Source: Thermoanaerobaculia bacterium
Lineage (GTDB): Bacteria; Acidobacteriota; Thermoanaerobaculia; Multivoradales; JAIOJS01
Direction of reading: 5' to 3'
Assembly (NCBI GenBank): GCA_030429235.1
Contig: JAUIDB010000012.1
Coordinates: 62,001 to 126,000, forward strand
DNA: 64,000 bases
Part shown: one piece after another, positions 1 through 64,000 of the stretch
Layout of the letters: each line of letters starts with the position of its first letter
How positions within the stretch are numbered: position 1 is the stretch's first letter
Position numbers and translations under genes: made by a program
The notes under the pieces: model-generated
Databases searched by the model: none
What the model was told of the DNA's origin: nothing
Seen by the model: the letters and a program-made list of their open reading frames with translations, nothing else

Positions 1-1870
1 CTGGTGGTCCCGGGAGTTCGCCGAGCACACCGATCCCGACGACCTGCCCGTCGCCTACTTCTCGATGGAGTACGGCCTGCACCAGTGCCTGGCCATCTAC
101 TCCGGTGGGCTGGGTGTCCTCAGCGGCGACCATCTCAAGAGCGCCAGCGACCTCGGCTTGCCGCTCGTCGGTGTGGGCCTCCTCTACCGCTCCGGTTACT
201 TCCATCAGACGGTGGACGCCGACGGCCACCAACAGCACATCTATCCGAAGTACGACTTCACCCGGCTCCCCTTGCGGCCGGTCGTGGCCCCCACGGGCGA
301 CGAGTTGGTGGTGACGGTCCCTGTCGCCCACCGCCAGGTCCGGGCCAAGGTCTGGCTGGCGCAGGTCGGTCGGATCCCGTTGCTGCTTCTCGACAGCGAC
401 ATCGAAGAGAACGACCCCGTCGACCGACCGATCACCGGACAGCTGTACGTGCGGGGTCGCGCCATGCGTTTGCTGCAGGAGATCGTGCTCGGCATCGGCG
501 GCGTCCGCGCCCTGGAGGCGCTCGACATCGATCCCGGAACGTTCCACATCAACGAAGGGCACAGCGCCCTCTTGCAGCTTCAGCGTCTCGAGTCCGCCGG
601 GGGCACCGGCGGAATCCAACTCGAGGAGGCCTTCGAAACGATCCGTCAGCGCACCGTATTCACCACCCACACCCCGGTTCCCGCCGGCAACGAGCGATTC
701 GATCGCGACCTCGCCAAGCGCTACCTCGGCGACTGGGCCGCGCGGCTCGGCACCAGCAAGAACGAGATCCTTCGCCTGGGCAGCGCCGACCTCGGAGACG
801 GCGACGACTCGCTCAACCTGACGGCGTTTGCGCTGCGCACCAGCCGCTACCGCAACGGCGTCAGCGCCCTGCACGGCGAGGTGAGCCGAAGTATGTGGAG
901 GCCGCTCTTTCCGCAGGCGGAATCCGACGCCGAGGTGCCGATCCACCACATTACCAACGGGGTGCATCTCCCGACCTGGATGGGAAGCAACCTGCGTCGC
1001 ATTCTCGATCAGCACTGCGGCGAGGGCTGGTCCACCCGCACTCCGGAGGAGCTGATGGCCAGCGTCGATTCGCTGGCCGACCAGGCCCTGTGGGATGCCC
1101 ACAGCGCCCAGAAGGAAGCCCTCGGTCGGTTCGTACGGCGGCGCCTGCGCGACCAATTGGCTCGGCACGGCCGCTCGCCGGAAGATCTTCGTGCCGTGGA
1201 GCGCTACTTCGACCCGAATGCCCTGACGATCGGTTTCGCGCGCCGGTTCGCCACCTACAAGCGGGCCAAGCTGATCTTCAGCGACCCCCACGAACTCCGT
1301 CGTCTGATCTCGGACCCCGAACGTCCGATGCAGATCGTCTTCGCAGGCAAGGCCCATCCCGCCGACCGACCGGGCCAGGAGCTGATCCAGCATATCTTCC
1401 AGTTGAGCCAGTCCGAGCCCTTCCGAGGTCGGGTCTTCTTCCTCGAGGACTACGACATCCGCGTCGGGCAAATGCTGGTCCAAGGGGTCGATGTGTGGCT
1501 CAACACCCCCCGCAGACCGAAGGAAGCGAGCGGCACCAGCGGGCAGAAGGCAGCGATGAACGGCGCTCTCAACTTCAGCATCCTCGATGGCTGGTGGCCC
1601 GAAGCGTGGGACGAGCAGAACGGCTGGGCCATCCGGGCGGACCACGCCGACGATGCGGACCAGCAGCAGCGTGACCTCGCCGACGCTCAGGCCCTCTACC
1701 GGACCCTCAGCGACGAGATACTGCCGCTCTACTACGACCGCGGTGAAGACCAACTTCCCGCCGGATGGTTGCAGCGTATGAAGCGGGCCATCGCCACCGT
1801 GTCGCCGATCTTCTCCTCCGACCGCATGGTGCAGGACTACGCCCGCCAGGCGTACTGGCCCCAGGACTGA
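1..1870 (+). CDS. glgP: Alpha-glucan (glycogen) phosphorylase, 5'-truncated by the window edge
   Basis: GT35 phosphorylase that releases glucose-1-phosphate from alpha-1,4-glucans in the cytoplasm. The reading frame is already open at base 2, reading WWSREFAEHTDPDD, so the first ATG in the ORF track is internal and the N-terminal domain lies outside the window. The family block YSGGLGVLSGDHLKSASDLG is intact. The PLP-binding lysine lies in SGTSGQKAAMNG, about 100 residues before the end. The sequence resembles the shorter branch of the family found in archaea and many bacteria rather than the E. coli MalP/GlgP type. A DUF1820 gene follows 22 bases later on the same strand. Confidence 0.95.
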   Translation, partial: WWSREFAEHTDPDDLPVAYFSMEYGLHQCLAIYSGGLGVLSGDHLKSASDLGLPLVGVGLLYRSGYFHQTVDADGHQQHIYPKYDFTRLPLRPVVAPTGDELVVTVPVAHRQVRAKVWLAQVGRIPLLLLDSDIEENDPVDRPITGQLYVRGRAMRLLQEIVLGIGGVRALEALDIDPGTFHINEGHSALLQLQRLESAGGTGGIQLEEAFETIRQRTVFTTHTPVPAGNERFDRDLAKRYLGDWAARLGTSKNEILRLGSADLGDGDDSLNLTAFALRTSRYRNGVSALHGEVSRSMWRPLFPQAESDAEVPIHHITNGVHLPTWMGSNLRRILDQHCGEGWSTRTPEELMASVDSLADQALWDAHSAQKEALGRFVRRRLRDQLARHGRSPEDLRAVERYFDPNALTIGFARRFATYKRAKLIFSDPHELRRLISDPERPMQIVFAGKAHPADRPGQELIQHIFQLSQSEPFRGRVFFLEDYDIRVGQMLVQGVDVWLNTPRRPKEASGTSGQKAAMNGALNFSILDGWWPEAWDEQNGWAIRADHADDADQQQRDLADAQALYRTLSDEILPLYYDRGEDQLPAGWLQRMKRAIATVSPIFSSDRMVQDYARQAYWPQD

Positions 1871-1892
1871 GCGTGCTAGCCTAGTTCCCGCG

Positions 1893-2210
1893 ATGAGTGA
1901 ATCGTCCGTCTACCGCGTCAGCTTCGTCAACCAGGGCAAGGTCTACGAGATCTACGCTCGCCAGATCGCCACGGGTACGCTCTTCGGTTTCGTCGAAGTC
2001 GAGGAGATCCTCTTCGGTGAGCGTCAGCAAGTCGTCATCGACCCCGCCGAGGAGCGGCTCCAGAAGGAGTTCGCGGGCGTCCGACGTTCCTACCTGCCCA
2101 TGCACTCGATCCTCCGCATCGACGAGGTCGAGAAGCGGGGCCCGGCCAAGATTCGGGATCTGGAGAAGGGCGCTTCACCCGTCGTCACTCCCTTCCCGGT
2201 CCCGGTCTAG
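1893..2210 (+). CDS. DUF1820 family small protein
   Basis: A 105-residue soluble protein with no signal peptide. The core VYRVSFVNQGKVYEIYAR, then GFVEVEEILFGE and a closing SYLPMHSILRIDEVEKRG, is the DUF1820 pattern. The family has no established biochemical role that I know of. It sits between glgP (22 bases upstream) and a lipoprotein gene (9 bases downstream), so the three are probably co-transcribed. The last 20 residues (proline and valine rich) look like a disordered tail. Confidence 0.85.
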   Translation: MSESSVYRVSFVNQGKVYEIYARQIATGTLFGFVEVEEILFGERQQVVIDPAEERLQKEFAGVRRSYLPMHSILRIDEVEKRGPAKIRDLEKGASPVVTPFPVPV

Positions 2211-2219
2211 AAGCTCTGC

Positions 2220-3710
2220 ATGACACCACCCCGCGCTCGAGTCCTCCGGTGGACTCTCGCTTCCGCACTCCTGTGGTTGGCCTTGCTGGCCTGCCGGGAA
2301 GTTCCCGAACCGCACCCTGAAGCTCCACAGCTACCCGCCGCTACCAACCTCCTGATGCTGGTGTCGGACACCCTGCGAGCCGACGCGCTCTCCTGCTACG
2401 GAGGCGAGGCGGTAACGCCGGCGATCTGCAGCCTGGCCGAACGCGGTACCCTCTTCGAGGTCGCGTACTCCGCTGCGCCCTGGACCCTGCCGTCGGCCGT
2501 GACCCTCTTCACTGGCGCCCCCCCCGGCCGCTATCAGCGTCCCGGGGATCCGGGCCGCGGCACCGAGAACCTCTACCGAGTTCCCGGCCAGGAGGTGCTG
2601 TTGGCCGAGGTCCTCGCCGAGCGCGGGTGGCTGGTGCAACGCCGGGTCGAGAACGGTGTGGCCGCCCAGGGCAACTCGCTGCAGGGTTTCGCCGACACGC
2701 GATACTCGGCGGCGCGGGCCCGGGAGGCCCGGGCTCGTTGGGGTCGAGAACTGGCCTTCGAGGCCGAGGACCCGCGCTACGACCGCGTGTGGTGGCTCCT
2801 GGAGCGGCTGCTCGAGTCTCCCGAGCCCCAGCAACCCTTCTTCTACCTGCACTGGTTGCAAGATCCCCACGCTGCCTATCGACCACCAGACCATCTGCAG
2901 CGGCGCCTGGAGTTCGGGCCGCGACGGCTACCGCAGGACCTCGACTTCTACCTCGGGCTCGGTCATCGGAACCGCCCCGAGAAGGGACGCCGCAAGATTC
3001 GAGAGGTGGGTCCAGACCTCAGCCCGGCCGAACTCGAACTGGTGCGCGACCTCTACCTCCGGGAAGTCGAGTCGGTCGATGAGCGGGTCGGCGCCATCTT
3101 GTCGGCACTGGAACGTTCCGGTCGCCTCGACGACACCCTGGTGCTGTTCACCTCGGATCACGGAGAGGCGCTGGGCGAACATGGCAACTTCCTGCACGGA
3201 GTCTCGCTGCAAGAGGAGCTGGTGCGTATCCCGATCCTGCTCGCTGGCCCTGGAGTCCCGCCGGGAACTCGCGTCCGCACCCCGGTCGCCCACCGCGACG
3301 TAGTGCCAACCCTGGCCGCCGCGGTGGGGGTGGCCCAGTCCGCCCTCACGACGGCGGACGGAGGTCGGGATCTTCGAGAGCTGGCGAACTCCCCTGAGCT
3401 CCAGCCGCCCATGGCCGTCCACCTCTCGAGCCCGGATCGTCTCCAGGAGGAAGCGATCGTGCTGGGAGACCTCAAACTGATCGCGCGATCGGACCAGAGC
3501 GTTTCCCTCTACGACCTGGCTCAGGATCCCGGAGAAGCCCAGGACCTCGCGTCGTCCCGTCCCGAGGAAACCGAGCGGCTGCTCCAACTGCTGCGGCGTG
3601 CCCGGGCCGATTCCCGCCCGGTAGTGCGCGGCGACGAAGACGCGGCCGAGTTGGAGCGCGCAGCCCGCGAGACCGAGCAAGAACTGCGAGCCATCGGCTA
3701 CATCGACTAG
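2220..3710 (+). CDS. Sulfatase-like (alkaline phosphatase superfamily) lipoprotein with Thr at the nucleophile position
   Basis: A 496-residue exported hydrolase. The N-terminus has a signal segment ending in lipobox LLAC (Cys about residue 25), so it should be lipid-anchored. Metal-site motifs of the superfamily are present: VSDTLRADALSCYG near residue 45 and FTSDHGEALGEHG near residue 305. At the formylglycine site of true sulfatases (C/S-x-P-x-R) this protein reads APWTLPS, which puts Thr where Cys or Ser is matured. Thr is the nucleophile in phosphodiesterase and phosphotransferase branches, so sulfate-ester hydrolysis should not be assumed. It lies 9 bases after the DUF1820 gene. Confidence 0.8.
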   Translation: MTPPRARVLRWTLASALLWLALLACREVPEPHPEAPQLPAATNLLMLVSDTLRADALSCYGGEAVTPAICSLAERGTLFEVAYSAAPWTLPSAVTLFTGAPPGRYQRPGDPGRGTENLYRVPGQEVLLAEVLAERGWLVQRRVENGVAAQGNSLQGFADTRYSAARAREARARWGRELAFEAEDPRYDRVWWLLERLLESPEPQQPFFYLHWLQDPHAAYRPPDHLQRRLEFGPRRLPQDLDFYLGLGHRNRPEKGRRKIREVGPDLSPAELELVRDLYLREVESVDERVGAILSALERSGRLDDTLVLFTSDHGEALGEHGNFLHGVSLQEELVRIPILLAGPGVPPGTRVRTPVAHRDVVPTLAAAVGVAQSALTTADGGRDLRELANSPELQPPMAVHLSSPDRLQEEAIVLGDLKLIARSDQSVSLYDLAQDPGEAQDLASSRPEETERLLQLLRRARADSRPVVRGDEDAAELERAARETEQELRAIGYID

Positions 3711-3768
3711 ACCCACTCGACCTCCGACCGAGGCAGACTTCGCACGCTTCCATCGGTAGCTCTCTAGG

Positions 3769-3774
3769 TATACT
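3769..3774 (+). promoter_or_regulatory. Possible -10 element (TATACT) upstream of the PilZ-AMIN gene
   Basis: TATACT lies 34 bases before the ATG of the PilZ-AMIN gene, in the only AT-leaning part of a 97-base gap after the sulfatase-like gene. No convincing -35 is visible; the best is CTTCCA about 16 bases upstream. This is a suggestion only. Confidence 0.3.
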
Positions 3775-3807
3775 CAAGCAGTCCCCGGACTGCCAGGATG
3801 ACCCGAG

Positions 3808-5670
3808 ATGCCGAAAGAAGATCGACCGAATCCGTCCCACATCGAACGCCAGCGGGTCCCACTCGAGAGCCGGGTCTCCCTCAAGTTCAAGGAATTCCGA
3901 GGCTTCCTGACCGAATACTCGAGCAACATATCGCTGGGGGGAATGTTCCTCAAGACCGACAAGCCGCAGCCCCCCGGCTCCGTGTTCGACTTCGAGTTCA
4001 AGCTGGCAGACGAATTCAGCCTCATCCACGGCATCGGAGAGGTCGTCTGGGCCCGATTCCACGACGAAGGTCCCGAGCACCCACCCGGCATGGGGGTGCG
4101 CTTCCTCCACCTCGACGGCGCCGGTGAGAAGCTGATCCGCCGCATGGTCACCGAGCACGTCGAGAAGGGCGGCGTCCCTTTCGAACTGGGTGCCGCCGAC
4201 GAGTTGGCGGACACGGAGGCCCAGCGCACCGAGCGCCGCGAGGGACTGCGACAGGATCTCGCCGCCTTCGACCCGTCGCCCAGGGCCCTCGGCCAACCCG
4301 AGCCCGCCCCTGACGAATGGACCCCTCCCGCGGCCGTCGAGACCGGCCCCTCGGGAGCGACCCCGCCGCCGGTTGACATTCCCGAAAGCGACGAGAGTCC
4401 TCTCGACGAGACCGTCATCCTGTCCAATCCCCTGGCGGCTGCCGATCCCGACCCGCCCGCTCCGACACCACCCTCTGCCGTGCCGGCCCCCGCCGCGCCG
4501 GCCCAGACCTCCTTCCTCGACCCGCTGTCGCAGGCCGATACCGTGGCCGAGTCGATGAGCGCAGCCGACCTCGCCAACGACGCCGTGGCCGATGCCCCGA
4601 CGGCGACCATGGCGTCGGTGAGTCGCGACGAACTCGATTCCGACCCGGATCCACCGGAGACACCCTTCGATTCGATCAACGCCGAAGCCGAACCCGAGTC
4701 CGCCGAGCTCGCACCTCTACCCCCGGGGTTCGACGAAGTAACCCGAGCCCTCGGGAGGTCCGAATCGAGCCTTCGCTACGCCGACGAACGACTCAACGAA
4801 GAGCGCCAGGAACTGGCCGCAGAGCGCGAGGGCGCCGCTCCGCTGGCCGCGCCGCCGCCGCCCAGCTCCAGCCAGCACTCCGCCAGTTGGCAGGTCCCGG
4901 ACCCGATCGAGCCCTACCACCACACGCCGGACCAGAAGAAGGGCGGCAACGGTTTCGTCATCGGGGTGGCGACGGTCATCATCGCCCTGATCGCGGTCGG
5001 GTATTACTTCTCTACCCAGGGATCCGACGATCCCTTCGCTCCAGAACGGTCCGAGACGTCCGCCAACGCGGCGACCGCCGAGGAGACCGACCCCGCACCG
5101 AGCGCGACGACTTCGACCTTAGCGGTCGACGAGGCCACGGAGGCCGGTGTCGACGAGCCACCGACGCTGGAATCGCTGGTCGGACTTCCCGAGGACAGCT
5201 CCGCGCCGCAGGATCGAGCCTCGGAACCCGCCGGTCCGGTCGAACCCGAACCGCGGCCCGAGCCCAGCGATCAGATCAGCGAACCGCTCAGCGACCCGGA
5301 CTCCTTCCCTCCCCCACCGAGCGGTTCCCCCGCCACGGTGATCGAAGAGATCCGTTGGGTCGAATCCGATCGGACCACTGTCGTGACACTCGTCGGCAAC
5401 GGAGTTTTCTCGGAAGAGGCCTACACCACCTCACGGATGAGCGGTCGACAGCCCCGTGAGATTCTCTACTTGCGCGGCATCGAAACCGGCTACCGCCAGG
5501 GCCAGATCCAGGTCGGCACGCCCTCGGTGCAACGGATCCGACTCGGACACCACGTCAAGGCCTCTGGCCCCGAGCTGCACATCGTCTTCGACCTCTCACA
5601 CATCGATAGCAAACTCTTCACGGTCGACGTGCAGGGCAACGAGATGGTGATCACCCTGGGCCAGACCTGA
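3808..5670 (+). CDS. PilZ - low-complexity linker - TM - AMIN-like fusion protein
   Basis: A 620-residue protein with three recognisable parts. Residues about 12-125 are a PilZ-type domain (SRVSLKFKEFRGFLTEYSSN, then ISLGGMFLKT, then GMGVRFLHLD), close to the gliding-associated PilZ subfamily of Myxococcus. Residues about 125-380 are a Pro/Ala/Asp/Glu-rich linker. One membrane helix (GFVIGVATVIIALIAVGYYF) spans about 383-402 and is followed by a second acidic linker. Residues about 509-620 look like an AMIN domain (TVVTLVGNGVFSEEAY, then VQRIRLGHHV, then LHIVFDLSHI), the kind PilQ and AmiC use to reach the periplasmic wall. The layout predicts a cytoplasmic PilZ and a periplasmic AMIN. The RxxxR c-di-GMP motif is not clearly present. 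Confidence 0.75.
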   Translation: MPKEDRPNPSHIERQRVPLESRVSLKFKEFRGFLTEYSSNISLGGMFLKTDKPQPPGSVFDFEFKLADEFSLIHGIGEVVWARFHDEGPEHPPGMGVRFLHLDGAGEKLIRRMVTEHVEKGGVPFELGAADELADTEAQRTERREGLRQDLAAFDPSPRALGQPEPAPDEWTPPAAVETGPSGATPPPVDIPESDESPLDETVILSNPLAAADPDPPAPTPPSAVPAPAAPAQTSFLDPLSQADTVAESMSAADLANDAVADAPTATMASVSRDELDSDPDPPETPFDSINAEAEPESAELAPLPPGFDEVTRALGRSESSLRYADERLNEERQELAAEREGAAPLAAPPPPSSSQHSASWQVPDPIEPYHHTPDQKKGGNGFVIGVATVIIALIAVGYYFSTQGSDDPFAPERSETSANAATAEETDPAPSATTSTLAVDEATEAGVDEPPTLESLVGLPEDSSAPQDRASEPAGPVEPEPRPEPSDQISEPLSDPDSFPPPPSGSPATVIEEIRWVESDRTTVVTLVGNGVFSEEAYTTSRMSGRQPREILYLRGIETGYRQGQIQVGTPSVQRIRLGHHVKASGPELHIVFDLSHIDSKLFTVDVQGNEMVITLGQT

Positions 5671-5705
5671 AACGCGGTTGGGCCCCGTCAGGCGAGACTC
5701 CGGCG

Positions 5706-7301
5706 CTAGGTCGGTAGGGTCTGGGGCTCCGTTTCGGAACTCAGAGCCGAAGTATCCGCCTCCTCGGTAGCGTCCTCCGCCGGCTCGCCGTCGCCCAACG
5801 CCGGCGAGCCCGAGCCGCTCCCCAGGCTGCGGGGCTGGAGATCGATCGCTTCCAAACCCGCAATCTCTCCTCCCGAGGGTACTCCCAGCTCTTCGAAACG
5901 ACGGGCCGAGACCAGGACCCGGCTCTGATAGGAGCCGATCGACTGGTTGTAGCTCTCCACCGCCCGCCGCAGCTGCGTCCCCAAACGGTCGAGGTGTCCG
6001 CTCATCCGCCGCAGCCGGTCGTAGAGCTCCCGTCCCAGTTGGGAGATCGCCTGCGCTCCCTCGGCCAGCTTCTCCTGGCGCCAGCCGTAGGACACGGCCC
6101 GTAGCAGCGCGATCAGCGTGGTCGGGGTCGCCAGGATCACCCCGTTTCGGACTCCCTCTTCGATCAGGGTAGGAGCCTGTTCGAGGGCGGCCGAGAAGAA
6201 GCTCTCGCTGGGTAGGAAGAGGACCACGAACTCCGGAGCGCTGTCCAGTCGCTCCGCGTATCCCTTGGCACCCAGCTTCTCCATGTGACGCCGGAGTTGC
6301 AGGGAGTGTGCCTTGAGGTGCTCCTTGCGCTTCGTTTCGTCGTCGGCGTCGATCGCCGCCAGGAGGTCCTTGAGCGGCGCCTTGGCGTCGACCACGACCG
6401 TCTTGCTGCCCGGCAATCGCACGATCAGATCGGGGCGCAGCTGGCTCCCCTCCTCGCCGCTCACCCGCTCCTGCTCCACGAAGTCGGTGTGCGGCAACAT
6501 GCCGGCCAGCTCGACCACGCGCCGCAACTGGATCTCCCCCCATTGCCCGCGGACGTTGGGCGCCCGGAGCGCGTCGGCCAGTTTCCGCGTCTCGTTCTGG
6601 AGTCCGCTCTGCGATCGGCTGAGCCCCTGGATCTGCTCCCGCAGGCCGACGTACGCCTCCTGGCGCGCCGTCTCGAGGTGGCGGAGCTGCTCGTCGACCC
6701 GTCCCAGCGACTCTCGGATCGGCCCGACCAGATGCTCCACCGCCTTCTGGCGCCCCTTGAGGTCGGACCGAGCCTCACTCTGGTAGCGCTCCAGGGTCTC
6801 GCGGGCCAGGTCGAGGAAGGAGCGGTTGCTCTCGGCCAGCGCCTTGGCGGAAAGCGCCTGGAAGCTCTGGGTCAGGTTCTCCCTCGCTTCCGCCAGCAAA
6901 CCCAGCTGCTCCCGCGTCGCAGCCTGCTGGTCCTCCAGACGGGTCTGGAGGTGGGCGATGCGAGCCTGTTGGTCTGCCACCGTGGTTCGCAGCGCCGCCA
7001 GCTCTCGCTCGCGCTCCTCCAGGACCGACTCCAAGCGCTCGGTGCCCTGCGCCTTGGCCTCGGCTGCCGAACGGCGTTCCCCCTCGCCCTGCAGCCGGTC
7101 ACGCAGCGTCTCGAGCTCGACGGATTGTGCGCGACGCACCGACTCGAGCTCCGTGATCCGCTCGTCGCGAGCCCGCAGTCGCTCCGCTTCGATCGCCCTT
7201 CGCTGCCGCAGGCGAGAACCGACCACCGCCCAGGCGATGGCCGCGCCGGCACTCAGTGCAATGACCAGTGCGGCCCCCAGTCCCAGCCCGCTCAGAGCCA
7301 C
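5706..7301 (-). CDS. rmuC: DNA recombination protein RmuC
   Basis: A 531-residue RmuC family protein, proposed to limit DNA inversions at short repeats. An N-terminal membrane helix (LGLGAALVIALSAGAAIAWAV) is followed by about 200 residues of coiled coil and then the PD-(D/E)XK-like domain: NVRGQWGEIQLRRVVELAGM, DLIVRLPGSKTVVVDAKAPL and FLPSESFFSAALE. The tail after about residue 470 is acidic and poorly conserved. It converges with the PilZ-AMIN gene across a 35-base gap. It probably lies downstream of or beside the glycosyltransferase gene, though the 32-base gap shows no obvious signal. Confidence 0.93.
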   Translation of the reverse strand: MALSGLGLGAALVIALSAGAAIAWAVVGSRLRQRRAIEAERLRARDERITELESVRRAQSVELETLRDRLQGEGERRSAAEAKAQGTERLESVLEERERELAALRTTVADQQARIAHLQTRLEDQQAATREQLGLLAEARENLTQSFQALSAKALAESNRSFLDLARETLERYQSEARSDLKGRQKAVEHLVGPIRESLGRVDEQLRHLETARQEAYVGLREQIQGLSRSQSGLQNETRKLADALRAPNVRGQWGEIQLRRVVELAGMLPHTDFVEQERVSGEEGSQLRPDLIVRLPGSKTVVVDAKAPLKDLLAAIDADDETKRKEHLKAHSLQLRRHMEKLGAKGYAERLDSAPEFVVLFLPSESFFSAALEQAPTLIEEGVRNGVILATPTTLIALLRAVSYGWRQEKLAEGAQAISQLGRELYDRLRRMSGHLDRLGTQLRRAVESYNQSIGSYQSRVLVSARRFEELGVPSGGEIAGLEAIDLQPRSLGSGSGSPALGDGEPAEDATEEADTSALSSETEPQTLPT

Positions 7302-7333
7302 GGAATCGTCCCTCGCTGTCTCACAGGTCGAGT

Positions 7334-8461
7334 TTAGTGGACGGAGGTCGCCTCTTCGGTCTCGACCTGGCCGAGACCCAGCCCCTCGACCAGGTGCTGT
7401 GCGCCCTCCTCGGTGCCCCGCTGCGGTTGCTCGACCGTTGCCCGCCCTCGCTGCACCAGTTGACCGGCGATCGCTTCGACCTCCGCCAGATCGAGGTCGC
7501 CGTCGACCGGTAGGGCGAAACCGCGCAGTTCACGCTCCGCAAACTCAGCGAGAAAGGGAGATTCCGGGAAGCGACGGCGCGGCACGAAGGCCAGAGGCGT
7601 CCCCGCCGCCCAAGCCTCGGCCACGGTGCCGTATCCCAGCTTGCCAATGACCCCGTCTGCCGCCGCCACCAGATCGGGATGATAGAAGTGCGAACGCCGG
7701 GGCAGGAGTCGTAGCCCCGGTGCGCGTACGTACCGCTCCGCCGCCCCGGGAACGATCAGGGTCACCCCGGCCGGGAGCCGTTGTCCATCTCCCGAGCCGA
7801 GGTCGAACTGCCACGGGATTCCACCCATGGTCCAGAGCAGGGCGACCTCGTCCGAGTCGAGCTCCAACTGCTGGCGGGTGCGCTCGCGACCCTGCCGCGA
7901 GGGGCGCTGCACGGGACCGACGATCGGTGAGCTCCGTGGTCCGCAGGTGGGTTGAACACTCAGTCGTACGGTGGCGAGCTCCTCCCATTCGCGAAACCGA
8001 TCGACCAGGGGCGCGAGCCCCGGTGCCTCCGCCGTGTAGTGAGAGTAGATGAAACTCCAGACGAAGTTCTCCACCAACGCCGAGGCCAACCCGAGCCGCG
8101 CGGCCACGGCGAGTCCGAGGGGCGCGATGTCGCAGAGGACCGCCCGGCAACCAGCCTCCTCCACTTCGCGGGCCAACTGATCGATCATCGCGGGCGCCGC
8201 CGCCACGAAACTCTCGAGGGCCTCGCACGTGGCAACCGGATCCTCGTGCAGCGCATCGCGTTGCACGAGACCGACGTCGCACGCCACCGGCCGTCGCGTG
8301 AAGGGGACCCGCAGCGAGTCCTCGAACAGCCACTCGGGTACCGTGGTGAACAGGTCACAGTGGAGGTTCGGAACCCTCCTCGCCAGGGCCTCGAGGAGCG
8401 CACAGGTCCGGGTAGCGTGTCCGAAGCCGTGGGGCGAGACGAAGACTGCGATTCGGTTCAC
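7334..8461 (-). CDS. GT-B glycosyltransferase resembling the N-terminal domain of L-arabinokinase
   Basis: A 375-residue protein starting at GTG (VNRIAVFVSPHGFGHATR). The ORF track begins 33 codons earlier, inside the divergent neighbour, and that extension is probably untranslated. The opening glycine/histidine loop GHGFGHATR-like and the block DVGLVQRDALHEDPVAT are what I associate with the glycosyltransferase-like half of plant L-arabinokinase and related bacterial single-domain proteins. HFYHPDLVAAADGVIGKLGYGTVAEAWAAG is the GT-B nucleotide-sugar signature region. Substrate and acceptor cannot be told from the sequence. Transcription is divergent from the rhomboid-like gene. Confidence 0.7.
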   Translation of the reverse strand: MNRIAVFVSPHGFGHATRTCALLEALARRVPNLHCDLFTTVPEWLFEDSLRVPFTRRPVACDVGLVQRDALHEDPVATCEALESFVAAAPAMIDQLAREVEEAGCRAVLCDIAPLGLAVAARLGLASALVENFVWSFIYSHYTAEAPGLAPLVDRFREWEELATVRLSVQPTCGPRSSPIVGPVQRPSRQGRERTRQQLELDSDEVALLWTMGGIPWQFDLGSGDGQRLPAGVTLIVPGAAERYVRAPGLRLLPRRSHFYHPDLVAAADGVIGKLGYGTVAEAWAAGTPLAFVPRRRFPESPFLAEFAERELRGFALPVDGDLDLAEVEAIAGQLVQRGRATVEQPQRGTEEGAQHLVEGLGLGQVETEEATSVH

Positions 8462-8532
8462 CGCCGCAGTGTACCCGGGAGGGCGATACAATGCCGGCTC
8501 GTCGCCGCGGACCGACGAGGAGTTCCATTTCG

Positions 8533-9306
8533 ATGTACCAGACCCAAACCCCCAGATCACCCTTCGGAGGCGGCTTCGGAGGTGGCGGTGCCCCCACCGA
8601 CGTCGTCGTGATGCTGGGAGTCGTCTTCTTCACCCTCTGCCTGCGGTTCTTCGCGGCGACCCAGATCATTCCCAATCTGCTCCAGCTCACCCCCTGGGCC
8701 TGGAGCCGCGGATTCCTCTGGCAGGTCGTGACCTATCCCTACATCGGAACCGGCGGCGCCAACTTCTGGCTGATCCTCGAACTCTACTTTCTCTTCCTCT
8801 TCTCGCGCAGCGTGTTTCTCCGCCTGGGGCGTCAGAACTTCTGGAAGTTGATGCTCTGGAGTTCGATCCCACCCGCTCTGCTGGCCCTCCTGATCGACGC
8901 GATCGGTCGCCTGGGGTTCGGACAGCCGTTCGGAGCCCTGCCCCTGGCCTTGATGCAGGGGCAGTTCCTACTCGGCGCGATCGTCATTACCGCCTTCGCC
9001 ACCCTCTACCGCAATGCGACCATTCTGCTCTTCTTCGTGCTCCCAGTGCGGGCGGTCCTCTTCATCCCCCTGACCCTGGTCTTCGCGTTGCTGGGTTTTC
9101 TCAACACCAAGGACCTGGCGGGACTGGTGGGAGTCTGGAGCGCCGTAGGACTGACCTACAGTTACCTCACCCCAGGGGGCCTGCGCCGACTCAGCCGCGA
9201 GGGTTGGCTACGCTTGCAGCAGTGGTGGTACCGCCGGAAGATGGACCGCTTGCGACGCAAACGGGGCTTCACCGTCGTGCCGGGTGGCAGCGATCGTCCC
9301 AACTGA
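8533..9306 (+). CDS. Rhomboid-like membrane protein without recognisable catalytic Ser/His
   Basis: A 257-residue polytopic protein. I chose the internal ATG (MYQTQTPRSPFGG) because GAGGAG lies just upstream; the ORF-track start is 14 codons earlier. A Gly-rich N-terminus precedes about six hydrophobic segments, then a basic tail (WWYRRKMDRLRRKRG). The order of motifs (FLWQVVTYPYIG, then FWLILELYFLFLFSRSVFLRLG) follows the rhomboid/Derlin pattern. The expected GxSG of helix 4 reads LLGAIVITAFATLY, and the AHxxG of helix 6 reads LAGLVGVWSAVG. It is therefore probably a rhomboid pseudoprotease, by analogy with Derlins and iRhoms. Confidence 0.65.
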   Translation: MYQTQTPRSPFGGGFGGGGAPTDVVVMLGVVFFTLCLRFFAATQIIPNLLQLTPWAWSRGFLWQVVTYPYIGTGGANFWLILELYFLFLFSRSVFLRLGRQNFWKLMLWSSIPPALLALLIDAIGRLGFGQPFGALPLALMQGQFLLGAIVITAFATLYRNATILLFFVLPVRAVLFIPLTLVFALLGFLNTKDLAGLVGVWSAVGLTYSYLTPGGLRRLSREGWLRLQQWWYRRKMDRLRRKRGFTVVPGGSDRPN

Positions 9307-9327
9307 CTCTACCCCCGCCCTCGAGGC

Positions 9328-9344
9328 CGGGCCATCAGGGCCCG
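9328..9344. terminator. Hairpin between convergent rhomboid-like and lon genes
   Basis: CGGGCC-ATCAG-GGCCCG is a perfect 6-bp GC stem with a 5-base loop in the 73-base gap between two convergent genes. It has no U-tract on either side, so it may be a factor-assisted terminator or a 3'-end stabiliser. Confidence 0.35.
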
Positions 9345-9379
9345 ACTTCGAAGGCCGGTGCGTCAGGGTCGGGCCGCGC

Positions 9380-11863
9380 TCAGGAGGCCGTACCGCCGCT
9401 CGACAGGCGCCCCGTGTCGTCCACCAAGGGCGCGCGCTGAGACACTCCGCCGGCCGGTGCCGCAGCGTCTCCGACCAGTGCCACGGCCAGCACCTCGGAG
9501 AGATCCTGGACCGGATGCACGTCGAGAGTGGCTCGAACCTCCTCTGGGAGATCTTCGAGATCCGCCTCGTTCTCGACCGGCAGGATGATGGTCCGGATTC
9601 CGGCGCGAGTCGCCCCTAGCACCTTCTCCTTGACGCCCCCGATCGGTAGCACACGACCGGTGAGGGTCAGCTCGCCGGTCATCGCCACATCGCGGCGCAC
9701 GGCCCTTTCCGTCAGGTTCGAGACCAACGCGGTCGCAATGGTGATCCCGGCCGAAGGCCCGTCCTTGGGAATGGCGCCGGCGGGAACGTGGACGTGGACA
9801 TCGCTATCGAAGCGTTCGAGTTCGATCCCCAGTTCGCCGGCGCGAGACCGGGCGTAACTCCAGGCCGCCTGGGCGGACTCCTTCATCACGTCTCCCAACT
9901 GGCCGGTGAGCTGCAGTCCTCCCTTGCCGGGCATGGTCGCCGCCTCGACGAAGAGGATGTCTCCGCCCACCGGGGTGTAGAACATGCCGGTGGCAACGCC
10001 CACCTGGTCCGCGCCGGACGGCTGTTCTGGACGCACCTTGGGCCGACCGAGAATGTCGCGCACGGCGCCGGCCTCGACCTCGAAGCGCTCGATCTCACCG
10101 GCAGCGATGCGGCGAGCCACCTTACGCGAGAGTTTGCCCAACGTCCGTTCGAGCTGACGGACTCCCGCTTCGTGGGTGTACCGACTGATCACTTCCCGCA
10201 CCGCGCTCTCACCGATCCGGAGTTCCTTCTCGGTCAGCGAATGGGCCGTCAGCTGCCTCGGTAGCAGGTAGCGGTTGGCAATCTCCAGCTTCTCGCGCTC
10301 CGTGTACCCCGTGAACTCGACCAACTCCATGCGATCGAGGAGCGGCCCCGGGATGTTCTGCAGGAAGTTGGCGGTCGCCACGAAGAGGACCTCGCTGAGA
10401 TCGAAGGGGACCCCCAGGTAATGATCGACGAAGGTGTCGTTCTGGGCCGGGTCCAACAGTTCGAGCAGGGCGGCGGCGGGATCTCCCTGGTAGGAGGCAC
10501 CGACCTTGTCGACCTCGTCGAGGAGGAAGACCGGGTTTCTGGTTCCGGCCTGCTTCATCCCCTTGAGGATCCGGCCAGGCATCGCGCCCACGTAGGTCCT
10601 TCGATGGCCTCGGATATCCGCCTCGTCACGGACGCCGCCGAGTGAGATTCGCACGTACTCCCTGCCCATCGACTTGGCGATGGAGCGTGCGATCGAGGTC
10701 TTGCCCACGCCGGGAGGTCCGACGAAGAGGAGGATCGGCCCGCGCTTGGTTCCGCTCTCGGTCACTGAGTCGGTGGGCGGATCCTCGCTTTCTTTGGACC
10801 GTCGTTGCTCGAGCGATCGAACTGCCAAGTACTCGAGGACTCGATCCTTGACCTCCTGGAGCCCGAAGTGATCCACGTCGAGAATCTTCTCGGCCTGAGT
10901 CAGGTCCAGCTTCTCTTCGCTCCGTTCGTTCCAGGGCAGGTCGGCCACGGTCTCCAGGTAGGTCCTGACCACCTGATGTTCCATCGAATCTCGGCTCAAG
11001 CGACCCAGTCGTCGCAGTTCTCGATCGACCTCTTCTCGCGCGGCTTCGGGCAGGTCGAGGGCATCGAGGCGCTGGCGCAGTTCCTCGGTATCCTCGCTCT
11101 CGTCGTCCTCGCCGAGTTCGCGTTGGATCGCCTTGAGTTGCTCCCGCAGCACGATCTCCCGCTGCCGGTCGCCCAGTTCCTGCTGCACCTGCGACTTGAT
11201 GTCGCGCTGCGCGTCGAGAATGGAGATTCGCCGCTCGATCTGCAGGAGCACCAGACGCAGGCGCTCCTCGACCGACAGGGTCTCGAGCAGCATCTGCTTC
11301 TCGTGCGCCGGGATCTCCAGGTAGGTCGCTACGATGTCGGCCAGGCGACCGGTATCGTCGACCGAATCCAACAGTCCATCGACGATCTCGTCCGGCAGAC
11401 CCGAGGCGGTGGCGAGATCGGCGGCTCGTTCTCGGACTTCCTGCACCAGGGCCAGATAGGCCGGATGTTCGGGCAGCTGAGGTGGAGTCTCGGTGCTCAG
11501 ACGCACCACCGCTTCGAGATAGCCGTCGCGCTCCTCGATCCGCACCGCCGAGGCCCGGGCCCGACCCTCCACGATCAACTGGGCGGCGCCACCCCGGCCC
11601 CGCTGCAGCTGATCGACGTGGCACAGAGTCCCGGTGCGGTAGAGCAGATCCGGGGTGACGGAGCCTCGGTTCTCACGCTGGCAGACCGCGAAGACGAGCC
11701 GTGAGGCTCCTTCGCCTGAAACCGCAGTTTGCACCGCCTTGAGGGTGCCCGGTCGGCCAACCCCGATCGGGGTCGTCGTGCCCGGGAAGAGCACCGTCTC
11801 GCGGAGAGGTAGGACGGGAAGGACGATCGTATCGTTGGTCACCGTGTCGTTCATTGCACTCAC
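9380..11863 (-). CDS. lon: ATP-dependent protease Lon (La)
   Basis: An 827-residue cytoplasmic AAA+ serine protease that removes misfolded and regulatory proteins. The N-terminal LON substrate domain starts at VLPVLPLRETVLFPGTTTPI. Walker A GPPGVGKTSIARS is near residue 380, followed by ISLGGVRDEADIRGHRRTYV and the Walker B block VFLLDEVDKVG. The proteolytic domain has the catalytic Ser in PKDGPSAGIT near residue 703 and the Lys in GGVKEKVLGA near residue 745. The start is GTG, or the in-frame ATG three codons on. Length is typical of Lon. A 163-base gap upstream would hold its promoter; I see no clear -35/-10 there. Confidence 0.97.
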   Translation of the reverse strand: MSAMNDTVTNDTIVLPVLPLRETVLFPGTTTPIGVGRPGTLKAVQTAVSGEGASRLVFAVCQRENRGSVTPDLLYRTGTLCHVDQLQRGRGGAAQLIVEGRARASAVRIEERDGYLEAVVRLSTETPPQLPEHPAYLALVQEVRERAADLATASGLPDEIVDGLLDSVDDTGRLADIVATYLEIPAHEKQMLLETLSVEERLRLVLLQIERRISILDAQRDIKSQVQQELGDRQREIVLREQLKAIQRELGEDDESEDTEELRQRLDALDLPEAAREEVDRELRRLGRLSRDSMEHQVVRTYLETVADLPWNERSEEKLDLTQAEKILDVDHFGLQEVKDRVLEYLAVRSLEQRRSKESEDPPTDSVTESGTKRGPILLFVGPPGVGKTSIARSIAKSMGREYVRISLGGVRDEADIRGHRRTYVGAMPGRILKGMKQAGTRNPVFLLDEVDKVGASYQGDPAAALLELLDPAQNDTFVDHYLGVPFDLSEVLFVATANFLQNIPGPLLDRMELVEFTGYTEREKLEIANRYLLPRQLTAHSLTEKELRIGESAVREVISRYTHEAGVRQLERTLGKLSRKVARRIAAGEIERFEVEAGAVRDILGRPKVRPEQPSGADQVGVATGMFYTPVGGDILFVEAATMPGKGGLQLTGQLGDVMKESAQAAWSYARSRAGELGIELERFDSDVHVHVPAGAIPKDGPSAGITIATALVSNLTERAVRRDVAMTGELTLTGRVLPIGGVKEKVLGATRAGIRTIILPVENEADLEDLPEEVRATLDVHPVQDLSEVLAVALVGDAAAPAGGVSQRAPLVDDTGRLSSGGTAS

Positions 11864-12026
11864 TCGGAAGCCTTACTCGCTTTCGGTCGAGACGACGGGG
11901 ATTCGTCGCCTCGCCTACTACAAGTACGGATTCCGGCCAGAAAATTTCCATGGCCGAGCGATCGAGTCCCTCGGGGCTGCATTCCAGCCCGGCTCGGTTG
12001 GCGTCCGCAATCGGGCTCCGCGGGCG

Positions 12027-14648
12027 CTACTGCGGAACGCTCAACGCCCCCTCTTCCACCCAGTGAGCCAGCAGCGACCGTACCCGGAAGCGGTCGACGG
12101 GCACCGACCGCTCGATCTGCCGAGCGGTCCGGCCGGATCGCACTCCCTGCCAGATCGGCCGCACGATGGTCGAGTCCGCAGTGCTCAGCGGCGTGGGTTT
12201 GGTCCCGGTGACGTGCAACACGGCCGCGTCCGGCACCAGCGCGGACATCCGCTTGTACTCGTCGAAGCGTCGCATGCCTTCCATCATCAACCCCATCACG
12301 TCGAAGCTCTCGGCCTCGGCCGCCCAATCCGAGTGGCGCACGAAATGGAAGCTGCCGGGAAAGGGTGCCTCCAGGATCTCGTAGACCGCCTCGGGACCCT
12401 TCAACCGACCGGCGGCTGCCTCCACCACTCTGCCCTCGCGGACGCCGATCCGGGCGACCCGCCGTTCTCGCGCGTCGAGGAGTTCGAGCCGGCCATCGAT
12501 GCCGAGTTGCGACAGGCTCTGCAGCAGATCCGGCAGGCGGAATACGTCGAGATCTCCTTCGAAGACCACCTCACCCGCGATCGGTGGCGCTCCCTTGACC
12601 GGGGTGGTTCCCGTGGGCGCCTCCGGCTTCGGCAACCGGGCGGCAGCGGTGTCCGACAGGCTGCGCTGGGCTGCGTCGGAGGGCAGCGAGGCCGGAGGAC
12701 TGGCTAGATTGCGACGGATGATCTCGGCGGTCCGCGACGCCACTCCCGCCAGATCTGAACCCGCGAACTCGCTCGCCAGATCCTCGAGGCGTTGAGCCAC
12801 CGCCCCGTTGCGGGTCCCGGCCAACGACCGGGCTATGTGCACCGTCCCCTGACGGTTCCGCAGCGTCGCCACCGAGGCTGGGAGGGAGACGCCGAGGACC
12901 TTGACCGGGAGCAGCGATCGCAGCGTCTCGAAGAGCGTCTCGACCAGGTCTGGGTTCGGGGTGAGGTCGCACTCGGCCAACGGCTCCAGCAGGTCGAGAT
13001 TCATCAATCCCGCCTGCTGCTCCAGAGCCAGCGATACCAACCAGCCCCGCGAATGGTCGGTGTTCAACTGGGCCAACGCCAGAGCGAGCTCCGTGCGCAG
13101 CTTCAGACCCTCGTCACCGGCCCAGGTACCCGACTGTCGGCCCGCCAGCAGCGTCTGGAGACGGTCCACCAGGATCGGTGTGGCGGCATCGTCGTGGGTC
13201 GCGGCCAGAGCGGTTACCGACTCCCGCACCAACTGCGGCGATTGGCCTAGGTCCGAGGTCTGGTCCAGGGCGAGGAACTCGCGGGCATCGTGGGCCGGCA
13301 CGGGTACCCTACGGAGCACGTGAATCAAGTTGCGCTGCCACATCCAGGCGTCGTGAGCGGCGTTGGCCAAGCTCTCTTCGAGCCGATCGAGACAGAGCTC
13401 CCGAGCCTCCTCGCCGTGCACCTCGAGCAGCGACAACAGCAGGTGTCGACGCGAGCGCTGCGTCTCGCCGTCCAGCTGATCGAGGATCCCGGTCGGCGTC
13501 CACTCCGGGAAGAAATTCAGAATCCGGCGAAAGTCCCGACGAACCTCCGTCCGGCCGGCGAGTTCCCGCAGGGCGTCGTCGTCGAGCGCACCAGCCGCCG
13601 AGCGTCGCGAAGCGCGGAGTCGGCGCTGGTCGAGCTTGGGTCCCGTGGCCAGCTTCTCGGCCAGATCGAGCAGCGTCACGGCCCGCGCCACGGCGCCCTT
13701 GTTGATCTGCTCGGCTGCACTGCTGATGAGCTCCCAGAATCGTCCGGCCGCTTCCTCGGCGTCGTCGGTAAACGCCACGATCTTGTCGATCGCTGCCGCA
13801 GTCGCCCCCTGGTACTGCGGGGTTCCACTATCGCCTCGTAGCGCCCAGTCCGGCAGGTCCAGCGACAGCTCACGAATCGCCGCGGTGACGTCGAGTTTTT
13901 GGTGACTGGTGGCGGAGACCTGGGCCAGGTGCTCTCGGAGATCCTTTTCGCTGGTGGCGCTTTCCACCGCGGCCGCGATCAGTTGCCGTTGCAGGTCGCT
14001 GGTGGCGGCGGTCGACGCGATCCCCGCCGTGGCCTGAGCGCTCAAGCGTTCGAGCAGGATGGTGAATTGGCGCAGTTGATGGCTGGCATCGACCGTGGAG
14101 GCTGCCGCCGCCCCACTCCCGGTGGCGACTGCAGGCTGGGTCCCGGACGAAGGGGCCGTGCCTGGACCGGACTCGACGGTACCGGCCGCACGAACGACCG
14201 GGCCGGGGACCACTTGCTGATCGCCGCCCGCGAAGAGGAGATCGACCTTGCGCGTGACGGGCCCACCACTCGCGCCGACCAATTCGAGGTTCTGGCGCAG
14301 GGTCTCTCGCTCTCCCTCGGGACAGGCTTCGACCAGGAGCCCTCGCAGGCTCTCCAGGAAGGGCTCGAGCTGTTCTTTCGCGATCAGTCCCAGCTCGGCA
14401 ACGACGTGGATCTTCTTGAACGCGTGGAAGAACAGGTTCGAAATCCTGACCGAGCCACCGTGCGCCTGGAACTGCTCCCGGGTCCACGACTCGCACTGCA
14501 TGGCCACCAACCGAGGCGGGCAGCGGGTCAGCAGAGCCAGGGAATCGGCGGCGAGCAACGGCGCGATGGAGTCCGAGAGGTAGAGCTCCAGCTCACTCAT
14601 CGCCTCTCGAACCTGTTGCTCCCTGATCGGTGTCGAGTCCTCGCGCAT
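12027..14648 (-). CDS. Large repeat protein with C-terminal DUF4388 (PATAN-like) domain
   Basis: An 873-residue protein with no signal peptide or membrane helix. The N-terminus (about 1-120; LELYLSDSIAPLLAADSLAL, NLFFHAFKKIHVVAELGLI) is a helical domain I do not recognise. A Gly/Ala/Ser/Thr-rich hinge follows at about 130-175. The middle is helical and HEAT-like (for example RRHLLLSLLEVHGEEARELC). Residues about 690-800 match DUF4388: GDLDVFRLPDLLQSLSQLGI, DGRLELLDARERRVARIGV, GRVVEAAAGRLKGPEAVYEI. A winged-helix-like tail closes it. DUF4388 proteins tend to act as signalling or scaffold parts in gliding and stress regulators. The gene starts 20 bases after cbpA and precedes lon. Confidence 0.65.
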   Translation of the reverse strand: MREDSTPIREQQVREAMSELELYLSDSIAPLLAADSLALLTRCPPRLVAMQCESWTREQFQAHGGSVRISNLFFHAFKKIHVVAELGLIAKEQLEPFLESLRGLLVEACPEGERETLRQNLELVGASGGPVTRKVDLLFAGGDQQVVPGPVVRAAGTVESGPGTAPSSGTQPAVATGSGAAAASTVDASHQLRQFTILLERLSAQATAGIASTAATSDLQRQLIAAAVESATSEKDLREHLAQVSATSHQKLDVTAAIRELSLDLPDWALRGDSGTPQYQGATAAAIDKIVAFTDDAEEAAGRFWELISSAAEQINKGAVARAVTLLDLAEKLATGPKLDQRRLRASRRSAAGALDDDALRELAGRTEVRRDFRRILNFFPEWTPTGILDQLDGETQRSRRHLLLSLLEVHGEEARELCLDRLEESLANAAHDAWMWQRNLIHVLRRVPVPAHDAREFLALDQTSDLGQSPQLVRESVTALAATHDDAATPILVDRLQTLLAGRQSGTWAGDEGLKLRTELALALAQLNTDHSRGWLVSLALEQQAGLMNLDLLEPLAECDLTPNPDLVETLFETLRSLLPVKVLGVSLPASVATLRNRQGTVHIARSLAGTRNGAVAQRLEDLASEFAGSDLAGVASRTAEIIRRNLASPPASLPSDAAQRSLSDTAAARLPKPEAPTGTTPVKGAPPIAGEVVFEGDLDVFRLPDLLQSLSQLGIDGRLELLDARERRVARIGVREGRVVEAAAGRLKGPEAVYEILEAPFPGSFHFVRHSDWAAEAESFDVMGLMMEGMRRFDEYKRMSALVPDAAVLHVTGTKPTPLSTADSTIVRPIWQGVRSGRTARQIERSVPVDRFRVRSLLAHWVEEGALSVPQ

Positions 14649-14668
14649 CGTCTCTCGGTTTCCTCGAC

Positions 14669-15613
14669 CTACCTGGCCTCGAACTCCGACACCTCGGCGA
14701 GAGTCTCGAACAGCTCCCGCTCGCGCTCGGTCAGCGACTTCGGCATCACGATGCGGAGCTCGACGTAGAGGTCACCGTCGACACCTCCGGGTACCGGAAA
14801 CCCTTTGCCACGCAAACGAATCCGCTGGCCAGACGAGGCCCCTCCGGGTACCTTGACGGTGACCGCGCCATCCAGTGTCTCGATCCGGGCAGTCGTGCCC
14901 AACGCCGCCTCCCAGGGTGCCAGGTCCAGGCTGGTGAATACGTCCGCACCCTCCAGGCGCAGCCGAGGATGGGGTCGGACGTCGATCTGGACGTACAGAT
15001 CACCCGCCCCTTGCGGGCCCTGATAGCCCTTACCGGCGATGCGGATCTTCCGTCCCGGAGCCACCCCTGGGGGAATCCGCACCTTCAGCCGAACCTCTTC
15101 CCCGTTCGACGGGTCGGTGAACGTCAGGGTCCGCTCGCCTCCCCGCGCCGCTTCTTCCAGTGAAACCAGGAGGCGCGCTTCGCGATCGGCTCCTCGTCCC
15201 CGGCTCCGCGGCGCTCCCCCGAAGCCGGCACCTCGGCCCTGAAATCCTCCTCCGCCGGCACCGGCGCCGAACAGGGATTCGAAGAAGGAGCTGAACCCAC
15301 TATCGCCAAAGTCTTCGAACCGAACTCCACCCTGCCCACCGCCGTGGAACACGTGCTCCCAGCCCGGCGGTGCACCCCCCGTCTGTTGTGCTTGTTTCCA
15401 AGCCGAGCCAAACTGATCGTAGCGACCTCGCTTCTCGGGGTCCTTGAGCACTTCGTAAGCTTCTGCGATCTCCTTGAATCGATCCTCGGCGCCGGCATCC
15501 TTGTTGATATCCGGATGGTACTTTCGGGCCAGCTTGCGGTACGCCTTCTGGATCTCGTCCGTGGAGGAGCCTCGCGATACCCCAAGCGTCTCGTAGTAGT
15601 CCTTGTAATTCAC
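14669..15613 (-). CDS. cbpA: CbpA-type DnaJ co-chaperone (no zinc finger)
   Basis: A 314-residue J-protein. The start chosen is GTG giving [17 protein letters not shown]; the ORF-track start 16 codons earlier adds a non-conserved stretch. The J domain carries the HPD motif in [17 protein letters not shown]-rich linker (about 95-135) follows, and then two beta-rich C-terminal substrate domains ([40 protein letters not shown]). The CxxCxGxG zinc centre of class A DnaJ is absent, which makes it class B. It diverges from clpB across about 128 bases, so the two chaperone genes may share control. Confidence 0.93.
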
Positions 15614-15666
15614 CGCCGAATTGTACTGCTCCCCTGGTTCGGGAATGAAACGAGAGCCCAATGCGT

Positions 15667-15679
15667 TTTATCTGATAAA
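15667..15679. promoter_or_regulatory. 13-bp perfect palindrome in the cbpA/clpB divergent promoter region
   Basis: TTTATC-T-GATAAA is a perfect 6-1-6 inverted repeat. It is the most AT-rich spot in the neighbourhood, placed between the starts of two divergent chaperone genes. Overlap with a -10-like GATAAAT suggests an operator covering a promoter. It does not match CIRCE or the HspR HAIR box. Confidence 0.4.
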
Positions 15680-15741
15680 TAGGCACTCAGATTTCTCTGG
15701 AGGCCTGCATTCAGAGTCGTTTCGAGGAGAAGGAGCCCCCC

Positions 15742-18334
<2,593 letters not shown>

Positions 18335-18360
<26 letters not shown>

Positions 18361-18763
18361 CCTGATGGTCGACGCCGTGGTCGTCGTAAACCGGCCCGGC
18401 GGCTGACCATCCGAGGGTCTGGTAGTAGTCCGACAGCGCCAGCTGCGCGCGGATCCAGACCTCCCGGCTGCCGATGGCTTCGAGGGCGCGGCTGATGAGG
18501 ACCCGCCCACGCCCGCCGCCACGGTGAGTCGAGTGGAGCACGATCCGACCCAACCACACCCGGCTCTCCGCCTCGTACCAGCGAGCGTAGGCCACCAACT
18601 CGCCGTGCTTGCGGCCGAGCAGGTGCCAGGACTGATCATCGAGCCCATCGACGTCGGCGTAGGGGCTGCCCTGCTCCACCACGAAAACATCGCTGCGCAG
18701 CTTCAGTACTTCGTAGAGCTCCCGCTTCGACAGGTCGTCGAAGGAGCGCACCGCCCACAACAT
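18335..18763 (-). CDS. ElaA-family GNAT N-acetyltransferase
   Basis: A 142-residue acetyltransferase. The start is the ATG giving [20 protein letters not shown], not the ORF-track start 165 codons earlier, which runs through the helicase gene in another frame. [23 protein letters not shown] is the ElaA signature, and [19 protein letters not shown] is the acetyl-CoA binding loop. The substrate is unknown. It follows the helicase stop by 5 bases, so it is probably the last gene of that operon. Its 3' end overlaps clpB on the other strand. Confidence 0.85.
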
Positions 18764-18768
18764 CGTGC

Positions 18769-19989
18769 CTAGCGGAGGCGTCGCCGCACGCGTTCGCGGC
18801 CGCGAATCGTCTTCTTGCGCTCGCGGTAAGCGGGCACGCCATCCACCTCGCACCGAGGCAGTCGACGTCCGATCCCCTGCTCGATCTGCTTGATCATCTC
18901 GGTGTCGGTCCAGGAAGCGATGCAGGAGACCGTCCCACCGGCGGCACCACGCGCCGTACGACCAGCGCGATGGACGTAGTCTTCGACCGTCTGCGGCACG
19001 TCGTAGTTGATGATGTGCTCGATCACCGGGATGTCGATCCCGCGGGCGGCGATGTCGGTCGCCACCAGGATCCGATGCTCCCCCTGGCGTAGCCCCGACA
19101 GGGCCTGAACGCGCTCGCGCTGAGAGCGGTCGCCGTGGATCTTTTCGACCGGATGTCCCTGCAGTTCCAGTTGGCGGCAGGCCCAGTCGGCGTCGAGCTT
19201 GCGGCGTACGAAAACGAGCACCGCCCCCGGTTCTTCGTCGATCAGGGCCAACAGGCACTTTTTCTTGTCGTCGGGCTCCACCAGGTAGAGCCGCTGTTCG
19301 ATGCCGTCGGCCACGCGGGTGTCGGGACGCAGATCCACCGTCTCCGGGTCCTGCATGTAGAGCTGCGCCAGGCGCGAGATCGAGAGCGGCATGGTGGCGG
19401 AGAACATCATCGTCTGGCGCTCCTGCGGCAGACGATCGAGGATCCGATTGATCTGGGGTAGGAAGCCGAGATCCAGCATGTGGTCCGCCTCGTCCAGCAC
19501 CAACATCTCGATCCCGTCGAGACGGGCCGTGCGTCGCTCGACGTGGTCGAGGAGGCGACCCGGCGTGGCCACGATGATGTCGGGACCCCGGCGCAGTGCT
19601 TCGAGCTGGGGCGGATACTTCACGCCACCGATCAGACAGGCGGTCCGCAGCTTGCGGTCCCCGGTACCGAACGACTGGAGAAAGGCCTCGGCCTGGAGCG
19701 CGAGTTCGCGGGTCGGACAGAGAATCAGCCCCCGTAGCCCCTCACCCTCGTACAACCTCTCGGCCATCGGAAGCACGAACGCCGCCGTCTTGCCGGATCC
19801 GGTCTGGGCCAGTCCCACCACATCCCGGCCGGCGAGGGCGATCGGCACGACGCCGGCCTGGATCGGAGTGGGTCGCTCGAATCCGATCTCGCTCAGTACC
19901 GCGAGCACGGGCGCACTGAGACCGAGACTCGCGAACGTCGCATCGGTCACGAGGTCGTTCTGTTGGATGCCACCGGTGAACATAATCAC
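18769..19989 (-). CDS. DEAD-box ATP-dependent RNA helicase (RhlE-like)
   Basis: A 406-residue helicase core with all motifs: Q motif FERPTPIQ, Walker A AQTGSGKT, PTRELALQ, DEAD in VLDEADHMLDLGF, SAT in MMFSATMP, VATDIAARGIDI and HRAGRTAR. A short basic C-terminus (ERKKTIRGRERVRRRLR) could bind RNA. Its role is probably ribosome assembly or mRNA remodelling. It starts 44 bases after typA, another ribosome-linked gene, and is followed by the ElaA acetyltransferase 5 bases on. ATG at 19989 or two codons later would both fit. Confidence 0.92.
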   Translation of the reverse strand: MIMFTGGIQQNDLVTDATFASLGLSAPVLAVLSEIGFERPTPIQAGVVPIALAGRDVVGLAQTGSGKTAAFVLPMAERLYEGEGLRGLILCPTRELALQAEAFLQSFGTGDRKLRTACLIGGVKYPPQLEALRRGPDIIVATPGRLLDHVERRTARLDGIEMLVLDEADHMLDLGFLPQINRILDRLPQERQTMMFSATMPLSISRLAQLYMQDPETVDLRPDTRVADGIEQRLYLVEPDDKKKCLLALIDEEPGAVLVFVRRKLDADWACRQLELQGHPVEKIHGDRSQRERVQALSGLRQGEHRILVATDIAARGIDIPVIEHIINYDVPQTVEDYVHRAGRTARGAAGGTVSCIASWTDTEMIKQIEQGIGRRLPRCEVDGVPAYRERKKTIRGRERVRRRLR

Positions 19990-20033
19990 CCGATCCTACA
20001 CGATGCGTAGACTCGGCGCTCCGGAGCACGCAT

Positions 20034-21872
<1,839 letters not shown>

Positions 21873-21997
21873 GAGAACCTCGTGCTTCGCTAATCGGTGA
21901 TGGAGAGGGGGGTGGGCACGGGCGACCGCCGCGCCAGGAGGCGCGAACATATCACCAAAACCGGCGTCGGTGCGCTTCGGCTACCTGGGTCCGAGCC

Positions 21998-24265
21998 TCA
22001 GACCGGCAGCTGGCGCACGACCGCCGCCACCTCGGCCACCGAACCGAGCCGGTTGGATCGGTCCTTGACCAACAGAGACCGCACGACCTCCTGCCACTCG
22101 TCCGGTAGATCAGGACGGAGATCGCTGATCGGTGGTGCTTCCTCCCGGAGCTGCTTCACGGCGATCAGGCTCGGGGTCTTGCCCCGAAAAGGCTCCCGCC
22201 CGGCCAGCATGTAGTGCATGAGGATTCCAAGCGAGTAGAGATCGGTCCGGCCGTCGAGCGGATCTCCCTGAATCTGTTCCGGTGACATGTACTTCGGTGA
22301 CCCGAGGACCTCACCGGCGGTGGTGAGATCGACGTCGATCCCCTCCATCCGTGCGATCCCGAAGTCGAGGACCTTGACGCGACGATCGGTCAAGAAGACG
22401 TTCGACGGCTTGAGATCCCGGTGGACGACCTTGAGCTCGTGGGCCACCTCGAGGCCAGACAGAATCTCCCGCGTGATGGTACGCACACGATTCAGAGGTA
22501 GCTGCCCCTCGCGTTTGACCAGCTTGTCGAGGGTCTCCCCTTCCAGGTACTCCATCGTGATGTAGATGCCACCGTCGAATCGGCCCATATCGAAGACCCG
22601 CACCACATTCGGATGCGTGATGCGGCGACAGATCTGTACCTCCCGTAGCAGCCGGTCGTACTCGGCCGAGTTGTCGTCTCCGTCCTTGGAGAGCACCGTC
22701 TTGATCGCGACGGCCTCGTCGAGTTCGAGGTCCTTGGCCCGGTAGACTCGGCCCATACCCCCGCGCCCGACCTCGGCCTCCAGCAGGTAGCGCGCCGACA
22801 GGATGGCTCCGGGCTCGATCACCTGGCTCAGAGGGGCGGCACCGAGCCCGGCCCTGAACCCGAGGCTCCCCGACGAGGGGGTACTCTCCAACGACTGCTT
22901 GGCCGTCGGTCCCGACAGGGGCTCTAGCGCCTGAAGCCGCTCCATGACGTCTCGGTGGTCCTTGCGAACGGCCGCTAGGCGCTCGAGCTTCTTCCGCGCC
23001 TCGGACGGACGCCCGGTGGCCTCCAGAGCTCGCCCCTCCCAGTAGAGACGATCCAATCCCTGAGTCCCCTCCCCCGGCTTGATCTTCGATTTCTCGAGCC
23101 GGTGCAGGACTCCTTCGGCCAGTCCCTCGTCGATCAGCAGTGGCGCCAAGAGCAGAGTGGCCTCGTCGTACTCGAGTTGATCCTCGGGTACCTGCTGCAG
23201 TGCGCTCGAGGCGGCGGCAGGGTCCTCCGCCTCCAGGAAGTGGCGCCCAGCTTCCAGAAACGCTCCCCAGCGTAGGAAACAGGCCGCGGCCTGCTTGTGG
23301 TCCGGAATCCGTTCGTAGGCTCGCGCGGCCAGGTCGTAGCGGGAAACGGCCGAGAAGCATCGCGCCGCGTCGCGCCACGACTCGGCCCGGAAGTAGAGGT
23401 CTGCCGCCCTCTCCACCTCGTGCCCCTGCTCCCACATCTCGGCCGCCGGCTGGAAGCTCCCGATCTCCTCGTAGGCCTCGGCGGCATCGGCAAACTGACC
23501 CGCCTCGCGAAACGCCTCGGCCGCTTCTTCCCACCGGTGACCGAGCCGAAAGATCTTCGCCTTCTCCGCCGGCGAGATATCGCAGGTCTCGTCGAGGATA
23601 GCCAGGGCCCGGTCCGGCGCTGCGCCATCGATAAAGGCCCGCGCGGCGCGGTCGGTTTGGCCAGCCCTCAGAAGCAGCTCTCCCGCCCGGATCCGCTCGC
23701 CCCAGAGCAAGAGGATCTCGGCCGCCGCCTCTGGCTGGCGGAGCTTCTCGAGGAATCCAGCCCGACGAAGATCGGTCTTCTTGTACTGCTCCTTGATGTC
23801 GGGTGCGCCGGATTGCCGGTAGCGCTGTTCGAGTCGCTTCGACTCTCGGTCGAGCGCCGCCAGCGCCTCGGGCAGCTCACCGGCCTTCTCGAAGCACGCA
23901 GCGGCTTCCGCCGTCTTCCCCGCCTTCTCGAAGTATCGAGCCGCCCGCTGGGGCGACCCCATGGCCAGGCTGGAGCGCGCCGCCCGGTCCCAGGCCCGGG
24001 CCTTCTCGAACAGCGGCAGCGCCTCGCGATGGGAGCCCTGCTCTGCCATCAGCTCGCCGGCCTCGAGGAAGTTGCGCCCCTGCTCGTAGTACTCGACCGC
24101 GGCTTCCCAATCCCCCAGTTCCCGACTCATCCGCGCCGCCTGGTCGAACCGACCCGCCTTGGCGTACATCTCGGCGGCTCGTCGATAGTCGCCCTTCTGG
24201 TAGTAGAGATCGCCGGCCTTGACCGGGTCACCTAGCAGACGAGCAAAGAGGGGGGATGAGGACAT
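21998..24265 (-). CDS. Serine/threonine protein kinase with N-terminal TPR-like repeats and C-terminal kinase domain
   Basis: A 755-residue cytoplasmic protein with no membrane helix. Residues about 15-470 are short helical repeats of about 20 residues (DYRRAAEMYAKAGRFDQAAR, WEAAVEYYEQGRNFLEAGEL), arranged as in TPR or IFT/coatomer solenoids. The kinase occupies about 490-755, with GRGGMGRVYRAKD near 499, the VAIK lysine, the HRDLKPSNV catalytic loop near 614, DFGIAR and the YMSPEQIQG activation segment. Most bacterial Hanks kinases have the kinase first and the sensor after it; here the order is reversed. ATG is preceded by GGAGAAG. Transcription is the same direction as GGDEF upstream and typA downstream. 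Confidence 0.9.
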   Translation of the reverse strand: MSSSPLFARLLGDPVKAGDLYYQKGDYRRAAEMYAKAGRFDQAARMSRELGDWEAAVEYYEQGRNFLEAGELMAEQGSHREALPLFEKARAWDRAARSSLAMGSPQRAARYFEKAGKTAEAAACFEKAGELPEALAALDRESKRLEQRYRQSGAPDIKEQYKKTDLRRAGFLEKLRQPEAAAEILLLWGERIRAGELLLRAGQTDRAARAFIDGAAPDRALAILDETCDISPAEKAKIFRLGHRWEEAAEAFREAGQFADAAEAYEEIGSFQPAAEMWEQGHEVERAADLYFRAESWRDAARCFSAVSRYDLAARAYERIPDHKQAAACFLRWGAFLEAGRHFLEAEDPAAASSALQQVPEDQLEYDEATLLLAPLLIDEGLAEGVLHRLEKSKIKPGEGTQGLDRLYWEGRALEATGRPSEARKKLERLAAVRKDHRDVMERLQALEPLSGPTAKQSLESTPSSGSLGFRAGLGAAPLSQVIEPGAILSARYLLEAEVGRGGMGRVYRAKDLELDEAVAIKTVLSKDGDDNSAEYDRLLREVQICRRITHPNVVRVFDMGRFDGGIYITMEYLEGETLDKLVKREGQLPLNRVRTITREILSGLEVAHELKVVHRDLKPSNVFLTDRRVKVLDFGIARMEGIDVDLTTAGEVLGSPKYMSPEQIQGDPLDGRTDLYSLGILMHYMLAGREPFRGKTPSLIAVKQLREEAPPISDLRPDLPDEWQEVVRSLLVKDRSNRLGSVAEVAAVVRQLPV

Positions 24266-24310
24266 ACTTCTCCGGATTCTCGGGCGCGAACAGGGTGGAT
24301 CTTAGCAGCG

Positions 24311-24368
24311 TCGAGGGGACTCGAACCACCGGCCGACGGCCGCGCTCGGATGGTTCGCGACCCCTCGA
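24311..24368 (-). other. Long three-tier hairpin between the GGDEF and kinase genes
   Basis: In the 143-base gap, TCGAGGGG pairs with CCCCTCGA (8 bp), a 3x3 internal loop follows, then CGAACCA pairs with TGGTTCG (7 bp), and inside that GGCCG-T-CGGCC can fold. The element spans 58 bases. No U-tract follows on the minus strand, so a plain intrinsic terminator is not supported. It may be an attenuator, a processed 3' end or a protein-binding RNA. A resemblance to a tRNA T-arm (GGTTCGAGTCC) is probably coincidental. Confidence 0.5.
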
Positions 24369-24408
24369 ACATCGAAAGCCAACGGCCTCGACCCGACCTG
24401 CCCGAGAC

Positions 24409-25869
24409 TCAGCCCGAGGACGGGCTCGAATCGGGCGATTTCGGGACCACCCGCGCGCGTCCCGAGTTTTTGGCTTCATAGAGCCTGAGATCCGCCAGCG
24501 CCAGCAGCGAGTCGGTCGTCGGGGTCGTCAGTTCGTCGAGCGAGGCGACCCCAAACGATGCGGACACCGGGATGCTCAGTCCATCGTCGATCGTGACCTC
24601 TTCTGCTGCCAACGCCTCCAACAGCCGGTTGGCGGCGTGCACCGCCTGCCCCAGGGCGACGCTGGGCAGAATCAGGACGAACTCTTCGCCACCGAAACGT
24701 CCGACGATATCGGCCGAGCGAGCGTGCAGCCGGAACAGATCCGCCACCACTTCGAGCACCCGATCTCCAGCCAGGTGGCCGTGGGTGTCGTTGATGTTCT
24801 TGAATCGGTCGAGATCACACAACATCAGGCTGAGGGGCTGTTCGTACCGAGCCGCGCGCTCGAGTTCCTGCACCAGCCGCTGGTGAACGGTTCGCCGATT
24901 CAACAGCCGGGTCAGACCGTCGCGGGTCGACAGCTCTCGCAGCCGCTGCGCCAAGCGCGCATTGTCGAGCACCAAGGCCAGATGCCCCCTTAGGGCTTCC
25001 AACAAACGCCGTTCTCGACCGTCGTCGCGCAGGGAGGCTTTGGGAACGAGAAAGAGATGGGCGCGACCACCCCGCAGGCTGAACTCCAGGCTCTCGGTCG
25101 GGCCGAGAGCCGCCCCGGCCTCGGGCCGCCCCATGCCCGAACGGACGACCTCGCGTTCGGCCAGTTTGCGGCGTACACCGTCATGTCGACTCGGCAGCTG
25201 CTCGATGAACGCCAGCAGCCGGGGATCGTCACCGGCCAGGTCGGTCCTCAGGTAGAGCGAGCTGCGACCGATCTCGTCCACCAGGAGCCCGAGGAGCCAG
25301 CAATCGGCCAGTTCGGCGACGGTCGACAGTACGGCGCGACTCGCTTCGGCCAGATCCTCCGACTCCATTCCTTTCTCGAGCACGCGGTTGATCAGTACCG
25401 CCTCCAGCAAGCGAGCGTCGAGATGACGGCCGACCCGAGCCAACACGTCCAGCGGGGTCCTCGGTGGGTCCGCCGGCCGTCGCTGGGGGTCGCGCGGCTG
25501 CACCTCCAGTAGGCTCCGCACGGCGTCTACCAGTTCTTCCTGCACCGCGCTCTTCAGGAGATAGGCATCGGCTCCGGTCTCGAGGCCCCAGAACCGGGAC
25601 GAGGCATCGGAATGCGAGGTCATCATCAGGACCGGGATCCCTTCGGAAACCCGATCGCTCTTGAGCAACCGCGACAGTTGGAAGCCATCCATGACCGGCA
25701 TCTCGAGGTCGGTCACCACCAGATCCGGCTGCTCGCTCAAGGCGGTTACCGCTCCCTCAGCCCCGTCGGCCGCCGTCAAGACAGACCACCCCTCGGCCGC
25801 GAGGAGCCGGCCGATCAGCCGCCGACTGAGGTCACTGTCGTCGACGACGAGGATCTTCTTTGCGCACAT
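24409..25869 (-). CDS. Response regulator diguanylate cyclase (REC - linker/GAF-like - GGDEF)
   Basis: A 486-residue two-component output protein predicted to make c-di-GMP. REC occupies 1-125 (KKILVVDDSDLSRRLIGRLL; phospho-acceptor Asp in VVTDLEMPVMDG; Lys in YLLKSA). The middle, about 150-310, is a helical and GAF-like segment. GGDEF starts near 325 (DGLTRLLNRRTVHQRLV) with active site GGEEF. An inhibitory I-site RSAD sits exactly five residues before it, so product feedback is expected. A 35-base gap separates it from the divergent nucleotidyltransferase gene. The PilZ-AMIN protein in this window is a possible c-di-GMP target, but that link is inference. Confidence 0.93.
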   Translation of the reverse strand: MCAKKILVVDDSDLSRRLIGRLLAAEGWSVLTAADGAEGAVTALSEQPDLVVTDLEMPVMDGFQLSRLLKSDRVSEGIPVLMMTSHSDASSRFWGLETGADAYLLKSAVQEELVDAVRSLLEVQPRDPQRRPADPPRTPLDVLARVGRHLDARLLEAVLINRVLEKGMESEDLAEASRAVLSTVAELADCWLLGLLVDEIGRSSLYLRTDLAGDDPRLLAFIEQLPSRHDGVRRKLAEREVVRSGMGRPEAGAALGPTESLEFSLRGGRAHLFLVPKASLRDDGRERRLLEALRGHLALVLDNARLAQRLRELSTRDGLTRLLNRRTVHQRLVQELERAARYEQPLSLMLCDLDRFKNINDTHGHLAGDRVLEVVADLFRLHARSADIVGRFGGEEFVLILPSVALGQAVHAANRLLEALAAEEVTIDDGLSIPVSASFGVASLDELTTPTTDSLLALADLRLYEAKNSGRARVVPKSPDSSPSSG

Positions 25870-25904
25870 AGTGGATTCCAGAACGTCAGCGATAGAGTAG
25901 CAAA

Positions 25905-26507
25905 GTGTCGAGTTTGACGTCTGGCTACACCGCGATCGTCCCCGCCGCCGGCGCGTCGCAACGGATGGGACGGCCCAAACTCCTCCTACCGTTTCGTCAA
26001 CAGCCGCTCATCGCGGCGACGCTCACCGCCCTGACCACGGGTGGCTGTGACCGCGTGGTGGTCGTAGGTCGACCGGGAGCGAGCGAACTCGAGGCCGTCG
26101 TCCGCTCCTGCCGCGCCACCTGGACGGAGAACCCCGAGCCCGAACGCGGCATGCTCTCGACCATCCTCTGCGGCGTTGCGCGAGCGGCTCGCCAACCCGA
26201 CCTGGCCGCGCTCTTGATCTGCCCTGCCGACCTGCCCCGCCTCCGCGGCGAGACGGTGGCTCGGTTGATCCGAGCGCACCGGGCTGGCCAGGGACCCCTC
26301 CTGGTTCCCCGCTGCCAGCGGCGGCGGGGACATCCGTTACTGATCGACCCAACCTTGCTCGACCGTCTCCAGGACCTCGATCCGAAGATCGGTCTCCGCC
26401 AGCTCACGCGAGCACCCGATCTGGTCCTCCAGACCGTCGAGGTGGACGACGACGGCTGCCTGCGCGATGTCGACACCCCGGCCGACTACGAGTCGCTGGG
26501 CGACTGA
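25905..26507 (+). CDS. MobA/MocA-like nucleotidyltransferase (NTP transferase fold)
   Basis: A 200-residue protein starting at GTG (MSSLTSGYTAIVPAAGASQR). The nucleotide-binding signature AAGASQRMGRPKLLLPF and the metal-binding block LLICPADLPRL belong to the MobA-like NTP_transf_3 family, which includes molybdenum cofactor cytidylyltransferase MocA. RRGHPLLIDPTLLDRL and DVDTPADYESL close the fold as in MocA. No molybdenum-enzyme or CoxG-type genes are nearby, so the substrate is uncertain. It is transcribed alone, divergent from the GGDEF gene and convergent with ald. Confidence 0.8.
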   Translation: MSSLTSGYTAIVPAAGASQRMGRPKLLLPFRQQPLIAATLTALTTGGCDRVVVVGRPGASELEAVVRSCRATWTENPEPERGMLSTILCGVARAARQPDLAALLICPADLPRLRGETVARLIRAHRAGQGPLLVPRCQRRRGHPLLIDPTLLDRLQDLDPKIGLRQLTRAPDLVLQTVEVDDDGCLRDVDTPADYESLGD

Positions 26508-26546
26508 CCGACCGCTCCGGGCCGGGCTCGCCTCCTTGACCTCGGG

Positions 26547-27659
26547 CTAGAGCAGTTCGCTCAGGGGCGTGAAGGCACGGTCCTGGGACTCGGCCACCGG
26601 CGCACAGGTGATCTGGCCACGATAGGTGTTGAAGCCATTCGCCAGATGGTGGTCGCGGCGAGCCGCTTCCTCGGCCCCCAGGTTGGCCAGTGCCAAACAG
26701 TGCTTTAGGGTCGCATTGTTCAGGGCGAAGGTCGAGGTACGAGGCACCGCTCCCGGCATATTGGCTACGCAGTAGTGAACGACGCCGTCGACCTCGAACA
26801 CGGGGTCGGAGTGGGTCGTCGCTCGGGTCGTCTCGAAGCACCCTCCCTGGTCGACGGCCACGTCGACCGCGACTGCCCCCTTCTTCATCACCCCGATCAG
26901 TTCGCGAGTGACCAGCTTCGGAGCCGAGCGGCCCGGGATCAGCACCGCACCCACCAGGACGTCGGCGCGGGTCAACGCCTCCCGAAGATTGAAGGGATTC
27001 GAGGCTACGGTGGTGATGGCACCGTGGAACAGGTCGTCGATAAACCGCATGCGGTCCGCACTCATCTCGAGGATGGTGACACGGGCCCCCATGCCGAGTG
27101 CTACCTTCGCCGCATTCAAGCCGACGATGCCGCCGCCGATGATCACGACGTCACCGGGCGGGACCCCGGGGACTCCACACAACAACGTGCCGCGGCCACC
27201 TTCGAAACGCTGGAGGTAGTAGGCCCCCACCAAGGCGGCCATTCGACCGGCGACCTCGGACATCGGCGTCAGCAGCGGTAGGCCACCGCGGTCATCGGTG
27301 ATGGTCTCGTAGGCAATTCCCGTAACCTCTCGCTCCAGCAGAGCGGTGGTGAGTTCGGGCAGCGGCGCGAGGTGCAGGTAGGTGTAGAGGATCTGGCCCT
27401 TCCTCATCCGCTCGTACTCGGAGGGCATCGGCTCCTTCACCTTGACGATCATCTCCGACGATCCCCAGACCGCGTCTGCGGTGTCGAGAATCGTGGCCCC
27501 GGCCGCGACGTACTCGGAGTCGTCGATGCCACTTCCTTCTCCGGCCCCCACTTCCACGAAGACCTCGTGGCCCTGCTGCGTCAGGGCATGGGCCGTCGCC
27601 GGGATCATGCCGACACGGTACTCGTGGTTCTTGACCTCTCGGGGGACTCCGACCTTCAT
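26547..27659 (-). CDS. ald: Alanine dehydrogenase
   Basis: A 370-residue NAD-dependent enzyme that interconverts L-alanine with pyruvate and ammonia. [20 protein letters not shown] is the classic N-terminus. The Rossmann motif [20 protein letters not shown] lies near residue 175, and [20 protein letters not shown] is the conserved active-site region. Length is standard. ATG overlaps the stop codon of the bactofilin gene as ATGA, so the two are probably translationally coupled. In this peptide-using context it could supply pyruvate and ammonia from alanine. Confidence 0.96.
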
Positions 27660-28105
27660 GACTGGCCCCCGGTCATCTCCACCTTGCCCTTGAAGAACGC
27701 CCCTTCGGCCAGCACGACCCGGGCGGCCTTGACGTCACCCTCGAGGCGGCCCGACGGCATGATCTCGACCTTGCTGGCGCCCTGGACGTTTCCCACCACA
27801 CGGCCGGAAATGACCACGTTGTCGGCCCGCAGATCGCCCTTGACGATTCCGCCTGCGGCCACGGCCACCGAGTTGTCGACCTCGACGGTACCGACGATCT
27901 CGCCTTCGACCTGAAGGTCACTGGTACCGGTGACCTTCCCCTCGACTCGGCAGCCGGCCGCGATCGTGGTCTGGCTGACGCTCCGATTTCCCGACGCCAC
28001 TGGGGCGGTAGGAGGAGCGGCCGGGCGCCGGGGGGCTGGCGCGTTGGGAGTGGGCGCGGGCGTAGGGTGGGTGGCGGGAGGGTCGTCGCGGCGAAAGATG
28101 GACAT
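27656..28105 (-). CDS. Bactofilin (polymer-forming cytoskeletal protein)
   Basis: A 149-residue bactofilin. The Pro/Ala-rich N-terminal tail (about 1-40) precedes a beta-helix core: [60 protein letters not shown] and [20 protein letters not shown]. Bactofilins assemble without nucleotide into filaments that localise wall-synthesis or motility proteins. The stop overlaps the start of ald by ATGA. The upstream neighbour is tRNA-Gly on the same strand. Confidence 0.95.
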
Positions 28106-28169
28106 TCAACGGGCTCCGTCGGAGGTGGGTCGATGGGGTCGTACTGACTCGGCTCGAGAGAGGGGAAAC

Positions 28170-28245
28170 TGGAGCGGGCAACGGGACTCGAACCCGCGAC
28201 ATCAAGCTTGGGAAGCTTGCACTCTACCAACTGAGTTATGCCCGC
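28170..28245 (-). tRNA. tRNA-Gly (anticodon CCC), CCA encoded
   Basis: On the minus strand GCGGGCA pairs with TGCCCGC as the acceptor stem, followed by discriminator T and an encoded CCA. The D-arm contains AGTTGGTAGAGT. The anticodon stem CAAGC/GCTTG encloses TTCCCAA, giving anticodon CCC for GGG codons. The T-arm is CGGGTTCGAGTCCCG. All arms pair, so it should be functional. It lies 64 bases upstream of the bactofilin gene. Confidence 0.97.
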
Positions 28246-28392
28246 TCGTGTCTCAGCTCGGTGAATCTAGCCGAACACCCGGGGAGGGTCAAGCGTACGA
28301 CCCGGCGGTGGAGCCCGCCCGGTGGAGGCTCCGCGAAGCTGCCTGAGCGGCCTCATTGCACGATGGGAACGCCGCGGTATACTGGCCTCGTC

Positions 28393-28680
28393 ATGACGGA
28401 CGAACGTTCCGATTCCGAGACCCCGACGGCTCCCTCGTCGCTCTATTTTTTCCCCGAGGCCGAGGTCACCGAGGCCGAGGTCCGGTCGATTCTCGATCAG
28501 GGTCCGAGCGAACGGCGCAACTGGGTGATCTCCAACCTCCTGCGCTACGCCCAGTGGGGTGACATCTGGTCCTATGTGAGCCGTGACGAGGTGCGAGAGG
28601 TGTTCGCCGAGCTCGATCTGCCACCGAACCTCAGATCCGCCTGGGCTCGACTGCTCAAGATCGAGACACCGGTCGGCTGA
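28393..28680 (+). CDS. Small conserved-looking hypothetical protein (95 aa)
   Basis: I start it at ATG giving MTDERSDSETPTAPSSLYFF; the ORF track adds 44 codons that run back toward the tRNA. The protein is acidic at the N-terminus and then compactly helical: EVTEAEVRSILDQGPSERRN, WVISNLLRYAQWGDIWSYVS, RDEVREVFAELDLPPNLRSA. There is no signal peptide, Cys or metal motif. I do not recognise a named family. The Trp-rich centre and regular helical pattern argue for a real, folded protein. It is flanked by tRNA-Gly and the convergent pseudo-HtrA gene. Confidence 0.65.
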   Translation: MTDERSDSETPTAPSSLYFFPEAEVTEAEVRSILDQGPSERRNWVISNLLRYAQWGDIWSYVSRDEVREVFAELDLPPNLRSAWARLLKIETPVG

Positions 28681-28711
28681 ATCGGCCGACCGCGCCAACT
28701 CGACTCGGTGA

Positions 28712-29626
28712 TCAGGGCTGGTCGGCCGCCTCCAACTGCGCCTCGCGGTCGCGCCGCTCCGCCAGTTCGATCGCCTGCTCCCGAGCCAGACCTACCAGGC
28801 TGGCTACACGCTTTCCCGGCAGGATAAAGCTGTGCAACGCGCTGAAGGGCGAGCCCTGGCCGAAGAAACCACTCATCGGCCCCATGCCGAAGCCGCTGGC
28901 CGAATCCTCACCGGCGCGCGAGTAGATGGTGGTCAAGGCGCCGACCGGCCGGCCTTGCAGGTCGAAGACGGGAAGCCCGAAACCACCCAACTCGCCATCT
29001 ACCATCCAGGCTGCTCGCGGCTTGCGCAGCATCCCGGACACGCGCGCCGAAGCCAGGTGGGAGGCATCATCGAAGCTTCGACCGAGGCGCTGGACCTGCA
29101 GTACCTTCTCCCCTACCGCCAGATCTGCCGCCGCCGCAAAGTCGACGAAGGGTAGCGACTCCTCGGGGACGGCCTCCAATTGGATGAAGGCCAAGTCGAG
29201 GGCCGAGTCCGTCGCCGCCAGAAAAGCCGGCAGTTCCTCGCTACCGATCTGGACGGTGAACGCTGTCGGCGTGATCTCCATCTTGAAGCCGTTCGACTGC
29301 CCCATGTCGGCCAGCATCTCGTTGAGCCGGCTCGAGGAGATGCTCGCATTCCACAGCATGATCAGACCCTCGGGATGCACGATCGCCCCCGTGAGGTCCA
29401 TGCGGGACTCCTCCTCCTGACCCTGGCCCGCCATGCTCATCTTGGCCGCCACGACGGTCTCGACGCGCACGATCGCTTCCTCGTGCTGAGCCAGGGCCCG
29501 ACGCCAGGCCTCCGCCTCGTCCATCCCCCAGGCCGGCAGCGCGATGGCCAGCAGCAGACATCCCACCAACCCATCGACCGATCGCTTATATGACGCAGCT
29601 CGGCCGAGACACTCAATCCGACGCAT
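28712..29626 (-). CDS. Secreted HtrA/trypsin-fold protein lacking catalytic His and Ser (pseudoprotease)
   Basis: A 304-residue exported protein starting at MRRIECLGRAASYKRSVDGL, with signal peptide VGCLLLAIALPAWG. The ORF-track start lies 42 codons upstream inside the HtrA gene. Its layout follows an HtrA protease domain. GAIVHPEGLIMLWNAS sits where HtrA has GVIL..G.VLTNYHV, so the His is lost. ALDLAFIQL keeps the Asp (about residue 144). GGFGLPVFDLQGRPVG sits where HtrA has GNSGGPLV, so the Ser is lost. No PDZ domain follows. It overlaps the 3' end of the active HtrA gene by 14 bases, which suggests co-expression and possibly a partner or inhibitor role. Confidence 0.7.
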   Translation of the reverse strand: MRRIECLGRAASYKRSVDGLVGCLLLAIALPAWGMDEAEAWRRALAQHEEAIVRVETVVAAKMSMAGQGQEEESRMDLTGAIVHPEGLIMLWNASISSSRLNEMLADMGQSNGFKMEITPTAFTVQIGSEELPAFLAATDSALDLAFIQLEAVPEESLPFVDFAAAADLAVGEKVLQVQRLGRSFDDASHLASARVSGMLRKPRAAWMVDGELGGFGLPVFDLQGRPVGALTTIYSRAGEDSASGFGMGPMSGFFGQGSPFSALHSFILPGKRVASLVGLAREQAIELAERRDREAQLEAADQP

Positions 29627-31685
29627 AGGAGTCCTTCCATTCGGGCTCGACGAACACGAAGTGGGTTCGGTAGCCGCGTTGCACGAAAATCTCGACCCGG
29701 GGTGGGCGCTCTGATTCCAGACGCCGCGACACCTCGCCGAACGCCGCGACATCGAGCGTGGAATGGCCGTTGATCGACTGGATCAGATCATCGATCTTCA
29801 GCCCGGCCATCTGGCCCCAACCGCCGGTCGCTGCTTCGGTCACCAGAACCCCGCCCTGCTCTCGATCCCAGCCGTACTGGATCCGGTCGGCGAAGGTCAC
29901 GTCACGGACGACGAAATCGAGCGTCTCCTGCCGGGCGGTATCAGCTTCGTCAGCATCTCGAGGTCGGGGTTCCATCCGCACGGCGATCTCGCGTACCGCA
30001 CCGTCTCGCACCACGCTCAAGCGAGCGGGCTCTCCGATGGTCCGTTCCTCGACCAGGCGCCGAAGGTCCTCGCTCTCCTGTGATCGCGTCGGCTCGGTCG
30101 GCTCGCCGTCCACCGCGATGATCACGTCGCCCACCTGCACCCCGGCGGCCGCAGCCTCGGTCCAGGGAAACACCTGCGACACCCGAAAGCCGGTCTGCCC
30201 CGCGAGGCCCAGCGACACCGAAAGCTCTCTGGTGAGCACTTGCGTCTCGATCCCGAGCCAGGCTTTTGGCAGTTCCCCACCCCAGCCGCGGTTCTTGTCC
30301 GCGGGAGCTGGTACCAGTGTCACCAGAAGCTCGTCCCCGCGCCGGAATTCGATCAGGGCCTTCTCTTGCCCCACCAGACCCTCGATGGCGCGCGCCAGCG
30401 TACCGACCGCACCGATCTCCTGCCCGTTGATCGCCAGCAGTACGTCGTAGGCCGCCAACCGGGGGCGGGCACCATCGGCCGGGGATCCCGGACGAATGCT
30501 GTTGAGCAGTAGCCCGCGCTGATCCGGAAAACGGCGCGTGATGGCCATCGGACTCGTGATCTCCTGCACCGCAACCCCGAGGCTCTCGACCTCCCACTCT
30601 TTGCCCTTGAAGCGCGGCATCGGCTCGATCGTCGCCGCGAGGTGTAGCGCTGCTCCGTCTCGCTCGACCGCGAGGTCTACCACCGTCCCCGCCGGATAGT
30701 CGGCAATCTTCTGATACACGAGCGGTACTTCCTCGAAGAACAGGGTTTGTACAGGCTCGCCGTCCAGGCTGAGCAGGAGGTCACCGGGCTCGAGACCGGC
30801 GGTGGCCGCGGCAGAACCGGCGAGAACCGAAGAGACCAGGGCTCCCTCTCGCCGCCCCGCCTTCGCCACGGGAAGGATCGAGATTCCGAGCCAACCGCGC
30901 TCCACCTGCCCCAGCTCGAGCGCCTGACGGAGAACGTCGGCGGCGATGGAGGCGGGTATGGCGAAGCCGATCCCTCGACCTCCCAGCTCGTTGATGCCCA
31001 CCACTCGCCCCTCTTCGTCGACCAGGGGTCCGCCCGAGTTGCCGGGCAGGATCAGCGCATCGTGTTGGATCCAACGCGTCAAGAGCCCACTGAGCTGGTC
31101 CGGCTCGAGCGTCATCTCCTCGATCTCGGTGCCCGTGAAGTCGGTGAACACCCGGGCCTGGTTGGAGACGATGCCGCGGGTCATCGAGGACGACAGCGAG
31201 AGGGGATTCCCCATGGCGAACACCGTATCGCCCACGGCCAGGAGGTCATCGGACGCCAGCTGTGCCGCCGGGAAGGTGGCCTTCGGGTCCTCCGCCAGCA
31301 GCCGCAGGACCGTCAGGTCGGTCAACGGATCGTCGACCACGATCTCGGCCGGAAGCACCCGGCCATCGGTCAACGTGCACTCGACCCGGATGGCGCCTCC
31401 GGCAACGTGGTAGTTGGTGAGCACGTGTCCGTCATCGGTCAGGATCACCCCGCTGCCGGCCCCCGGATAGCGCTGAGTTCTCCCGTCGACGAACCGTTCG
31501 TAGACGACCCGAATGTTGACGAGCGCCGGGTAGACGCTCTCTCGCACCCGATGCGCTACGGCCTCCGCCGTCGCCGCCGGCTCGCTGCTCTCGACCAGCT
31601 GCGAGGAAACCGGAGCGATCGCCGCCGTCAGGGCCACCACGGTAGACACGGCGCACCGCGCTACGCCCCTCGTGGCCCGGTGCAC
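29613..31685 (-). CDS. HtrA/DegP-like serine protease with an apparent four PDZ domains
   Basis: A 690-residue exported protease. The signal peptide is within residues 1-28 (VSTVVALTAAIAPVSS). The catalytic triad is intact: His93 in TNYHV, Asp123 in LTDLTVL and Ser217 in GNSGGP. After the protease domain I see four PDZ-like modules. They begin near GWLGISILP (about 262), ESLGVAVQEI, AWLGIETQVL and FVVRDVTFADRI, each with a carboxylate-binding G-x-G-I/V-like strand and a DxLLxxxG-type turn. DegP has two PDZ domains and DegS one, so four is unusual. It should act in the periplasm on misfolded or C-terminally tagged proteins. Its stop overlaps the pseudo-HtrA gene. Confidence 0.9.
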   Translation of the reverse strand: MHRATRGVARCAVSTVVALTAAIAPVSSQLVESSEPAATAEAVAHRVRESVYPALVNIRVVYERFVDGRTQRYPGAGSGVILTDDGHVLTNYHVAGGAIRVECTLTDGRVLPAEIVVDDPLTDLTVLRLLAEDPKATFPAAQLASDDLLAVGDTVFAMGNPLSLSSSMTRGIVSNQARVFTDFTGTEIEEMTLEPDQLSGLLTRWIQHDALILPGNSGGPLVDEEGRVVGINELGGRGIGFAIPASIAADVLRQALELGQVERGWLGISILPVAKAGRREGALVSSVLAGSAAATAGLEPGDLLLSLDGEPVQTLFFEEVPLVYQKIADYPAGTVVDLAVERDGAALHLAATIEPMPRFKGKEWEVESLGVAVQEITSPMAITRRFPDQRGLLLNSIRPGSPADGARPRLAAYDVLLAINGQEIGAVGTLARAIEGLVGQEKALIEFRRGDELLVTLVPAPADKNRGWGGELPKAWLGIETQVLTRELSVSLGLAGQTGFRVSQVFPWTEAAAAGVQVGDVIIAVDGEPTEPTRSQESEDLRRLVEERTIGEPARLSVVRDGAVREIAVRMEPRPRDADEADTARQETLDFVVRDVTFADRIQYGWDREQGGVLVTEAATGGWGQMAGLKIDDLIQSINGHSTLDVAAFGEVSRRLESERPPRVEIFVQRGYRTHFVFVEPEWKDSYASD

Positions 31686-31765
31686 CCGAGGGCGCAGCGA
31701 GCCTCCACCGCGGGAGCGACCGGACTCCGGTACCTCCTCCGAACCGAACCCAGGCCTGAAGATCG

Positions 31766-32788
31766 TCAGCCGCCCGTCAGAAGGTTGCCGAGGCCACCGA
31801 CATGATCGAGAACCGACCCCTCGCCCTGACGGCGACCACCGGTTTGCGGAGCCGCGGCAAAGACCCGGCTGGCCAGTCGACTGAAGGGGAGGGACTGAAT
31901 CCAGACCTTGCCGGGTCCGGTCAGCGCAGCGTAGGCGATCCCCTCACCGCCGAACAGCGCCGTCTTGATCCCGCTGACGAATTGGATGTCGTAGTCGACC
32001 GAGGATTCGAAGGCCACGAGGCAACCGGTATCGAGACGCATCGTCTCGCCGGCGGCCAGCTGTCGCTCGACCACGGTTCCACCGGCATGAACGAAGGTCA
32101 GACCATCCCCTTCCAGCTTCTGAAGGATGAACCCTTCACCGCCGAACAGACCGGCCCCGAGCTTCTTCTGGAAGGCGATGCCCACCGACACCCCCTTGGC
32201 CGCACAGAGGAAAGCGTCCTTCTGGCACAGCATGGTGTTGTTGTGCTGCTGCAGGTCGAGGGCGACGATCCGACCGGGATAGGGAGAGGCGAAGGCCACC
32301 CGCTGGCGGCTGTTGCCGACGTTGCCGAAGGCGGTCATGAAGAGCGACTCTCCCGTCAGAACCCGCTTTCCCGCCGACATCACCATGTCCATGATTCCGC
32401 CCTTGCCCTTGGACTTGGCGGAGCCGTCACCGAAGATGGTCTCCATCTTGATCCCCGGATCCATGTACATGAAGGCACCGGCCTCGGCGATACAGGCCTC
32501 GCTCGGGTCGAGCGTGATCTCGACGAATTGGAGCTCCTCGCCGAAGATCTCGTAGTCGATCACGTCGGCTGACTCGGTCGGCGGCGGTGGTGGAACGGCC
32601 GGCGCGCTCCGTAGCGTCGAGGAGAACTCCGACCGACTCGAGATCGGCTCCCAGTTGGCCATCCCCTGGGCAAAGACATGGGCGCTGCGGTCGATCGCAC
32701 CTGCCTGCAGCTTCTGCTGGATCTCGGCTGTCGTCCACGGCCCCTGCTGCTCACCGTTGACCGCTACGTACCAAGTCTGTCCACTCAT
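31766..32788 (-). CDS. GYF_2 - AIM24 (TIGR00266-like) fusion protein
   Basis: A 340-residue soluble protein. Residues 1-55 are a GYF_2/DUF4339 domain ([20 protein letters not shown]), which in other proteins is a small docking module. A proline-rich link ([11 protein letters not shown]) follows. Residues about 80-310 are AIM24 family: [51 protein letters not shown] and [23 protein letters not shown]24 domains form beta-sandwich trimers; bacterial function is poorly defined, and the human-yeast namesake acts in mitochondria. It stands alone between HtrA and the divergent aldolase gene. Confidence 0.85.
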
Positions 32789-32926
32789 CGCCTACCTCCG
32801 TCTGGTCTGGTTCCCTGATTGCTGACTTCTCGCCTCTTAGACCTACGAGCATACCTCCGCCGATATGCCCTCTCAACACGAGTCGGGTAGACTCTCGTCC
32901 CCATTTCCGCCGAGCAAGGAGACGAC

Positions 32927-33565
32927 ATGACCCCAGAAGAGTACGTCACGCTGTTGGGCCGCGAACGCGCTACCGCGATCCTGCGCTGCGATGATCAGAC
33001 GGTCGCTCGCCAAGCGATGGAGGCCGCTGTGCGTGGCGGATTCCGCATCGTCGAGTTCACGCTGACGGTTCCCGGCGTGTTCGAGCTGATCGAGGAGTTC
33101 GCCGCTCGCGACGGGCTGGTGGTCGGAGCGGGGACGGTCCTGACGCCCGACGACGCCACCCGGGCGGTGGAACGGGGTGCCCGCTTTCTCGTGTCTCCGG
33201 TGGTCGATCCGATCGTGATCGCCAGGGCAGCCGAGCTCGGCGTGGCGATGATGCCGGGAACCCATACTCCCACTGAGATGCTCACCGCCCACCGTGCAGG
33301 AGCCCAGCTGTGCAAGCTCTTCCCGGCTCCCGGCCAAGGCCCGGCCTACCTCCGATCGGTGCGCGGTCCGATGCCCTTCCTCAAGATCGTGCCGACCAAC
33401 GGCGTCGACCTCGACAACGCCCGTGACTGGCTCCGAGCCGGAGCCTACGCGCTCGGTTTCGTGGCCCCGCTCTTCGTGCCTGCGGATCTCGAGCAGCGAC
33501 GCTACGAGCGCATCGAGGAACGTGCGGCCGCCATCCTGCGAGCAGTGCGCCGGGTGGCCAACTGA
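32927..33565 (+). CDS. eda: KDPG/KHG aldolase
   Basis: A 212-residue class I aldolase that cleaves 2-keto-3-deoxy-6-phosphogluconate to pyruvate and glyceraldehyde-3-phosphate (Entner-Doudoroff) and can also use 4-hydroxy-2-oxoglutarate. The Schiff-base lysine is in QLCKLFPAPGQG near residue 126, and the general-base Glu is in RIVEFTLTVPG near residue 44. GAGTVLTPDDA and VSPVVDPIVI are family blocks. The phosphate loop reads VPTNGVD where PTGG is usual. ATG is preceded by AAGGAG. No 6-phosphogluconate dehydratase is beside it. Confidence 0.92.
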   Translation: MTPEEYVTLLGRERATAILRCDDQTVARQAMEAAVRGGFRIVEFTLTVPGVFELIEEFAARDGLVVGAGTVLTPDDATRAVERGARFLVSPVVDPIVIARAAELGVAMMPGTHTPTEMLTAHRAGAQLCKLFPAPGQGPAYLRSVRGPMPFLKIVPTNGVDLDNARDWLRAGAYALGFVAPLFVPADLEQRRYERIEERAAAILRAVRRVAN

Positions 33566-33616
33566 AGCTCGCGGTTTCTTTGGCCAGGGAGTCGCTGTTG
33601 ACTCACTGGTGGCGGT

Positions 33617-34426
33617 TCAGGGCAGCAGTTCGATCTCGAAGAGTTGTGGCCAGTACTTGCCGGTGACCAGAAGTGTGTTTCGGTCGGGCCGGTAGGCGAT
33701 GCCGTTCAGAACATCGGTCTTGGCGCGTTCCTCGGGTGGCAAGAGGCCGGTGAGATCGACGACTCCGGTGACCTGCCCGTCGGCAGGATCGATCCGCAGC
33801 AAGACTTCCTGGTTCCAAACGTTGGCCCAGAGTACGCCGTCGACCCACTCCAACTCGTTGAGACCTTCGACAGCCTGACCCTCCCGTCGCACTTGAAGGA
33901 CCTCGAGAATCTCGAAGCTCTGGCGGTCCCGCACGATGAGGCTCGAGGAACCGTCGGTCTGGAGAAACCGCTCTCCGTCAAAGGCGAGACCCCAGCCTTC
34001 TCCATCGATGGTCCATCCCGGGTGGTTCTCGAAGTCGGGCAGAGACCAGCGGTAGACCACTCCCTCACGCCAGGTCAGTTGCACCAGTCGACCATCGGCC
34101 AGCACCAACCCTTCACCGAAGTGCGCCGGGTCGAGTGGCACCTCCCCTTCGACCAGCCCGCTCTCGATGTCCCAGACCCGAAGGGCCGAGCGCCCGTAGT
34201 TCCCCAGACTCTCGTACAGCCGATCGTCGTGCCATAGCAGCCCCTGGGTGAAGGACGATGGATCGTGCTCGTAGACTCCGACCATCTGCCAATCGAGCAC
34301 CTCGACCGTGCCGTCGGTCGAGGTGCCGCCCGGCGCCGTCGCACTCCCGCGCGCCCGTCCCACTACGACGAGCAGGAGGGCCACCGCCACGAGGGCGACG
34401 AGGGCAACAACGCCGGCGCTCCGCAC
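33617..34426 (-). CDS. Glutaminyl-peptide cyclotransferase (membrane-anchored/exported)
   Basis: A 269-residue glutamine cyclotransferase of the beta-propeller (papaya/bacterial) type. It converts N-terminal Gln to pyroglutamate. GTG start (VRSAGVVALVALVAVALLLV) gives an N-terminal export or anchor helix and follows the OPT stop by 5 bases. The ORF-track start 27 codons earlier overlaps the transporter. Signature blocks are HDPSSFTQGLLWHDDRLYES, YGRSALRVWDIESG, FGEGLVLADGRLVQLTWREG and LNELEWVDGVLWANVWNQE. It ends the four-gene peptidase and transporter run and may modify peptide N-termini. Confidence 0.9.
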   Translation of the reverse strand: MRSAGVVALVALVAVALLLVVVGRARGSATAPGGTSTDGTVEVLDWQMVGVYEHDPSSFTQGLLWHDDRLYESLGNYGRSALRVWDIESGLVEGEVPLDPAHFGEGLVLADGRLVQLTWREGVVYRWSLPDFENHPGWTIDGEGWGLAFDGERFLQTDGSSSLIVRDRQSFEILEVLQVRREGQAVEGLNELEWVDGVLWANVWNQEVLLRIDPADGQVTGVVDLTGLLPPEERAKTDVLNGIAYRPDRNTLLVTGKYWPQLFEIELLP

Positions 34427-34431
34427 CCTGA

Positions 34432-36393
34432 TCAGGCCTCCCGCTCGTGGACCAGGCGCCAAAAGTAGACCGCCAACAGCAGGAACGCGACCGTCGATGC
34501 CAGCCAAGTCAGCGACCCTGCCCAGCCGTAGCCGATCCCCTCCGGGGCGCGCTTGAGGAACACGGCGACGCCGGCGATGCCGACCCCGAGGAGCCCCTCG
34601 CCACCGACCAGACCCGACCCGAAGAGCACGCCCCGCTCGCGGCGATCGCTCGCCTCTTCCTCGGAGCTGGCTCGGCGCTCGGCCATCATCCGCATCAAAC
34701 CACCGAAGAAGATCGGCACCATGGTCGAGACCGGGAGATAGACCCCGACCGCGAAGGGCAGGCTCGGGATCTTCAGCAGTTCGCAGGCGATGGCGATTGC
34801 GGCTCCGATTCCGACCAGTGCCCAGGGCAGGTTCTGCTGCAGAACACCATCGATGACCAACTTCATCAGGGTCGCCTGCGGAGCCGGTAGGGTCTCGGTG
34901 CCGAATCCGTACGCATCGGCCAGGAAAATCACGGTGATACAGACGAAGATCGCCGAGGTCAGGACCCCCACGAGTTCACCGATCTGTTGCCGTTTGGGCG
35001 TGGCGCCGAGGAGAAAGCCGGTCTTGAGGTCCTGCGAGGTATCTCCCGCGATCGACGCCGAGATGGCGACCACACAGCCTATGGTCAAGGCGGCCGCTTT
35101 GCCCATGTCACCGACCCAACCGAGCAGCAGAAAGATGCTCGAGGACAGCAGGAGCGTCGCAATGGTCATACCGCTGACCGGATTCGAGGTCACTCCGACC
35201 AGACCCACGATCCGCGAGGAGACCGTCACGAAGAAGAAAGCACAGATGATGACCAGGATGGCCGCCACCGTGCGTTGCCCCGGTCCCTGGAGAACGTAGA
35301 AGACGTTCGGCACGAAGGCCATGACGCCAAAGAGCAGGAGCAGCCCGATCCCCAGGAACTTGAAGGGGAGGTCATCGTCGGTCCGCAGTACGTTCGTCGC
35401 CACGTGTCCGGCGCGCTTGCGGAGCTGCGCTGTGGCGATGCGGAAGCTCTCCAGCATGGTGGGAATGGACCGAATCAGCGTGATGATGCCGGCCGTCGCC
35501 ACCGCCCCGGCTCCGATGTAGCGGATGTAGCGATTCCACAGATCACCCGGCTCCATCTGCGCAATGGTCAACACCGTCTCGGGGTAGAAGGGCTCCGTCA
35601 GTCCCGCTCCCCAGAGGGCGATGCAGGGAATGATGACTAGAGACGCGAGCAGGCCGCCTCCGACCATGATGGTGGCGATCCGTGGCCCGAGGATGTACCC
35701 GACGCCGAACAGCGCGGCGGAGACCTTCGTAGAGAGTTCCGCCTTGGGGAGGAAGGGGATTTCGACGGTGATCTTGTTCTTGACCAGGTGGATGCCATCG
35801 ACCATCAGTTTGAACAGGGCGCCGACACCCAGTCCGAGGAAGACGTTCTTCGCCGAACGCCCCCCCACTTCGCTCGCCACCAGCACCTCGGCACACGCGG
35901 TGCCTTCCGGGTACGGCAGGTTGCCGTGCTCTCTGGCGATGAGGAAACGCCGCAGGGGCACCATGAACAACACTCCGAGCAGACCGCCGCAGAGACCCAG
36001 CAGGGTCATCGAGAGCAAGCTCGGCGGCATCCCCCAGAGGAAGAGCGCCGGCAAGGTGAAGATGACCCCACTGGCCACCGAACTCGACGCCGAGCCCACC
36101 GTCTGGGTTGCGTTCGCCTCCAGAATCGAGCTCTTCATGCCCATCCCCTTGAGGGCTTTGAAGGTGGCGACCGCCATGACGGCCACCGGGATCGAGGTGG
36201 AGATGGTCAGACCGGCGACCAGCCCCAGGTAGGCGTTGGCGGCCCCGAAGGCGATCCCGAAGAGGATGCCCAGCAGGATCGCCTTGCCGGTGAGTTCGGC
36301 CGGTGATTCGCTCGCCGGTACGAACGGCTCGTAGCTACCGCCCTCGGGAATCGGGGAGTACGCCCCTTCACTCAGTCCACGCTTCTCGCTCAT
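34432..36393 (-). CDS. OPT-family oligopeptide transporter
   Basis: A 653-residue polytopic inner-membrane protein with about 14-16 hydrophobic segments, in the bacterial OPT group that takes up small peptides with cations. The N-terminal block ELTGKAILLGILFGIAFGAA, NAYLGLVAGLTISTSIPVAV and FLIAREHGNLPYPEGTACAE is diagnostic. SIAGDTSQDLKTGFLLGATP is another family signature. It is preceded by the metzincin gene (53 bases) and followed by the cyclotransferase (5 bases). Confidence 0.94.
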   Translation of the reverse strand: MSEKRGLSEGAYSPIPEGGSYEPFVPASESPAELTGKAILLGILFGIAFGAANAYLGLVAGLTISTSIPVAVMAVATFKALKGMGMKSSILEANATQTVGSASSSVASGVIFTLPALFLWGMPPSLLSMTLLGLCGGLLGVLFMVPLRRFLIAREHGNLPYPEGTACAEVLVASEVGGRSAKNVFLGLGVGALFKLMVDGIHLVKNKITVEIPFLPKAELSTKVSAALFGVGYILGPRIATIMVGGGLLASLVIIPCIALWGAGLTEPFYPETVLTIAQMEPGDLWNRYIRYIGAGAVATAGIITLIRSIPTMLESFRIATAQLRKRAGHVATNVLRTDDDLPFKFLGIGLLLLFGVMAFVPNVFYVLQGPGQRTVAAILVIICAFFFVTVSSRIVGLVGVTSNPVSGMTIATLLLSSSIFLLLGWVGDMGKAAALTIGCVVAISASIAGDTSQDLKTGFLLGATPKRQQIGELVGVLTSAIFVCITVIFLADAYGFGTETLPAPQATLMKLVIDGVLQQNLPWALVGIGAAIAIACELLKIPSLPFAVGVYLPVSTMVPIFFGGLMRMMAERRASSEEEASDRRERGVLFGSGLVGGEGLLGVGIAGVAVFLKRAPEGIGYGWAGSLTWLASTVAFLLLAVYFWRLVHEREA

Positions 36394-36446
36394 CTCGATC
36401 CTCTCTCGCTGTGTGGGGTCATCGCTTCCAGTTCCCTAACGGTCGT

Positions 36447-38963
36447 TCAGTTCCAGGAGCAGCCCTGCTCTTCGATCGGTGGTCCCTGCCACTCCCAACC
36501 GGAATCACCGATCGGGCTACCAGGAGGAAGGTCGAGGGCCGACGGGGTCAACGCTCGTGGCGCGCTCGGCGCCTCGAGCGCGGCCCGAAGGTCGTCGCGC
36601 AGGCTGCGCCGGTGCACCGCTCCAACCTTGTCTCCCGCGACGTCGAGTCTCTCTGCCAGGCTGGTGGCGAAACCCCGGACCCGGTACTGGACCTCGGGGC
36701 TGCCCTGGCCCTGCAGCAGGCGGATCAGACGATCCACCAGCACCCGTTGCGTAACCCTGGCGATCTCCTGCTGACGCCGTTCGAGCTTCGACTCGTCGGC
36801 GAGCGCGTGGTCGGCCACCCGCTGCAGCACGGCCTCGACGGACGGAGCCTCGGAGTTCCGGCGGTGGTGGTCGACCAGTCGGGCCAGGCGCTGCTCCTGG
36901 AGCACGAACGAGAAGACCAGATCGCTGGCCGAAGCGGCCGCGGCCAGCGGATCGAACAGCGGGTAGGTCCGGCCGTCGAACAGCTCCCGATGCCGCCAGT
37001 AGGTGAAGGGACGCGGAGCGAGCAGGGCGAGGAGTTCCTCCGGCAGGTCGAGGGCCCCCGGTTCCACCGCCGCGAGCAGCAGTTCGAGCGCCCGCCACTG
37101 CCGGCTGGCGTCCAAGGGTCGAGGGCCGCCCTGACCATCCCCGCGCAGGGAGTAGGAGTAGTCGACCCCGCCAAGTGCCCGAGCCGCAGCCTCGACCTGG
37201 AAGCGGTGGTAGAAGTAGATCGGAGCCAGAACCTCCTCGAGTTCGGCGAGGGGCCGCCCCGTCGCGACCCGGTCCGTGTCGAAGGCGGCCAGCGCACGTC
37301 GGCGCACCTCGAGGACATTCGCCAGTTCCTCGACCGGATCCACTCCGTTGTCCCAGAGATTGGCCAGCGGGTGGGCCGAACCCGGGGCGCGAGCATCGGC
37401 GTCCGACAGGAAGTGCAGGCCGTTCGCAATGCCCTCCTGCACGATTCCCGCGAGCTGCTCGGACTCATCGACTCCCGGCGGCATCTGGGAGTAGGCGTAA
37501 CGAACCGTGTGGTGGTCCCAGGACCCCACGCCCACTCCGTAGGCAGCGCTGACGTCCAGTCCGCCGGCCTCGTCGGCTCGGACCCACGGGGCTGGATAGT
37601 CCATCACCGACGCCCGGCCGTCGTAGGTGGAGGCCGCGAAGTTGTGGGCGAAGCCGAGGGTGTGACCAACCTCGTGAGCCGACAGCTGGCGGATCCGCGC
37701 CAGGGCCAGTTCGACCGGATCGGCGGCTCCACCGCCACCGGTGGCCTCGGCCCCCAACAGCCCTTCGAAGATCCGAATGTCCTGTCGCACCCTCAGCGAG
37801 CCGAGTGAAACGTGTCCCTTGAGCATCTCGCCGGTCCGCGGATCGACCACTCCTCCGCCGTAGGACCAGCCTCTCGTCGACCGGTGGACCCACTGAATGA
37901 CGTTGTACCGAACATCGAGAGGATGAGCGTCCGGAGGCAGCACCTCGACCCGGAACGCATCCTGAAAACCCGCCGCCTCGAAGGCGTCGGCCCACCAACT
38001 CGCCCCCTCGATCAGTGCACTTCGGATCGGTTCCGGAGCGCCGGAATCGACGTAGTAGACGATCGGTTCCACCACCGGTGAGCGGGCAGCGCTCGGATCC
38101 ACCTTTTCGAGCCGGTGGCGCACCAGCCACTGCTTCCGCATCGGCTCGTCGAGCGGCACCGCGTAGTCGAGAAAGTCGATACCGAACGAACCGGCCCGAG
38201 GGTCGAGCCGACGCGGCTCGTAGCCCGGTTCCGGCAGGGCCACGAAGGAGTGGTGCTGCACCAGGGTGATCGCCGACGCATCGGGGGCCGTCGAACGGAC
38301 GTGGCGCCCGGCGTCGCGGCCGGTGAAGGTCAAGATCGCTTCGAGCTCGAGGTTGCGGGGAAACGCCAACGAGCGATCGAAGTCGACGACACTGCGGTCC
38401 GCAGCCAGGCTGAAGCTGCCCTGATCGGTGGCCTGCAGCGTCGCTACCACCCCGTGGGCATCACGCACCAGGAACGAGGTGAAATCGATCACCGCACGGT
38501 CTCCCTCTTCGGCCTCGATGGTCCCGCTCCAGAGTACGGAGGTTGCAAACGAGTGCTCGACCGCCCGGGCTTCGTCCGGGTTGTCGGTGATCGCCCGGTA
38601 GGAGAGGTTGGGTTGCTCGATCAACAGCCGAGACCCGACCCGCCGAAAGCGAACCCACTTGGTCTCGCCGAGCTGCCCTCGGTCGAGGCCCACTGGATTG
38701 GATCCCAGACCGGTGAGCAGGCTCTCGGTGTACAGCAGCTCGAATGGAGCACCCTCCTGAAGAGGCGGCAGTTCCAGCCAGACCTTCCCCGCCTTGCGGT
38801 CGAGGTGTACCGTCAGCGGACCCTCCAGGCGCTCCGATCCGGCCAGCAGCCCGGCGACCGCTCCCGCGGCTGGAGCCTCGGTTCGTTTCTTCTTCGCGAC
38901 CGCACTCTGGCCCAGAAGGAAGGGAAGGATCAGGATCAGCAGACAGCGCAGTGGTTTCTTCAC
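36447..38963 (-). CDS. Secreted zinc metalloprotease of the DUF5117/DUF4953 (metzincin-like) family
   Basis: About 838 residues. I prefer the GTG start (VKKPLRCLLILILPFLLGQS) because GAGGAGA lies nine bases upstream and it gives a short signal peptide. The ORF-track ATG at 39008 would overlap the upstream stop as ATGA and cannot be excluded. HEVGHTLGFAHN (near residue 430) is a complete HExxHxxGxxH zinc site, and SVMDYPAP supplies the downstream Met-turn. The N-terminal part matches DUF5117-type sequence (GKVWLELPPL, GLDRGQLGETKWVRFRRVGS). It is predicted to degrade proteins outside the cytoplasm, next to the M28 peptidase and OPT transporter. Confidence 0.88.
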   Translation of the reverse strand: MKKPLRCLLILILPFLLGQSAVAKKKRTEAPAAGAVAGLLAGSERLEGPLTVHLDRKAGKVWLELPPLQEGAPFELLYTESLLTGLGSNPVGLDRGQLGETKWVRFRRVGSRLLIEQPNLSYRAITDNPDEARAVEHSFATSVLWSGTIEAEEGDRAVIDFTSFLVRDAHGVVATLQATDQGSFSLAADRSVVDFDRSLAFPRNLELEAILTFTGRDAGRHVRSTAPDASAITLVQHHSFVALPEPGYEPRRLDPRAGSFGIDFLDYAVPLDEPMRKQWLVRHRLEKVDPSAARSPVVEPIVYYVDSGAPEPIRSALIEGASWWADAFEAAGFQDAFRVEVLPPDAHPLDVRYNVIQWVHRSTRGWSYGGGVVDPRTGEMLKGHVSLGSLRVRQDIRIFEGLLGAEATGGGGAADPVELALARIRQLSAHEVGHTLGFAHNFAASTYDGRASVMDYPAPWVRADEAGGLDVSAAYGVGVGSWDHHTVRYAYSQMPPGVDESEQLAGIVQEGIANGLHFLSDADARAPGSAHPLANLWDNGVDPVEELANVLEVRRRALAAFDTDRVATGRPLAELEEVLAPIYFYHRFQVEAAARALGGVDYSYSLRGDGQGGPRPLDASRQWRALELLLAAVEPGALDLPEELLALLAPRPFTYWRHRELFDGRTYPLFDPLAAAASASDLVFSFVLQEQRLARLVDHHRRNSEAPSVEAVLQRVADHALADESKLERRQQEIARVTQRVLVDRLIRLLQGQGSPEVQYRVRGFATSLAERLDVAGDKVGAVHRRSLRDDLRAALEAPSAPRALTPSALDLPPGSPIGDSGWEWQGPPIEEQGCSWN

Positions 38964-39004
38964 GATGGGGGTTCTCCTCGACGCTAGAAAGTAGCGGTTC
39001 TCAG

Positions 39005-41236
39005 TCATGGCGCGGGGCTGCGCTCTCGCACCGGGTCCGAGGCCAGGGGTTCAGCCAACCGCTCCAAGATCCGCAGTCGCTCGCGCAGCAGACGGAAGAC
39101 CCGCTCGTAGGCTTCGACGGCCCGACGCGCCGCCGGGGTGCTGCCCTCCTCGATCGCTTGCCGGAGCGGCGGCAGCAACCAGGGAGCGTAGCCGGTCTCG
39201 GGGTCGGGTGCTGCATACAGACTCTTGTACCAAGGGCGGTCTTCCAGGCCGGCGGCGTCGATCCAGAGGCGCTCGAGCGCCAGGACTTCCCAGCTCACCC
39301 CGTTGGCGGCGGCAGGGGTCAGTCGCCCCTCGGCCAGGGCTGCGAGAACCTCCCGGGCTCCGGGCTGGGCCTCGAGGGCATCGACCGCGGCCCGCAGCGC
39401 CCCGAAGTCCAAACGCAATCCCTTCTCCACCGCCCGCTCTTCGAGGTCTCGGAGGCGGCGGCGAAAATCCGAGGCGTAGCCCTTCGGGTCCAACGGGATG
39501 ACATCGGCGTTGCTCAGTCGGGCCGCCAAGAGAGCGACGATGCGGCTCAACATGAGAGCCCCGTCGTACGTGTCTCCGACCACCTTTCGATACCAGTCCA
39601 ACGTGTCGTAGTTGGTGTGGTAGGCACTGCCGTCGCTACCTCCCGCGTGCAACGACATGGACGGGATTCCCGCGTGAGTGTAAAAGGCCACGTGGTCGGA
39701 GCCGCCTCCGAGCGCTCCGAAGAGCTCCTCCGCTGCGTCCTCGAGCTCGACATCGAGAACGGAGCGACCCTGCGGGTCTCCCGGCTGATCGACCTCGTCC
39801 AGGACGTCGCGCAGCAGAGAACGCAAGGAGGGCGACACGGCGGCCGAGAAGTCGGTGCCCAGCGCCGCTCCGTCGAGGTTGATGTACGCGATCCCCCCCT
39901 GGGCCAGGGCCTCGAGATTGGCTTCCACCCACTCCGTAGAGCCGTGGATCCCGAGTTCTTCGGCTCCCCAGTTGGCAAACACCAGGGTCCGCTGGGTACG
40001 AATCCCCCGACGGGCCAGCTCCATGAAGGCACGCGCGACTTCGTAGACCACGATACTGCCGGCGTTGGGATCGCTGGCGCCGAAGGCCCAGGCATCGTGA
40101 TGGCTGCCGATGACCACCATCTGGTCGGGAAAGCGGGTGCCCGGCAGCGTCGCTACGACGTTCGCAGTCTGCACTTGACCCCGCGGCTGGTCGACGTGAA
40201 CCCGCACCAATAGCTCTGGTCCGCCGGTCAACCGGTAGGCGAAGGGCAGTCCACCCTGCCAGGGTCGCGGCACCGCCGGCCCGGTCATGCGCCCGAGGAT
40301 CTCCTCTGCCGAACCCCAGCTGATCGGCTGTACCGGGATCTCCGGAAACTCCAGCTCAGCGGGATCGAGCCGGGGCGCGGTCGGAGTGGCTTCGACTTCC
40401 GGAGTCAGCGGGTCGCCGGGATAGGGCAAGGTGAGGATCGACCCGCTCTGGATCGAGTCGCGATTCAGCCAACCGCCTTCGGGATAGGAGATCCCTCTCC
40501 CCCAGCCACTCTCCTCGGGGTCGGTGTAGAGCAGCAGCGCGGCGGCACCGAACCGCTCTGCGTTGTGCGCTTTGTAGCCACGGAAGATTTCCCCGTAGCG
40601 AGCGACCACGATGCGATCCTGCACCCGGATGCCCAACTGTTCGAGCCTCTCGAAATCCTCGATCCGTCCGAAATTGGCGTAGACCACCTGCCCCGAAACA
40701 TCACCGCTACCGCTGTATCCAGCCACAGCCGGCCGCAGGCTGGGGTGATCGCTGTAGCGATCCTGTTCGAGTGCCGGCTCCTGGAGCGGAAGAGACAGTC
40801 GTACCGGGGCCAGGATTTCTACCTCGGCCGCCTCGGGGGTTGGTAGGTAGAGCGACAGCTCTTGTTTGACGGTGGGCAACCCGAGCCGGCTGTACGAATC
40901 GAACAGCCACTCGATGACCTCACGATCACCCGGCGTACCGGAGGGATGGGGCGCACTCGAGAGCAGATCGTGGTGAGCGCGCAAGCTGGCGATGCGGGGG
41001 ATCGCAACCAGTGCTCCCTCCAACTGCCGCTGCGCCTCTCGCCGATCCGGCTGAAAATGGAACAGAGGGGAGGACTCCTGGGCCAGCAGCGGTACCCCCG
41101 CCACGATCGCGAGGATCGAGACCGACAGGGTGCGGGCCAGCGGCGAACGGCGGGTCAGAACGATGGGTTTCTCCAGTTCGGTTTTCGAGCGTCGCGGAGT
41201 GTACCACCCGGATCGAATCGGCTTGCCCAAGCCCAA
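39005..41236 (-). CDS. M28 zinc peptidase of the glutamate-carboxypeptidase II-like type, exported
   Basis: About 743 residues from a TTG start. The true start could be a later non-ATG codon; TRRSPLARTLSVSILAIVAG follows and looks like a Tat-type or Sec signal. A PA domain is inserted (VQDRIVVARYGEIFRGYKAH). The catalytic M28 domain carries the co-catalytic zinc ligands: His in GSHHDAW, Asp in GASDPNAGS, Glu-Glu in NWGAEELG, Asp in INLDGA and a final His in AYHTNYDT. The C-terminal helical dimerisation domain follows. The family releases C-terminal residues or dipeptides. It is first in a run with metzincin, OPT and cyclotransferase genes. Confidence 0.92.
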   Translation of the reverse strand: MGLGKPIRSGWYTPRRSKTELEKPIVLTRRSPLARTLSVSILAIVAGVPLLAQESSPLFHFQPDRREAQRQLEGALVAIPRIASLRAHHDLLSSAPHPSGTPGDREVIEWLFDSYSRLGLPTVKQELSLYLPTPEAAEVEILAPVRLSLPLQEPALEQDRYSDHPSLRPAVAGYSGSGDVSGQVVYANFGRIEDFERLEQLGIRVQDRIVVARYGEIFRGYKAHNAERFGAAALLLYTDPEESGWGRGISYPEGGWLNRDSIQSGSILTLPYPGDPLTPEVEATPTAPRLDPAELEFPEIPVQPISWGSAEEILGRMTGPAVPRPWQGGLPFAYRLTGGPELLVRVHVDQPRGQVQTANVVATLPGTRFPDQMVVIGSHHDAWAFGASDPNAGSIVVYEVARAFMELARRGIRTQRTLVFANWGAEELGIHGSTEWVEANLEALAQGGIAYINLDGAALGTDFSAAVSPSLRSLLRDVLDEVDQPGDPQGRSVLDVELEDAAEELFGALGGGSDHVAFYTHAGIPSMSLHAGGSDGSAYHTNYDTLDWYRKVVGDTYDGALMLSRIVALLAARLSNADVIPLDPKGYASDFRRRLRDLEERAVEKGLRLDFGALRAAVDALEAQPGAREVLAALAEGRLTPAAANGVSWEVLALERLWIDAAGLEDRPWYKSLYAAPDPETGYAPWLLPPLRQAIEEGSTPAARRAVEAYERVFRLLRERLRILERLAEPLASDPVRERSPAP

Positions 41237-41290
41237 CTCCCGACCGGCTTTAGGTCAATGCGGCGGTAGAGGGTAAACTCTTGGCAAGTC

Positions 41291-42589
41291 ATGGCTCCAC
41301 ACCAACCTTCGGCCGCCGAGAAGCCACCTGAAGTGGCTCGATCCCTGGCGCCGATGCGGTTGATCTCGCAGGTCACGGACCGGCTCGTCCAGACGCTCGA
41401 TTTCGACGAAGCGCTCCGAATCCTAATCGAAGGTGCCACGGAGCTGCTCGACGTAGCCCGAGCGTCGATCATGATTCTCGACCGGGAGACCAACGAGCTG
41501 ACGATCAAGGTCGGCAAAGGGCTCAGCGACGACGTCATCACCGACACCCGCATTCCGGTAGGCCAGGGCATCGCCGGCATGGTCGCAGCCACCGGGGAAC
41601 CGGTGGTCGTCCAGGATGTGCGCCGGTTGGAACAGTGGCAGGCCACCTCGGAAGAACAGGCGACCGAATACCGGGATTTCTCGGCGCTGTCCGTCCCGCT
41701 CGTCTTGCACGGCGAGGTCCGAGGGGTGATGAACTTCAACCACAAGCTCGACGGCAGCCCTCTCGGGGACCAGGATCTCGAGCTCGCCTTGCTGATCGCC
41801 AACCAGGCATCGGTGGCCCTCTACCTGGCCATGCTCCACCGTCAGTACCTGAAGAAGCAGGCGCTGGACTACGAGTTGAAGGTGGCACGCGACGTACAGC
41901 GGCGGATGCACCCTACGCAACCACCCCGCCTCGACGGCTTCCGGTTCGCCGCCGATTCACTGATGTGCCACGAGGTCGGTGGCGACTACTACGACTACGT
42001 GCAGTTGGCGGACGGGCGGCTGGGCATCGCCATCGGTGACGTCGCCGGACACGGCCTCGGCCCGGCCCTGCTCGTCACCGATGCCCGAGCCGCAATCCGG
42101 GGCGGTTGGCGTCGCGGAGACAGCCTCGAGAAGTTCCTCGCAGATCTGAACGAAGAGCTACGGCAAGAGACCAACCCCGAGCACTACATGACCATGCTAG
42201 TGGCCGAGCTGGATCCGGTCCACCGCCGGCTCGAACTCGCCACGGCAGGACACCACATGCCGATCGTCCTGCGCGATGGCCGCCCGCTCGACCTTCCCAA
42301 GGCGGGAGCCAACATCCCCCTCGGAATCCAGCCGGCGTACGAGTACGCTCGCGAGAAACCGATCGACCTTCAGCCGGGTGACCTCCTGCTCTTCTTCACC
42401 GATGGTCTCTGGGAGGCGACGGACGCCGCCGGTCATCGGTTCGGCAACGAGGGGATCACGCGGCATCTGCGTCGGCTCGCCCAGGAACCGCCGGCCACGA
42501 TCGTGCGCGGACTGTTGCAAGCAGTGCGTACTCACGCCGGCTACGATCTGACCGACGACTGCACGCTGATCATCGTCCAGGTGTCTTGA
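41291..42589 (+). CDS. GAF - SpoIIE (RsbU-like) PP2C-type serine phosphatase
   Basis: A 432-residue cytoplasmic signalling protein. GAF occupies about 30-185 (DFDEALRILIEGATELLDVA, RIPVGQGIAGMVAATGEPVV). A short coiled helix (YLKKQALDYELKVARDVQRR) leads to the SpoIIE phosphatase at about 210-432, with metal-site motifs GGDYYDYVQL and GDVAGHG, then FFTDGLWEA and DDCTLIIVQ. Such proteins dephosphorylate anti-anti-sigma factors in partner-switching cascades. No RsbV/RsbW gene is adjacent. Its start is divergent from the M28 gene across 54 bases. Confidence 0.93.
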   Translation: MAPHQPSAAEKPPEVARSLAPMRLISQVTDRLVQTLDFDEALRILIEGATELLDVARASIMILDRETNELTIKVGKGLSDDVITDTRIPVGQGIAGMVAATGEPVVVQDVRRLEQWQATSEEQATEYRDFSALSVPLVLHGEVRGVMNFNHKLDGSPLGDQDLELALLIANQASVALYLAMLHRQYLKKQALDYELKVARDVQRRMHPTQPPRLDGFRFAADSLMCHEVGGDYYDYVQLADGRLGIAIGDVAGHGLGPALLVTDARAAIRGGWRRGDSLEKFLADLNEELRQETNPEHYMTMLVAELDPVHRRLELATAGHHMPIVLRDGRPLDLPKAGANIPLGIQPAYEYAREKPIDLQPGDLLLFFTDGLWEATDAAGHRFGNEGITRHLRRLAQEPPATIVRGLLQAVRTHAGYDLTDDCTLIIVQVS

Positions 42590-42794
42590 CGGACCAACCG
42601 AGCTCGGGGCGTCCCGCCCAGGAGGACGGGGTGTCCCTCAGATGGGACGGCTCGACGTCGCCATCGGCTCCTCGCCTCGAACGAGGCCGCAGCAACAGGG
42701 GTTCTCGGGGACTTCGCGCGTTGGCAAGGTCCTTGCTCCAGGGTTGGGCGTGAGTGACTCGAGAACTACCCAGACCTCCAACAGGAGAGACTCC

Positions 42795-43868
42795 ATGATT
42801 CGTAGAGCGTTGATCGCCCTCGTCGGTTTGACCTGCCTCGGTGCCGCCGCAACCGCGGCCCAACCGGATCGATCGTTCGGCGATACCGTCGTCGTCAGCG
42901 AGGTCCTCCTCGACGTCCTGGTCACCGACAAAGAAGGCAACGTCGTGGTAGGCCTCGACGCCGATGACTTCGTGATCAAAGAGAACGGCAATCCCGTCGA
43001 CGTCACCCACGTCAGTTTCTACAGCACGCGGTACGCCCCCGACCACCTGACCGATGGTGCGGTACAGGAGATCCCGGCGAGTCGCTACTTCGTGCTCTAC
43101 TTTCACGATCAGCGGTTCGCTGCCGCCGGACACCACCAACTCCTGCGCCGCCAGCTCGACGCCGGACGCTACTCACGGCGCTGGGTCGAGAACGAGATGA
43201 AGGCGTCCGATTGGGTTGCCGTCGTCGGGTACGGCGCCAAGCTCCAGGTCCACCAGGACTTCACCCAGAACCGCGTCGACATCATGAAGGCTATCGAAGC
43301 CGCTTCGACCGGCAAGAACGCCAATCCCGACTGGCGCCGCGACGAGATTCCTCCCGGTCAGCCCTCGTTGCTGCGCTACCTCCCCGAGGGCAAGAAGCTC
43401 CGCAAAGAAACCAAGCGGATGTACGACGGGATCCGCCTGGTGGCCGAAGCCACGGGTCACATCGTGGGCCGCAAGAACCTGCTGCTCTTCTCGACTGGTT
43501 TCGGTGAGATCTCACCGGGAGGCTTGACCACGCGACCGGACGAGCGCTACTACCCGGACATGGAGCAGGCCCTGAACGACAACAACGTCGCGGTCTATCC
43601 CATCGATCTGACCCCGATCGGCACCGACCACTTACAGAGTGCCTTCCTCAACGTCCTCGCCTCCGACACCGGTGGCTACTACTACCAGAACTTCGTGAAC
43701 TTCGACACGCCACTCCGTCGGATCGCTGACGAGAACACCGGCTACTACCTGATCAGCTACCGAGCCGAACACCCGAGCGGCAAGGAGGGCTACCAGGAGA
43801 TCAAGGTCGAAACCCGACAAAAGGGCGTCAACGTCCGTTCGCAGAAGGGCTACCGCTACGGCACCTGA
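42795..43868 (+). CDS. Secreted VWFA-related (acidobacterial-type) domain protein
   Basis: A 357-residue exported protein beginning MIRRALIALVGLTCLGAAAT, with AGGAGAG nine bases upstream; the ORF-track start 51 codons before is unlikely. SEVLLDVLVTDKEGNVVVGL, DADDFVIKENGNPVDVTHVS is the opening of the VWFA-related family (TIGR03436), which is abundant in Acidobacteriota. The segment YFVLYFHDQRF sits where a MIDAS DxSxS would be, so metal-dependent adhesion is doubtful. The end, GYYLISYRAEHPSGKEGYQE and IKVETRQKGVNVRSQKGY, is also typical. Function is unknown. A strong terminator follows. Confidence 0.85.
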   Translation: MIRRALIALVGLTCLGAAATAAQPDRSFGDTVVVSEVLLDVLVTDKEGNVVVGLDADDFVIKENGNPVDVTHVSFYSTRYAPDHLTDGAVQEIPASRYFVLYFHDQRFAAAGHHQLLRRQLDAGRYSRRWVENEMKASDWVAVVGYGAKLQVHQDFTQNRVDIMKAIEAASTGKNANPDWRRDEIPPGQPSLLRYLPEGKKLRKETKRMYDGIRLVAEATGHIVGRKNLLLFSTGFGEISPGGLTTRPDERYYPDMEQALNDNNVAVYPIDLTPIGTDHLQSAFLNVLASDTGGYYYQNFVNFDTPLRRIADENTGYYLISYRAEHPSGKEGYQEIKVETRQKGVNVRSQKGYRYGT

Positions 43869-43919
43869 ACCCACCGAAACCAGTTTTCCAAACCTCCTTC
43901 AGACTCCCTACTCGTGAGC

Positions 43920-43949
43920 GGGGGCCCTCGACGGGCCCCCTATTTTTTT
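43920..43949 (+). terminator. Strong intrinsic terminator after the VWFA-related gene
   Basis: GGGGGCCC-TCGAC-GGGCCCCC forms an 8-bp GC stem with a 5-base loop, directly followed by TATTTTTTT. It lies 52 bases after the VWFA-related stop and is the clearest rho-independent terminator in the window. Confidence 0.93.
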
Positions 43950-44034
43950 GGGCAGAAGCCAGTGAGCCGCAGGCTTACCGTGCTAGACTTCGCCGGCTTT
44001 CGGCCCTGCCTCATCCCCTTCGGAGACCCAGCTC

Positions 44035-44496
44035 ATGCCCTCTACCTCTCGCGCCCTCTTCACTGCATCTCCCCGCCGCCGACTCGCCGCCTGCTTGCTT
44101 CTGGCGAGCAGCCTGCTCGGTTGGAGTTGCAGCGACTCTCCGACCGAGCCCACCGACTCGTTCACCTTCAGTGGAACCGTGGAACGCCAGGACGTGACGA
44201 CGGAGAACTTCACGATGACGGTCGACGGCTTGATGGAGATTCGCCTCGATACCCTGATCCCACAGGGACCCGATGGAACCGTGATCAGCGCCGATGCACT
44301 GGCGATCGGATTCTCACTCGGGCGACAGATCGGGGAATTCTGCGACACCTCCGGTGCGGTGGCGTTCAGGGTTGGCGACAGCGCCAGCTACGGGCTCGAC
44401 CAGGGCGCCTACTGCCTCTACTTCTACGACATCGGATTCATCCCGGTCGATGTGGCCTACGACTTTACCGTCACGGTCGACATGACCGACTTCTGA
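44035..44496 (+). CDS. Small exported lipoprotein-like protein, family not named
   Basis: A 153-residue protein with a basic N-terminus, hydrophobic core LAACLLLASSLLGWSC and then the Ser/Thr/Pro-rich SDSPTEPTDS, as in lipoproteins, although LGWSC is not a textbook lipobox. The mature part is a predicted beta-sandwich (FTFSGTVERQDVTTENFTMT through YDFTVTVDMTDF). Two cysteines (GEFCDTSG and GAYCLYFYD) could form a disulfide. The pattern recalls pre-peptidase C-terminal (PPC-like) domains, but I cannot assign it. It stands between the terminator and the convergent TPR lipoprotein gene. Confidence 0.7.
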   Translation: MPSTSRALFTASPRRRLAACLLLASSLLGWSCSDSPTEPTDSFTFSGTVERQDVTTENFTMTVDGLMEIRLDTLIPQGPDGTVISADALAIGFSLGRQIGEFCDTSGAVAFRVGDSASYGLDQGAYCLYFYDIGFIPVDVAYDFTVTVDMTDF

Positions 44497-44560
44497 TACC
44501 GACGCAGCAGCGCCAGTCCACCGCCTCCCGACCGGACACCAGGCCCGCGCCCCTAGCGCG

Positions 44561-45907
44561 CTAGTAGGTGAGCGAGCGCCGCAGCCAGTCGAGCGCTTCC
44601 TGCCCCGACAGCGGCGCCGAAGGCAGACACTCCAACTGCGAGGCCAGGACGCCACAGGCAGCTGAGAGATTGCAGACCGTCTCCCAGGCGACCAGTGAGC
44701 CCACGCCGTTCAGACAGGCAGGGCTCGGCTGACTGCGGCGAAGCGCCAGCAACAGAGCTCGAAGTGCCTCGACCCGCTGCAGGCTCTCGTCCGGACGAAA
44801 CTCGCGCACGCTGCCGTCCAGATTCAGCAAGCCGAGGTTGACCACGCGAATGATCTCCTGGCGCTGCGGGTGGTCCAGGATGTCGGTGGCGATCTTGGGA
44901 TGGGCAGCACCACCGGCTCGCACGCCCGGGGCCAGCCAGTAGAGCAGCACCGCAAAATCTCCGCGGGTCAGCTCCGGCTTGGCCGCCGTCTCGGCCACCT
45001 TGGCCGGCAGATTCCGCAGTCGCCACACGAAGGTGGCACGGTCCAGGGCGTCGACGTACCGCGGTTCGGCCGGGTACTGCTCGCGGAGTCCCTCGAACAT
45101 CTCGAGCGCCTTCATGGCATCACCACCCCGCATCTCGAGCTCTCCGAGACGCTCGCGCCACAGGGGATCGTCGGGCCGGCGTTCCACCAGACTCCGGGTG
45201 GTAGCGAGCTGGCCCTCGAAATCGTCCTCCGCCCGAGCGATCTCGAACCCGAGTTCGAGGGTCCGTTCCTCGTCGGGAGCCCAGCCCGAGAGCCGATCGT
45301 ACTCGGCCCGGGCCACGTCGACACGCTGCCGAGCCAATGCCTCAGCGACGCGATGGCCCTGTATCTCCAGTGCGCGCTCCTTCAACTCGCCGGCGCGCTC
45401 GCCTGCGACCACACGACGTGCCGCTACCTGTTCGTAGGTGGCGTAGGCAGTCACGATGTCTCCCGACCGTTCGGCGGACCGGGCCAGGAGGAGCAACCCC
45501 GCTACGTATTCCGGATACTCTGCCACCGCCTGTTCGGCCTGTCGCTGAGCACTTGCCACGGCGTCGTCCACCAGGTCGGCCTGCCCCGCCAACACCAGGG
45601 CTGGGGCCAGATCGGAGTCACGGCGCAGAAGGCTCTCCGCCGCCGATCGCGCCGCGGCCACGTCTTGGTGGGCGACGAGCTGCCGGAAGCCATCCTCCAG
45701 GATCCGTTCGGTTCCGCTGTCCACGCCGTCGGAGAAGCCCTCCAACGGCGTGACCAGAAACCGTCGTTCTTCGTTCGAGACCGGCGCCGTCGTCACGGGA
45801 GCCGGCCCACCTCCACACGCGACGAGGAGGCCGAGGACCACCGCCGACACGGTGGCTCGTGGGCAACGGAGAAGACGCAACGGCGTCGGAACCTGAGGCC
45901 GGATCAA
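44561..45907 (-). CDS. TPR lipoprotein with an SLH-like C-terminal segment
   Basis: A 448-residue exported protein. A signal ending VVLGLLVAC (Cys about 31) predicts lipidation. Residues about 75-300 are TPR-like helices (DLAPALVLAGQADLVDDAVA, YVAGLLLLARSAERSGDIVT). Residues about 325-400 read ELTRGDFAVLLYWLAPGVRA ... EFRPDESLQRVEALRALLLA, which follows the S-layer homology pattern (ITRAEFA...FRPDEPITRAEA). A Cys-bearing tail follows. SLH modules usually bind cell-wall polymers. Its GTG/ATG start overlaps the hfq stop by four bases, so it is translationally linked to hfq and miaA. Confidence 0.8.
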   Translation of the reverse strand: MIRPQVPTPLRLLRCPRATVSAVVLGLLVACGGGPAPVTTAPVSNEERRFLVTPLEGFSDGVDSGTERILEDGFRQLVAHQDVAAARSAAESLLRRDSDLAPALVLAGQADLVDDAVASAQRQAEQAVAEYPEYVAGLLLLARSAERSGDIVTAYATYEQVAARRVVAGERAGELKERALEIQGHRVAEALARQRVDVARAEYDRLSGWAPDEERTLELGFEIARAEDDFEGQLATTRSLVERRPDDPLWRERLGELEMRGGDAMKALEMFEGLREQYPAEPRYVDALDRATFVWRLRNLPAKVAETAAKPELTRGDFAVLLYWLAPGVRAGGAAHPKIATDILDHPQRQEIIRVVNLGLLNLDGSVREFRPDESLQRVEALRALLLALRRSQPSPACLNGVGSLVAWETVCNLSAACGVLASQLECLPSAPLSGQEALDWLRRSLTY

Positions 45908-46116
45908 CTGACCGGACGGGGCCCGATGGTGGCGATCGCGTGTTTGTAGATCAGTAGTTCCTGATCGGGAGTCTCGAGAATGATCGCGAAGCGATCGAAG
46001 CGTCGCAGTCGGCCTTGGAGGACGCCGCCAGGCATCAGAGTCACGACGACCTGGTTTCCCTCTTTGAGGGTCTGAAAGAGAAAGCCGTCCTGAATGTTGA
46101 TCTGGTGCTTTGCCAT
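45904..46116 (-). CDS. hfq: RNA chaperone Hfq
   Basis: A 70-residue Sm-like protein that pairs small RNAs with mRNAs as a hexamer. HQINIQDGFLFQTLKEGNQV holds the proximal-face region (QD), Sm1 is VVVTLMPGGVLQGRLRRFDRF, and Sm2 has the canonical YKHAI. The C-terminal tail is very short, as in many non-enterobacterial Hfqs. The gene lies 15 bases after miaA, the usual miaA-hfq order, and overlaps the TPR lipoprotein gene by ATGA. Confidence 0.97.
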   Translation of the reverse strand: MAKHQINIQDGFLFQTLKEGNQVVVTLMPGGVLQGRLRRFDRFAIILETPDQELLIYKHAIATIGPRPVS

Positions 46117-46131
46117 GGGTTCCTCCGCTGC

Positions 46132-47049
46132 TTAAGGCAATTCAAGAAGCTCGAGGGTTCGAGCTAGGGAGATCTCTGGGCTGGAGCCTGAGATCCAAGA
46201 GACGCTGCGTTGTTTACGAAACCAGGTGAGCTGACGTTTCGCGAACCTCCTGGTAGCGAGGATGATCTCCTCTACCGCTCGATCGAGGCCTCCCCCCTCG
46301 ACGAGATGCCGAGCAAGCTGCCTATATCCGATCGCCTGGAAGGCGGGTACATCTCGTCTGAGTCCGGAACGTAGGAGGCCTTCGACCTCCTCCAGCCAGC
46401 CGTCCTCGAGCATCTGTCTCACCCGGCTGGCGATGCGATCGTACAGTACCTCTCTCGGCAAGGTCAATCCGACCAGGGGACCCACCAAACGCTGTTCCCG
46501 GATGGGTTCGAGCTGCTGCCAATCACTCAGTGGACGTCCGGTTCCGAGAGCGACCTCGACCCCGCGCAGGATCCGTTGGGTGTCCCCCGGCTCCAGCCTC
46601 GCGGCCAGTCGAGGATCGAGAAGCCGCAGAGCTCGTCGGCTCCCCCCTAGCCCCTCTTCTTCGACTCGACCACTGAGCCAGCGACGCAGATCCGGGTCGG
46701 TCCCCGGGATTGGGCTGATCCCCTCCAAGAGGGTCCGCACGTACAGCCCGCTGCCTCCGACCACGATGGGCAGGGCGCCCCGCGCCGCGATCTCCCGCAG
46801 CAGCGGATGGGCTCGCCGGGCGAATTCGGCGGCCGAGTAGGTCTCGGTCGGCTCGAGGATATCGACGAGATGGTGCGGTACCTCCCGTCTCTCCTCCACC
46901 GACGGTTTGGCCGTCCCCAGATCGAACCCGCGATACACCTGGAGGGCGTCGGCATTGACGATCTCGCCTCCGAGACGCCGGGCCACCGCCAGGGCCAGCG
47001 AGCTCTTGCCCACGGCAGTAGGTCCCACGATGGTCAGAATGCGAAGCAC
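46132..47049 (-). CDS. miaA: tRNA dimethylallyltransferase
   Basis: A 305-residue enzyme that prenylates A37 of tRNAs reading UNN codons. The P-loop is GPTAVGKSSLALAVARRLGG. The substrate-binding block is IVNADALQVYRGFDLGTAKP, and HHLVDILEPTETYSAAEFAR and PIVVGGSGLYVRTLLEGI are family signatures. The end FAKRQLTWFRKQRSVSWI is the MiaA C-terminal motif. It starts 9 bases after comEC and leads into hfq. Confidence 0.96.
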   Translation of the reverse strand: MLRILTIVGPTAVGKSSLALAVARRLGGEIVNADALQVYRGFDLGTAKPSVEERREVPHHLVDILEPTETYSAAEFARRAHPLLREIAARGALPIVVGGSGLYVRTLLEGISPIPGTDPDLRRWLSGRVEEEGLGGSRRALRLLDPRLAARLEPGDTQRILRGVEVALGTGRPLSDWQQLEPIREQRLVGPLVGLTLPREVLYDRIASRVRQMLEDGWLEEVEGLLRSGLRRDVPAFQAIGYRQLARHLVEGGGLDRAVEEIILATRRFAKRQLTWFRKQRSVSWISGSSPEISLARTLELLELP

Positions 47050-47058
47050 CGCAGGATT

Positions 47059-49395
47059 CTAACGAGCTACCCGCTCGACCCGCAGCACCTGCGGGTCGGT
47101 CCAGGAGAGGGCCACGCCACCGTCGCGGTCGGTACGGACGATCCGAACCCCACGATTCTCCAGACGATCGAGTACTTCGGGAGCCGGATGACCGTAACGA
47201 TTGTCCGAGCCCACCGAGATCAGCGCCACCCTCGGCGCCACCGCGTACAGCCATCCTGGAGCCGACGAACTGCGCGAACCGTGGTGCGCCACCTTGAGCA
47301 GGTCGCAACGCAACGACGCATCGCCCCAGTGGCGACGGAGCCGCTGTTCGGTCCGCTGATCGATGTCTCCCGTGAGCAGGACACAGCGGCCGTTGGCGGT
47401 GGCGCGCAGCACCAACGACCGGGCGTTCGGATCCGCTCCGCCACCCTCGACGGGTCCCAACGTCTCGAGGCGCCAGACTCCCAGGGTGTCTCGATCTCCC
47501 ACCTGGAAGATGTCGAGCTCGGTGCCGAGGTCCCGCAGGTCCCGTTCACACGACTCGGCCGCGCTGTCCCCAGGTCGAGCCAGCGCGATCCGTTCCAGCG
47601 GGAAGAATCGAGCCAACTCGGCGACACCACCACAGTGGTCTCGATCGCCGTGCGAGACCACCACGAGATCCAACTTCCGGACCCCCAACGCGGCCAGAGC
47701 CGGAGCTACGACCCGGGGACCGATGCCGGGTGTCCGCCACCCACCACCGTCGACCAGAATCGCCCTTCCCGCCGAGCGCAGCAGCAGCGAGTCTCCCTGG
47801 CCCACATCGAGCAGCTCCACCCGCGACGTACCAGCGGAAACCGGACGCTCCTGCCAGGCGACCCCCAGTCCGAGTACCACCAGCGCCCCCACAGGCAGAA
47901 GCGAACTCCGAGCCCGGTCCAGGCCTGGGAGAACGGACCAGGCGACGAACAACATCCAAGCCACGATCAGGGGCAGCCACGGCACCACGATCGCCCCTCC
48001 CACACCAGGCCCGAGCGTCAGCGTACCCAGCCATTGGCAGGGAGCCGCGCACAGGTCGAGCCACGGCCCCAGCAGGAGGTCTGCCCACGTCGGCGCCACC
48101 CACGCCACCGACACCCAGGCCAGGGACAGCACCACCGAGACGGCGGCCCAGGCGACCGCCAAGACGTTCCAGAGCCCGGCCAGCGGTGAGAACCAATGAA
48201 AGGAGCCCACGGTCCAGGGCAAGGTGGCGATCTGAGCTCCCCAGGAGGCCGCCAGAGTCCCCGTGATCGCTTGCCCCCAGCTCGGCAACCGACCCGATCG
48301 AGGCTCGATCCGCCGTCGAATGCCCGGACTCAGGAGGATGACCCCGGCCGTGGCAGCGACACTGAGCTGGAAACCGCGGCTCTCGATCAGACCCGGTTCG
48401 AGTGCCAACAGTACGATCGCGGCGACCGCCAGAGCGTTGGCGGGCAGGACCGGACGGCGCAACCCCGACGTGAGACCGACCACGGCCAGCATCGCCGCCG
48501 CCCGCTGGACCGAAGGCTGGGGGCCGATCGCCACCGAGTAGGCCAGGCCGAACGCCACGACACCCAGCAATCGGCACGGTCGCCGAAGGCGTACCAACAG
48601 GACCCCGCAGAACCCAGCCGCAAGCCCGAGGTGGAGGCCGCTGACCACCAGGAGGTGGCTCAATCCGAGAAGCCGGAAGGACTCCCTCCACTCGATCGGT
48701 ATCTGGTTGCGCTCGCCGAGGGCCAGCGCCCGAGCCAAACGAACTCCGGGCGACGGATCGACCGGGTCGCCCAACCGCTGGCGCCACCGCCCGGCCCAGC
48801 GCGACCAACGCCGCGGAGGATCGAGCACCTGCGCTAGCCGAGGGCTCTTGATCCAGAGCGACTCGCCCCCCACGAGGACTCGCACCCGGTTGCGGTAGAC
48901 CCGAGGTGGTCGCACGTACCCCAGGACCTCGAACCGACCTCCGCAGCGGGACCAGGATGGTTCGAGGGTCGGTACCCCCAGCCGGATCGGAACGTCCGAC
49001 GAGCGCCAGCCGCCATCCTGCTCGAACTCGTCAACCCGAGCCGCGGCCGACCAACCGTGCTCACTGCGCTGCCAGCAGCCCTGGACCAACGCTCGCACCC
49101 GGAGAGGACGATTCAGGTCGAGCTCGGAGCGCTCGGACAAGGGGCGACACGGTGCCCCCGACGGTCCGAGGCCCCCGGCCAGCCCGAAGAGCAGGACCCA
49201 GCCTGCCCAACGACGCCGGCTGGGTGCTTGCCAGGCCCAGAGCAGGCCCAGGACCACCAAACCCAGGAACGGGAACCGCGGGTCGACGATCGACGCCGAC
49301 CAGCAACCGGCCAGCCAGGGTACCGTGGCCTGCACCGCCGGCAGCCTGAAAGGCAACGGCAACTCCAGCCGCGGACGGCCAACCCGGGTCTCCAC
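47059..49395 (-). CDS. comEC: DNA uptake channel ComEC/Rec2
   Basis: A 778-residue polytopic protein that moves single-stranded DNA across the inner membrane during natural transformation. The N-terminal part has DUF4131-like helices, an OB-fold (LRVRALVQGCWQRSEHGWSA) and the Competence domain (ESFRLLGLSHLLVVSGLHLG, ATAGVILLSPGI). The C-terminal metallo-beta-lactamase domain begins VELLDVGQGDSLLLRSAGRA, with metal motif SHGDRDHCGG and KVAHHGSRSS. Length is complete. No other com genes are in the window, so competence itself cannot be judged. Confidence 0.95.
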   Translation of the reverse strand: METRVGRPRLELPLPFRLPAVQATVPWLAGCWSASIVDPRFPFLGLVVLGLLWAWQAPSRRRWAGWVLLFGLAGGLGPSGAPCRPLSERSELDLNRPLRVRALVQGCWQRSEHGWSAAARVDEFEQDGGWRSSDVPIRLGVPTLEPSWSRCGGRFEVLGYVRPPRVYRNRVRVLVGGESLWIKSPRLAQVLDPPRRWSRWAGRWRQRLGDPVDPSPGVRLARALALGERNQIPIEWRESFRLLGLSHLLVVSGLHLGLAAGFCGVLLVRLRRPCRLLGVVAFGLAYSVAIGPQPSVQRAAAMLAVVGLTSGLRRPVLPANALAVAAIVLLALEPGLIESRGFQLSVAATAGVILLSPGIRRRIEPRSGRLPSWGQAITGTLAASWGAQIATLPWTVGSFHWFSPLAGLWNVLAVAWAAVSVVLSLAWVSVAWVAPTWADLLLGPWLDLCAAPCQWLGTLTLGPGVGGAIVVPWLPLIVAWMLFVAWSVLPGLDRARSSLLPVGALVVLGLGVAWQERPVSAGTSRVELLDVGQGDSLLLRSAGRAILVDGGGWRTPGIGPRVVAPALAALGVRKLDLVVVSHGDRDHCGGVAELARFFPLERIALARPGDSAAESCERDLRDLGTELDIFQVGDRDTLGVWRLETLGPVEGGGADPNARSLVLRATANGRCVLLTGDIDQRTEQRLRRHWGDASLRCDLLKVAHHGSRSSSAPGWLYAVAPRVALISVGSDNRYGHPAPEVLDRLENRGVRIVRTDRDGGVALSWTDPQVLRVERVAR

Positions 49396-49474
49396 GCAGC
49401 CCGGTACGCCAACGCACAGCGTTTCCTTACGGGCTGACCGCGGGAGGACCCCTTACGAAACCGTCGGGAGGCCG

Positions 49475-50170
49475 TCAGGTCAACAGGGACAGCCGAGGGA
49501 CCGAGCCAAGGCGGCGCAGGTGTTGACGACGCAACCGCTGTCGCAGGCGATCGAGTTCTCTCGCTGTGAACCGATCGCGAACTCGCTGCAGCGCCCCCTC
49601 GACGGTCGACTCCAACTCAGCGAGTGCGGGCGCCGGGAGAGCGGCCTCCACCTCGGCGAGGAGCTCGTCGTCGAGCCGAGCCAACGTCTCTTCGATCTCG
49701 GACTCCGACAGGGACGCCAGTTGAACGAGGTCCCGACGCCACTGTTCCACGTCGAGCAGGGCCGCGGGCAGGGCCCCGCCAAGGGCCTCCAGCCGCTGGC
49801 GGGTGGTCGGTTCGCCACCGCTCGCCAACTCCACTGATTCACGAGCCGAGTTCGCTTTCGGCGCGCGCGCCGCCGGACCCTGTATCTCCTGCAGTTCCCG
49901 CCAGGCCCGCTCCACCGCCCCCGCACACCAGGCGAGGCCGTTGATCCGGTCGACCGAACCCTCGTGGTCCGGTCGACCGATGCGTTCGGCGCGACGGGCA
50001 AAGACTTCACGGATCGTGGACTCCACCAGAAGCAACGGTATGCCCTGTTCGTACCAACGGCGAATCTGACGCCAATCGGCCGGTGAGAGCAGGAACGGTG
50101 CTCCGCGCAGCTCGACGAAGAGGCCCTCCACCGCCTGTACGTAGTCGCGTCTTGGACTCGAGCTGTTCAC
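49475..50170 (-). CDS. Hypothetical helical protein between coaX and comEC
   Basis: A 231-residue soluble protein with no signal, membrane helix or cysteine-based metal site. Residues about 8-70 (FVELRGAPFLLSPADWRQIR, RWYEQGIPLLLVESTIREVF) look like a compact helical, possibly DNA-binding, module. The C-terminal half is helical and charged, ending in a basic stretch (LDRLRQRLRRQHLRRLG). I do not recognise the family. It is 7 bases downstream of coaX and in the same direction as comEC (79 bases on), so it is probably in the valS-birA-coaX operon. Confidence 0.75.
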   Translation of the reverse strand: MNSSSPRRDYVQAVEGLFVELRGAPFLLSPADWRQIRRWYEQGIPLLLVESTIREVFARRAERIGRPDHEGSVDRINGLAWCAGAVERAWRELQEIQGPAARAPKANSARESVELASGGEPTTRQRLEALGGALPAALLDVEQWRRDLVQLASLSESEIEETLARLDDELLAEVEAALPAPALAELESTVEGALQRVRDRFTARELDRLRQRLRRQHLRRLGSVPRLSLLT

Positions 50171-50177
50171 CGTCGAG

Positions 50178-50975
50178 TCAGCGGTTGAGCTGATGGATCT
50201 GCTGCAGGCCGATCAAGGTCAACTGACCGTTGACCGTATTGATGTGCTGCGACCCGGCCGCGATCAGTGGCGCCAGTCCTCCGGTGGCCACCACCCGTTC
50301 GAGTCCGTCGACCTCGCGCCGAAGACGCTGCAGGATGCCGTCGACCAGTCCGATGTACCCGTAGTAGATGCCGGACTGCATGGCCCCCACCGTCGAGCGT
50401 CCGATGAGGCGGTCGGGGCGCCGAATGTCGACGCGGGAGAGCCTCGAGGCGTGGGAGAACAGGGCTTCGGCCGAGATTCCGATCCCGGGCGCGATTAGCC
50501 CGCCAGCGTATTCCCCCGCGGAGTTGACGATGTCGAAGGTGGTGGCGGTGCCGAAGTCGACCACCACGACCGGAGCTCCGTAGAGATGGCGAGCCGCCAC
50601 CGCATTGACGACACGGTCTGCCCCGACCTCGGTCGGGTTGTCGATCGCGATCGGAAGTCCCGTGCGGACTCCCGGTTCGACGAACAGCGGCTCGCAGTCG
50701 AAGTATCGTCGCGCCAGGTTCTGGAGGGGAAAGTGTAGCGGCGGCACGACCGACGAGACCACCATGCTGCCCACCGACTCGGGATCGAGACCCGCCCGGG
50801 CAAACAGCGGCAGCAGGGTTCCTGCCCACTCGTCAGCCGTCCGGATCTCGGTCGAGAGCCGGAAGGTCAAGCCCAACTCGCCATCGTCGACGACTCCGAG
50901 CTCCAGATTGGTGTTGCCGACGTCGACCAACAGCAGTAGGTCGGCTGAGGATGCAGACGGTTGGGACTGGCTCAT
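50178..50975 (-). CDS. coaX: Type III pantothenate kinase
   Basis: A 265-residue enzyme that phosphorylates pantothenate in the first step of CoA synthesis. P-loop-like DVGNTNLELGVV is in the ASKHA fold. PTEVGADRVVNAVAA and VVDFGTATTFDIVNSAGEYA are CoaX signatures, and GGLIAPGIGISAEALFSHAS and ATGGLAPLI follow. Its ATG overlaps the birA stop by four bases. CoA supply fits the acyl-CoA mutase genes nearby, but the neighbours birA and coaX are a common pair anyway. Confidence 0.95.
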   Translation of the reverse strand: MSQSQPSASSADLLLLVDVGNTNLELGVVDDGELGLTFRLSTEIRTADEWAGTLLPLFARAGLDPESVGSMVVSSVVPPLHFPLQNLARRYFDCEPLFVEPGVRTGLPIAIDNPTEVGADRVVNAVAARHLYGAPVVVVDFGTATTFDIVNSAGEYAGGLIAPGIGISAEALFSHASRLSRVDIRRPDRLIGRSTVGAMQSGIYYGYIGLVDGILQRLRREVDGLERVVATGGLAPLIAAGSQHINTVNGQLTLIGLQQIHQLNR

Positions 50976-51778
50976 GTCTCGATGATCTCCCCCGATCGGA
51001 TCGTCTCGATTCTTCCCTCACAGAGCACCTGAAGCGAACCCAGCGGATCGAAGCCGACGAAGTCGCCGGTCAGCTCCCGCTGGGCCACCCGGCAGCGGAT
51101 CTGGTCTCCAGGCCGATAGATCGACCGCTCGGCATAGTCTCTCACGACCTCGGGACCGGGAGGTTCCTGCAGCTCGGCCCACAACCGCTCGATCAAACGA
51201 GCGGCCAGGACGCCGAGCTTGGGAAGCCCGTGGTCGCTGCACTGCAACCGTAGTGAGGTCGCCCGGGCCAACGGCAACTGCTCTTCCGCATGACCGTGGT
51301 TGAGGCCGAACCCAACCACCGCCCAGCCGCTGGTACTCCCCGCGACCCCACCGGCCTCGATGAGCACACCGCCGATCTTGCGACCGCCCACCAGGAGGTC
51401 GTTGGGCCAGTCCAACCGACAGCGGATCGGGAGATAGGGGTCCAGCGATTCCGCCAGAACGAGCGGTACCAGCACCGGGAGACTCTGCAGTCGCGCCGGG
51501 TCGCTCCAGGTACAGAGAATCGAGACGTACACCCCAAGCCCGGCACTGCTTTCCCAGCTGCGTCCCTGACGGCCCCGGCCTGCGCTCTGATCCCAGGCCA
51601 CGAAGGCCGTCGGAGCGAGCGGTATCTCGTCGCGAGCCAGCTCTCGCGCGACCTGCCCGGCCAGGCGGTTTGTCGAGTCGACCCTACGCAGGATCGCGGC
51701 GTCGATCGACCAGAAACGGGAGTCCAGGTCGCGACAGAACTCCTCGAAACCAGCCCGGGGCAGCGAGCGCAGCGTCAA
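50972..51778 (-). CDS. birA: Biotin-[acetyl-CoA-carboxylase] ligase (no HTH domain)
   Basis: About 268 residues. The ORF-track start lies inside valS; I prefer the TTG placed immediately after the valS stop (LTLRSLPRAGFEEFCRDLDS), though this is uncertain. Catalytic motifs are SAGRGRQGRSWES for biotinyl-AMP binding and RLDWPNDLLVGGRKIGGVLI. The C-terminal SH3-like domain is present (PGDQIRCRVAQRELTGDFVG). There is no N-terminal winged helix, so it should act only as a ligase and not as the biotin operon repressor. Confidence 0.92.
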   Translation of the reverse strand: MTLRSLPRAGFEEFCRDLDSRFWSIDAAILRRVDSTNRLAGQVARELARDEIPLAPTAFVAWDQSAGRGRQGRSWESSAGLGVYVSILCTWSDPARLQSLPVLVPLVLAESLDPYLPIRCRLDWPNDLLVGGRKIGGVLIEAGGVAGSTSGWAVVGFGLNHGHAEEQLPLARATSLRLQCSDHGLPKLGVLAARLIERLWAELQEPPGPEVVRDYAERSIYRPGDQIRCRVAQRELTGDFVGFDPLGSLQVLCEGRIETIRSGEIIET

Positions 51779-51779
51779 C

Positions 51780-54398
51780 TCAGCCCTGCAGACCCTGACG
51801 CAACTGCGACCGCCGCTGTTGCATCTGATCCAGAGTGGCACGCTGCTTCTCGACCACTTCCGCGGGAGCCCGAGACACGAAGGCCTCGTTGCTCAACCGG
51901 CCCTCGGCCGCCGCGATCAGTCCGGTGAGCTTCTCGATCTCGGCTTCCAGGCGCTGGCGCTCGGCCGCATCGAGTTCCACTGCCCCCGCCAGCACTCCGA
52001 GGGCGACGCCCTCGACCAGATCTTGCGTCGCTCCGTCCGGTGCCACCTCGAAGCGGATCTCCTCGATCCGCAGCAGGAACTGCAACAGTGGTTGCTGCTC
52101 GCGCAGAAACGAGTCGAGTTCTGCCGACTCGGCGCTCAGCGAGAGCGTGACCGTTGCCTTGGCCGGGATCTCCATCTCGGCCCGCAAGGCCCGAACCCGG
52201 GTCACCACGGCCATCAGCGCAGTCATCTGGGCTTCCGCTTCGGCATCGAGCCAGGCGTCGAGCCCGGTGGGATAGCTCGCGCGAGCGATCGTTTCGGGAT
52301 GGATCACTTCGTGGCCCGGCAGCCGTTGCCAGAGCTCTTCGGTGAGGTGCGGCATCACGGGATGCAGCAACCGAAGGCTGCGGTCGAGCACACTGAGTAG
52401 CACCTCGCCCGAACGAGGGCGCTCGACCGTCCCCGCAAAGGCGGGCTTAGAGAGTTCGATATACCAGTCGCACAACTCTCCCCAGAAGAAGTGGTAGAGC
52501 CGGTTGCAAGCCTCGTCGAAGCGATAGGTCTCCAGAAAACCGTCCACTTCCTCCGCCGTCCGAGCGAGACGAGAGAGGATCCAGCGCTCGGGAACGGCCA
52601 AGTCGCGAGGCTCGATCTCCTCCTGCACCTGGGCGTCTCCGACCTTCGACAGTGAGAATCGGGTGGCGTTCCACAACTTGTTGCCAAAGGCCCGGTAGCC
52701 GGCCATGCGTTGCGGGTCCATGGGGATGTCGCGTCCCGGGCTGTCGAGCGCCGCCAGGGTGAAGCGGATGGCGTCGGCACCGTACTCTTCGACCAATTCC
52801 AGCGGGTCCAGGGTGTTGCCCTTGGTCTTCGACATCTTCTGGCCCTGAGCGTCCCGTACCAGGCCGGTCAGGTGAACCGACTGAAAGGGCTCTGCATCCG
52901 TGAACTCGAGTCCCATCATGACCATCCGCGCGACCCAGAAGAAGAGGATGTCGTGTCCGGTAACCAGAACATCCGTGGGATAGAACTTGGCCAGGTCGGG
53001 ATTCTCGTCGGGCCACCCCAAGGTCGAGAACGGCCACAGTCCCGAAGAGAACCAGGTATCCAGAACGTCGGGATCCTGCGTCAGCTGATCGGTACCCGCT
53101 AGCTCCTCGGCTTCCGCGCGATCGTGCGCCACGAAACACTCCCCGTCCGAGGTGTACCAGGCGGGGATCTGATGACCCCACCAGAGTTGTCGGGAGATGC
53201 ACCAGGGCTTGATGTTTCCGAGCCAGTGCTCCCAGGTCTTGACCCAGGTATCCGGAACCAGCTGTAGGCGTCCCTCTCGCACCGACTCGAGAGCCCGTCC
53301 GGCCATCTCGTCGACGTCGCAGAACCACTGCGTCGAAACCAGCGGTTCGATCGCCTCTCCACTGCGCTGGCTGTGACCGACATTGTGGACGTGCTCTTCG
53401 ACCTCGACCAGGTAGCCGCCGTCGCGCAGTTGCTCGACCACCTGCCGTCGGGCTTCGAACCGGTCGAGACCAGCGAAGGCCTCCCCGGCCGCCTCGGTCA
53501 TCTTCCCCCGACGGTCGATGACCTGAATCGACGGCAAGCCGTGCCGCTGCCCCATCTCGAAGTCGTTGGGATCGTGGAACGGTGTGATCTTCACCAGACC
53601 CGTACCGAACTCCGGCTCGACCAACCGGTCGGCGACGAAGGGCAGAGTCCGGCCCACCAACGGGAGCACTGCCCGCCGCTCGAGTAGATGCTGGTAGCGC
53701 TCGTCCTCGGGATGGAGGGCGATGCCAGTGTCGCCGAGCATCGTCTCGGGACGCGTGGTGGCGACCACGATCCGCTCGTCCGAACCCTCGATCGGGTAGG
53801 CGATGTGGTAGAGCCGTCCCGGCACCGTCTTCATCTCGACCTCGAGGTCTGAGATCGCGGTATCGAGCACCGGCGACCAGTTCACCATGTACTCGCCGCG
53901 CCGGATCTTCCCCTTGCGATAGAGCCGTACGAACGCTTCACGGACCGCTCGCGACAGCCCGTCGTCGAGGGTGAACCGCTCGCGCGACCAGTCGCAACTG
54001 GCGCCGAGCTTCTGGAGCTGGACCCGGATGTTGTCCTGATACTCCTCCTTCCACGCCCACATGCGCTCCAGAAATCGCTCACGGCCGAGTTCCTGCCGGG
54101 TCAATCCTTCCTGCTCCAGAGAACGCTCCACCATCAACTGGGTTGCGATCCCGGCATGGTCGGTTCCCGGCAACCAGAGGGCCTCGCGGCCCTGCATCCG
54201 TCGCCACCGCACCAACAGGTCTTGCAGAGTGGACTGCAAGGCGTGGCCCATGTGGAGCTTCCCGGTCACGTTGGGAGGCGGAATCATGATGCAGTAGGAC
54301 GCGGCCGGCGATGACGGATCGACCTCGAAGTACCCCTGGGCAGCCCAGTGGTCTTGCCACTTCTTCTCGTAGTTGGCGGGATTGAAGTGCTTGTCCAT
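51780..54398 (-). CDS. valS: Valyl-tRNA synthetase
   Basis: An 872-residue class I synthetase. I start it at [20 protein letters not shown]; the ORF track adds 13 codons. The HIGH motif is HMGHAL in [18 protein letters not shown] near residue 49, and [12 protein letters not shown] is near residue 521. The CP1 editing domain and anticodon-binding domain are in place. The C-terminal coiled-coil arm ([20 protein letters not shown]) is typical of ValS. The 232-base upstream gap shows no T-box. Confidence 0.97.
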
Positions 54399-54630
54399 GC
54401 TGATCAGATTCCAGACTGTGAGAGTGTCGGAGAACACTCGGTTGGCAGGTAGAGTGCGTCGTCGGCCTCGGAACGGCTCGCGCGGGACGCGCGGCTCGAG
54501 CCCCGACGCGTCCGACCTCGGGATCCCGGGCGGAGCACGAATCTACCCCAACTGCGGGGCGGGAGAAACTCTGGCCCGGTCGGCGAGTTGCAGCCCCCAC
54601 CGGGACGGGCGGCCTCGGAGCGCCCCTGGA

Positions 54631-55461
54631 CTACTCGATCTGGCGCTCGAGTTCCCGGATGCGGTCCTTGATGACCACCTCGGCCAGGTCGGGTACCACT
54701 TCCCAGGCGACCTCGCGCAGCGTCGTCTCGCCCAGCAGCTCCACCACTCGACGTGCCACTCGATCGACGTCCTCGGCCGACAGGTGCGCACCACCGTTGA
54801 CCGGTTCCTCGGCTTCCAGGCTCTCGCCACTGATCGCGGCGAAACGCTCGGAGATCGGGCTCGGGGCGGGAGCGGGCTCGGGAACCGCCTCCGGTTCGCT
54901 GCTCACGGCGGCAGCTGCCTCGCTCACTTCGGCCGCGGTGGCCGCTGGGAGTTCGACGGTGGCCCCGATGGTGTCGGTAGAAATCAGACCGTCGGCCTGC
55001 TCGACCTCGACCGGGTCGTCAGCGTGCTCTTCGGCGTCGACCCAAGGCGACGTCTCGATCTCGAACGCGTCGGAGGCAGCTTCCGGTTCGGAGGAACCGC
55101 CCGCTGCCGACTGCATCAACTCGGAGACTCGCTGCAGCAGCTCCTGTGAATCGAACGGCTTCTTGACCACGCCGTCGACCCCGGCCGCATCCGCCTCGTC
55201 CTGCTGGAAGGGCTCGAAGGTCCCGACCAGGAGCAACACCGGGAGAGCCATCTCCTTGGCTCGGCGGCAAACCTCGAATCCATCGGCGCCAGGCATGTGG
55301 AGATCGGTGATCACGAGGTCGGGGCCGAGATCGTCGAGGGCTCGTAGGGCATCGTCCCCATTGCTCACGGCGACCACTTCGTAGTCCTCGTCCATGAAGG
55401 TCAGTTCGACCACCTTCTGGATCGTCACACTGTCGTCGGCCAGCAGGATCGTCCTACCCAT
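54631..55461 (-). CDS. Response regulator (REC) with acidic linker and PopZ-like helical C-terminus
   Basis: A 276-residue protein. REC is at 1-120 (TILLADDSVTIQKVVELTFM; acceptor Asp in LVITDLHMPGADGF; Lys in GVVKKPFDSQEL). A long acidic, Ala/Glu-rich linker covers about 125-225. The end (VDRVARRVVELLGETTLREV, AWEVVPDLAEVVIKDRIREL) is a helical module resembling the C-terminal end of PopZ/DUF2497 proteins and of regulators common in Myxococcota and Acidobacteriota. No DNA-binding domain is visible, so output is likely by protein contact. A good promoter-like sequence lies just upstream. Confidence 0.87.
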   Translation of the reverse strand: MGRTILLADDSVTIQKVVELTFMDEDYEVVAVSNGDDALRALDDLGPDLVITDLHMPGADGFEVCRRAKEMALPVLLLVGTFEPFQQDEADAAGVDGVVKKPFDSQELLQRVSELMQSAAGGSSEPEAASDAFEIETSPWVDAEEHADDPVEVEQADGLISTDTIGATVELPAATAAEVSEAAAAVSSEPEAVPEPAPAPSPISERFAAISGESLEAEEPVNGGAHLSAEDVDRVARRVVELLGETTLREVAWEVVPDLAEVVIKDRIRELERQIE

Positions 55462-55484
55462 GAGTCCTCCATTCTCAGCCGGTT

Positions 55485-55513
55485 ACGCTAGCATCGGAGG
55501 ACAGGCGAGTCAA
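55485..55513 (-). promoter_or_regulatory. Sigma-70-like promoter of the response-regulator gene
   Basis: On the minus strand, TTGACT is followed by exactly 17 bases and TAGCGT. It lies 24-52 bases upstream of the response-regulator ATG. The -35 is five of six to consensus; the -10 is weaker. It is the best promoter match I found. Confidence 0.5.
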
Positions 55514-55516
55514 CTC

Positions 55517-55551
55517 GAAGAAAAATCTTTGCTGATCGAGGTTTGAATCAG
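55517..55551 (-). terminator. Weak terminator-like hairpin after the dinB-like gene
   Basis: On the minus strand CTGAT and ATCAG (5-bp stem, 10-base loop) are followed by CAAAGATTTTTCTTC. The position just after the dinB-like stop fits a terminator, but the stem is short and AT-rich. Confidence 0.3.
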
Positions 55552-55562
55552 TTTTCGGTGGC

Positions 55563-56054
55563 TCAATGGGCGGCGTAGAAGGCCATCAGATCGCTCATCG
55601 GTGGAGCGTAGCCGAGTTGGCGAAGCATGGTCGTCATCTGTCCGCGGTGGTAGCCCGAGTGCTGCACCATATGAGAGATCCCCTGCCAGAGGGGTGCGGC
55701 CAGAGTTTGACCGTGCGGATCGAACCACTGAACCTCGGAAGCCAGCTGCTGTTCGTTCAGTGACGCGAGGAAGAACTCGAGCCCCGAGCCGTGCTCGGCG
55801 AAACCAAACCGCAACGCCGCCAGGTCGGGGTACTCGTCACTGCCCGGCAGCCGCTCGAGCGGCGCTCCCAGGAACGCTGCCAGCCAGAACTGCTCGGCTC
55901 CCAGAATGTGGGACATGGTGCCGAGAAGCGAGCCGTGACTCGCGCCAGTATCGAGACTCAGGTGCTCGTGGTCGACGTCACCCAGGACCTCGAGATGCCG
56001 TCGATCCGCCCAGGCGGTGTAGGCGAGCAGGCTACGAGCCAGCTCCAGCATCAC
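55563..56054 (-). CDS. DinB-family putative metal-dependent protein
   Basis: A 163-residue four-helix-bundle protein of the DinB/YfiT superfamily. The metal-site histidines appear as His in MSHILGAEQFWLAAF and two in MVQHSGYHRGQMTTML (HxxxH). Family members include bacillithiol and mycothiol S-transferases, but most have unknown substrates. ATG (a second ATG follows immediately) overlaps the icmF stop, so it is co-translated with the mutase. Whether it protects or supports the B12 enzyme is speculation. Confidence 0.87.
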   Translation of the reverse strand: MMLELARSLLAYTAWADRRHLEVLGDVDHEHLSLDTGASHGSLLGTMSHILGAEQFWLAAFLGAPLERLPGSDEYPDLAALRFGFAEHGSGLEFFLASLNEQQLASEVQWFDPHGQTLAAPLWQGISHMVQHSGYHRGQMTTMLRQLGYAPPMSDLMAFYAAH

Positions 56055-59000
56055 ATGTTGCGGCGGTACTCGCCGCCGACCTCGTAGAGGGCTCGACTGA
56101 TCTGACCGAGGCTACAGCATTCCACCGCCTCCATCAGGGCTTCGAACAGGTTCTCGCCCGCCAGCGCCGCCTCTTGCAGCGCCGCGAGGGCCGGCGGAGC
56201 GGCCTCGGCGTGCCGTTGGTGGAAGGCCTCCAACCGTTCGATGCAACCCTCCTTCTCCTCACGGCTGGCGCGCGAGAGCGCGACTTCGGCGGGCGGCCCA
56301 GCCTCGCTGGCGTTGCGCGCCAGGAAGGTGTTGACGCCGACGATCGGAAGCTCGCCGGTGTGTTTGAGGGTCTCGTACTTCAACGAGTCGCTCTGAATCT
56401 GGCCCCGCTGGTACTGGAGTTCCATCGCTCCGAGGACCCCGCCACGTTCGGTCAGTCGGTCGAACTCGGCCAGCACCGCTTCCTCCACCAGGTCGGTCAG
56501 CTCCTCGACCACGAAACTGCCCTGCGTCGCGTTCTCGCAGAACACCAGGCCGAACTCCTGATTGATGATGTGCTGGATCGCCACGGCTCGGCGCACCGAC
56601 TCCTCGGTCGGCGTGGTGATCGCCTCGTCGTAGGCATTCGTGTGCAGGCTCTGCGCGTTGTCGAAGGTTGCGAGCAGAGCCTGCAAAGTGGTGCGGATGT
56701 CGTTGAACTCGATCTCCATGGCGTGCAGCGAACGTCCGCTGGTCTGGATGTGGTACTTGAGTTTCTGGCTCCGCTCGTTGGCGCCGTAGATCTCGCGCAT
56801 CGCGACCGCCCAGATCCGCCGAGCGACTCGACCGATCACGCTGTACTCGGTGTCCATCCCGTTGGAGAAGAAGAACGACAGGTTGGGCGCGAACCGGTCG
56901 ATATCCATGCCCCGGGCCAGGTAGTACTCGACGTAGGTGAAGCCGTTGGCCAGGGTGAATGCGAGTTGGTGGATCGGATTGGCGCCCGCTTCCGCGATGT
57001 GGTACCCGCTGATCGAAACGCTGTAGAAGTTGCGAACGTTCTCGTCGATGAAGAACTGCTGAATGTCGCCCATCATGCGCAGGGCGAACTCGATCGAGAA
57101 GATGCAGGTGTTCTGCCCCTGATCCTCTTTCAGGATGTCGGCCTGTACGGTCCCCCGCACCTGCTGCAGCGTCTGGCTGCGGATCTTCTGGTACTCCTCG
57201 TCGCTCAAGCGGGCGCGCACCTCCTGCCAGGTGGCCCCCCGCCTGCCGTCGGGCTGGAGGGCCTCGTCCTCGGAGATGTCGAGGCGACCGGCCTCCCGGA
57301 GAAAGCGCCGCGACTGTTGCCGCACGGCGGTGGCGAAGAAGAAGGCCAGGATCGTCGGAGCGGGACCGTTGATCGTCATCGATACCGAGGTGTCCGACGC
57401 ACAGAGATCGAAACCGGCGTAGAGCTGTTCGGCCTCTTCCACCGTGAAGATCGAGACCCCACTCTCGCCGATTTTGCCGTAGATGTCGGGGCGCCAGCCC
57501 GGGTCTTCGCCGTAGAGGGTGATCGAGTCGAAGGCGGTCGACAGACGCTTGGCGGGCTGACCATCGGCCAGGTAGTGGAATCGGCGGTTGGTCCGCTCCG
57601 CCGGCCCCTCGCCCGCGAACATCCGGGTGGGGTCCTCGTTGGTCCTCTTGTACGGATAGACACCGGAGGTGAAGGGATACTCGCCCGGAACGTTCTCGAG
57701 CAGCCTCCAGTAGAGACGATCGGCCCACGACTGGTAGCGTGGCCGCATCACCTTGGGAACCTGTGTCTCCGACAGGGTCTCCCGATAGTTCTCGACCCTC
57801 ACCTCGCGGCCGCGCACGGAGTAGCTGAAGACTGGCTCCCGATAATGGGAGTCCCACTCCGGCCAGTCGCGGAGTAGTTCGCGGCAGCGCAGGTCCAGAG
57901 TGTCGACCAGTTGATCGTACTGAGTGCGCAGACCTGAGCGGACCGGGTCCTCGGTCGCCGCCGACGGCGCCAGGTCCTCCGTCGTGAGCGGCCGCCAAGT
58001 CGGGGTTCCCGACGCGGGCAGGTAGTCGAGCAGTTGCAACGCACGATGCACCGCTTCCAGATCTCGAACGATCTCCGCCTGCTCCCGAGCCCAGGTCGTG
58101 TACTCGCGTCGCGCGCGGCTGATCTCGGAGAGATACCGCTCGCGGCGGGGCGGGATGAGGAACTGGCTGCCATCGGTGGCCCGCACCTCGGAGGGCTGAT
58201 GGCGAGAACTCCAACCGAGTTGTGCGCGCTCGTTCAGCCGCTCGATGAGGTGAGCGTAGAGACTGGTCACCCCGGGATCGTTGAAGTGCGCCGCACTCGT
58301 GCCGAAGATCGGCAAGGATTCGGGAGCCTCCGAGAACCGCTGGTGGTTCCGTTGGAACTGCTTGCGAACGTCGCGGAGCGCGTCCTCGCTCCCACGGCGT
58401 GTGAATTTGTTGATCGCGACCAGGTCGGCGTAGTCGAGCATCTCGATCTTCTCGAGTTGGCTCGGGGCGCCGAACTCCGCGGTCATGACGTAGAGAGAGA
58501 CGTCACAGACGTCGACGATGGCGCTGTCCCCTTGGCCGATCCCCGCCGTTTCCACGAAGATCAGGTCGAAGGGGTGCCGCTGCACCACCGACAACACCTC
58601 CGAGAGTGCGGTCGAAACTTCTCCCCGAGCCCCCCGGGTTGCGAGCGACCGCACGAACACGTTGGGGTGCTTCGCGGTGTTGAAGCGAATGCGGTCCCCG
58701 AGGAGAGCGCCTCCGCTGCGCCGCTTGGTCGGGTCCACGCAGAGCACCGCCACCCGCTTGTCCGGGAAGTCCTGCACGAATCGGAGGACCAACTCGTCGG
58801 TCAACGAACTCTTGCCCGCACCGCCCGTCCCGGTGAGTCCGACCACCGGCGCCCGCCGGGCCGCGGACTCGGCCACCGCCCGTGGCCCTAACTTCCCCAA
58901 CTCCGCGAGGGTGATGTCCCGCGCGACCCGAGCGTGTTCTACCTCGGACGTTCCCTCGACCGCCGCGAGGTCGTAGTCGCAGCCCTCGAGGACCTGGTTG

Positions 59001-59440
59001 ATCATCCCCTGCAACCCCATCTGGCGGCCATCCTCCGGCGAGAAGATGCGGTCGATCCCGCGACGGTGCAGTTCTTCGATCTCGGCCGGCACGATCACGC
59101 CACCGCCACCTCCGTAGATCCGCACGTGGGCTCCACCGCGCTCGTCGAGCATCTGTCTCATGTAGGTGAAGTACTCGACGTGCCCCCCCTGGTACGAGGT
59201 CACCGCGACCCCCTGGACATCCTCTTCCAGGGCGGCGGTCACCACCTCCTCGACGCTGCGGTTGTGACCGAGGTGAATGATCTCGGCCCCCGAAGCCTGC
59301 AGGATGCGCCGCATGATGTTGATCGAGGCGTCGTGCCCGTCGAACAGCGCGGCCGAGGTTACGATGCGGACCGGGTGGGTCGGTCGATAGGGCTCGACCA
59401 CCTCGGGTCGAGAGCTGGAAACGGTTGCCGAGTCGGACAT
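56051..59440 (-). CDS. icmF: Fused isobutyryl-CoA mutase IcmF (B12 domain - G-protein chaperone - mutase)
   Basis: A 1129-residue B12 enzyme that interconverts isobutyryl-CoA and n-butyryl-CoA. Order: N-terminal cobalamin domain (ALFDGHDASINIMRRILQAS, with the Co-ligand His), then a MeaI GTPase (VVGLTGTGGAGKSSLTDELV, VAVLCVDPTKRRSGGALLGD), then the mutase barrel. Substrate residues fit IcmF: Phe608 in RMFAGEG and Gln776 in GQNTCIF, where methylmalonyl-CoA mutase has Tyr and Arg. TNRRFHYLADGQPAKRLSTAF is a family block. The GTPase domain is a built-in chaperone for cofactor loading. It is followed by the overlapping dinB-like gene. Confidence 0.95.
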   Translation of the reverse strand: MSDSATVSSSRPEVVEPYRPTHPVRIVTSAALFDGHDASINIMRRILQASGAEIIHLGHNRSVEEVVTAALEEDVQGVAVTSYQGGHVEYFTYMRQMLDERGGAHVRIYGGGGGVIVPAEIEELHRRGIDRIFSPEDGRQMGLQGMINQVLEGCDYDLAAVEGTSEVEHARVARDITLAELGKLGPRAVAESAARRAPVVGLTGTGGAGKSSLTDELVLRFVQDFPDKRVAVLCVDPTKRRSGGALLGDRIRFNTAKHPNVFVRSLATRGARGEVSTALSEVLSVVQRHPFDLIFVETAGIGQGDSAIVDVCDVSLYVMTAEFGAPSQLEKIEMLDYADLVAINKFTRRGSEDALRDVRKQFQRNHQRFSEAPESLPIFGTSAAHFNDPGVTSLYAHLIERLNERAQLGWSSRHQPSEVRATDGSQFLIPPRRERYLSEISRARREYTTWAREQAEIVRDLEAVHRALQLLDYLPASGTPTWRPLTTEDLAPSAATEDPVRSGLRTQYDQLVDTLDLRCRELLRDWPEWDSHYREPVFSYSVRGREVRVENYRETLSETQVPKVMRPRYQSWADRLYWRLLENVPGEYPFTSGVYPYKRTNEDPTRMFAGEGPAERTNRRFHYLADGQPAKRLSTAFDSITLYGEDPGWRPDIYGKIGESGVSIFTVEEAEQLYAGFDLCASDTSVSMTINGPAPTILAFFFATAVRQQSRRFLREAGRLDISEDEALQPDGRRGATWQEVRARLSDEEYQKIRSQTLQQVRGTVQADILKEDQGQNTCIFSIEFALRMMGDIQQFFIDENVRNFYSVSISGYHIAEAGANPIHQLAFTLANGFTYVEYYLARGMDIDRFAPNLSFFFSNGMDTEYSVIGRVARRIWAVAMREIYGANERSQKLKYHIQTSGRSLHAMEIEFNDIRTTLQALLATFDNAQSLHTNAYDEAITTPTEESVRRAVAIQHIINQEFGLVFCENATQGSFVVEELTDLVEEAVLAEFDRLTERGGVLGAMELQYQRGQIQSDSLKYETLKHTGELPIVGVNTFLARNASEAGPPAEVALSRASREEKEGCIERLEAFHQRHAEAAPPALAALQEAALAGENLFEALMEAVECCSLGQISRALYEVGGEYRRNM

Positions 59441-59691
59441 GCACAGGCCTCGCTGGTATCGGGAACGGAGGGGCGCTCTTCTTCAGCGCGCCGGAAGAGT
59501 CATTATCCCATGAGGCGCTCCTCGCCGCCGATCCGACCTGCTACAATGGCGCGCGATCCCGGCTCCTCCAACCTAGCGAGGGCCGTCCCTCAGCATTCAC
59601 CGAGGCCCTCCCCTCGAAGCTTCGTTCCATCGACGCTTCTGGGGATTTCGAGTGTCCAAGACGTCTCCCTCGAACCGAGGGTCTCGCCCGT

Positions 59692-59697
59692 AGGAGG
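59692..59697 (+). promoter_or_regulatory. Consensus ribosome-binding site of the secreted TPR gene
   Basis: AGGAGG ends five bases before the ATG at 59703, a perfect Shine-Dalgarno match that fixes this start. The 262-base divergent gap upstream also has a TACAAT at 59542-59547 on this strand, with no convincing -35. Confidence 0.7.
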
Positions 59698-59702
59698 TTT
59701 CC

Positions 59703-60962
59703 ATGCCACGCCAATCACTTCGCTTCGCACTCGGCTTCGCTGCCCTGCTCTTGTGGTCCGCTACCGTCTGGGCCGGCAGTCAGGGCCGGATCTCCGGCGT
59801 CGTACTCGACGCCGACGGCCAGGCCGTCGCTGACGCCACCGTCACCATCACCGGCCTCGACCGCGACACCGAGGACACGTACACGACGAACAAGAAGGGC
59901 AAGTTCCGCGCCGTCGTGGTCGACGCCAGTCTCAAGCACACCATTCGGATCGAGGCCGAGGGCTTTCAGACGCTCGAGAAGCCCCTCGACATCGGAATCG
60001 GAAGCAACAATCTGCGCTACACCCTGCAAGCCGGAAGCGGTGGCGACGCCGGTACACCCACCCTGCAGGGCGGCCGCGGCGGTCCCTCCAAGGAAGTGGC
60101 CGCGATCTTCAACGCCGGGGCCGAGGCGGCCAACGTGGGGGATCTCACCACAGCGCGCATGAAGTTCGAGGAAGCCCTGGCTCTCGATCCCGAGCTCACG
60201 GTCGCTCACTCGGCACTGGCCGGCATCTACTTCGAAGGCGGCGAGCACGACAAGGCGCTCGCTGCGGTCGAGAAGGGCCTCAGCGAGTCCCCCGACAGCT
60301 CCCGCCTTCTGACCATCGCCTACGAATCCAACCTGGCCCTCGGCAACGACGACCGCGCGTCCGAGATTCTCGAACAGTTGAAGGCCACCGGCGGCGGTCG
60401 CGACGTGTCGATCTCCGTGTTCAACCAGGGAGCCGAAGCGGCGCAGGTCGGTGACCTCACCACCGCGATTGCCAAGTTCAGCCTGGCCCTCGAACTCAAC
60501 CCCGAGTTGGTCAACGCCTTCGGTGGCCTGGCCATGAGCCACCTGGCCAACCACGACTACCAGGAGGCTGCCGACTGGGCCGAGAAGTGGCTCGAAGCCC
60601 AGCCAGGCATGGTGAAGGCGATGCAGGTGAAGTACGACGCCTACCGTCTTCTCGGCGACGAGGAGAAGACCCAGATGGCGTTCGACGACTTCGCGGCCGC
60701 CAACCCGGTCATGTTTGCCAAGAACCTGCACGACCAGGCGAACGCGGCCTTCAACGCCAACCAGATCGATCAAGCGATCCAGATCGCCGAGAGCATCTTG
60801 TCGTTCAAACCCGACCATCCGCGAGCCCACTACATCATGGGACTGTGCATGGTGAACAAGGGCAACATGGCGGAGGCCAAGCAGCATCTGCAGGAGTTCG
60901 CCACCCTGGCCCCAGATGATCCTGACGCTGCCGGCGCCGCCGAGATGGCCAAGAGCCTGTAG
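59703..60962 (+). CDS. Secreted carboxypeptidase-regulatory-like domain + TPR protein
   Basis: A 419-residue exported protein. Signal peptide FALGFAALLLWSATVWAG is followed by a carboxypeptidase regulatory-like (Ig-like) domain at about 26-115 (GRISGVVLDADGQAVADATV, TITGLDRDTEDTYTTNKKGK). After a Gly-rich linker (GSGGDAGTPTLQGGRGGPSK) come TPR repeats at about 135-415. The phrase FNAGAEAANVGDLTTARMKFEEA is closely echoed about 105 residues later as FNQGAEAAQVGDLTTAIAKFSLA, which points to internal duplication. It probably acts as a surface or periplasmic scaffold. It sits alone on the plus strand between the icmF and meaB/mutase genes. Confidence 0.88.
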   Translation: MPRQSLRFALGFAALLLWSATVWAGSQGRISGVVLDADGQAVADATVTITGLDRDTEDTYTTNKKGKFRAVVVDASLKHTIRIEAEGFQTLEKPLDIGIGSNNLRYTLQAGSGGDAGTPTLQGGRGGPSKEVAAIFNAGAEAANVGDLTTARMKFEEALALDPELTVAHSALAGIYFEGGEHDKALAAVEKGLSESPDSSRLLTIAYESNLALGNDDRASEILEQLKATGGGRDVSISVFNQGAEAAQVGDLTTAIAKFSLALELNPELVNAFGGLAMSHLANHDYQEAADWAEKWLEAQPGMVKAMQVKYDAYRLLGDEEKTQMAFDDFAAANPVMFAKNLHDQANAAFNANQIDQAIQIAESILSFKPDHPRAHYIMGLCMVNKGNMAEAKQHLQEFATLAPDDPDAAGAAEMAKSL

Positions 60963-60970
60963 CCCTCATC

Positions 60971-60990
60971 ACGCCCCACGCAGGGCGTGC
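60971..60990. terminator. Hairpin between convergent TPR and meaB genes
   Basis: CACGCCC-CACGCA-GGGCGTG is a perfect 7-bp stem with a 6-base loop, 9 bases after the TPR stop. There is no U-run, only CTCTTCC on the plus strand. It could serve both converging transcripts. Confidence 0.5.
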
Positions 60991-61007
60991 TCTTCCGCAC
61001 GGAACGG

Positions 61008-62038
61008 TCAGTCCTGGCGACTGGCCGTTCCGGCTTCGGGGGTCGCTCTCTCCGCCTCCAACCAATGGTCCAGGAGTTCCCGCGCCGCTAGCGTGGGCAG
61101 TCGTCGGCCCGCCCGAACCGCCCGTTCGAGTTCGAGAGTCGCCGGATCATCGGTCGAGTACCGGCGCAGTCGCGCCTGCAGTTCCTCTTCCACCAACCGC
61201 CACATCCAGCGGACCCGTTGTCCCGCGCGCCGCACCTCGAGTTGCCCTGAGCTCTCCAGGGTGGCCCGGTGGTCGCAAAGCGCCTCCCACAACGTCTCGA
61301 TCCCCTCCCCTTCGAGGGCGCTGATCTTGAGAACTCGGGGCGTCCACCCGTCCTCCTCGCCCCGCAGAAGGTGGAGGGCCAGCGCGTAGTCACGGCGAGC
61401 CCGCTCGGCCGCGGACCGGGTCTCCCCGTCGTCCTTGTTGATGACCAGTAGGTCGACCAGTTCGAGGATCCCTCGCTTGATGCCCTGCAGTTCGTCCCCG
61501 GTGCCCGGGACGAGGAGCACCACGAAACTGTCGACCATCGCCGACACCGCCGCCTCGGACTGCCCCACCCCGACCGTCTCGACCATCACCACGTCGAAAC
61601 CCGCGGCTTCGAGGATCCGCATCGACTCCTGGGTGCGATCCGCGACTCCCCCGAGCGCACCGCCCGAAGGGGTCGGCCGGACGAAGGCCTCGGAGTGCCT
61701 CGCCAGCCCCTCCATGCGGGTCTTGTCCCCCAGGATGCTGCCGCCGGTGCGCTGGCTCGATGGGTCGACCGCCAGCACCGCGACACGGTGCTGGCGTTGC
61801 GTGATCAACCAACGTCCGAGACTCTCGATCAGGGTACTTTTCCCGGCCCCGGGGAGCCCACTGATCCCGATGCGGACCACCGGCTTTGCCGGCGCGTGCT
61901 CCTCCAGGCGTTGCAGCAGCTCGCGCGCCTGCCCTCGATGGTCGTCCCGTCGGCTCTCGACCAGAGTCAGGGCCTTGCCGATGCGCGCCCGATCCCCGGC
62001 CAGGATCCCCTCGATCAGGAGCTCGAGCTGCCCGGTGG

Positions 62039-62042
<4 letters not shown>
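61008..62042 (-). CDS. meaB: MeaB/ArgK-type GTPase chaperone of methylmalonyl-CoA mutase
   Basis: A 344-residue G3E GTPase that gates adenosylcobalamin loading and protects methylmalonyl-CoA mutase. The P-loop is [58 protein letters not shown] and [20 protein letters not shown] are family blocks, and NKDD in [10 protein letters not shown] replaces the usual NKAD base-recognition motif. ATG overlaps the mutase stop by four bases, so expression is coupled to its client enzyme. Confidence 0.95.

Positions 62043-64000
<1,958 letters not shown>

Follow-up and report, generated by a model that had tools for sequence, protein, structure and literature searches.

The HtrA gene and its inactive neighbour

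The window, which is the whole 64,000-nucleotide stretch of DNA analysed here, contains two overlapping genes on the minus strand. The first (29613..31685, with a GTG start at 31685) encodes an active HtrA of 690 amino acids, in which a signal region is followed by a protease domain and four PDZ domains. An earlier note on this DNA had assigned to the protein a triad of His93, Asp123, and Ser217 and four PDZ modules; the three residues are present in the protease domain (amino acids about 40-258; 30912..31568, minus strand), and four PDZ domains are recovered by both Pfam and AlphaFold. The Pfam search returned a Trypsin_2 domain (E value, 1.4e-29) plus four PDZ stretches, and the AlphaFold model, built with 13 aligned sequences (mean pLDDT, 83), displays one protease domain and then PDZ modules at about residues 268-352, 363-459, 479-570, and 583-679. 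The modules make up PDZ1-PDZ2 (amino acids about 268-459; 30309..30884, minus strand) and PDZ3-PDZ4 (amino acids about 479-679; 29649..30251, minus strand), the latter being carried by the downstream gene in a second architecture described below. A trypsin-like domain with the His-Asp-Ser triad followed by PDZ domains places the protein in the HtrA/Deg (S1C) family. Its best NCBIfam match is the DegP/Do family TIGR02037 at 354 bits, which is under the 416-bit cut-off, and the match to NCBIfam MamE (182 bits) is far under the cut-off of 800 bits.

The second gene (28712..29626, minus strand, with an ATG at 29626) encodes a secreted HtrA-fold protein of 304 amino acids, which together with its relatives is here named psi. 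The 14-nucleotide overlap between the two coding regions (29613..29626, minus strand) had been noted earlier without mention of the strand and stands as described. A GGAAGGA motif (29632..29638, minus strand) lies within the HtrA gene, 5 nucleotides ahead of the psi ATG, and is a putative ribosome-binding site. The N terminus of psi, read from its sequence, resembles a secretion signal. A Trypsin_2 match of 34.7 bits exceeds the curated Pfam cut-off of 27.6, and a profile comparison (hhalign) of the psi family with the partner HtrA family gives an E value of 5.3e-9. The predicted structure (AlphaFold pLDDT, 84) ends after the protease fold, and its best PDB matches in Foldseek are all of the HtrA type (E values down to 1.8e-10), including HtrA1, HtrA3, DegS, DegP, DegQ, and the pseudoprotease MamO (5hma); DEG7 or Nma111 entries are not among the PDB matches listed. 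The statement that the second gene encodes a secreted protein of the same fold is thus confirmed, and the prediction did not return an unrelated fold, the outcome that would have spoken against it.

Both catalytic motifs are replaced in psi, as had been claimed. In the window protein, NYHV has become WNAS, in which Ser95 (29342..29344, minus strand) is aligned by hhalign to the catalytic His, and GNSGGP has become GGFGLP, in which Phe216 (28979..28981, minus strand) occupies the position of the catalytic Ser. The triad is intact in 101/101 aligned HtrAs, while the catalytic His and the GNSGGP Ser are missing from 97/97 aligned psi sequences, two sets in which some loci represent the same contig fetched twice, so that the independent sequences are slightly fewer. 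The retention of the Asp, also claimed, holds for the window psi (Asp144; 29195..29197, minus strand) but not for the family, in which 65 of the 97 sequences keep this residue; the Asp is thus no family feature. Psi has the HtrA/Deg fold but lacks the catalytic His and Ser, and it is a pseudoprotease rather than an enzyme of the HtrA/Deg family. Against TIGR02037 it scores 20 bits, under the 416-bit cut-off, and two psi proteins without PDZ domains that were scanned reached no NCBIfam cut-off, with Pfam seeing the trypsin-like domain only; the link to HtrA is therefore probably missed in annotation.

The loss of catalytic residues could indicate a pseudogene in decay or an open reading frame that arose by chance. 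Selection and conservation data refute this reading, to which we give practically no credence: dN/dS of psi is 0.09-0.18, near the value of its active partner (0.08-0.14), the family is conserved in three phyla, and the fold is confidently predicted.

Recurrence and co-inheritance of the pair

The psi and PDZ3-PDZ4 alignments were too divergent to serve as queries in a wide scan, for which the HtrA alignment alone was therefore used. Across 84,980 species it identified 80 four-PDZ HtrA loci, 77 of which had enough downstream sequence to be informative. A psi gene lies directly downstream on the same strand in 70 of these 77 loci, and each of the remaining seven belongs to a genome with exactly one four-PDZ HtrA and one psi elsewhere. 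A scan of genome contigs with a single psi protein as the query gave no match.

Recurrence of the pair in related genomes, on which the earlier note had made its reading depend, was found. Psi is present in 15 of the 72 genomes of the same order, and the PDZ3-PDZ4 module is present in 13 of those 15; a contig end truncates the HtrA of the remaining two. Among 396 genomes of the phylum, the identical 14 genomes carry psi (E values up to 5.7e-12; the best other hit, at 1.2e-11, is a partial-model match that looks like an ordinary HtrA) and PDZ3-PDZ4 (E values below 1e-60; next best, 8e-44). A strong PDZ3-PDZ4 match (E values up to 4.2e-63) was obtained in 42 of 294 planctomycete genomes, of which 39 exceed the psi threshold and 2 more (G521, locus L197; G671, locus L198) have a psi recognized next to the module by inspection. 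The sole clear exception among the 42 is G696, in which psi was not found and which encodes two different four-PDZ HtrAs (L199 and L201). Two further planctomycetes, G582 (L200) and G626 (L205), have a psi with neither an adjoining HtrA nor a strong PDZ3-PDZ4 match. These genomes are probably incomplete, and the G696 loci, as HtrAs without a detectable psi, are a useful natural control. In the phylum of one armatimonadete, psi occurs in 72 of 291 genomes. The pair therefore spans Acidobacteriota, Planctomycetota, and Armatimonadota according to public record titles, a few of which (Saprospiraceae, Deltaproteobacteria) probably denote mislabelled draft genomes. Recurring in dozens of genomes, the pairing is more than chance.

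Copy number varies at some loci. In two planctomycete records (L113:5549-10639 and L114:6919-10144), a lone four-PDZ HtrA is followed downstream by a tandem array of four psi genes, a fifth copy being located at another place in the genome, and L120 has two psi genes.

The surroundings of the pair are less constant. In the window, a gene for GYF_2 fused to AIM24 (E value, 2.9e-72) lies upstream of HtrA on the same strand (31766-32788, minus strand) and is shared with close relatives only, as are the other flanking genes, including the one for bactofilin (27656-28105). The window's sole tRNA gene (28170-28245, minus strand), for tRNA-Gly (ccc), is located between the bactofilin gene and psi. 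Comparison of neighbours across phyla recognized no conserved gene besides HtrA and psi; the largest clusters in this comparison resemble shadow frames of HtrA and psi.

A shared operon is by itself no proof of interaction, and psi might perform an unrelated periplasmic job and merely be co-expressed with HtrA. The two planctomycete genomes that have psi without an adjoining HtrA would fit such a role. We regard it as very improbable, because co-inheritance holds where the genes are unlinked (7/7 genomes) and because one PDZ pair switches from one gene to the other, as set out below.

Exchange of a PDZ pair and a proposed two-subunit machine

A second architecture, [protease-PDZ1-PDZ2][psi-PDZ3-PDZ4], is present at about 18 clean loci, comprising four acidobacterial genomes (G331, G129, G315, and G292) and further planctomycete loci, and it occurs side by side with the window architecture in several planctomycete genomes. 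Both architectures keep PDZ1-PDZ2 on the active protease. In the second, the pair borne by psi scores higher with the PDZ3-PDZ4 model than with the PDZ1-PDZ2 model, and the pair borne by the protease shows the reverse. The inventory thus remains constant despite the exchange, at one live protease, one dead protease, and four PDZ domains. One locus (L195:4807-8439) contains a frame of 1,210 amino acids that fuses protease-PDZ-PDZ to psi-PDZ-PDZ; its linker includes a complete psi signal peptide and its PDZ2 is shortened, so it is probably a frame artefact and not a bacterial DEG7.

Phylogenetic analyses by two tree-building methods placed all psi domains in a single clade (SH, 1.0; SH-aLRT, 100), which indicates a single origin. 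The active domains from the two architectures likewise formed one clade that is separate from ordinary DegP (SH, 0.997). PDZ3-PDZ4 copies from both architectures clustered together (SH, 0.965; SH-aLRT in IQ-TREE, 96, with two long-branched ordinary DegP rows included), which marks them as one and the same module. Loci with the window architecture form a single clade in the protease (99) and PDZ1-PDZ2 (95) trees, where the second architecture needs more than one change. For this reason, the trees suggest an order of events in which catalysis was lost from a tandem copy of a DegP-like gene before the PDZ pair shifted to the active gene. The couple is ancient and under purifying selection.

The exchange of a domain between adjoining proteins at a constant inventory provides a Rosetta-stone type of argument, drawn from sequence comparison, for a physical complex. 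Since the co-occurrence of the two genes is near exact and a PDZ module changes genes, we argue for such a complex and think it rather probable that the pair encodes one secreted hetero-oligomeric HtrA machine, with psi as its obligate noncatalytic HtrA-fold subunit. The predicted fold of psi, the strict division into active and dead partners, and the overlap of the genes with its putative internal ribosome-binding site speak for the same reading. The two proteins would bind each other stably, the catalytic subunit contributing the protease and PDZ domains and the second subunit contributing psi without catalysis. By analogy with the inactive protease domain within the single chain of plant DEG7, psi may act as an assembly and regulatory platform that sets the oligomer and places PDZ3-PDZ4 beside the active trimer; MamO, which activates MamE-dependent proteolysis (PMC4794232), offers a second precedent. 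Access of substrates to the catalytic subunit, or its activation, would thereby be controlled by psi in the periplasm. Points against this one-machine reading are G696, with its two HtrAs and no psi found, the unaccompanied psi genes of G582 and G626, and the strong divergence of psi from HtrA, given which the trimer interface may not be retained. The suggestion that an inactive paralogue translated together with its active counterpart could be a regulatory subunit, a substrate adaptor, or an inhibitor is strengthened by the co-occurrence, the PDZ exchange, and the purifying selection.

Chaperone activity is known among HtrA-fold proteins, and psi could instead be a substrate adaptor or holdase chaperone that stands outside the oligomer structure, its dead cleft and mobile loops catching unfolded envelope proteins and passing them to HtrA. 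The four tandem psi genes per single HtrA at L113 and L114 would fit interchangeable client-binding subunits. We nevertheless consider this account unlikely, as the presence of PDZ3-PDZ4 on either gene is easier to reconcile with a fixed complex than with a transient adaptor. A switch of the MamO kind, in which short-lived binding of psi to HtrA would cause allosteric activation or inhibition of the protease, has a precedent in the dead HtrA-fold protein MamO, which is needed for MamE-dependent proteolysis (PMC4794232) and which is among the structural matches of psi. However, psi has neither the metal-binding histidines nor the transporter domain of MamO, and the near-strict co-inheritance together with the PDZ exchange favours a stable subunit, which leaves the switch distinctly unlikely. 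Metal binding of the MamO type was rejected for psi, whose invariant columns contain no His. We infer that psi is a noncatalytic scaffold or regulatory subunit of a split "double HtrA."

Comparison with known active and inactive HtrA systems

HtrA proteases are textbook homo-oligomers, and DegP is one with two PDZ domains. The protease domain and PDZ1-PDZ2 arrangement of the active subunit resembles that of DegP/DegQ (Do family, TIGR02037), whereas the system described here has four PDZ domains and a dedicated inactive partner, and its HtrA scores below the family cut-off. Protease rings that mix active and inactive subunits, as ClpP/ClpR does, also have an inactive paralogue as an obligate partner; they differ in being ATP dependent and of an unrelated fold. 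The Pfam domain PDZ_1 (PF12812), which we take to be typical of Nma111-type proteins, is matched by two psi proteins (29.9 and 28.6 bits against a cut-off of 28); an ordinary DegP also matches it at 22 bits, below the cut-off. The pair does not form a single polypeptide in the manner of DEG7/Nma111, as two genes are present in essentially all loci.

The principle of an active HtrA joined to an inactive one is already known. The earlier note had known of no described system of this form, a statement that needs correcting, since both MamE/MamO (PMC4794232) and plant DEG7 (PMC3473262) embody the same principle. The described active/inactive pairs that we found are the proteases of magnetosomes and eukaryotic fusion proteins, DEG7 among them; the openly licensed literature searched yielded no two-gene, secreted, and widespread form in which a PDZ pair is exchangeable. 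In magnetotactic bacteria, which have MamE/MamO and paired MamEs, MamE-dependent proteolysis needs MamO, and pairing of this type has evolved repeatedly (PMC4794232). The likeness to our gene pair lies in the genetic pairing of an active HtrA with an inactive HtrA-fold protein. MamO differs in its C-terminal transporter domain, its metal-binding di-histidine, and its location in the magnetosome island; psi has neither the domain nor the di-histidine.

The closest parallel in domain composition is with plant DEG7 (Deg/HtrA clade III), a single chain of the order PD-PDZ-PDZ-PDia-PDZ-PDZ with active and inactive protease domains, the latter reportedly involved in trimerisation (as cited in PMC3473262). 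Active and inactive HtrA domains and four PDZ domains are likewise present in both architectures of the gene pair, and the second architecture, read over both genes, gives the exact DEG7 domain order. In contrast, DEG7 is one eukaryotic polypeptide, whereas here the genes of two secreted bacterial proteins overlap, and all four PDZ domains of the window pair reside on the active subunit. We tentatively put forward the possibility of a bacterial "split double HtrA," a hetero-oligomeric protease of three phyla that combines a catalytic HtrA subunit with a dead one and has a PDZ pair that either can carry, whose [protease-PDZ-PDZ][psi-PDZ-PDZ] form may be a bacterial relative or even a forerunner of eukaryotic DEG7/Nma111. 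If this is true, the conserved two-gene form would make the dead HtrA subunit a general means of controlling periplasmic proteolysis. As the partners are not fused, what the inactive domain does, be it as a scaffold, activator, or adaptor, is directly testable by omitting one subunit, which is less simple with the fused DEG7.
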